A DNA stretch of 32,764 nucleotides from an uncultured Pelagibacteraceae bacterium (lineage in GTDB: Bacteria > Pseudomonadota > Alphaproteobacteria > Pelagibacterales > AG-422-B15), in NCBI GenBank assembly GCA_902525595.1, contig CABZHO010000009.1, positions 1 through 32,764 of the forward strand, given 5' to 3'. The notes under the pieces were generated by a model, which saw nothing but the letters and a program-made list of their open reading frames with translations, was not told the origin of the DNA and searched no databases. The translations under genes and the position numbers were made by a program. This document shows positions 1 through 32,764 of this stretch, one piece after another. Numbering within the stretch: the stretch's first letter is position 1; each line of letters opens with the position of its first letter.

Positions 1-253
1 ATGAAATAAGAGGTGGCATCACTGATACACTTAATGGAATAAGTACGTAATAAATTTTATCTGCAAAAGATGTAATTAATCCCCACTGAATTCCTGCAAG
101 AAAAGATGAAATTACTGCAGCGTAAGCAATATAAATAAAGATTAATAAACTGTAAACTTTACTATCTGGGGGAGAAATTACACATAAAAGGATTATTGCG
201 ATAAATGGAATTAAACCTAGCGAACCTAATATATAAGATTGTTGTTGACCCAT
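1..253 (-). CDS. DUF3429 family membrane protein (N-terminal part, cut by window edge)
   Basis: Reading frame open on the minus strand from an ATG at 253 to the window edge, giving 84 codons of N-terminus with no stop. The visible protein is hydrophobic, with segments at about residues 8-25 and 35-58. It carries an LGSLGLIPF motif near the start and AGIQWGL near residue 60, matching the LGxxGLIPF and GGxHWGL pattern I know from DUF3429 inner-membrane proteins. The family has no established function. The start codon lies two bases beyond the stop codon of the alkylsulfatase gene, so the two are almost certainly cotranscribed. The C-terminus is outside the window. Confidence 0.7.
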   Translation of the reverse strand, partial: MGQQQSYILGSLGLIPFIAIILLCVISPPDSKVYSLLIFIYIAYAAVISSFLAGIQWGLITSFADKIYYVLIPLSVSVMPPLIS

Positions 254-255
254 TA

Positions 256-1986
256 TTAATCTGTGAATAAGCCTAAGAATTTAAGAAACTCAAGTCTTCC
301 TCCCTCAATTTGAATTGTTCCATTAGTTAAGGCAAGAGTAATAGAGGCTACATTTTTTAAACCCGCAAATACTTCTTTAATAGTCTGTTGATCTGTCACA
401 ACTACTACTTCAGAGTTTGAAGAAGGAGCATTATTTAATTCAGCCACACCTTTTCGAATGTGAACAGAGTAAATTTCATCAGTATCACTGAACCTAAATT
501 CGTATACTTTGTTAATATCGGCTGACTTTTCAGGATTAAGATTGACAGGGAGTGATCTAAATATTGCCTTTAGAGGCGTTGCTTGAAGTTGTGCTGAAGT
601 AATTGTATTACTTGTGTCTTGTACATCAATTTCATTTCTAAGTTCACCGGCAACTGTTTTATAAAAATAGTAATCATTGGAAGCTGTTTGCACCAAAGCT
701 AGTTTGTCTGATGCATCCGCTTTTAAATTTTTTGCATCTTTATCCTCAGGATCAATTGCTAAAATCATATCTGCCAATTCAAGTGCCCATTGATATTCTC
801 TATTTGAAATTGCTAATTTAACTTCATCAAGAAGCTTAACTTGCTTCGAAGCTAGATTTGAAATTTTGATAGCTCTTTCTTCAGGGGATAAAGGGTGTAA
901 ATCAGTAATGTTTCCTGAAAACCATCCTAAATAGCCGCTGAATGTAGATCTGATATATGAGCTTAATGAACCATAGAATGGTTTAAGATAAGGAGAGTTT
1001 GCAAGATGCTCGGGCAATTTGACTTTTTGCACAATCTCATCGGGAGTTAAGCCCTTGTTAATATTTCTGATTGTTTGATCATGTAAAAATTGAATACCAT
1101 CCCTATAATCTGTTAATGCTTTTTTAACATTTTCATTTCCAGAAATGGGACGACTGTGACTTGGAACTAAGTACATAGCATCCAGGGTTCTAATTTTATC
1201 CAAGCTCCTGACCCATTCCATTGGGTTTCTAAATTTAGTACCTCTAATTGCGTATAAATTTGCAAATGATCTGTAGAAATTATCACCAACCATTACAGCT
1301 TCCTTCTCAGGAATATAGACGTATAGATGATCATCTGTTTCACCTGGAACATGAACCAATTCAAATGTTAAGTTGTCAATTTCTAATGTTAGTTTTTCAT
1401 CAAATAAAATACTGGGTCTTACAATACCTAAAGTGGTGGAACTATTAATTTCTAAAAAACCTCCAATCCCTTGATGGATGATTTCTTTTTCTGGAAGCGG
1501 TATACCAAATTGTCGAGCTGATCGCTCAAAAATTATTGGTCTTATAGTTGTGGCAATGTTGTCTAAATTATAAATTATATTTTCCTGAGCATAAATTTCA
1601 GGTTTGGATTCATTATAAAAAACAGTTGCTCCCCCTAAATGATCAAGATGATTATGTGTATATATTATTGCCTTTACTGGTTTATCAGTGACTTCCCTAA
1701 ATTTATCATACAACTCTTGAGCATTTTCTTGAGAACCTAGAGTATCAATAATTACAACATTATCAGATGTTTCAACCATAATTGAATTTGCCAGGCCATA
1801 ACCTACACCCACATAAATTCCTTCAGTAACTTGTATTAATTCTTTTCTGAATTCATTCTTGTGTTCAAAAGACATTCCTTGATCATTATCAAATGTATTA
1901 TTAGACTGTTCAGTCTCACTGCATGTTGAAAAGACAAATAAAACCAGAAGAAAAGCTAATGTTTTTGTAAAAAAAACTTTTATCAT
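256..1986 (-). CDS. SdsA-type alkylsulfatase (metallo-beta-lactamase fold)
   Basis: Predicted linear primary alkylsulfatase of 576 aa, which would hydrolyse alkyl sulfate esters to alcohol and sulfate. Residues 1-21 form a hydrophobic export signal. Cys22 follows it, but the preceding residues (FST) fit a lipobox poorly, so periplasmic location is likelier than lipidation. The metal-binding motif THNHLDHLGG (His111, His113, Asp115, His116) is clear, with a further PGET at about 214-217, GDN at 234-236 and SHSRP at 276-280. NLYAIRG followed by RNPMEWVRSLDKI is typical of SdsA proteins rather than hydrolytic lactamases. A helical dimerisation region and an SCP2-like C-terminal domain (about 455-576) complete the family architecture. 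Asp235 sits where I recall Glu in Pseudomonas SdsA1. No other alkane or sulfate gene is adjacent. Confidence 0.85.
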   Translation of the reverse strand: MIKVFFTKTLAFLLVLFVFSTCSETEQSNNTFDNDQGMSFEHKNEFRKELIQVTEGIYVGVGYGLANSIMVETSDNVVIIDTLGSQENAQELYDKFREVTDKPVKAIIYTHNHLDHLGGATVFYNESKPEIYAQENIIYNLDNIATTIRPIIFERSARQFGIPLPEKEIIHQGIGGFLEINSSTTLGIVRPSILFDEKLTLEIDNLTFELVHVPGETDDHLYVYIPEKEAVMVGDNFYRSFANLYAIRGTKFRNPMEWVRSLDKIRTLDAMYLVPSHSRPISGNENVKKALTDYRDGIQFLHDQTIRNINKGLTPDEIVQKVKLPEHLANSPYLKPFYGSLSSYIRSTFSGYLGWFSGNITDLHPLSPEERAIKISNLASKQVKLLDEVKLAISNREYQWALELADMILAIDPEDKDAKNLKADASDKLALVQTASNDYYFYKTVAGELRNEIDVQDTSNTITSAQLQATPLKAIFRSLPVNLNPEKSADINKVYEFRFSDTDEIYSVHIRKGVAELNNAPSSNSEVVVVTDQQTIKEVFAGLKNVASITLALTNGTIQIEGGRLEFLKFLGLFTD

Positions 1987-1990
1987 TAAA

Positions 1991-1998
1991 ATTATAAT
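1991..1998. promoter_or_regulatory. Palindromic -10 element shared by two divergent genes
   Basis: The 8-bp sequence ATTATAAT is its own reverse complement, so a perfect TATAAT hexamer is present on both strands (1993-1998 on plus, 1996-1991 on minus). It lies in the only 22 bp between the divergent start codons of the alkylsulfatase (1986) and the EamA transporter (2009). The hexamer ends 4 bp before the minus-strand ATG and 10 bp before the plus-strand ATG. I see no good -35 hexamer at 17 bp on either side. Function is inferred from position and sequence only. Confidence 0.45.
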
Positions 1999-2008
1999 GG
2001 CCTAAAAT

Positions 2009-2881
2009 ATGACCAAACTCAATAATGAAATTCTTGGAACACTGTGCTTATTGGCTGCAGGATTTTTTCTAAGTTTTGGAGGTTTACTAATTAAACTTGT
2101 TGATGGAGCATCAACAATGCAGATTACCTCATACCGTTCAATTACTTTTTCTTTGGTCGCATTAATTTATATTTTAATAACATTTAAAAAGCAAACACCG
2201 CAGGCATTTATCAAAATTGGACCCAGCGGATTACTACTAGTGCTTATTTTAACTTTAAGTAATATTTTTTTTGTATTTGGTATGAGCAATACGTCTGTAG
2301 CAAACGCTGTATTTATAATGAGCACAGGTCCTCTCTGGGCTGCTGTAGCAAGTTATTTTTACTTAAAAAAAATAATTGGTACGAAAACCATCATTGCAAT
2401 CTTAGGTTCAATGTTTGGAATAATGATAATGTTCTCTCAAGGGTTGGATTCATCAAGAGGTCTTGGCAATATGATTATCCTTGGAGTACCAATTTGCTTT
2501 GCAGCACAGCTAACAATAATTAACAAAAAATCAAATATTGACTTTATGCCATCTACATTTCTAGCGGGTGTTTTGATCATTGTGATTGGACTATTTTTTA
2601 TTGAGGAACACACAATAAGTAGTAGAGATTTATTTATAGTTTTATTTATGGGCGCATTTCAAGTTGGTTTAGGTTTCTTACTAATCACCGTTGGCTCTAG
2701 ATATATTCCTCCTCACAGAGCAGCTCTTTATGTTTTATTAGAGCCGATACTAGCTCCTATATGGGCGTGGATTGGAATAGGAGAAAAACCTCCAATTATT
2801 GAACTTGTAGGTGGCCTTATTGTGTTTTCTTTTGTCGCGTGGAGATTAGTCGATCAATTCATTGGGAAAGAGAAAATTTAG
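2009..2881 (+). CDS. EamA/DMT family transporter
   Basis: Polytopic membrane protein of 290 aa, the usual length of drug/metabolite transporter superfamily exporters. It has about ten hydrophobic segments arranged as two EamA repeats. The first repeat begins near residue 10 (LCLLAAGFFLSFGGLLIKLV), and the second covers about 155-285, ending with the ALYVLLEPILAPIWAWIGIGEKP signature. The conserved EP and GE residues at the end of the second repeat are typical of the family. Substrates cannot be told from sequence; relatives export amino acids, metabolites or drugs. It diverges from the alkylsulfatase with only 22 bp between start codons, and is followed by convergent yciB after 15 bp. Confidence 0.9.
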   Translation: MTKLNNEILGTLCLLAAGFFLSFGGLLIKLVDGASTMQITSYRSITFSLVALIYILITFKKQTPQAFIKIGPSGLLLVLILTLSNIFFVFGMSNTSVANAVFIMSTGPLWAAVASYFYLKKIIGTKTIIAILGSMFGIMIMFSQGLDSSRGLGNMIILGVPICFAAQLTIINKKSNIDFMPSTFLAGVLIIVIGLFFIEEHTISSRDLFIVLFMGAFQVGLGFLLITVGSRYIPPHRAALYVLLEPILAPIWAWIGIGEKPPIIELVGGLIVFSFVAWRLVDQFIGKEKI

Positions 2882-2896
2882 CTAATTTATAATAGG

Positions 2897-3439
2897 TTAA
2901 TCTTTGATAATATTTTTTTGAATGAAAAAAATTTGAGAAAAGATGAAAATAAATGTTAAGCCCATTATACCAAATAATTTGAAATTTACCCAAATTGCAT
3001 CAGAGAAGTTTCTATAAATTATTTCATTAGATAGGGCCAGAAATAGAAAAAAATAAGCCCACCTTTTGCTTAATTGTACCCAGCCGTATTCGGTTAAATT
3101 GATTGAGGATCCCATTAAGTTTTTTAAAAGTGGTTTTTTATAATATAGCCCAGCAAAAAGAGCTGTTGAAAATATTAAATTTACTAAAGTAACTTTAAAT
3201 TTTATAAAAAAGGGATCGTTGAAGTAAATTGTAAGAGTTCCAAATATAAATATAAGAATTGTGCTGAATAAAAGCATCGGGGAAACTTTTCTATCTAAAA
3301 TATAAGAACCTAATATTGCAATACCTGCAGCTATCATGAGAGGTAATATTGCCTCTTGTATTTCTCCTGTCTTAATAAAATAATAAAAAAAAACTACTAA
3401 AGGACCTATCTCAAATAATTGTTTTAAAGATCCTCGCAT
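2897..3439 (-). CDS. yciB: Inner membrane-spanning protein YciB (septation protein A)
   Basis: Membrane protein of 180 aa with about five hydrophobic segments. YciB (IspZ) proteins take part in cell-envelope integrity and septation, although their molecular role is not settled. The N-terminal KQLFEIGPLVVFF and the C-terminal stretch with KPLLKNLMG, LSKRWAYFFLFLALSNE and VNFKLFGIMGLTFIF match the conserved blocks of the family. It lies 17 bp downstream of hspQ in the same direction, so the two probably share a transcript. Its other flank is convergent with the EamA transporter gene. In many alphaproteobacteria yciB is found near ftsY, which is not in this window. Confidence 0.9.
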   Translation of the reverse strand: MRGSLKQLFEIGPLVVFFYYFIKTGEIQEAILPLMIAAGIAILGSYILDRKVSPMLLFSTILIFIFGTLTIYFNDPFFIKFKVTLVNLIFSTALFAGLYYKKPLLKNLMGSSINLTEYGWVQLSKRWAYFFLFLALSNEIIYRNFSDAIWVNFKLFGIMGLTFIFIFSQIFFIQKNIIKD

Positions 3440-3456
3440 ATCTCAAATAATATTTT

Positions 3457-3783
3457 TTAATTATGTTTTGCCTTAGAAATATATTTGCCATTTTTTATCC
3501 CTTCAAACATTTCTTCGACTAGTGGATGTGTCACAGGGTCATCAGTTTCATCAATTAGTAAGTTTTGTTGTGAAACATATGCAACATAAGAGGGCTGACT
3601 CGGTGCTTCAGCTAATAAATGATAGAAAGGCTGATCTTTTCTTGGTCTTACTTGTAATGGTATAGATTGATACCATTCTTCAGTGTTATTAAATTCTGGA
3701 TCAACATCAAATATTACTCCTCGAAAGTCAAAATATTTGTGCTTAACGATAGATCCAATTTGAAATTTTGCTTTGTTGATCAT
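3457..3783 (-). CDS. hspQ: Heat shock protein HspQ
   Basis: Small soluble protein of 108 aa of the HspQ/YccV (hemimethylated-DNA-binding) family. In enterobacteria HspQ enhances substrate specificity of the Lon protease. The family blocks are plain: FQIGSIVKHKYFDFRGVIFDVDP near residues 7-29, then EWYQSIP, RPRKDQPFYHLL, and the YVAYVSQQNLL segment. The start ATG is the first in the frame and fits the usual N-terminus. It follows the DsbA-like gene after 65 bp and precedes yciB by 17 bp. The 65-bp gap carries CTTGAA (3821-3816, minus strand), which could be the -35 of a heat-shock sigma promoter, though the -10 is unconvincing. Confidence 0.93.
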   Translation of the reverse strand: MINKAKFQIGSIVKHKYFDFRGVIFDVDPEFNNTEEWYQSIPLQVRPRKDQPFYHLLAEAPSQPSYVAYVSQQNLLIDETDDPVTHPLVEEMFEGIKNGKYISKAKHN

Positions 3784-3848
3784 TTAGTACAAGAATAATA
3801 ATATTTGATGTACTTTTCAAGTATGTAGTTTTGTACCAAATAATTAAT

Positions 3849-4448
3849 TTATTCTACCAATTCTAATAGAGTTTCATATTTTACATATCCTGGGTAAATA
3901 GAATCATTAATAATTGATGCTGGAGTGCCTCTTAAACCAAGACTTTGTGCGAGTTTATTATTTTCATCAATAATTTTATTATTTTTTTCTTTCTTTGCAT
4001 TATCAAAAATTAATTGGCCATTTAAATTGAGATTATTTAATAAGTTCACAATATTACTTTCTTTTATACTAGTACCCAATTTCATAAATTCATTATGAAC
4101 TTCAAAATAAAGGTTCGGATTATTTTTCCAAATATTAAGAGCAATTTTAGCTGCAGTTTCAGAAATACCACTAAAAATTGGCCACTCTAAATAAATTATT
4201 TTAGCATTATCCGTTTCTAATAGTAGTTTCTGAAAATCATTTGCTTGCTTGGAACAATACCCACATCTGTAATCAAAGAATTCTACAATAGTAATGTTAG
4301 CTTCTACATTTCCTACTACTGGTAATAATTGAGAGTCATGATTTCTAATTATAAAATTAGCTAAATTTTCTGCCTCATTCGCATAAACGTACGTTGACGT
4401 AAATGAAATTAAAAGAACGGTTATAAATAAATTAAATTTTTTTTTCAT
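3849..4448 (-). CDS. DsbA-like periplasmic thiol:disulfide oxidoreductase
   Basis: Exported thioredoxin-fold protein of 199 aa. Residues 1-23 are a Sec signal peptide ending in YVYA. The active site is CGYC (Cys62 and Cys65), preceded by VEFFDYR, the typical DsbA/BdbD lead-in. The cis-proline loop is RGTP (Pro176), in LGLRGTPASI. The helical insertion between them is consistent with the DsbA fold. It likely oxidises or isomerises disulfides in envelope proteins; no DsbB partner is visible here. Its start codon lies inside the end of murU (17-bp overlap), so it is translationally linked to the MurNAc-recycling genes. Related alphaproteobacterial loci often continue with addB/addA after murU, so this neighbour is different. 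Confidence 0.88.
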   Translation of the reverse strand: MKKKFNLFITVLLISFTSTYVYANEAENLANFIIRNHDSQLLPVVGNVEANITIVEFFDYRCGYCSKQANDFQKLLLETDNAKIIYLEWPIFSGISETAAKIALNIWKNNPNLYFEVHNEFMKLGTSIKESNIVNLLNNLNLNGQLIFDNAKKEKNNKIIDENNKLAQSLGLRGTPASIINDSIYPGYVKYETLLELVE

Positions 4449-5133
4449 TGCTTATATATTCTTTAAGTGCAGCTTCAGTACCAAGATGTAAAACTTTTGT
4501 AGCAAAATTAAACCCTTTTAATTTATTATTTTTTAGACATTTGTCCCACGTTTTATTTATAGAAAATGACTTATCTTCATTTTCTGAGAATGCATTCCTC
4601 TCTATTATTTGGGCACCTATAAATACAAGAGGATTACTATCTCCACGTTGATATCTTTTAATATTATTTTGATCGATAAAGATAAAGTCACCTTCTTCAT
4701 GATATCCAACAAAGTTTTCAATCGAAACCAAAGCTAAATAAGCGTTAGCATCAGTAGGCATTGTGTCCATCATGAATTGAAATTTTTTTATATGGTTTTC
4801 ATTCCAAATTACATCACTATTTATTACTAAAGCTTGATTAATATTATAATTATCAAAAATATTTTTAATGCCTCCACCTGTATCAAGTAAACAATTCCTT
4901 TCATCAGAAATTTCAATGTTATTTTGATCTAAAGAAGTAATGTAATTTATTATTTTTTCCGCTTTATAATGTACATTTATTATAATTTTATCAAAACCAA
5001 GCTTATTAAAAACATCAATAGAGTATTTCAAGAATGGTTTATTATTTATTTTTATTAATGGTTTTGGAGTATTTGCAGAGAGCTTTTTCATTCTTTTACC
5101 AAAGCCTGCTGCTAAGATTATTCCACATTTCAT
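4432..5133 (-). CDS. murU: MurU-like nucleotidyltransferase (N-acetylmuramate-1-phosphate uridylyltransferase)
   Basis: Sugar-phosphate nucleotidyltransferase of 233 aa. The N-terminal signature LAAGFGKRMKKL followed by TPKPLIKINNKP binds the nucleotide and substrate, and INSDVIW near residues 104-110 includes the metal-binding Asp. The length and the neighbouring amgK point to MurU, which transfers UMP to MurNAc-alpha-1-phosphate to make UDP-MurNAc in the cell-wall recycling route that bypasses de novo synthesis and fosfomycin-sensitive MurA. Start overlaps the end of amgK by 4 bp, and its own end overlaps the DsbA-like gene by 17 bp. A different sugar-1-phosphate substrate cannot be excluded from sequence alone. 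Confidence 0.87.
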   Translation of the reverse strand: MKCGIILAAGFGKRMKKLSANTPKPLIKINNKPFLKYSIDVFNKLGFDKIIINVHYKAEKIINYITSLDQNNIEISDERNCLLDTGGGIKNIFDNYNINQALVINSDVIWNENHIKKFQFMMDTMPTDANAYLALVSIENFVGYHEEGDFIFIDQNNIKRYQRGDSNPLVFIGAQIIERNAFSENEDKSFSINKTWDKCLKNNKLKGFNFATKVLHLGTEAALKEYISNEKKI

Positions 5134-6110
5134 ATTTTTAAATCCTCAAGCTGTAGATCTTTAATCCAATTTTTTAGGTCAGTAAAAATTGGATCTTGTA
5201 TATTAATTTTTATAATTTGAAAGGCATTTGGTAGATATTTTAAATATTTACCTTTGTTATCTCTCAAATGAAGTCTGAAAAATATTCCAATTATTTTTAG
5301 ACTTCGCTGAATAGAAAAGAATTTAATTTGAAGTATAACCTCTTCAATTGAAAGCTCTGTTCTTTCAACGTAATATTGAATTAAGTTTTCTTTAAGTTTC
5401 AAATCTAACGGGTTTCTCACATCTTCTAAAAGTGAGGAAAGATCATAAATATTTGATCCAATTAAAGCATCTTGAAAATCAATTAATCCTACTTTCTTAA
5501 CGCCTTCACGTTCACTTAAATAAAAGATATTCTCTACATGGTAGTCCCTTAATACAAGCGTATCTTCAAAAGGAGATATTTTATTATAAATATCATATAA
5601 TATTTTAGTAAACGAATTCTTTTCATGATCGGATATTTTTTTTCCCTTAAGTTGTTCAATATACCACTCAACAAATATTTTTGCCTCTTCATTTAATTTA
5701 TCAAATGAGTATTTGTCTAACATTAAAAGTTTTTCGGGATTTTTGATTGATCGCTTTCTAAGTTCGATAAGTAAATCTAAAGTTTTTTTATAATAATAGT
5801 CTTCATTACTTTTATTAAGAATTTTTGCATACAAATCATTACCAAAATCCTCTAATACCATGAAACCTTTACTACGATCGAGACTATAAATCTTAGGTAC
5901 ACTTAAATTATAAGCTGCCAGAATTTTTTGAATATTATGAAACCTCTCGACTGACTCTCCTTTTTCAGGAGGCGCATCCATAATTAAAACATTCTTATCA
6001 TTACCGCGATAATAGCGTCGAAAAGATGCATCGGCGTTTAAGGCGGTTATGCTTGAGTTGTACCCAGATTCATCCAAAAATTTCAGCAAATCATTAAATC
6101 TTTTTACCAT
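5130..6110 (-). CDS. amgK: AmgK-like anomeric sugar kinase (N-acetylmuramate/N-acetylglucosamine kinase)
   Basis: Aminoglycoside phosphotransferase-fold kinase of 326 aa. The catalytic loop is LRDYHVENIFYL (Asp189, Asn194), and the metal-binding DFQDALIGSNIYDLSSLL follows at about 211-228. The N-terminal lobe contains ADASFRRYYR, typical of AmgK. The enzyme phosphorylates MurNAc and GlcNAc at C1, giving the substrate for MurU encoded just downstream. It overlaps tsaE by 17 bp and murU by 4 bp, a translationally coupled arrangement found across alphaproteobacteria, where this protein is often annotated only as a phosphotransferase. No MupP phosphatase is present in the window. Confidence 0.88.
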   Translation of the reverse strand: MVKRFNDLLKFLDESGYNSSITALNADASFRRYYRGNDKNVLIMDAPPEKGESVERFHNIQKILAAYNLSVPKIYSLDRSKGFMVLEDFGNDLYAKILNKSNEDYYYKKTLDLLIELRKRSIKNPEKLLMLDKYSFDKLNEEAKIFVEWYIEQLKGKKISDHEKNSFTKILYDIYNKISPFEDTLVLRDYHVENIFYLSEREGVKKVGLIDFQDALIGSNIYDLSSLLEDVRNPLDLKLKENLIQYYVERTELSIEEVILQIKFFSIQRSLKIIGIFFRLHLRDNKGKYLKYLPNAFQIIKINIQDPIFTDLKNWIKDLQLEDLKI

Positions 6111-6543
6111 ACTTTTTTAGATCACCAAAAAAATTTAAAGAAACTGATCTTGAGTTTTTACTAATTATTTTAAATTCTATTTCTAGTCTCGTTCTTGGCA
6201 AGATATTTTGAAATTTATTAGACCATTCTATAAGACAAACATCATCTAGAATTGATTCTGAGAAATTTAATTCAATCAGTTCCTCCTGAGATTTAAGCCT
6301 ATAAAAATCATAATGATTGATTTTTTTTTTATGAAATTCGTATACCTGAAGCAAAGTGAAAGTTGGGCTGGGAATATCTGTTATCTTTTGAGTCTTAAAG
6401 TAGCTCTGAATGAAATATCTAGCAAATGTAGTTTTACCAGAACCTAAATCACCATTTAAGCAAATAACTAAATTTTCTTTTTTAGATATATTGATGGTCT
6501 TTAGCGCTAATTCTTTTGTATTACTCTCATTTTTAAGGAGCAT
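6094..6543 (-). CDS. tsaE: tRNA threonylcarbamoyladenosine biosynthesis ATPase TsaE
   Basis: Small P-loop ATPase of 149 aa, the normal TsaE length. Walker A is GDLGSGKTTFA at residues 31-41. SPTFTLLQVYE and INHYDFYRL follow, both hallmarks of the family, as is LIEWSNKF near residue 113. TsaE works with TsaB and TsaD to make the universal t6A37 modification of ANN-decoding tRNAs. Its partners are not in this window. It starts 26 bp after ahcY and its end overlaps amgK by 17 bp, so it sits inside the chvI-to-dsbA minus-strand run. Confidence 0.94.
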   Translation of the reverse strand: MLLKNESNTKELALKTINISKKENLVICLNGDLGSGKTTFARYFIQSYFKTQKITDIPSPTFTLLQVYEFHKKKINHYDFYRLKSQEELIELNFSESILDDVCLIEWSNKFQNILPRTRLEIEFKIISKNSRSVSLNFFGDLKKYGKKI

Positions 6544-6569
6544 TATCTTTTGATCAACTATTTATATAC

Positions 6570-7859
6570 TTAATAGCGATAAGCTTCAGGCTTGTAAGGT
6601 CCTTCTGGAGTTACGCTTATATAATCTGCTTGGTCTTTTGATAATTTTGTAAGTTTTGCACCAACTTTTTCTAGATGAAGCCTAGCAACTTTTTCGTCTA
6701 AATGTTTAGGAAGCACATATACCTTTTTTTCATAATTATCTGAATTATTCCAAAGCTCGATTTGCGCAGTTACCTGATTAGTAAATGAGGCACTCATCAC
6801 AAAGCTTGGATGGCCAGTAGCACAACCTAAATTTACAAGTCTTCCTTCTGCAAGAAGAATGATTCTCTTGCCATCTGGCAATGTTATTTCGTGTACCTGA
6901 GGCTTAATTTCATCCCATTTATAATTTCTTAATGCATCAACTTGTATCTCATTGTCGAAGTGTCCAATATTACAGAGAATGGAGCGGTCTTTCATATCCC
7001 TCATATGATCAGCAGTAACAATATCCTTATTGCCTGTAGCCGTTACTACGATATCGGCGTCTTTAATCATATCATCCATAAGGACTACTTCATAACCTTC
7101 CATTGCAGCTTGAAGTGCGCATATTGGGTCTGTTTCAGTAACCATTACTCTTGCTCCACTTTGACGAAGAGAGGCCGCACTACCCTTACCAACATCACCA
7201 AATCCTGCAACTATTGCAACTTTTCCTGACATCATTACGTCAGTGGCGCGTTTAATGCCATCAACAAGACTTTCTCTACAACCATATAAATTATCAAATT
7301 TAGACTTAGTCACTGAGTCATTCACATTTATAGCGGGAACTAGTAACGTTCCATCAGCCTCCATTTTTTTCAATGCTAATACACCTGTTGTTGTCTCTTC
7401 AGATAAACCTTTAACATCAGTCAATAGCTCAGGATATTCCTTGTGCATTAGTCCTGTCAAATCACCACCATCATCAAGTATCATATTAGGTTTCCATCCC
7501 TCTTTACCTACGATAGTTTGCCTAACACACCACCAATACTCTTCTTCCGTCTCACCTTTCCAGGCATAAACTGGAATTCCTGCCTTGGCTATAGCTGCAG
7601 CAGCGTGATCTTGCGTTGAAAATATATTACAAGATGACCATCTTACATCTGCCCCTAATTCAACTAAAGTTTCAATTAGTACAGCCGTTTGAATTGTCAT
7701 GTGAAGACAACCAAGAATTCTGGCACCATCTAGTGGTTTTTTACTTTTATATTCATCCCTCAAAGCCATTAATCCAGGCATTTCAGTTTCAGCCAGTGAA
7801 ATCTCTTTTCTTCCGAAATCAGCAAGACTTATATCAGCTACTTTATAATCATTTTCCAT
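6570..7859 (-). CDS. ahcY: Adenosylhomocysteinase
   Basis: S-adenosyl-L-homocysteine hydrolase of 429 aa. It splits SAH to adenosine and homocysteine, relieving product inhibition of methyltransferases. Recognisable blocks are [32 protein letters not shown], the NAD-binding [12 protein letters not shown] near residue 218, and the C-terminal EAYRY. At 429 aa it is the short form; many proteobacterial enzymes carry an insertion of about 40 residues that is missing here. It is 40 bp downstream of chvG. The gap holds no room for an SAH riboswitch, and I see no Shine-Dalgarno sequence. Coexpression with the ChvI-ChvG regulators upstream is likely. Confidence 0.97.
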
Positions 7860-7899
7860 AGGTAAAAATATAAGATAAGCAATAAATTATTCAATCATT

Positions 7900-9432
7900 T
7901 TATTTTTTAATATTAGATAAAGGTAAATTTATAATAAACTTTGCCCCAACTGTTCTATTTTCAGATACCAAGTTATCAACAGATATATAGCCGTCATGCG
8001 CGTCTATAATCTGTTTGGAAATGCTCAGTCCTAAGCCGGAATGAATTTGACTATTTTCATCATTTTCCCTTAGCGAATAGAATCGATCAAATATTTTCAT
8101 AATATTAGGTTCATTGATGCCTGGCCCCTGATCAATAATTGAAATACTTACATAATTTTCAGTTGAAGAAAGAGAAATTTTAATCTCACCAGATTTTGGT
8201 GAAAAAGAAATGGCATTATTAAGTATATTCTCAATCGCTTGGTATAAAAATGAACGTTGACCACTGACTATTTTTTGATGGCTACCATTATCATAGCTTA
8301 ATTTGAAAGCAATATTATTTGATATGTTCTTTTCTAAGTCATTAATTACCTCATCAAGTAAGATTTTAATATCAAATGTATTTGTTTTATTTTTATATAG
8401 ATTGACTTCGTCCTTAATCATTGAGGAATAATCAGTAATAATATTTTCTATTCGTGAAATATCATTTTGAATTAAGTTTAAAAACTTTTTTTGATCTTCA
8501 TTAAGCTTATCTGTTATAACTTCTGAAGCCATTTTAATTGATGCAAGAGGGTTTCTAATTTCATGCATAAGATCTGCGGAGTTATTTTCTGCATTATCGA
8601 TTTTTGAATACAAATTATTCAGTATATTATTTATTATTTTTGATAGTTGCCCAATTTCATCTTCTCTTTTATCTAAGGATGTAATCAAAGGCTTGAGCTT
8701 TACATTAGCATCAATATTTTGAGCAGTGGATGTAAGTTTTCTTATAGGTTTGATAATTATGGAATTCAAGAAAATTGAAAAAAGTATAAGACACACGCCA
8801 ATACCCAGTCCTGTGAGCAGGATATTTAATCTTATTTGATTTATAATTTGGGCAATCTCTCTGTTGTCTTCATATGCAACTATATGAAAAATATTTTTAT
8901 CAAAGTTAATTGGTAGAATTGAAAAAAGACCTAATTGACTATCTTTTTGAGTTATTGAAAAAGTACTCTTAATACCGTTTTGTGAGGCAATAAAATATTC
9001 TTGAAATTTTTTTTCCTTTAAAAAAGATCTATTGAACGTATCGGCTTTGAGTAAACTCTTTAAATTTTTCTTATCCTCAGAGTTGATAGTTTCAATTTCA
9101 ACAGGTTCTTGATCGATAATACCTCCCACGTTGATATCATAACCTTTTGTATCAAGCACTATATCGCCCTGATCATTGAGCAATAAAACTGATAAACTTT
9201 TAATTTCTAAAACTTTTTTTATTTGATCACTAAGAAATAAAGGGTCAAAATTCTTAAAGGAATTGGATGAATTTAAAAAATTATAAATAATGAGGTTTTG
9301 GTTTTCAATTTCGCTTAATCTTTTGTTTAATTGATAACTATTTAAGTAAAAAATTAAAATTGTAATACTGGTTGTCAAAAGAACGAGTCCTAAAAAATTG
9401 TATAATAAAAATTTTTTAAATAAACTATTCAC
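7900..9432 (-). CDS. chvG: ChvG-like sensor histidine kinase
   Basis: Inner-membrane histidine kinase of 510 aa that should phosphorylate the ChvI regulator encoded 18 bp upstream. Transmembrane segments lie at about 10-30 and 203-226, flanking a periplasmic sensor domain. A HAMP linker (about 227-280) leads to the H-box LMHEIRNPLASIK with His290. The ATPase domain shows NNAISFSP (about 405-412), DQGPGI (435-440) and GLGLSISKQIIDAHDG (466-481). In rhizobia ChvG responds to acid and envelope stress. Start is GTG; a stop codon immediately precedes it in frame and no usable Met follows for many residues. The gene downstream is ahcY, not hprK as in many relatives. Confidence 0.85.
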   Translation of the reverse strand: MNSLFKKFLLYNFLGLVLLTTSITILIFYLNSYQLNKRLSEIENQNLIIYNFLNSSNSFKNFDPLFLSDQIKKVLEIKSLSVLLLNDQGDIVLDTKGYDINVGGIIDQEPVEIETINSEDKKNLKSLLKADTFNRSFLKEKKFQEYFIASQNGIKSTFSITQKDSQLGLFSILPINFDKNIFHIVAYEDNREIAQIINQIRLNILLTGLGIGVCLILFSIFLNSIIIKPIRKLTSTAQNIDANVKLKPLITSLDKREDEIGQLSKIINNILNNLYSKIDNAENNSADLMHEIRNPLASIKMASEVITDKLNEDQKKFLNLIQNDISRIENIITDYSSMIKDEVNLYKNKTNTFDIKILLDEVINDLEKNISNNIAFKLSYDNGSHQKIVSGQRSFLYQAIENILNNAISFSPKSGEIKISLSSTENYVSISIIDQGPGINEPNIMKIFDRFYSLRENDENSQIHSGLGLSISKQIIDAHDGYISVDNLVSENRTVGAKFIINLPLSNIKK

Positions 9433-9450
9433 TTAAAATAAATCAAAGAA

Positions 9451-10149
9451 TCATTTCCATTGATATCCTGTTCCATATAAAGTGCGAATTGCTTCAAAAT
9501 TTGGATCTAACTTTCTAAATTTTTTTCTTATTCTTTTGATGTGGCTATCAATTGTTCTGTCATCCACGTCTAGTTCATCTCGGTATGCAATTTCCATAAG
9601 TCGATCTCTTGATTTAACAATCCCTGGTCTTTCAACGAGCTCTTTTATAATTTTAAACTCTGTGGTCGTGAGGGGCTCATCTAATGGATATTCATCCCAT
9701 TCACAAATATGTCTTAAACAATCCAAGCGAAGTTTACCAACTGAAATAATAGAATTATTGTCCTCTACATCTCTATCAATCTTAACTCTATTAAGTGTAT
9801 TTTTTATTGTTTCAATAAGAATTTCTTTTGAGAAATTTCCGCTCTTTGTCACATAGCTATCTACTCCTTGCATTAAGCCTTTTAACTTGTCTGCTTCTTG
9901 ATCCTTTGAAGTCAAAAAAATTACAGGTATTTTCAATTTTTCTCTTATTTTTCTGAATAGTTCGTAACCATCCATTTTAGGCATTTTGATATCAATAACT
10001 GCAAGAGATGGTGGATATCTAAACATTCCTTGTAATGCCGAATAGCCATCAACATAAGTATGAATTTCAAAGTCTTCTTTTCTAAGTAACTCTTCGAGAG
10101 AAATCAGAATATTTCTGTCATCATCCACTAATGCAATTAAAGTCTTCAT
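9451..10149 (-). CDS. chvI: ChvI-like response regulator
   Basis: OmpR-family regulator of 232 aa. The receiver has the acidic pair near residues 9-11, phospho-acceptor Asp53 (VIDIKMPKMDG) and Thr80, with Lys102. The residue after this lysine is Ser103, where the usual motif is Lys-Pro, and the surrounding GLMQGVDSYVTKSGNFSKE differs from the standard alpha-5 entry. The winged-helix domain contains TTTEFKIIKELVERPGIVKS and VDDRTIDSHIKRIRKKF, ending TLYGTGYQWK, a close match to the ChvI pattern. It probably controls envelope, exopolysaccharide and central-carbon genes. It diverges from pckA across 131 bp and leads the chvG-ahcY run. Confidence 0.87.
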   Translation of the reverse strand: MKTLIALVDDDRNILISLEELLRKEDFEIHTYVDGYSALQGMFRYPPSLAVIDIKMPKMDGYELFRKIREKLKIPVIFLTSKDQEADKLKGLMQGVDSYVTKSGNFSKEILIETIKNTLNRVKIDRDVEDNNSIISVGKLRLDCLRHICEWDEYPLDEPLTTTEFKIIKELVERPGIVKSRDRLMEIAYRDELDVDDRTIDSHIKRIRKKFRKLDPNFEAIRTLYGTGYQWK

Positions 10150-10166
10150 ATATTTTACCAGAAATA

Positions 10167-10194
10167 ATTATATGTTGTGTCTTTAAAAAGGCAA
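10167..10194 (-). promoter_or_regulatory. Probable sigma-70-type promoter of chvI
   Basis: On the minus strand TTGCCT (10194-10189) is followed after 16 bp by a perfect TATAAT (10172-10167). The start codon of chvI is at 10149, which leaves a short leader of about ten bases. It lies in the 131-bp divergent gap with pckA. I could not pick a comparably good promoter for pckA in the same gap; the best is a weak TTAGCA-17-TATATG pair. Confidence 0.5.
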
Positions 10195-10280
10195 AAAAAT
10201 ATAACTCACAATAATTTAAATATTATAGATTTTAGCACTTAACATAGACTAAATTATATGTTTTTATCACATCCTCAGAG

Positions 10281-11861
10281 ATGGAAAATTCTATAAAAAA
10301 TCACATTATTGAAAATGCCAAAATGGTTCAATCGAACCTTTCGTCTGAACAACTATACGATTTAGCTTTAAAAAGAGAAGAAGGTAAATCGTCTGTTGAT
10401 GGAGCGTTAGTTGTAAAAACTGGAAAGCATACTGGACGATCTGCAAATGACAAATTCTTTGTAAAGGAAGACAAAAATGAAAGCCAAATTCATTGGGGTG
10501 AAACTAACGTTCCGATATCTGAGGAATATTATTATAAAATTGCTGATTCATTCAAAGAATATGCGAAAAATAAAAACCTTTTTCAGCATGATTTAATGGG
10601 TGGTGCGGATAGAGATCATTCGTTGAATGTTTCTATTATTACAGAATTTGCTTGGCATGGTTTGTTTGCTAGACATTTACTTGTTCGACCTACACCTGAT
10701 GAATTAAAAAATTTTAATTCTGAGTATACAATTGTAAATTTTCCTAATCTTAAGATGGATCCAGCATCGCATGGGACAAATAGCGAAACAGCTATAGTGG
10801 TAAATTTAAATGAAAAAATTATCTTGATTGCAGGTACACAATATGCTGGTGAAACAAAAAAATCAGTGTTTACACTCTTAAATTACTTATTACCTCAGAA
10901 AAATATTATGCCTATGCACTGCTCTGTTAACACAGGAGCAAATGGAGATTCAGCAATATTCTTTGGTCTTTCAGGTACTGGAAAAACAACTTTGAGTGCT
11001 GATCCAAATAGAGCTCTTTTAGGTGATGATGAGCATGGATGGTCCGATGGAGGACTTTTTAATTTTGAAGGGGGATGTTACGCAAAATTAATAAGACTCT
11101 CTCAAGAAGCGGAACCTGAAATATATAAGACTACAAAAATGAAAGGAACAGTAATTGAAAATGTTGTTATGAATGATGAGGGCGAGCTGGATCTTGATGA
11201 TAACACGTTAACTGAAAACACAAGAGGAGCATATCCATTAGAATATATTCCAGGTGTCACTGCCTCAGGAAAAACAAATCATCCAAGAAATATTATAATG
11301 CTTACCGCAGATGCATTTGGTGTTCTTCCTCCAATTGCAAGATTATCTCCAGATCAGGCTATGTATCATTTTTTGTCAGGATATACCGCTAAAGTAGCTG
11401 GTACTGAAATGGGTTTATCCAATGAACCTCAAGCAACATTCTCAACGTGCTTTGGAGCTCCCTTTATGCCAAGAAATCCAATAGAATATGGAAACCTTCT
11501 CAAGGAAAAAATATCAAAATATGATGTAAATTGTTGGCTTGTTAATACAGGTTGGTCTGGAGGAGTATACGGCACTGGGAAAAGAATTTCCATAAAAGAT
11601 ACTCGAACACTTCTCAATGCAGCGCTTTCAGGTGAACTTGAAGACCTAGAAATGCGAAAAGACAACAACTTTGGTTTTCATGTACCTTTAGAAGTAGAAA
11701 ATATAGATAATAATATTTTAGACCCACGTAATACGTGGCAAGACAAGAATGAATATGATCTTCAAGCTAAAAAATTAGTTAAGATGTTCATTGATAATTT
11801 TGTAAAGTTTGAGTCAGACGTAGAACAAAACGTAAGAGCGTCAGGTCCAGTTTCAAGTTAG
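10281..11861 (+). CDS. pckA: Phosphoenolpyruvate carboxykinase (ATP)
   Basis: ATP-dependent PEP carboxykinase of 526 aa, the first committed gluconeogenic step from oxaloacetate. The kinase P-loop is GLSGTGKT at residues 229-236, followed by [17 protein letters not shown] with the metal-binding acidic residues. [10 protein letters not shown] near the N-terminus, [16 protein letters not shown] and [14 protein letters not shown] are further family blocks. The ATG at 10281 gives a full-length product. It is divergent from chvI, an association conserved in alphaproteobacteria. The stop codon overlaps that of the convergent MFS gene (11858-11861). Presence fits growth on organic and amino acids. 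Confidence 0.97.
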
Positions 11862-13126
11862 CTGTTCACTACAATATGGGTATCTTTTTTGTATGAATAC
11901 CCTGAAATATAAAAACATATTATAGAAATTATTCCTGTTGCACCGATAGTGATTAATGAATATGTATATGGTGCAGAAGAATTATTAAAAACATAATCAA
12001 CTAAATATCCGGTAACGAAACTTCCAACACCCATTCCAATAATATTCACTCCTAAAATAAAGATAGCAACCATAGTTGATCTTATTTTTACTGGAGTCAA
12101 AGCTTGTACTGAGGCAAATACTGGACCATAAAAAAAAGTTACATTTAAAGAAATAAAAAATAATGTAAAATAAAAAATAAACGTATCGGGTTCAACAAAA
12201 CGATAACTTATTGTCAGAGGAGTCAATATTAAATAAGAGATTGTCAAAAAGCTCATAACACCACCTTTAAAATAATGACTTAATTTATCAGAAAGTACTC
12301 CCCCTAAAATTGCACCAACTGAACCACCCAAAATAAAAAAAATACCAAAAAGAGAATTATATTCACTTGATGAAAAACCTCTTTCATTTACAGCCCACAA
12401 AACCTCAAAATTACCAGCCCCTAGTGGTATATGTAAAAAAATACTACCTACGATAACAAATGTTAAAGACTTTGATTTATATAATGTTGATTTTGTAAGA
12501 CTTATAATTTCTCGAATACTCATAATTTTATGATCATTTTGAATTGAATGATCCAATTTGCCTCTTATGGGTTCAATTAAAAAATATGTAATTACACCTA
12601 AGATCATTCCTATGATGCCCAGTGAAATAAAAACAGTACGCCATCCAACCATAGGACCAAAATATGCTGCGATTAACATCCCAAATCCAACACCAAGAGG
12701 AATACCAAGATAGTATATTGCTGAAGCAGTGCCTCTTTTACTTTGATCATACACATCTGAAAGCATTGAAATTGAGTTTGGGGTTAGAGCAGACTCTCCA
12801 ACTCCAATTAACGCTCTAGCAACGATCAGATGTGAAAAATTTTTTGCAATTCCAGTAAATGCTGTCATAAGACTCCATAAAAATACCCCTGCAGCAGCGA
12901 TCTTCATTCTACTAAATTTATCTCCTAAAACGCCCATAAATATGCCAAATACAGAATAAAAGAAAAGAAAGTATACTCCGGTTAACAGTCCCCATTCTAC
13001 ATTTGTTAGATTGAAATCTGCCTTAATTTGAGGTGCAAAAGCTATAAGAAGGTTTCTATCTACAAAATTAAATATATTAAGCAACAAAAAAAAAGCTAAA
13101 TAAAAATGGGGTGAATATATTTTCAC
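11858..13126 (-). CDS. MFS transporter, spinster-like
   Basis: Major facilitator protein of 422 aa with about twelve hydrophobic segments. The N-terminal half has [19 protein letters not shown], then [10 protein letters not shown] between TM2 and TM3, and [19 protein letters not shown], all typical of spinster-like or ACS-type MFS members. Substrate cannot be assigned; relatives move organic anions, lipids or sugar derivatives. Translation starts at a GTG at 13126, only 3 bp after the nucleotidyltransferase-cupin gene and bounded upstream by that gene's stop codon, with no Met close behind. This close spacing suggests a linked function with the fusion protein, but no direct evidence is visible. 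The end overlaps pckA by 4 bp, tail to tail. Confidence 0.88.
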
Positions 13127-13129
13127 TTC

Positions 13130-13906
13130 CTAAACTCTATTGTAGTCGTCTTCATAGCGAATAATATCATCTTCACCAAAATAGGAGCCAGTTTGTATCT
13201 CGATAATATTCAATTCTTCATCAGTTTTATTTTCTAAGCGGTGCTTTGAACCAGCTGGTATAAATATTGTATCATTTAAATTCAATGTGTGTGATACATC
13301 ATTTATTATAACATGAGCTTCGCCACTGATCACAGTCCAAACTTCAGATCTCTTAGCATGAGATTGATAGCTTAATCTAGATTTACTATTAACCTGAATT
13401 TCCTTAATTTTGTGATCTGCACTATCGTCAATAACTCGATACCATCCCCAGGGGCGAAATTCTTTTGAACCTTTCCAATTCTTTAATATCCAGCTTGAGG
13501 AGTTCTTTTTAAAATCACCCCCTACTCCAAATTCAAAAATTATATTTTGATTATCTTTATACTTTTTCATTTCAGGAATATTTGTAGACGTTCTATCCCC
13601 ACCATTTGCAAAAATAATTACGTTATCGGGAAACAAATCGACAACTTTTTGTATAGCATTCGATGCTGAGTCATGTTCATCATCTTCAAATTCAATCACT
13701 TTATCAACGACGGACAAACTTGATACTATATTTAATCTTTCATCAATTGGAAGAAATGGGCTACCCTTTTTTTTCTCAAGCCACTGATCTGAATTAACTC
13801 CTACGATTAATTTAGTACCAAGTTTTTTTGCTTCATCAAAATAGGCAATATGTCCACTATGAATAGGATCAAAGCCGCCTGTTACTAAAACAATTTTCTC
13901 TTTCAT
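13130..13906 (-). CDS. Nucleotidyltransferase-cupin fusion protein
   Basis: Two-domain protein of 258 aa. Residues 1-143 are a cytidylyltransferase-like domain related to the RfaE/HldE C-terminal domain. It has GGFDPIHSGH (10-19), the HIGH-type nucleotide site, and later NGGDRTSTNIPEM and FGVGGDFKKNSSSWIL. Residues 150-258 form a cupin like the C-terminus of type II mannose-6-phosphate isomerase / ManC: SHAKRSEVWTVISGEAHV, IPAGSKHRLEN, and the end GSYFGEDDIIRYEDDY, keeping possible metal His183 and His222. A role in activating or isomerising a sugar phosphate for surface glycans is an inference. I chose the ATG at 13906, which overlaps the polA stop as TGATG, over a TTG one codon earlier. Next downstream is an MFS transporter. 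Confidence 0.82.
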   Translation of the reverse strand: MKEKIVLVTGGFDPIHSGHIAYFDEAKKLGTKLIVGVNSDQWLEKKKGSPFLPIDERLNIVSSLSVVDKVIEFEDDEHDSASNAIQKVVDLFPDNVIIFANGGDRTSTNIPEMKKYKDNQNIIFEFGVGGDFKKNSSSWILKNWKGSKEFRPWGWYRVIDDSADHKIKEIQVNSKSRLSYQSHAKRSEVWTVISGEAHVIINDVSHTLNLNDTIFIPAGSKHRLENKTDEELNIIEIQTGSYFGEDDIIRYEDDYNRV

Positions 13907-16704
13907 CAATGAGCGTCACTCCAATTACTTGCATCATTGCTATCTACAACAAGCGGAACAGAAAGAGTAAATTTTGGTTTAAGTGCAGTCTCCATTTCTC
14001 TTTTAATTATTTTATTATATTTATCCAATTTGTTTTTTTTGATTTCAAATATCAATTCATCATGAACTTGTAATAACATCTTACATTCTGTTGTAGATGA
14101 TATTTTATTATTAATTTTTATCATAGCTAATTTAATTATATCAGCTGCAGTACCTTGAATTGGAGCGTTTATTGCAGCTCTTTCTTGGAAAGATCTAAGT
14201 GCAAAATTTTTATCCTTTATCCGTGGAAAAAAACATTTTCTCCCACAAAGGGTTTCAACGTAGCCATTACTTCTACAGATTTCTTTTGTGTTTTCCATGA
14301 ACTCTCTAATACCCTTGAATTTATTGAAATAGTTCTTGATAAATTCACTTGCCTCATAGTTTGAAATTGATAATTGTTTTGCTAAACCAAAGGCTGAAAT
14401 ACCATAAATAATTCCGAAATTTACTGCTTTTGCTTTTCTTCTTAAGTCACTAGTTACATCTTTAAATTTTATATTAAAAATTTCTGATGCAGTCATGCTA
14501 TGTATATCTTCATTACTGATAAATGCATGTTTTAATTGAGTTACATCTGCCATATGCGCAAGTACTCTAAGTTCTATTTGACTATAATCAGCAGCTAACA
14601 TGGTATAATTTTTATCAGCAACAAATGCTTTACGTATTGATTTTCCTTCATTGGTTCTGATTGGAATATTTTGAAGATTTGGGTCAGAGGAAGCGAGTCT
14701 CCCAGTATTTGTCGATGCCATAGCATATGATGTATGTATCCTACTTGTTTTAAGATTTATGTGACTTGGCAAAGCCTCCGTGTAAGTATTTTTTAATTTA
14801 GATAATTGTCTCCATTCTATTATACTGCTTGCAACTTCAATACCTTCATATGCAAGATCTTCTAAGACATCAATGCCAGTAGACTTTTCACCTGTTTTTG
14901 TTTTTTTTGGTGGTTTAATCTTCATTTTATCAAACAAAACTTCTGATAATTGTTTTGGTGATGCAATATTGAATTCAATCCCGGTTTGTTTATAAATTTT
15001 TTTTTCCAGCTCGTTAATTCTTTTTGAAAAATCACTTGTTAACTTTTTAAGATAAGTTTCATCAACTTTTATACCGTTCAACTCCATTTTTTGAATAGAA
15101 TGAATTAGTGGTTTTTCGATGTGTGAATAAATATAATTATTTTTTTCTAAATTTATTCTCTTTTTCAGATAGTTATATAGTTTGAAGGTAATTTCTGAGT
15201 CTTCCGCTGCATAGTTTAGTGCGTCATCAATATTAACTTTATCAAAAGTAATTTGTGATTTTCCACTACCCACAACATCTTTGAATTTAATTGTATCTCT
15301 TTTGAGATGGATGTTGGCAAGTTCGTCCATATTATGTCTATTTACACCAGAGTCTAAAACATAAGACATCAACATCGTATCTTCGAAAGATTTCACATCA
15401 ATGTCATATTTAAATAAAATACAATTATCATATTTAATATTATGACCAATTTTTGTTATCGATTCGTCCTCCATAACAGGCTTTATTAATGATAAAAATA
15501 TATTTAGATCTAGCTGTGTTTTTGATTTTTTTCCATTTTCATCAGTGTGCTGAAGCGGAATGTAGTATGAGCTCTCATTATCAAAACAAATTGATATACC
15601 AATTAAATTTGCACTAATAATATCCAGTGAGTCTGTCTCAACATCATATACAAAATGACCTTTATTATAGATATTAATAATTATGTTTTTCAAATCATCT
15701 ATTTTAGTAATTAGTTGATATTTCCCTTTTTTATTGTCAATTACCTCGACCGCAGGTGCTTTTTTTGTTTCGTTTGGGATTGTAAAAACAATTTTTTTCG
15801 TTTTGACTTCATCAAAATTAGTTTCTGGATTTTTTTTTCTAATTCTCTCTGATAATTTCTTAAGTTCTAATTCCTCAAGAAATGGTACCAATTTAGAAAT
15901 TGATAGACTTTTTTTCTTGAGTTCTTCAAGTTTCGGAATATTACTCACATCTTGTTTGAGTGTTACTAATTGTTTACTGATAAGAATATTTTTCTTACTA
16001 TTTTTTATTGTTTCTCTTCTCTTTTCTTGTTTAATCTCTTGAAAATTATTTAACAATTTTTCTACAGATCCAAAAGTATTGATAAGTTGAGCTGCTGTTT
16101 TAATGCCTATACCTGGTGCACCTGGAACATTATCTGAACTATCACCTGCAAGCGCCTGCACATCTATTACTTGCTCAGGTTTCACACCAAATTTTTCTTC
16201 AACTTCTTTAGGACCAATGATTTTATTTTTCATAGTATCAATGAGATTTACTTTTTTTGAAACCATCTGCATTAGATCTTTATCCGAAGACACAATTGAA
16301 ACCTTCCAATTGTTTTGCACAGCTTTATTGGTGTATGTAGCAATAATATCATCAGCTTCATATCCACTTAATTCTATTGATTGAATACCAAATGCTTTTA
16401 CTGAGTCTTTAATAATTTTAAATTGAGGTATTAGGTCTTCAGGTGGTTCTCCTCTATTAGCTTTATAATCATTGTAAATTTCGTTTCTAAAAGTTTTACG
16501 TGCACTATCAAATATCACAGCTAAGTGAGTTGGGCTGATATTTTTATTTGTATCCTCAATTAATTTATAGAGCATATTACAAAACCCATTAACTGCACCA
16601 GTCGGCAAGCCGTCACTTTTTCTATATAGTGGTGGCAAGGCGTAATACGCTCTAAAAATATATCCTGATCCATCTATTAAAAAAAGGTGATTATCAGTTG
16701 CCAT
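13906..16704 (-). CDS. polA: DNA polymerase I
   Basis: Full-length three-domain polymerase I of 932 aa for repair and Okazaki fragment processing. The 5'-3' exonuclease domain (1 to about 290) shows YEADDIIATY, SSDKDLMQ and LAGDSSDNVPGAPGIG. The proofreading domain keeps Exo I DVETDSLD (Asp354, Glu356), Exo II IGHNIKYDN and Exo III YAAEDSEITFKLY, so 3'-5' activity should be intact. The polymerase domain has motif A AADYSQIELRVLAHMAD, motif B RRKAKAVNFGIIYGISAFGL and motif C QVHDELIFEI. It follows the CHCC zinc-protein stop with no gap and overlaps the fusion gene by one base. Confidence 0.98.
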   Translation of the reverse strand: MATDNHLFLIDGSGYIFRAYYALPPLYRKSDGLPTGAVNGFCNMLYKLIEDTNKNISPTHLAVIFDSARKTFRNEIYNDYKANRGEPPEDLIPQFKIIKDSVKAFGIQSIELSGYEADDIIATYTNKAVQNNWKVSIVSSDKDLMQMVSKKVNLIDTMKNKIIGPKEVEEKFGVKPEQVIDVQALAGDSSDNVPGAPGIGIKTAAQLINTFGSVEKLLNNFQEIKQEKRRETIKNSKKNILISKQLVTLKQDVSNIPKLEELKKKSLSISKLVPFLEELELKKLSERIRKKNPETNFDEVKTKKIVFTIPNETKKAPAVEVIDNKKGKYQLITKIDDLKNIIINIYNKGHFVYDVETDSLDIISANLIGISICFDNESSYYIPLQHTDENGKKSKTQLDLNIFLSLIKPVMEDESITKIGHNIKYDNCILFKYDIDVKSFEDTMLMSYVLDSGVNRHNMDELANIHLKRDTIKFKDVVGSGKSQITFDKVNIDDALNYAAEDSEITFKLYNYLKKRINLEKNNYIYSHIEKPLIHSIQKMELNGIKVDETYLKKLTSDFSKRINELEKKIYKQTGIEFNIASPKQLSEVLFDKMKIKPPKKTKTGEKSTGIDVLEDLAYEGIEVASSIIEWRQLSKLKNTYTEALPSHINLKTSRIHTSYAMASTNTGRLASSDPNLQNIPIRTNEGKSIRKAFVADKNYTMLAADYSQIELRVLAHMADVTQLKHAFISNEDIHSMTASEIFNIKFKDVTSDLRRKAKAVNFGIIYGISAFGLAKQLSISNYEASEFIKNYFNKFKGIREFMENTKEICRSNGYVETLCGRKCFFPRIKDKNFALRSFQERAAINAPIQGTAADIIKLAMIKINNKISSTTECKMLLQVHDELIFEIKKNKLDKYNKIIKREMETALKPKFTLSVPLVVDSNDASNWSDAH

Positions 16705-16887
16705 CTATCGAAGCTTAAAAATTTTACTGCAGTAAGGGCAAACTACAAAATCCTTATCCCCCATATCCAAATAAACCTTTGGATGTCCCAAAGGACCATC
16801 AATTCCATGGCAGCTTACTTTTTTATAATCAACAAGCTCAACATCTTGTGAGTCATTATCTTTTATTTCTGGAGAATTCATTTCCAT
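16705..16887 (-). CDS. CHCC zinc-finger protein (NDUFS6-like)
   Basis: Small protein of 60 aa. Its metal site is Cys26-X8-His35-X14-Cys50-X2-Cys53, the spacing of the CHCC zinc finger found in NDUFS6, the accessory zinc subunit of respiratory complex I. The motifs read CHGIDGPLGHPKVYLDM and VVCPYCSKIFKL. Alphaproteobacterial homologues are candidate complex I assembly or accessory proteins, but they sit away from the nuo operon, as here. The gene directly precedes polA with abutting stop and start codons. ATG codons at 16887 and 16881 are both possible starts. Confidence 0.9.
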   Translation of the reverse strand: MEMNSPEIKDNDSQDVELVDYKKVSCHGIDGPLGHPKVYLDMGDKDFVVCPYCSKIFKLR

Positions 16888-16942
16888 AATGATACAAGAA
16901 TTTAATTTGAAAAACTATAAGTTCCCCTAAATATTGATTCAA

Positions 16943-17872
16943 ATGGACAATGACATAGCAATATCTGTAGAAAATTTAAAAAAGATTTACAGTTCTAATA
17001 CCCCTAATCAAAAAGTGGCTCTTCAAGACGTATCTTTAAGCATAAAAAGAGGCTCTATTTTTGGACTTCTTGGTCCAAACGGTGCTGGGAAATCAACCTT
17101 TATTAATATATTAGCTGATCTGGTCAGAAAGACCTCAGGTAAAATTACTATCATGGGATACGATCATGAAAAATATTTAAAAAAAGTAAAAGGACTGATG
17201 GGTATTGTGCCCCAAGAGTTAAATATTGATCCTTTTTTTTCACCATATGAATTACTAGAAATACAAGCTGGGTTATATGGAATTCCAAAGAAAAATAGAA
17301 AAACAGAGAGTATTTTAGAGCTTCTTGCGCTTGAAGATAAAGCGCATGCTTACGCGCGAACATTATCAGGTGGAATGAGAAGACGTTTATTAATTGCAAA
17401 ATCAATGGTTCATGATCCTGATATACTTATTCTTGATGAGCCAACTGCTGGAGTTGATGTTGAGTTACGAACAAACCTTTGGAAAAATATTAATAAATTA
17501 AATAAGTTGGGAAAAACTATTATTATTACAACACATTATTTGCACGAAGCAGAGGAATTATGTAAAGAAGTTGGGATCATCGATGATGGAAAACTTATTG
17601 CCTCAGATACGACTTATAATATCAAATCAATGATTGATAATAGACAAATTGTAATAAATACTTTCAACTCAAATTTTAAATTAGAAATATTTAAAAAAAT
17701 GAATATTGAAACTATTTTTAACAATAATATTTTAGAAATTAATTATAAGCCAAGTGAGGTCAATTTTAATCAAGTATTGGATGCAATTCATAAATCCGAT
17801 ATTCAAATAAAAGATATGTCAATTAATGAGACCAATCTTGAAGACGTATTTTTAAAACTTACTAAGAGTTAG
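16943..17872 (+). CDS. ABC transporter ATP-binding protein (ABC-2 type), no adjacent permease
   Basis: Nucleotide-binding subunit of about 309 aa. Walker A is GPNGAGKST at 44-52, the signature LSGGMRRR at 141-148, Walker B ILILDEPTAGVD at 161-172, and the switch histidine lies in TTHYLHEAEEL. The sequence fits the ABC-2 export group (CcmA/NodI/DrrA-like), which normally pairs with a separate membrane protein. The next gene is instead convergent and encodes an RND transporter, so the permease must be encoded elsewhere or be missing. I use the ATG at 16943; an in-frame TTG nine bases earlier is less likely. It diverges from the CHCC gene and overlaps the RND gene end by 11 bp. Confidence 0.9.
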   Translation: MDNDIAISVENLKKIYSSNTPNQKVALQDVSLSIKRGSIFGLLGPNGAGKSTFINILADLVRKTSGKITIMGYDHEKYLKKVKGLMGIVPQELNIDPFFSPYELLEIQAGLYGIPKKNRKTESILELLALEDKAHAYARTLSGGMRRRLLIAKSMVHDPDILILDEPTAGVDVELRTNLWKNINKLNKLGKTIIITTHYLHEAEELCKEVGIIDDGKLIASDTTYNIKSMIDNRQIVINTFNSNFKLEIFKKMNIETIFNNNILEINYKPSEVNFNQVLDAIHKSDIQIKDMSINETNLEDVFLKLTKS

Positions 17873-20546
17873 ATTGTTTTCTTGGAAATAACTTATCAAG
17901 TACCACAGCAAGGGCTGGGAGTGTCGTCATCGCACAAATCATATTAATGATGAACATAAAAGTTAGAAGTGATCCCATGTCAGCTTGAAATTTAAGAGCT
18001 GAAAATGACCATGTTGATACACCAACCGCTAGCGTTATAGCGGTAAATACCACAGCAGCACCAGTATTTGCAAATGTATGTTCAAATGCCTCAGTTATAT
18101 TCATACCTTCTTTTAGTCGTAATTGCGTTCTGTTGTATATATAAAAAGCATAATCTACACCAATTCCAACAGCGAGAACCATAACTGGAAGAGTTGATAC
18201 CTTTAACCCTATTTGAGCTAAATCCATAAAGGCATATCCTAGCATAGTCGCAAAAGTTAACGGAACTGTACAACAAATTGTTGCTCTCCAGTCCAAATAA
18301 GTAACAAATACTAAAATTACGATGACAATATATACAATTATCATCATGGGAAGCTCTCCTTTTTCAATAACTTCATTCGTAGCATGCTGAATTCCAACAG
18401 TACCACTTGCCAATCGATGTTTTATTTCATCCGTCTCATATATAATATTTTGGAATTCAGGATTATTGTTAAAGAAATTTTTTATTGCTGTATCAGATTG
18501 CTTAATATCTTTTACTCTAAAATTAACACTTTCATCATAGGAATCTATAGCCCTGTAATAATTACCTAGATTTCCCACAAATAAATTTCTTGAATTAAAT
18601 CCTTGTTCATACGCCCAGTCAGTGAATTCATCGTCGTTAAATATCTTTGGACTTTGAATATTTTGTAAATCTTCAATATTTGTTTCTTCGCCACCTAAAG
18701 CTTCAACAAGAGGAATAATATTTGTACCTTCTGTAGGTCGCGCAATTAGTGTTTTGAAAGTTATAGTTTCACCTAGTTCTCTAAATTTCACATTGTATTC
18801 TTCTATCTTCTCAATTAAATGACTAATGGTAGTTGCTTTGTGGTCTTCCGTAAAAACGTAGATTGGCATTATTGAGCATGCCTGATTTATTAGTCCTGTC
18901 GATGGATCTACAATACTTGTTGCAAAAGCAAGAGCAGGTTCGTTATGAGGTAAATAAGTCCATTTCAAGTTTCCTTCGGCGTAACCACTAAGGGCAGTCT
19001 GTGCTACACTTGAGAGAGATATGACTTTTGTAACACCAGGAATATTTTCTAAATACCAATGTAAATTATTCTGCGCATCTATCACATAATTAGATCTGCA
19101 TGGATTAATTCCAAAGGTTTCACCGGCTTCAGTGATAACAACTAATATATCTGTAGTAACATTGTACCTTTTAGTAATCTCAGTTATATCTCGATTATAT
19201 CGTGCTTCGGGTCGTAATTCTGGTGCTCCCGCATGGAGGTCACCTACATGTCTATCTGAAGCAAGATATGCAGCTCCCGCAAATAAAACAGCGCTTGTGC
19301 AGAGAGTAATAACTGCTTGTTTGGGTCTCGCTAATTTTGCAAAAAAGCCCATTAGATTTTGTCTGTATGATATAGCTGCTTGAGCCCTTATAGCAAAACT
19401 TTCATTATACCTTGCATACGATGCTGCAAGCGGGAGCATAATCAAATTAGTAACGATTTTAAATGCTATTCCAATAGACGCTGTTATGCCAAGCTCTTGG
19501 ATCATACCTATCGGCAATAGGATTAATGTTCCGAAGCCAACCAAGTCTGTAACCAATGCCATTGAACCAGGTATAATTAGTCTTGAAAATGAAGCTCGTG
19601 CAGCATATTCAGCAGTTCCACCTTCAATAACTTCTTTGGTAATTTGATTAACTTGTTGAATACCATGAGAAACACCAATTGCAAAAACCAGGAATGGTAC
19701 GAGTATAGCAAGAGGGTCAAGACCAAAACCAAGTATTTTCAACATTCCAAATTGCCAAATTAATGAGGTCAGCGAACATAGAAGGGGCAAAAATGTAAGT
19801 GTCCAGGATCTTGAGTACCAGTACACAGCTAATACTGTTAAAAGAAAAGCTAAGCCAAAAAATATAACTACATTATATGCTTGGTTTGCAATGTCAGAGA
19901 TCATTTTTGCGAAACCAGTTATTTCAACTTTATAAATCCCTGTTTCAAATTCATCCCTAATTACTTCAATCTCTTGACCCAGATTTAAATAGTCAAGTTT
20001 TTTACCAGTTGAACGATTATATTCAGTCAGTTCAACTTTAATTAAAGAAGAGGTAAAATCATTTGAAACAATACTACCGACATGACCACCTGTAAGTATT
20101 CTCTCTCTAATTTTATTTATTTCTTCTTCTGATAATTTGTCTGGAGTTAAATTTCCAGGTATAACCTCGGTACTCTCAAAGCCTTCCTCAGTTACTCTTA
20201 AAACTCTTACATTGGGTGTCCATAATGATTGTAATGATCCTTGATTGACACCGGGTAAGTATCTCATTGTTTGATTGAGCTCGAAGAGTCTGCTTAAATA
20301 ATCTTTATTGAAAATATCACCTTCAGTTGTTCTTAGAGCAACAGTGACACTATTGGTTCCACTTAGATCATTTTGATATTCATAATACGTTTTTACAAAC
20401 TCGTGATTACCAGGCAATTGCTTCGCAAATCCAGCATCCATTCTTATTTGAACTGCAAAATATCCCATCACAATTGTGAGCAAGACAAAGCTCATAAGAA
20501 CAGGAAATCGAAATTTAAAAAACCAATCTTCTATTTTTTGCAACAT
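17862..20546 (-). CDS. MMPL/RND-family transporter
   Basis: Large membrane transporter of 894 aa with the two-fold RND plan: a first helix at about 14-34, a long periplasmic loop, five helices at about 219-385, a second periplasmic loop, and a last helix bundle at about 740-885. GVSHGIQQVNQ near residue 292 and GIGVDYAFYIYNR near 806 are the paired MMPL-type signature motifs, whose charged residues serve proton coupling. It resembles the hopanoid/lipid-type RND group more than drug-efflux AcrB. No membrane-fusion or outer-membrane partner is nearby, which is usual for MMPL proteins. Its start faces the diiron protein gene across about 230 bp. Substrate unknown; a lipid is possible. Confidence 0.88.
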   Translation of the reverse strand: MLQKIEDWFFKFRFPVLMSFVLLTIVMGYFAVQIRMDAGFAKQLPGNHEFVKTYYEYQNDLSGTNSVTVALRTTEGDIFNKDYLSRLFELNQTMRYLPGVNQGSLQSLWTPNVRVLRVTEEGFESTEVIPGNLTPDKLSEEEINKIRERILTGGHVGSIVSNDFTSSLIKVELTEYNRSTGKKLDYLNLGQEIEVIRDEFETGIYKVEITGFAKMISDIANQAYNVVIFFGLAFLLTVLAVYWYSRSWTLTFLPLLCSLTSLIWQFGMLKILGFGLDPLAILVPFLVFAIGVSHGIQQVNQITKEVIEGGTAEYAARASFSRLIIPGSMALVTDLVGFGTLILLPIGMIQELGITASIGIAFKIVTNLIMLPLAASYARYNESFAIRAQAAISYRQNLMGFFAKLARPKQAVITLCTSAVLFAGAAYLASDRHVGDLHAGAPELRPEARYNRDITEITKRYNVTTDILVVITEAGETFGINPCRSNYVIDAQNNLHWYLENIPGVTKVISLSSVAQTALSGYAEGNLKWTYLPHNEPALAFATSIVDPSTGLINQACSIMPIYVFTEDHKATTISHLIEKIEEYNVKFRELGETITFKTLIARPTEGTNIIPLVEALGGEETNIEDLQNIQSPKIFNDDEFTDWAYEQGFNSRNLFVGNLGNYYRAIDSYDESVNFRVKDIKQSDTAIKNFFNNNPEFQNIIYETDEIKHRLASGTVGIQHATNEVIEKGELPMMIIVYIVIVILVFVTYLDWRATICCTVPLTFATMLGYAFMDLAQIGLKVSTLPVMVLAVGIGVDYAFYIYNRTQLRLKEGMNITEAFEHTFANTGAAVVFTAITLAVGVSTWSFSALKFQADMGSLLTFMFIINMICAMTTLPALAVVLDKLFPRKQSNS

Positions 20547-20593
20547 GATTTAAGAACAGGATAAATAATAGTGGCTAAAAATATGAGAAAATA

Positions 20594-20649
20594 AGCATTT
20601 TGTACAATAATAAATTTTCATAGTAATAAAAAATATAAATCAAAATGCT
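20594..20649. repeat. 9-bp perfect inverted repeat in divergent gap
   Basis: AGCATTTTG at 20594-20602 and its exact complement CAAAATGCT at 20641-20649 face each other across 38 bp. They lie in the gap between the divergent RND and diiron genes, closer to the RND start. It could be a regulator site pair or a long-loop hairpin, or chance pairing in AT-rich DNA. Confidence 0.5.
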
Positions 20650-20677
20650 CTAAAAAAAAATATGACAATAATTATTT

Positions 20678-20709
20678 TTGATTTTAAATAATTGATTTTA
20701 TTGATTTAA
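20678..20709. repeat. Three direct copies of TTGATTTWA
   Basis: TTGATTTTA occurs at 20678-20686 and 20692-20700, and TTGATTTAA at 20701-20709. Copy starts are 14 and 9 bp apart. They end about 35 bp before the -35 region of the probable diiron-gene promoter, a position that would suit a transcription-factor site. Function is not shown. Confidence 0.5.
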
Positions 20710-20743
20710 TCTAGAAAAAAAATGAGAATATGTTCACTAATTA

Positions 20744-20772
20744 TTTAACTTTTGTAAATTACCGTGTATAAT
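20744..20772 (+). promoter_or_regulatory. Probable promoter of the diiron protein gene
   Basis: A perfect TATAAT at 20767-20772 ends six bases before the ATG at 20779. A weak -35, TTTAAC at 20744-20749, lies 17 bp upstream. If the hexamer is used, transcription would begin at or next to the A of the ATG, giving a leaderless message. It also argues against the GTG at 20764 as the start. Confidence 0.45.
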
Positions 20773-20778
20773 TTGCAA

Positions 20779-21975
20779 ATGGTTGAATTCAGTCAAAAAG
20801 TAGATTTTGCAAAAATTTATGTAAAAGATCAATTTTTTAAATTGAAGAGAAAATGGCAGTTATCGCAAAATGGTAAGAATGCCATGAATAAAGATCCTGC
20901 CTATAATGCAACTAATCCTCACCATTTCATTCCAATGATTGAGAAGGATAGATATATTGAAAGAGTTGAAAGCTTTGACCAAATGATCTCTGCTACTCAT
21001 AAACATTTTTGGGATCCAAATGACAAAACATATATAGATTTTGATCAACCATTTGATATGGAAAATGAATACATTGTTGATCCTAGAGTCTTTTGTATGG
21101 AACTTAGGATTCCATCAATTGCAGAAAAACTTACTGAGAAACAAAAAATAAAATTAAACAATGAAAGTTTTAGATGGGTGCTCTCTCAGATTCTGCATGG
21201 AGAACAAGGGGCATTATCTCTAAGTGCTAGTTTATGTCATATATTGAAGGATCCAGGTGCTCAAGAGTATGCAGCAAATCAAACAAGAGAAGAGGCTAGA
21301 CACGTTACTGGCTTTACTAACTATATTAAATCAAGATGGGGATCTCCATATCCTGTCGGACCTACACTAGGAAGAACTCTAGAGCAGATTGTTTCGTCTG
21401 ATGAAGTCTATAAAAAAATTGTTGGTATGCAAATGATGATTGAAGGTCTTGCAATGGGAGCTTTTGGAATGGCTCATCAAGACACTAATGATCCACTACT
21501 TAAAACTCTTTTAAAATACACGATGAGTGATGAAGCATTTCACCACAAGTTTGGAAAAATTTGGGCTGATAGAACTGTACCAAAGCTATCAGAGGCTGAA
21601 AGATACAAAGTAGAAGATTGGTCAGCAATGATTTTTAAAGATTTACTATATAATCTAGTAAATCCTTGGGAAAAGAAAGCAATTTATGAAAGTGTTGGTC
21701 TAGATCATAGATTTGTAACAAAGGCATTTATGGAAGAGTTTGATCGTGACTCAGTTATTAGAGAAGAAATGATGGAGAGCAATAATATTTTTAGAGTTTT
21801 GTGTAAAACTCTTCTCAAGGCAAATATCATTACAAAAAGGACGAAAAAAACATACGCTGAATTCGTTGATATGGAAGAGCTAAACGCTGAGGACGATGAA
21901 GTGGCTGGTATTGATATAGCCAATGAGGGATTAGCAAACCTGGAACGTATTAACCAGGGTAAAAAAGTTGCCTAA
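20779..21975 (+). CDS. Ferritin-like diiron carboxylate protein of unknown substrate
   Basis: Soluble protein of 398 aa from the ATG at 20779. The metal ligands of a carboxylate-bridged diiron site are visible in order: Glu142 in LHGEQGAL, Glu172 and His175 in REEARH, Glu222 in MIEGLAMG, and Glu252 and His255 in SDEAFHH. This E, ExxH, E, ExxH order is that of ribonucleotide reductase R2-like and AurF-like N-oxygenase folds. The N-terminal 100 residues and the acidic C-terminal tail (about 355-398) match nothing I recognise. An oxidase or oxygenase role is inferred. It diverges from the RND transporter and converges on regA, with 32 bp to the regA stop. A GTG five codons earlier is the alternative start. 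Confidence 0.8.
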   Translation: MVEFSQKVDFAKIYVKDQFFKLKRKWQLSQNGKNAMNKDPAYNATNPHHFIPMIEKDRYIERVESFDQMISATHKHFWDPNDKTYIDFDQPFDMENEYIVDPRVFCMELRIPSIAEKLTEKQKIKLNNESFRWVLSQILHGEQGALSLSASLCHILKDPGAQEYAANQTREEARHVTGFTNYIKSRWGSPYPVGPTLGRTLEQIVSSDEVYKKIVGMQMMIEGLAMGAFGMAHQDTNDPLLKTLLKYTMSDEAFHHKFGKIWADRTVPKLSEAERYKVEDWSAMIFKDLLYNLVNPWEKKAIYESVGLDHRFVTKAFMEEFDRDSVIREEMMESNNIFRVLCKTLLKANIITKRTKKTYAEFVDMEELNAEDDEVAGIDIANEGLANLERINQGKKVA

Positions 21976-22007
21976 CTCCAAAGATTTATAATTAAATATT
22001 GTTTCTT

Positions 22008-22565
22008 TTACCTAGGTGACTTCTTTTGAAGTATTCTTTGCAATGTTCTTCTGTGCATTTTAAGCCGTCTCGCAGTTTCAGAAACATTTCTATTACATAA
22101 TTCGTAAACTCTTAATATATGTTCCCATTTTACTCTATCGGCTGACATTGGATTTATTGGTGGCTCTGGAGTTGAAGTATAAGGGGCCTTTAAGGCTGCC
22201 TCGATGTCATCTGCATCTGCAGGTTTGGCTAAATAGTCACATGCACCTTCTTTAACAGCTGCGACAGCAGTAGGTATGTTGCCATAACCAGTAAGCATAA
22301 CTATTTTACTATCAGATCTACTTCCGGACAGTATTGATACAATTTCTAAACCATTTCCATCATTTAGTCTAAGATCTATTACAGCATATTTAGGAGATTT
22401 TTCTCTCAATAATAATTTTGCCTCTTTAACAGACGAAGCTCCATAAGCATCAAACCCTTTTCTTTTCATTGCTGTGATTAATCTATTCCTAAATACATCA
22501 TCATCATCAAGTATCATCAAAGTCTGATCTGATATTTTTGTTAATCCTTCATTAATATTATTCAT
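22008..22565 (-). CDS. regA: Redox response regulator RegA (ActR/PrrA)
   Basis: Two-domain regulator of 185 aa, the standard length. The receiver has acidic residues near 20-22, phospho-acceptor Asp64 (VIDLRLNDGNG), Thr92 and Lys114-Pro115. After a proline-rich linker, residues 138-185 form a Fis-type helix-turn-helix: PMSADRVKWEHI and NVSETARRLKMHRRTLQRIL, almost identical to the conserved block of the RegA/ActR/PrrA family. This regulator controls respiration, energy and redox genes with oxygen and quinone state. It overlaps the end of regB by 8 bp. The usual neighbour senC is absent here. Confidence 0.95.
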   Translation of the reverse strand: MNNINEGLTKISDQTLMILDDDDVFRNRLITAMKRKGFDAYGASSVKEAKLLLREKSPKYAVIDLRLNDGNGLEIVSILSGSRSDSKIVMLTGYGNIPTAVAAVKEGACDYLAKPADADDIEAALKAPYTSTPEPPINPMSADRVKWEHILRVYELCNRNVSETARRLKMHRRTLQRILQKKSPR

Positions 22566-23868
22566 TTTTAAAACCTATTTCACTTTTTAATAAATTAATG
22601 TGAACACATCCTCCCCCATCTTCTTTATTTGAAAATTTAATCTCCCCTTTCAACTTTGCAAGTAAGTTTTTAGATATGAATAATCCTAGACCTAATCCTT
22701 TCTTAGCACTTTTATTGCTATTTTGAACATAGGGCTCACCTAAAAATGGATAAATTTCCTGGGCAAAACCTGGACCATCATCTTCAACCGTAATAGCAAT
22801 AATATTGCTCTTATTTTCAAGGTTTATGTCAATTAATGAATTGGCATGTTTATATGCATTATCAATAATGTTTGTAATTGATTGAACTAATTCAGCAGAC
22901 CTTGATACAGTAACTTTACCCTCATCAAAAGACTGATCGGCATTAATCTTTATGTCTATATCTTGAGTGCTATATGTAGAAATAATTTCATTGATGAGTC
23001 GAACAAAATCTAATTGGTTTATAAATTCGTTACTGTTATCCGAAAGACTATTTGATCGAAGCCTCTCAAGTATTTCTCTGCATCGTTTTAATTGAGATTG
23101 AATAAGAGAGATATCTTCTGAGTATTCAGAATCTTGTTTATTATTCTCAAGTTCCTTGGCGATGATAGAAATCGTTGATAGCGGAGTACCTAATTCATGA
23201 ACTGCTGCTGCTGTTAGGCTCATTAATGCTGATACTTTTTCTTCATTTGAAAGTGCTAGTTGAGTTTCCTTGAGGGCCATTTCTGTTTTTCTCGACTCAT
23301 CCGCTACTCTAAAACAATAAGCTGTAATAAATATTGAAGTAATTATTAAGGCTGTCCAAATTGAAAAGATTTCAAATTCTGTAAATCTAAAATTTGAAAT
23401 TTGATTTATATTACTTTCAAGTGGGTAATAAAAAAATTGCAGAAAACTGAGCGATACTATAGCCAACAAAGTTATAAATATTATTCTCTTAAGATCAAGG
23501 TACGTTGCAGAAATAACTAATGGAGCAAGTATAAAAATACAAAAAGGATTATTAAGTCCACCGGTGAAAAATAAAAATGAGGTCAATTGAATAAGATCAA
23601 ATATTAAATAAAAAAATGTTTCCTTGTAGTTCAAAATTTTTGTAAGTGGGTAAATTATACTGACAACTATATTCAGAATTACACTTGTAAGAATCAATGG
23701 AATACAAAAATAAATATTGAAAGAAATTTCAAAATAAAAATAAGCAATAATAACGGCTGCAAATTGACCAAATATGGCTATCCATCTTATGAGATTTAAC
23801 GTCCTTAACTTCAGATTTATATCTTCGTCTTTGATTTCTTTTATTTGTTCAGTCAACTTCAATCTCAT
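22558..23868 (-). CDS. regB: Redox sensor kinase RegB (ActS/PrrB)
   Basis: Membrane histidine kinase of 436 aa. About six hydrophobic segments span residues 27-185. The quinone-linked loop motif GGLNNPF lies at 103-109. The H-box AAVHELGTPLSTIS carries His224. Thirty-nine residues later comes Cys263 in QLKRCREILERL, at the position of the redox-active cysteine known in Rhodobacter RegB (His225, Cys265). The ATPase domain has NIIDNAYKHA, EDDGPGFA and GLGLGLFISKNLLAKLKG. The kinase likely signals aerobic versus reduced respiratory state to RegA encoded directly downstream with an 8-bp overlap. It diverges from the YgjP-type protease by 40 bp. Confidence 0.94.
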   Translation of the reverse strand: MRLKLTEQIKEIKDEDINLKLRTLNLIRWIAIFGQFAAVIIAYFYFEISFNIYFCIPLILTSVILNIVVSIIYPLTKILNYKETFFYLIFDLIQLTSFLFFTGGLNNPFCIFILAPLVISATYLDLKRIIFITLLAIVSLSFLQFFYYPLESNINQISNFRFTEFEIFSIWTALIITSIFITAYCFRVADESRKTEMALKETQLALSNEEKVSALMSLTAAAVHELGTPLSTISIIAKELENNKQDSEYSEDISLIQSQLKRCREILERLRSNSLSDNSNEFINQLDFVRLINEIISTYSTQDIDIKINADQSFDEGKVTVSRSAELVQSITNIIDNAYKHANSLIDINLENKSNIIAITVEDDGPGFAQEIYPFLGEPYVQNSNKSAKKGLGLGLFISKNLLAKLKGEIKFSNKEDGGGCVHINLLKSEIGFKNE

Positions 23869-23896
23869 TTATGGTTAAATAAGTTTAATAATAATC

Positions 23897-23902
23897 TATA
23901 GT
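23897..23902 (+). promoter_or_regulatory. Possible -10 element of the YgjP-type gene
   Basis: TATAGT ends six bases before the ATG at 23909, the same spacing as at the diiron gene. The gap to divergent regB is only 40 bp, so any promoter must lie about here. No clear -35 is seen. Confidence 0.3.
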
Positions 23903-23908
23903 CTTTTA

Positions 23909-27036
<3,128 letters not shown>

Positions 27037-27043
27037 TTATACA

Positions 27044-28159
27044 TTATATATTATTTTCAATCTCATGGAAAACTGTTTGATCAGAAATATTTTCAAAAAG
27101 ATTTTTTGAAACACCTGTAAACCAGACTTGTGAGTTAAGTTTTTTTAATTCTTCGAACAAAAAGTCTCGATGATTCTGATCCAAATGAGCCGTTGCTTCA
27201 TCAATCAATAGTATTGGACTTCTTCCATCGTTTTGTTCCTTAATAAGTTTAGCAACTGAAATAAAAATCGATAAAAGAGCTGATTTTTGCTCTCCAGTTG
27301 AGCAATTTTTAATCTCCATTTTATCTTGGATATTGCTCCAAATATCAATACTGACTTTGCTGATATTGTGTGATGTCTTGTTTAGCTCTGCATCAATTTT
27401 TCTTGTATTTACCAAATAGGATTTATAACTCTCAACAAATGTGTTTTTATTATCAGTACTGATTATTTTGCTTATGTCATGACGAAATTCTATTAAACAT
27501 GTCGTAAAAGGCCTATCAATCATCTTTAAGCTACTGTTAAGATTAACAATAAATTGATTCCTATTTTGAATTATCTCGTAAGAACTATTTGAAATTTTAG
27601 CCTCAACTGTATTTAACCATTCATTATCAATTTGAGTATTTTGTAAAATTGCCAATCGTTCTTTTAATAATTTTTGTAGAACTGAATATAATTTTAAATG
27701 GCTTCTATTTAAGTTAAAAATTAGTCGATCAAAAAAATTACGCTTTTCAGAATTACTTTGTAACATTACTTTTTCCATAATAGGTGTAATCCATAAAATA
27801 TTTATAAAATTTAGCAATTCTGACTGATTTATTTTTTCATTATCAGATAAAAGTAAATTATTTTTTTTATCGTTAGTAAAAAAATATTTTTTTAATTCAA
27901 TTTTTCCTGCATCATACTTTAAATTGATTTTTATCTGGAAACCTTTTTCAATTTCATATTTATTAGGCATATCTCTTAAGCTAGCATTTTTGAGTCCTTT
28001 ACCTGGTGAAAAAAGAGATATTGCCTCAAGTATATTTGTTTTTCCTGAGCCGTTTTCACCATTCAAAACCACGAATGGTTTTAGATTATTAATAAAAAAA
28101 TTTTTATGATTTCTAAAATTTATAACTGAAATTTCCTCAATAAACGCATTTGGATACAT
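27044..28159 (-). CDS. recF: DNA replication and repair protein RecF
   Basis: SMC-like ATPase of 371 aa which, with RecO and RecR, loads RecA at gaps. Walker A is GENGSGKT at 34-41, preceded by the family N-terminus with the NFRNHKNF block. The ABC-type signature CSTGEQKSALLSIFISVAKL and Walker B ILLIDEATAHLD are intact, so this is not a decayed copy even though it is lysine- and asparagine-rich. It lies 4 bp after dnaN and 7 bp before gyrB, so it is clearly part of that operon. Confidence 0.96.
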   Translation of the reverse strand: MYPNAFIEEISVINFRNHKNFFINNLKPFVVLNGENGSGKTNILEAISLFSPGKGLKNASLRDMPNKYEIEKGFQIKINLKYDAGKIELKKYFFTNDKKNNLLLSDNEKINQSELLNFINILWITPIMEKVMLQSNSEKRNFFDRLIFNLNRSHLKLYSVLQKLLKERLAILQNTQIDNEWLNTVEAKISNSSYEIIQNRNQFIVNLNSSLKMIDRPFTTCLIEFRHDISKIISTDNKNTFVESYKSYLVNTRKIDAELNKTSHNISKVSIDIWSNIQDKMEIKNCSTGEQKSALLSIFISVAKLIKEQNDGRSPILLIDEATAHLDQNHRDFLFEELKKLNSQVWFTGVSKNLFENISDQTVFHEIENNI

Positions 28160-28163
28160 TCAG

Positions 28164-29291
28164 TTAAATACGCATTGGCATTAAAACAAAAAATAAATTT
28201 TCATCTGTTTTATCTAGAATAATTGCAGGAGATATAGAGTCATACAAATTAATATCAATTTCATCACCATCGACTTCATTACATATATCTGTTAAATAAC
28301 GTGAATTAAAACCTATATCAACTTTTTCATTGTTATAATTAATATCAATAGTTTCATCAGCAGAACCTTTTGATTGACTCTCTACTTTTAAATACATTTT
28401 ATTATTTTCGATACTTAATTTAATTGCTTTAGATTTTGCCTCTTCATTCACAGCAACAGCTGATACACGATCAATTGCATTTTTGAGTTCAGTATTCTTT
28501 GTGCTAAATTTTTTGTCATTATCTTTAGGGATAACTTTTGTATAGTCTGGAAAAGTGCCATCAATAACCTTGGATATAATTTTTAAGTTATTAAATGAAA
28601 ATTTAATTTTATTTTCATTTAGAGAAATATTAATGTCCCCATCCGCGTCATCTAAAACTTTCCTAAGTTCTTGGATAGTTTTCTTAGGTATAATAATTCC
28701 TGTCATATCCTCAGCTCCTTGAGGAAGTGGAATGTCATATTGAGCTAGTCTATGACCGTCGGTAGCTACAGCTCTTAAAAATTGAATTGAATTTCTCTCC
28801 GCTTTATGAAAAAAAATACCATTCAAATAGTAACGAGTTTCCTCATTTGAAATTGCAAATTTAGTCTTATCAACAAGTCTGATAAGCTCTTCAGAAGTCA
28901 TCACAAATGCCGTAGATAAGTCAGCATCTGAAATTGTTGGAAAATCATCAATTTTCAGGGTTGAAAGGTTGAACTTAGACCTTCCGCATTTTATAACTAA
29001 TTCACTATCTGTAGATTCCATGCTCATAATCACATCTGAACCAGCTGGCAATCTTTTTACAATCTCAAAAAAAGTTATAGCGGATACTGATATCTCACCA
29101 GCAGTTTGTATGTCAGCACTAATCACATCCGAACAATAAATATCAAGATTTGTAGACGAGAGAGATAAGATATCATCTTTAGCAATAAGGATAATATTTG
29201 AGAGTATAGGAAGAGTATGTCTTACCTCAACTATTCCATGAACATGATTTAATGCTTTTAGCAGTTCCGAGCTATTTATTTTGACTTCCAT
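28164..29291 (-). CDS. dnaN: DNA polymerase III beta subunit (sliding clamp)
   Basis: Beta clamp of 375 aa, three tandem clamp folds. Family blocks include LLKALNHVHGIVEVRHTLPILSN split over residues 9-31, ATDGHRLAQYDIPLP in the middle, VDIGFNSRYLTDI, and the terminal FVLMPMRI, which forms part of the partner-binding pocket. It sits 66 bp downstream of dnaA. TATTAT (29303-29298) ends six bases before its ATG and may supply an internal promoter. It precedes recF by 4 bp. Confidence 0.97.
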   Translation of the reverse strand: MEVKINSSELLKALNHVHGIVEVRHTLPILSNIILIAKDDILSLSSTNLDIYCSDVISADIQTAGEISVSAITFFEIVKRLPAGSDVIMSMESTDSELVIKCGRSKFNLSTLKIDDFPTISDADLSTAFVMTSEELIRLVDKTKFAISNEETRYYLNGIFFHKAERNSIQFLRAVATDGHRLAQYDIPLPQGAEDMTGIIIPKKTIQELRKVLDDADGDINISLNENKIKFSFNNLKIISKVIDGTFPDYTKVIPKDNDKKFSTKNTELKNAIDRVSAVAVNEEAKSKAIKLSIENNKMYLKVESQSKGSADETIDINYNNEKVDIGFNSRYLTDICNEVDGDEIDINLYDSISPAIILDKTDENLFFVLMPMRI

Positions 29292-29297
29292 TTAAAG

Positions 29298-29303
29298 ATA
29301 ATA
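29298..29303 (-). promoter_or_regulatory. Possible -10 element upstream of dnaN
   Basis: TATTAT on the minus strand ends six bases before the dnaN ATG, inside the 66-bp dnaA-dnaN gap. No convincing -35 lies 17 bp upstream. It could drive a separate dnaN transcript. Confidence 0.28.
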
Positions 29304-29357
29304 CTATCAGTAAATACTATAACATAAATATAAAGAAATTTAAGATATATGTAACGA

Positions 29358-30767
29358 TTAAACGGAAGTTATCATTTGAGTAATGAGATTAATATCTTCG
29401 TCAAACTTAGGGTGGCTCTCTTTTAACTCTTCTATCTTTTTTACCGCGTGTATGACTGTAGTATGATCTCGCCCTCCAAATTTTCTTCCGATTTCAGGCA
29501 ATGATCTTGTTGTCAGTTTTTTTGATAAATACATTGCAACTTGTCGTGGTCTAGCAAAAGATCTAATTCTTCTGCTTGAAATTAAATCGTCAAGTTTAAT
29601 GTTATAATAGCCTGAAACCTTATTTTGAATTTCATCAATTGTAATTCGTCTATTACTAGATTTAAGTAAATCCTTGAGGACTGATTTTGTTAGCTCTATA
29701 TCAATTTTTTTTCCAAGTATATTTGAGAAAGTGAAAACTTTATTTAAAGCACCTTCAAGTTCTCTGACATTAGATGTTATAGTTTTAGCAAGAAATTCTA
29801 AAATATTCTCATCCAAATCATAAGTATTTTTGTTTTTATTCTTTAGATCAAAATATTTGTTTTTTATGATTGTTAACCTTAATTCAAAATCTGCAGGCAA
29901 AATGTCAACCACTAATCCTCCCGACAATCTTGACTTCATACGCTCATCAAAACTACCCAGATCATTTGGGGACCTGTCACCAGAAATAATGATTTTTTTA
30001 TTCATATCCAATAAAGAGTTAAAGGTATGAAAAAACTCCTCTTGAGTAGAAACTTTGCCTATCATAAATTGGATATCATCTAATATAAGCACGTCAACAG
30101 ATCTAAACTTTTGCTTAAATGACATTGTGTCTTTTTGCCTTAATGATTTTATAAATTGAAACATAAATCTTTCAGCTGAAAGATATAATACTTTTTTATT
30201 TGACGCATTTTTTGTAATTTCCCATGCTATTGCGTGCAATAAATGTGTTTTTCCAAGTCCCACTCCTCCATAAATAAACAAGGGATTAAAATCATAAGGT
30301 TCTTCAGTGCAGAGTCTTTTTGCTGACGCGAATGCCAATTCATTCGTAGGGCCTACAATGAATTTTTCAAATGTAAAACGTTCGTCAAGTGGCCAATCAT
30401 CTCTGAAATTATTTGTAAATGATAAGTTTTTATTAAAATTACTGCCGTTTATTGAATTATCAACATTTGACACGTTGGCGGTAAGTGAGTTGTCTATATT
30501 TATTTTTACTCTTTTAATTTGTGGGTTCTCTTGGTTAAGGAAGAAAATAATTTTATCTAAATAATGAGAAGTTATCCAATCTCTTATAAATCGTGTTGGT
30601 ACTGTGAAATAAAGAATGTCTTCATCTAAATTTTTAATTGCAATATTCTTGATCCAACTATTAAATACTTCATTGCCGTATTCAGCATTAAGCTTTTTAA
30701 GAACTGAATTCCATATTTCTTTAACGCTAATATTTGATGATTGAGATCTATTTAAATCTTGATACAT
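29358..30767 (-). CDS. dnaA: Chromosomal replication initiator DnaA
   Basis: DnaA of 469 aa. Domain I (about 15-85) has VKEIWNSVLKKL and VFNSWIKNI. A short asparagine-rich linker (about 92-120) is domain II. Domain III carries Walker A GGVGLGKT (167-174) and Walker B VLILDD (226-231). Domain IV ends with SFARPRQVAMYLSKKLT and GGRDHTTVIHAVKKIEEL, the DnaA-box recognition motif. The ATG at 30767 has AAGGAG 12 bases upstream. An out-of-frame ATG between them opens an 8-codon frame overlapping the dnaA start. It follows rpsT after a 323-bp gap, the only long one in the window. Confidence 0.98.
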   Translation of the reverse strand: MYQDLNRSQSSNISVKEIWNSVLKKLNAEYGNEVFNSWIKNIAIKNLDEDILYFTVPTRFIRDWITSHYLDKIIFFLNQENPQIKRVKINIDNSLTANVSNVDNSINGSNFNKNLSFTNNFRDDWPLDERFTFEKFIVGPTNELAFASAKRLCTEEPYDFNPLFIYGGVGLGKTHLLHAIAWEITKNASNKKVLYLSAERFMFQFIKSLRQKDTMSFKQKFRSVDVLILDDIQFMIGKVSTQEEFFHTFNSLLDMNKKIIISGDRSPNDLGSFDERMKSRLSGGLVVDILPADFELRLTIIKNKYFDLKNKNKNTYDLDENILEFLAKTITSNVRELEGALNKVFTFSNILGKKIDIELTKSVLKDLLKSSNRRITIDEIQNKVSGYYNIKLDDLISSRRIRSFARPRQVAMYLSKKLTTRSLPEIGRKFGGRDHTTVIHAVKKIEELKESHPKFDEDINLITQMITSV

Positions 30768-30775
30768 ATTTTCAT
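30752..30775 (-). other. Tiny reading frame overlapping the dnaA start (possible leader peptide)
   Basis: ATG at 30775-30773 opens an 8-codon frame, MKICIKI then TAA, in a different frame from dnaA and spanning its start codon. The Shine-Dalgarno AAGGAG (30785-30780) is 4 bases from this ATG and 12 from the dnaA ATG. Both spacings are off the usual optimum, so which start is favoured cannot be told. Translation of this frame is unproven. Confidence 0.3.
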
Positions 30776-30779
30776 AAAT

Positions 30780-30785
30780 CTCCTT
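30780..30785 (-). promoter_or_regulatory. Strong Shine-Dalgarno sequence AAGGAG before dnaA
   Basis: AAGGAG on the minus strand is one of the few clear ribosome-binding sites in the window; most other first genes lack one. It lies 12 bases before the dnaA ATG and 4 bases before the overlapping mini-frame. Confidence 0.7.
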
Positions 30786-30825
30786 TGTATTTTAACTAAA
30801 ATCTTAATCAAATTAAAAAAAAAGC

Positions 30826-30854
30826 ATAATTATTTCTTTAACTTTTTGTGACAA
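30826..30854 (-). promoter_or_regulatory. Candidate dnaA promoter
   Basis: On the minus strand TTGTCA (30854-30849) is followed after 17 bp by AATTAT (30831-30826). Five of six and four of six consensus bases match. It would give a leader of about 50 bases, long enough to include the AAGGAG site. The very AT-rich setting makes other choices possible. Confidence 0.35.
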
Positions 30855-31090
30855 TAAAAATTTAGCCAAAAAAGTTTTAAATTAAATTTAATGAAATTTA
30901 ATTTGTAAAAAAAAACTATTTGAATAATTAAAAATGATTTTTTCTAATTGAATGTACGTTAGCGTTAATAAATTTAAATCGCAATAAGAAACATAATTTA
31001 GATACTTATAAAATTTAGAATTAAATTAAGCTACTTTGTTTCCATGCAACTTTTAATTTAAGTCTTAACTTACGGAAAAGTTTGATGATT

Positions 31091-31354
31091 CTATTTTAGT
31101 GCTTTAATTTTACTCACTAAACGAGAAATTCTTCTAGACGCTGTATTTTTGTGAACTATTTTTTTTGAGACAGCTGACATAATCTCAGACTCAGCTGATT
31201 TTAGTGCTTGTTGCGCTGATGATTTGTCTCCCTTTACTATATTTAGTTCAACTTTTTTAATATATGTACGATATCTATTTCTTACAGACTTGTTAATCTC
31301 TGTCTTATTATTTATTTCTCGTACTTTTGCTTTTGCGGATTTAGTATTGGCCAT
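31091..31354 (-). CDS. rpsT: 30S ribosomal protein S20
   Basis: Basic protein of 87 aa, the normal S20 length, binding 16S rRNA in small-subunit assembly. The MANTKSAKAKVRE start, the RNRYRTYIKKVE segment, and the KKIVHKNTASRRISRLVSKI end are the family pattern. It is 15 bp downstream of mutM in the same direction and 323 bp before dnaA. Adjacency of rpsT and dnaA is common in alphaproteobacteria. It probably depends on the promoter before mutM, since no space remains for its own. Confidence 0.97.
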   Translation of the reverse strand: MANTKSAKAKVREINNKTEINKSVRNRYRTYIKKVELNIVKGDKSSAQQALKSAESEIMSAVSKKIVHKNTASRRISRLVSKIKALK

Positions 31355-31369
31355 ATATTGTTATTTTAT

Positions 31370-32200
31370 TTATTTCTGACATTCTTTACAAAAGAATGTT
31401 GATCTTTTCGCTATTACTATTCGTATTATGTTGGACTGACAAGTTCTTTTTCGACATTTTAAGCCTTCTCTGTCGTAGACATTCAGTTTATTTTGAAAAT
31501 ACCCCATCTTTCCAGAAATCATAGTGTGATCATTTATGCTTGAGCCCCCCATTTTAATCGACTTTTTAAGAACAGTCTTGATCGCTTTGGTTAATCTATC
31601 ACTCTCTAACAATGTAATTTCATTTCCTAGTTTCATTGGTAATATAGCCGCTATGAAAAGGGCTTCAGAAGCGTAAATGTTACCTACGCCAACAATATAT
31701 TTTTGGTTCATAATTATATTTTTTATAGGTGACTTTTTTGCAGCTAGTAAGTTATAAAAATATTGAGGGCTAAATTCCTTTTTAAGCGGCTCAACTCCAA
31801 GGTGTCTGAAATATTTATGATCGTTTAGCAAATTTGTAGCAGTTACAAAGATATATCCAAATTTTCTTGGATCAATAAATTGAAGCACAATATTTTTGTC
31901 AAAAAATATACATATATGAGTGTGTTTGATTTTTTTTTGGAAACCATTTTGTGTAATGATGATTCTTCCAGACATGCCAAGATGTATTACAAGCGATTTA
32001 TTGTTTGATAATTCAATAATAATATATTTAGCTCTTCGCCTTACATTAATAGCCCTATTTTTTTCTACTAGTTGGGCCACATTTCGATTAATTGGATATC
32101 TCAATTTACATGTATACTTTTTGAATTGTAAAATTTTACGATTAATAACTTTACTTTTTATACCATTTACAACGGTTTGGACTTCTGGTAGCTCTGGCAT
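31370..32200 (-). CDS. mutM: Formamidopyrimidine-DNA glycosylase (Fpg/MutM)
   Basis: Bifunctional glycosylase/AP lyase of 276 aa which excises 8-oxoguanine and ring-opened purines. The catalytic N-terminus PELPEVQTVVNGI follows the initiator Met, so Pro2 is exposed and the start is fixed. VGVGNIYASEALF is the helix-two-turn-helix. The C-terminal zinc finger is Cys-X4-Cys-X16-Cys-X2-Cys (CRKRTC to CKEC), with ARSTFFC-type residues KRSTFFC. The first pair has four residues between cysteines rather than two, as I recall in other alphaproteobacterial members. It leads the mutM-rpsT unit and diverges from ubiE by 58 bp. Confidence 0.95.
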   Translation of the reverse strand: MPELPEVQTVVNGIKSKVINRKILQFKKYTCKLRYPINRNVAQLVEKNRAINVRRRAKYIIIELSNNKSLVIHLGMSGRIIITQNGFQKKIKHTHICIFFDKNIVLQFIDPRKFGYIFVTATNLLNDHKYFRHLGVEPLKKEFSPQYFYNLLAAKKSPIKNIIMNQKYIVGVGNIYASEALFIAAILPMKLGNEITLLESDRLTKAIKTVLKKSIKMGGSSINDHTMISGKMGYFQNKLNVYDREGLKCRKRTCQSNIIRIVIAKRSTFFCKECQK

Positions 32201-32208
32201 ATATCTAA

Positions 32209-32237
32209 ATTATACTTTTTAGTTTATAAGATGTTAA
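32209..32237 (-). promoter_or_regulatory. Promoter of mutM-rpsT
   Basis: The best promoter match in the window. TTAACA (32237-32232) is followed by exactly 17 bp and a perfect TATAAT (32214-32209) on the minus strand. Transcription should start about 32202, only a couple of bases before the mutM ATG at 32200. No Shine-Dalgarno fits in that space. Confidence 0.6.
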
Positions 32238-32258
32238 ATAAATAAAATAATAAAACTT

Positions 32259-32764
32259 ATGATGGAAACAAAAGAAGTTTTTGACACTGTTGCCTACAGA
32301 TATGATTTCATGAATGATATCATGTCGCTTGGTGCGCATAGATATTGGAAAGAAGTATTAATTGACTTCCTTTCACCGCGTGAAGATACTCATATTTTAG
32401 ATGTAGCGGGTGGAACAGGTGATGTTGCAAGGAGATTCTTAAAAAGAATTAAAGGTAACGGATTTGCTACTGTAAGTGATCCAAATGAATACATGATCGA
32501 AGAAGGTAAAAAAAAACATAAGTTCAAAAGTAAAATTGAATGGGTTGTAGCTCCTGCTGAAGATCTGCCCTTTGCAGATAATACATTTGATGCATATCTT
32601 GTCTCATTTGGTGTAAGAAATTTTTCTGATATAAAAAGATCATTAAGTGAAGCTTATAGAGTACTAAAACCTGGAGGTAAATTTTTCTGCCTAGAATTTT
32701 CAAAAGTAGAAAATAAAACTGTTTCTAGCATATATAATATGTACTCTTCATTTATACCTGTCAT
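32259..32764 (+). CDS. ubiE: Ubiquinone/menaquinone biosynthesis C-methyltransferase UbiE (C-terminus cut by window edge)
   Basis: SAM-dependent methyltransferase, 168 codons visible of about 250. It C-methylates the benzoquinol ring in ubiquinone synthesis. The conserved N-terminus VFDTVAYRYDFMNDIMSLGAHRYWKE begins within six residues of the ATG at 32259; a second ATG follows directly. SAM motif I is LDVAGGTGDVARRFL, then APAEDLPFADNTFD and SFGVRNFSD, RVLKPGGKFFCLEFSK. An in-frame stop upstream rules out a longer start. It diverges from mutM by 58 bp. AATAAT at 32246-32251, with TTTATA 17 bp upstream, may be its promoter, again very close to the start codon. In many relatives ubiB follows, outside this window. 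Confidence 0.96.
   Translation, partial: MMETKEVFDTVAYRYDFMNDIMSLGAHRYWKEVLIDFLSPREDTHILDVAGGTGDVARRFLKRIKGNGFATVSDPNEYMIEEGKKKHKFKSKIEWVVAPAEDLPFADNTFDAYLVSFGVRNFSDIKRSLSEAYRVLKPGGKFFCLEFSKVENKTVSSIYNMYSSFIPV

What the first reader, a model, noticed from the sequence alone, without database searches (positions are those of the whole stretch)
13130..13906. Nucleotidyltransferase fused to a ManC-type cupin, coupled to an MFS transporter
One 258-aa protein joins an RfaE-like cytidylyltransferase domain (GGFDPIHSGH) to a cupin whose end GSYFGEDDIIRYEDDY is that of type II phosphomannose isomerases. Activation and isomerisation or epimerisation of one sugar phosphate could be done in sequence by a single chain. 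It starts on the polA stop codon (TGATG) and the GTG of an MFS transporter lies 3 bp beyond its end, hinting at a glycan or polyol product with its own carrier. No other glycan gene is nearby, so the pathway is open.
Basis: partly seen in the sequence, partly recalled or inferred. Interest (0 to 1): 0.55.

Follow-up and report, generated by a model that had tools for sequence, protein, structure and literature searches.

The report
Alternative GDP-mannose enzyme in ocean bacteria
A two-part enzyme in a SAR11 ocean bacterium, shared with other marine bacteria and many viral contigs, probably does the job of the standard enzyme that makes the sugar donor GDP-mannose, but with one half taken from an unrelated enzyme family.

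Summary
Window 13130-13906 (minus strand) encodes 258 aa: a HIGH-type nucleotidyltransferase (NTase, PF01467) followed by a type II phosphomannose-isomerase cupin (PF01050). Both sets of active-site motifs are invariant in 52 aligned fused homologues. The fusion is in 31 of 35 sister genomes of its SAR11 genus, in SAR86 and other bacteria, and in 76 of 81 viral loci examined.

Best explanation: a ManC-like bifunctional mannose-6-P isomerase / mannose-1-P guanylyltransferase whose GT-A domain is replaced by an RfaE/TagD-like one. Support: stand-alone NTase relatives lie in operons ordered isomerase cupin, phosphomannomutase, NTase, and within 2.5 kb of GDP-mannose dehydratase (gmd) in 6 of 9 genomes; among 120 alphaproteobacterial genomes with gmd, ManC is in 99 of 111 without the NTase and 0 of 9 with it; NTase-cupin pairing, or a cupin swap, happened more than once. 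Substrate, nucleotide and activity are inferred, not shown.

The MFS link was seen only inside the genus, where fusion, MFS and pckA sit between polA and chvI. The two activities cannot be strictly consecutive: a mutase must act between them.

The parts
13130..13906 (-). Fused gene, 258 aa: NTase + phosphomannose-isomerase cupin; proposed ManC-like GDP-mannose enzyme
13469..13906 (-). NTase domain, residues 1-146 (HIGH superfamily, PF01467)
   Evidence: residues 8-106, E 7e-15; 3glv Z 16.2; TagD 1coz Z 16.0; HldC 5xf2 Z 14.9
13133..13468 (-). Cupin domain, residues 147-258 (PF01050, type II phosphomannose isomerase)
   Evidence: 148-253, E 2.8e-33; Thermococcus phosphomannose isomerase 7zvm Z 16.7
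13850..13879 (-). NTase motif GGFDPIHSGH (residues 10-19)
   Evidence: G10-P14, H16, G18, H19 invariant in 52 of 52 fused sequences
13493..13501 (-). NTase C-terminal serine motif SSS (residues 136-138), at the place of the ISTT/ISST motif of the superfamily (place recalled)
   Evidence: S137 and S138 52 of 52, S136 51 of 52
13343..13372 (-). Isomerase motif S179-x-Q181-x-H183-xx-R186-x-E188
   Evidence: 52 of 52; equals the Ser/Gln/His + Arg motif of type I/II isomerases described in PMC9602691 (passages)
13229..13243 (-). Cupin motif 2, H222-RLE-N226
   Evidence: H222 in 277 of 277 and N226 in 272 of 277 cupins
13142..13189 (-). Cupin C-terminal motif GSYFGEDDIIRYEDDY (residues 240-255)
   Evidence: E245, D247, R250 in 52 of 52
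11858..13126 (-). MFS transporter (PF07690), neighbour in the genus cassette; not taken as part of the enzyme
10281..11861 (+). pckA (PEP carboxykinase, named by eye), third gene of the cassette
13906..16704 (-). polA, upstream gene; its stop overlaps the start of the fused gene
9451..10149 (-). chvI-like response regulator, which directly follows polA in related genomes without the fusion

Best explanation
The protein works like ManC, the bifunctional enzyme for the two ends of GDP-mannose synthesis. Its C-terminal cupin interconverts fructose-6-P and mannose-6-P. A separate phosphomannomutase (in this genus perhaps the second PGM/PMM-family protein of about 518 aa) turns mannose-6-P into mannose-1-P. 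The N-terminal domain then joins mannose-1-P to GMP from GTP, releasing pyrophosphate. That domain is not the GT-A fold of ManC but a HIGH-superfamily domain of the RfaE/TagD type: a non-orthologous replacement in the same order, NTase first and cupin second. Shown: fusion, residue conservation, operon contexts, ManC exclusion; folds are predicted. Inferred: substrate, nucleotide, catalysis, mutase partner.
For: (1) Operon order: in L146 and L149 the genes run cupin, eukaryotic-type phosphomannomutase (PF03332, E 3e-31 and 2e-26), NTase; in L144 a PF03332 gene adjoins the NTase, in L145 the same by eye. (2) gmd lies 30-2454 bp from the NTase in 6 of 9 genomes with both; in the other 3 it is on another contig. 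L228 (Elusimicrobium) has phosphomannomutase-like, NTase, gmd, fcl-like; in SAR86 L230 the fused gene itself is separated from gmd and an fcl-like gene by one gene. (3) ManC GT-A part: 9 of 9 Pelagibacteraceae without the NTase, 0 of 18 of the window's genus, 0 of 13 alphaproteobacteria with the NTase, 2 of 32 other NTase carriers. Class sample of 289: ManC in 0 of 14 NTase carriers; among gmd carriers 0 of 9 against 99 of 111. (4) Active-site motifs invariant in 52 of 52 fusions. (5) Predicted folds: cupin nearest Thermococcus phosphomannose isomerase, NTase nearest 3glv/TagD/HldC. (6) Pairing of NTase and cupin by more than one event: one clade of fused cupins rejected, AU p 1.4e-5.
Against: No activity shown. 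The guanine base is inferred from gmd alone. The genus copy is not in a glycan cluster; the window's own genome (72% complete) shows no gmd at E 1e-40 and one PGM/PMM-family hit. gmd is over cut-off in 10 of 18 genus genomes only, two of which (G015, G021) lack a detected fusion. Four stand-alone copies abut pyrE (L140, L141, L143, L231; by eye) and some phage copies lie by replication genes. Twelve gmd carriers have neither ManC nor a listed NTase. Other guanylyltransferase families and type I ManA were not searched. SAR86/viral fused cupins score only about 50-75 bits on TIGR01479 against 117-133 in the genus.
Confidence: 0.62

Rival explanations
1. A nucleotide-sugar enzyme but not a GDP-mannose one: the NTase uses another nucleotide (CTP, ATP, UTP) or another sugar-1-P, and the cupin isomerises or epimerises another sugar phosphate.
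For: HIGH-superfamily sugar enzymes known to me use CTP or ATP (recalled: TagD, HldE). 6 of 68 or more viral fusions aside, most viral fusions lie beside a GT8-like glycosyltransferase (47 of 69), whose donor is unknown. Fused cupins of SAR86 and viruses have drifted (R223 to Q in many).
Against: Phosphomannomutase, isomerase cupin, gmd and fcl-like genes surround the NTase; ManC is missing where the NTase is present.
Confidence: 0.22
2. A role in nucleotide, coenzyme or DNA-linked metabolism, with the cupin as a binding or regulatory domain.
For: NTase abuts pyrE in L140, L141, L143, L231; some phage copies lie by dnaE, dUTPase, guaB, thymidylate synthase or gp43 (gene names mostly by eye); polA is the neighbour in the window.
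Against: polA neighbourhood is explained by insertion of a cassette at the polA|chvI junction; isomerase catalytic motif invariant; GDP-mannose operons elsewhere.
Confidence: 0.08
3. A true heptose-1-P adenylyltransferase (RfaE domain II) or glycerol-3-P cytidylyltransferase (TagD) that happens to be fused to a cupin, as public annotations of phage relatives say.
For: Nearest profile matches and folds are of these families; S-SSM7/S-SSM6a genes bear these names.
Against: 75 of 181.5 bits (RfaE domain II) and 44.6 of 165.4 bits (TagD); heptose kinase TIGR02198 over cut-off in 0 of 31 carriers or genus genomes, any match at E 1e-20 in 4 of 31.
Confidence: 0.04
4. One reading: a sugar or polyol taken up or exported by the MFS protein is processed by the fused enzyme.
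For: MFS gene follows the fusion in 28 of 28 genus loci, gap -4 to +66 bp.
Against: No MFS neighbour in the two f51 loci and none seen by eye among recurrent SAR86/viral neighbours; MFS protein below the cut-off of every NCBIfam model shown (best 108 bits, cut-off 395).
Confidence: 0.04

Closest known systems
ManC / AlgA / PslB (TIGR01479, mannose-1-P guanylyltransferase / mannose-6-P isomerase)
   Same: Same domain order (NTase then cupin) and the same cupin family; proposed same two reactions; found in place of it in the genomes searched
   Different: N-terminal domain is HIGH-type PF01467, not the GT-A domain; only model positions 358-467 of 467 match
RfaE/HldE domain II and HldC (heptose-1-P adenylyltransferase)
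   Same: HIGH-superfamily fold and motifs; HldC 5xf2 Z 14.9, rmsd 3.0, 134 aligned; 75 bits on TIGR02199
   Different: Below the equivalog cut-off; heptose kinase not over cut-off in any of 31 genomes; sits with mannose genes
TagD (glycerol-3-P cytidylyltransferase)
   Same: Fold: 1coz Z 16.0, rmsd 2.1, 126 aligned
   Different: 44.6 of 165.4 bits; context differs
Stand-alone type II phosphomannose isomerases (Thermococcus 7zvm/7zvy; cyanophage S-SCSM1)
   Same: Cupin fold (7zvm Z 16.7, tied with the CapF cupin 3st7 Z 16.4) and the Ser/Gln/His + Arg motif; S-SCSM1 also carries gmd, GDP-fucose synthase and GDP-mannose epimerase genes (passages)
   Different: No fused NTase; PMC9602691 calls the cyanophage ones monofunctional (passages)
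Phage genes named glycerol-3-P cytidylyltransferase or heptose adenyltransferase (e.g. S-SSM7, PHROG 7878)
   Same: NTase domain 53.8% identical over residues 2-144; PHROG 7878 E 2.4e-27
   Different: In these named phages the NTase is not fused to the cupin; no record of the 50,697 covers 80% of the query

Membership tests
ManC (TIGR01479 equivalog) | Whole-protein score above the equivalog cut-off (372.95 bits) | tested here: not met
   117.4 bits, model positions 358-467 only
ManC (TIGR01479 equivalog) | N-terminal GT-A guanylyltransferase domain | tested here: not met
   N-terminal part matches PF01467; no NTP_transferase (PF00483) match at E up to 1; predicted fold nearest 3glv/TagD/HldC
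ManC (TIGR01479 equivalog) | C-terminal type II phosphomannose-isomerase cupin with catalytic motif | tested here: met
   PF01050 E 2.8e-33; S179, Q181, H183, R186 invariant in 52 of 52; motif described in PMC9602691
ManC (as a function) | Makes GDP-mannose from mannose-1-P + GTP and isomerises mannose-6-P | not testable with these tools
   Context and exclusion only
RfaE domain II (TIGR02199) | Score above the equivalog cut-off (181.5 bits) | tested here: not met
   75.2 bits
RfaE domain II / HldE pathway | Heptose kinase (TIGR02198) in the same genomes | tested here: not met
   0 of 31 over cut-off; weaker matches at E 1e-20 in 4 of 31
TagD (TIGR01518) | Score above the equivalog cut-off (165.4 bits) | tested here: not met
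   44.6 bits
Cytidylyltransferase-like HIGH superfamily (PF01467) | Pfam match above cut-off and HxGH motif | tested here: met
   55.9 bits, cut-off 21; H16-x-G18-H19 in 52 of 52
MFS-coupled uptake pathway | Conserved linkage to an MFS gene outside the genus | tested here: inconclusive
   28 of 28 in the genus; none in two f51 loci; none seen by eye in the neighbour list, which shows only clusters in 4 or more loci

The most novel reading that the evidence does not exclude
A second, unrecognised family of mannose-1-P guanylyltransferases exists, built on the HIGH-superfamily fold instead of GT-A. It stands in for ManC in a SAR11 genus, in SAR86 and in several alphaproteobacterial families, was joined to phosphomannose-isomerase cupins more than once, and travels on marine viruses as an auxiliary gene beside a glycosyltransferase, so that phages and hosts share a separate route to GDP-mannose.
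Probability: 0.56. Interest if true: 0.76.

Novelty: new variant of a known kind. Interest (0 to 1): 0.62.

Why it matters
GDP-mannose feeds mannose, fucose and related surface sugars. If the reading is right, genes now labelled heptose adenylyltransferase or glycerol-3-P cytidylyltransferase in ocean bacteria and phages are misnamed, an apparent hole in their GDP-mannose pathway is filled, and a textbook enzyme gains a non-homologous counterpart with the same two-domain layout. It can be tested directly with one purified protein of 258 aa or a 142-aa stand-alone relative.

Tried and rejected
Heptose adenylyltransferase reading: dropped because the kinase domain is not over cut-off in any of 31 genomes. 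MFS coupling as a family trait: dropped. Loss of a metal ligand in the cupin (HAK where many ManC have HHH): dropped, because residue 185 is H in only 9 of 17 long ManC proteins and Q181, H183, E188, H222 are the same in 277 of 277 cupins. That these four bind the metal is recalled from other cupins, apart from what says of Gln and His.

The four genus genomes without the fusion (G005, G015, G020, G021) also show no MFS neighbour at E 1e-30 (which had no positive control). I read this as assembly gaps; joint loss is not excluded.

Errors and limits. In one search loci L133-L139 were wrongly labelled viral; one search gives corrected counts (277 rows, with the same gene counted again where loci overlap). 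In the cupin tree (few columns, quick method) row L137 carries a wrong viral label but is a true fusion, so the clade test stands. In the NTase tree several 'viral_alone' rows are fusions cut by contig ends, so its two clade tests are not used; it also warns that f51 and L076 are long branches that meet. One search listed matches only down to about E 3.5e-24, so weaker NTases among the 289 genomes are not counted. Genes in neighbourhoods were named by eye from translated sequence unless a scan is cited; fcl-like genes in L228 and L230 are below the GDP-fucose synthase cut-off. The Foldseek list is filled by cupins, CapF first. Six searches for a HIGH-fold GDP-mannose pyrophosphorylase (open-access library only) listed nothing of the kind by title and abstract start. 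A DNA search of named phages with one viral fusion + GT8 pair found no match.

Full report
OBSERVATION. The ORF is at 13130-13906 on the minus strand. The 258-aa product matches PF01467 at residues 8-106 and PF01050 at 148-253. The best NCBIfam matches are partial: the C-terminal cupin of ManC (117 bits, cut-off 373) and RfaE domain II (75 bits, cut-off 181.5). AlphaFold2 on a 52-row alignment gave mean pLDDT 91.3 and pTM 0.61, with a softer linker around residues 131-150. Against solved structures the cupin is nearest Thermococcus phosphomannose isomerase (7zvm, Z 16.7, rmsd 1.5, 101 aligned; the CapF cupin 3st7 is tied at 16.4), and the NTase nearest 3glv (Z 16.2, rmsd 2.1, 121 aligned), TagD 1coz (Z 16.0, rmsd 2.1, 126 aligned) and HldC 5xf2 (Z 14.9, rmsd 3.0, 134 aligned).

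WHERE IT OCCURS. The window lies in a SAR11 genus (titles of close relatives: Pelagibacteraceae single cells such as AG-422-B15). The full fusion is in 31 of 35 same-genus genomes. In 28 genus loci (25 distinct contigs) the order is polA, fusion, MFS, pckA, then chvI in 26 and the contig end in 2. In 5 of 5 Pelagibacteraceae of another family that lack the fusion, polA is directly followed by chvI. So fusion, MFS and pckA look like a cassette placed at that junction. Of the 56 outside the genus, mainly SAR86, with SAR116, Rhodobacteraceae, Flavobacteriaceae and others, 47 are fused. A scan of viral contigs confirmed 588 relatives (limit reached); 76 of 81 viral loci examined carry a fusion, 71 by a stricter domain-length rule. 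Among named phages the best match is the NTase domain alone of S-SSM7 (53.8% over residues 2-144), and no record covers 80% of the query.

BOTH ACTIVE SITES ARE KEPT. In 52 fused sequences, 42-77% identical to the window, GGFDPxHxGH, K46-K47, R57, NGGDR 101-105, E112, G129-G130, K133 and S137-S138 are invariant in the NTase, and S179, Q181, H183, R186, E188, H222, N226, E245, D247 and R250 in the cupin. Passages of PMC9602691 say that type I and II isomerases share a motif with Ser, Gln and His, plus the Arg equal to R408 of P. aeruginosa; the window has all four. Over 277 cupins, 17 long ManC proteins among them, Q181, H183, E188 and H222 never vary.

CONTEXT POINTS TO GDP-MANNOSE. Stand-alone NTases of the same subfamily (43-50% identical to the window) were read in context in 11 alphaproteobacterial genomes. 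In L146 cupin, phosphomannomutase and NTase overlap in one operon, transcribed in pathway order; L149 has the same order. In L144, and by eye in L145, a phosphomannomutase adjoins the NTase. Pfam confirms PF03332 in L146, L149 and L144 and PF01050 in L146 and L149. gmd lies 30-2454 bp away in 6 of 9 genomes that have both NTase and gmd; in the other 3 it is on another contig. An Elusimicrobium contig, L228, has a phosphomannomutase-like gene, the NTase (fused there to a glycosyltransferase-like part), gmd and an fcl-like gene. In SAR86 L230 the fused gene is separated from gmd (555 bits, cut-off 415) and an fcl-like gene only by what looks like ahcY. In phage locus L127 cupin and NTase are followed by a cut epimerase gene, which by eye resembles GDP-mannose 3,5-epimerase (Pfam: NAD-dependent epimerase). 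In 47 of 69 viral fusions with a readable next gene, that gene is GT8-like, most often overlapping by 4 bp; one of them was scanned and matches PF01501. Five of 76 viral loci also hold a gene strongly like gmd; the one scanned scores 407 bits, just under the 415 cut-off.

MANC IS MISSING WHERE THE NTASE IS PRESENT. With TIGR01479 the GT-A part of ManC is found in 9 of 9 Pelagibacteraceae lacking the NTase, 0 of 18 genomes of the window's genus, 0 of 13 alphaproteobacteria with the NTase, and 2 of 32 other NTase carriers (weak partial hits at E 1e-3 to 1e-6 in a few are not counted). gmd above cut-off is in 10 of the 18 (8 of these also show the fusion), 9 of the 13, 13 of the 32 and 6 of the 9. 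PGM/PMM-family proteins are in 70 of 72. In a class-wide sample of 289 genomes ManC is in 158 and gmd in 120. NTase and ManC never co-occur (0 of 14; Fisher p 1e-5). Among gmd carriers ManC is in 0 of 9 with the NTase and 99 of 111 without (p 2.8e-8). The genomes are related (the 14 fall in 9 families, the 9 in 6), so these p-values are too small; and 12 gmd carriers have neither ManC nor a listed NTase.

RECURRENT PAIRING. In a cupin tree the genus and f51 cupins fall on the side of ManC and phage isomerases, while SAR86/viral fused cupins form another strongly supported side; holding all fused cupins together is rejected (AU p 1.4e-5). In the NTase tree the genus lies in a group rich in viral fusions (support 85, below the star level) and f51 lies with stand-alone NTases, with a long-branch warning. 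So NTase and cupin were brought together, or a cupin was swapped, more than once. Other phage NTase subfamilies also sit beside, or are fused to, the same kind of cupin.

MECHANISM. Proposed path: fructose-6-P to mannose-6-P (cupin); mannose-6-P to mannose-1-P (separate mutase); mannose-1-P + GTP to GDP-mannose + pyrophosphate (NTase, HxGH). Sequence, context and predicted structure are shown; every catalytic step is inference.

AGAINST. The genus copy is not in a glycan cluster, and the window's own 72%-complete genome shows no gmd. Four stand-alone copies abut pyrE by eye (L140, L141, L143, L231). Some phage copies are among replication genes. Guanylyltransferase families outside TIGR01479, and type I ManA, were not searched. 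Guanine choice cannot be read from the sequence.

LITERATURE. Only passages were read in four papers. PMC6918029, PMC7678222 and PMC9146016 name phage or viral genes after (glycerol-3-P) cytidylyltransferase and leave their role open; I did not show that those genes belong to this subfamily. PMC9602691 describes a monofunctional cyanophage isomerase with gmd, GDP-fucose synthase and GDP-mannose epimerase genes in the same phage. Six searches listed no HIGH-fold GDP-mannose pyrophosphorylase.

VERDICT. A real, conserved and widespread fusion; most likely a functional analogue of ManC with a non-homologous guanylyltransferase domain. It is not a member of the ManC family (two defining features tested and not met), but it probably works like one.

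Noticed in passing
window 4432-6110 (-): NTP-transferase (PF00483) and APH-fold kinase (PF01636) in tandem, probably the MurU/AmgK sugar-recycling pair.
   Followed up: partly
window 20764-21975 (+): Protein weakly matching AurF-type N-oxygenase (PF11583, E 1e-7), a diiron oxygenase family.
   Followed up: no
window 256-1986 (-): Alkyl-sulfatase-like protein (metallo-beta-lactamase fold with alkyl sulfatase dimerisation and C-terminal domains).
   Followed up: no
window 9451-16704 with L321-L325: Fusion, MFS and pckA sit between polA and chvI in the window's genus; in 5 of 5 related genomes of another family polA is directly followed by chvI: a cassette insertion site.
   Followed up: yes
L002 1-1836 (own genome, contig C1): A second, divergent ManC-type cupin beside a protein that looks like an NTP-transferase fused to a kinase, in a glycan-like cluster.
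   Followed up: no
L051, L052, L054, L055, L126 (viral contigs): Another, distant HIGH-NTase subfamily fused to the same kind of cupin (244-251 aa), in four of them beside a further NTase gene: possibly an independent fusion.
   Followed up: partly
L228:9986-11338: In an Elusimicrobium contig the NTase is fused to a glycosyltransferase-2-like part (by eye), between phosphomannomutase-like and gmd genes.
   Followed up: partly
L262:6715-7422 and relatives in 47 of 69 viral loci: GT8-like glycosyltransferase gene overlapping the end of the viral fusion, usually by 4 bp; acceptor unknown.
   Followed up: partly
L140, L141, L143, L231: Stand-alone NTase abutting pyrE in marine alphaproteobacteria, with no mannose gene beside it; unexplained by the GDP-mannose reading.
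   Followed up: no
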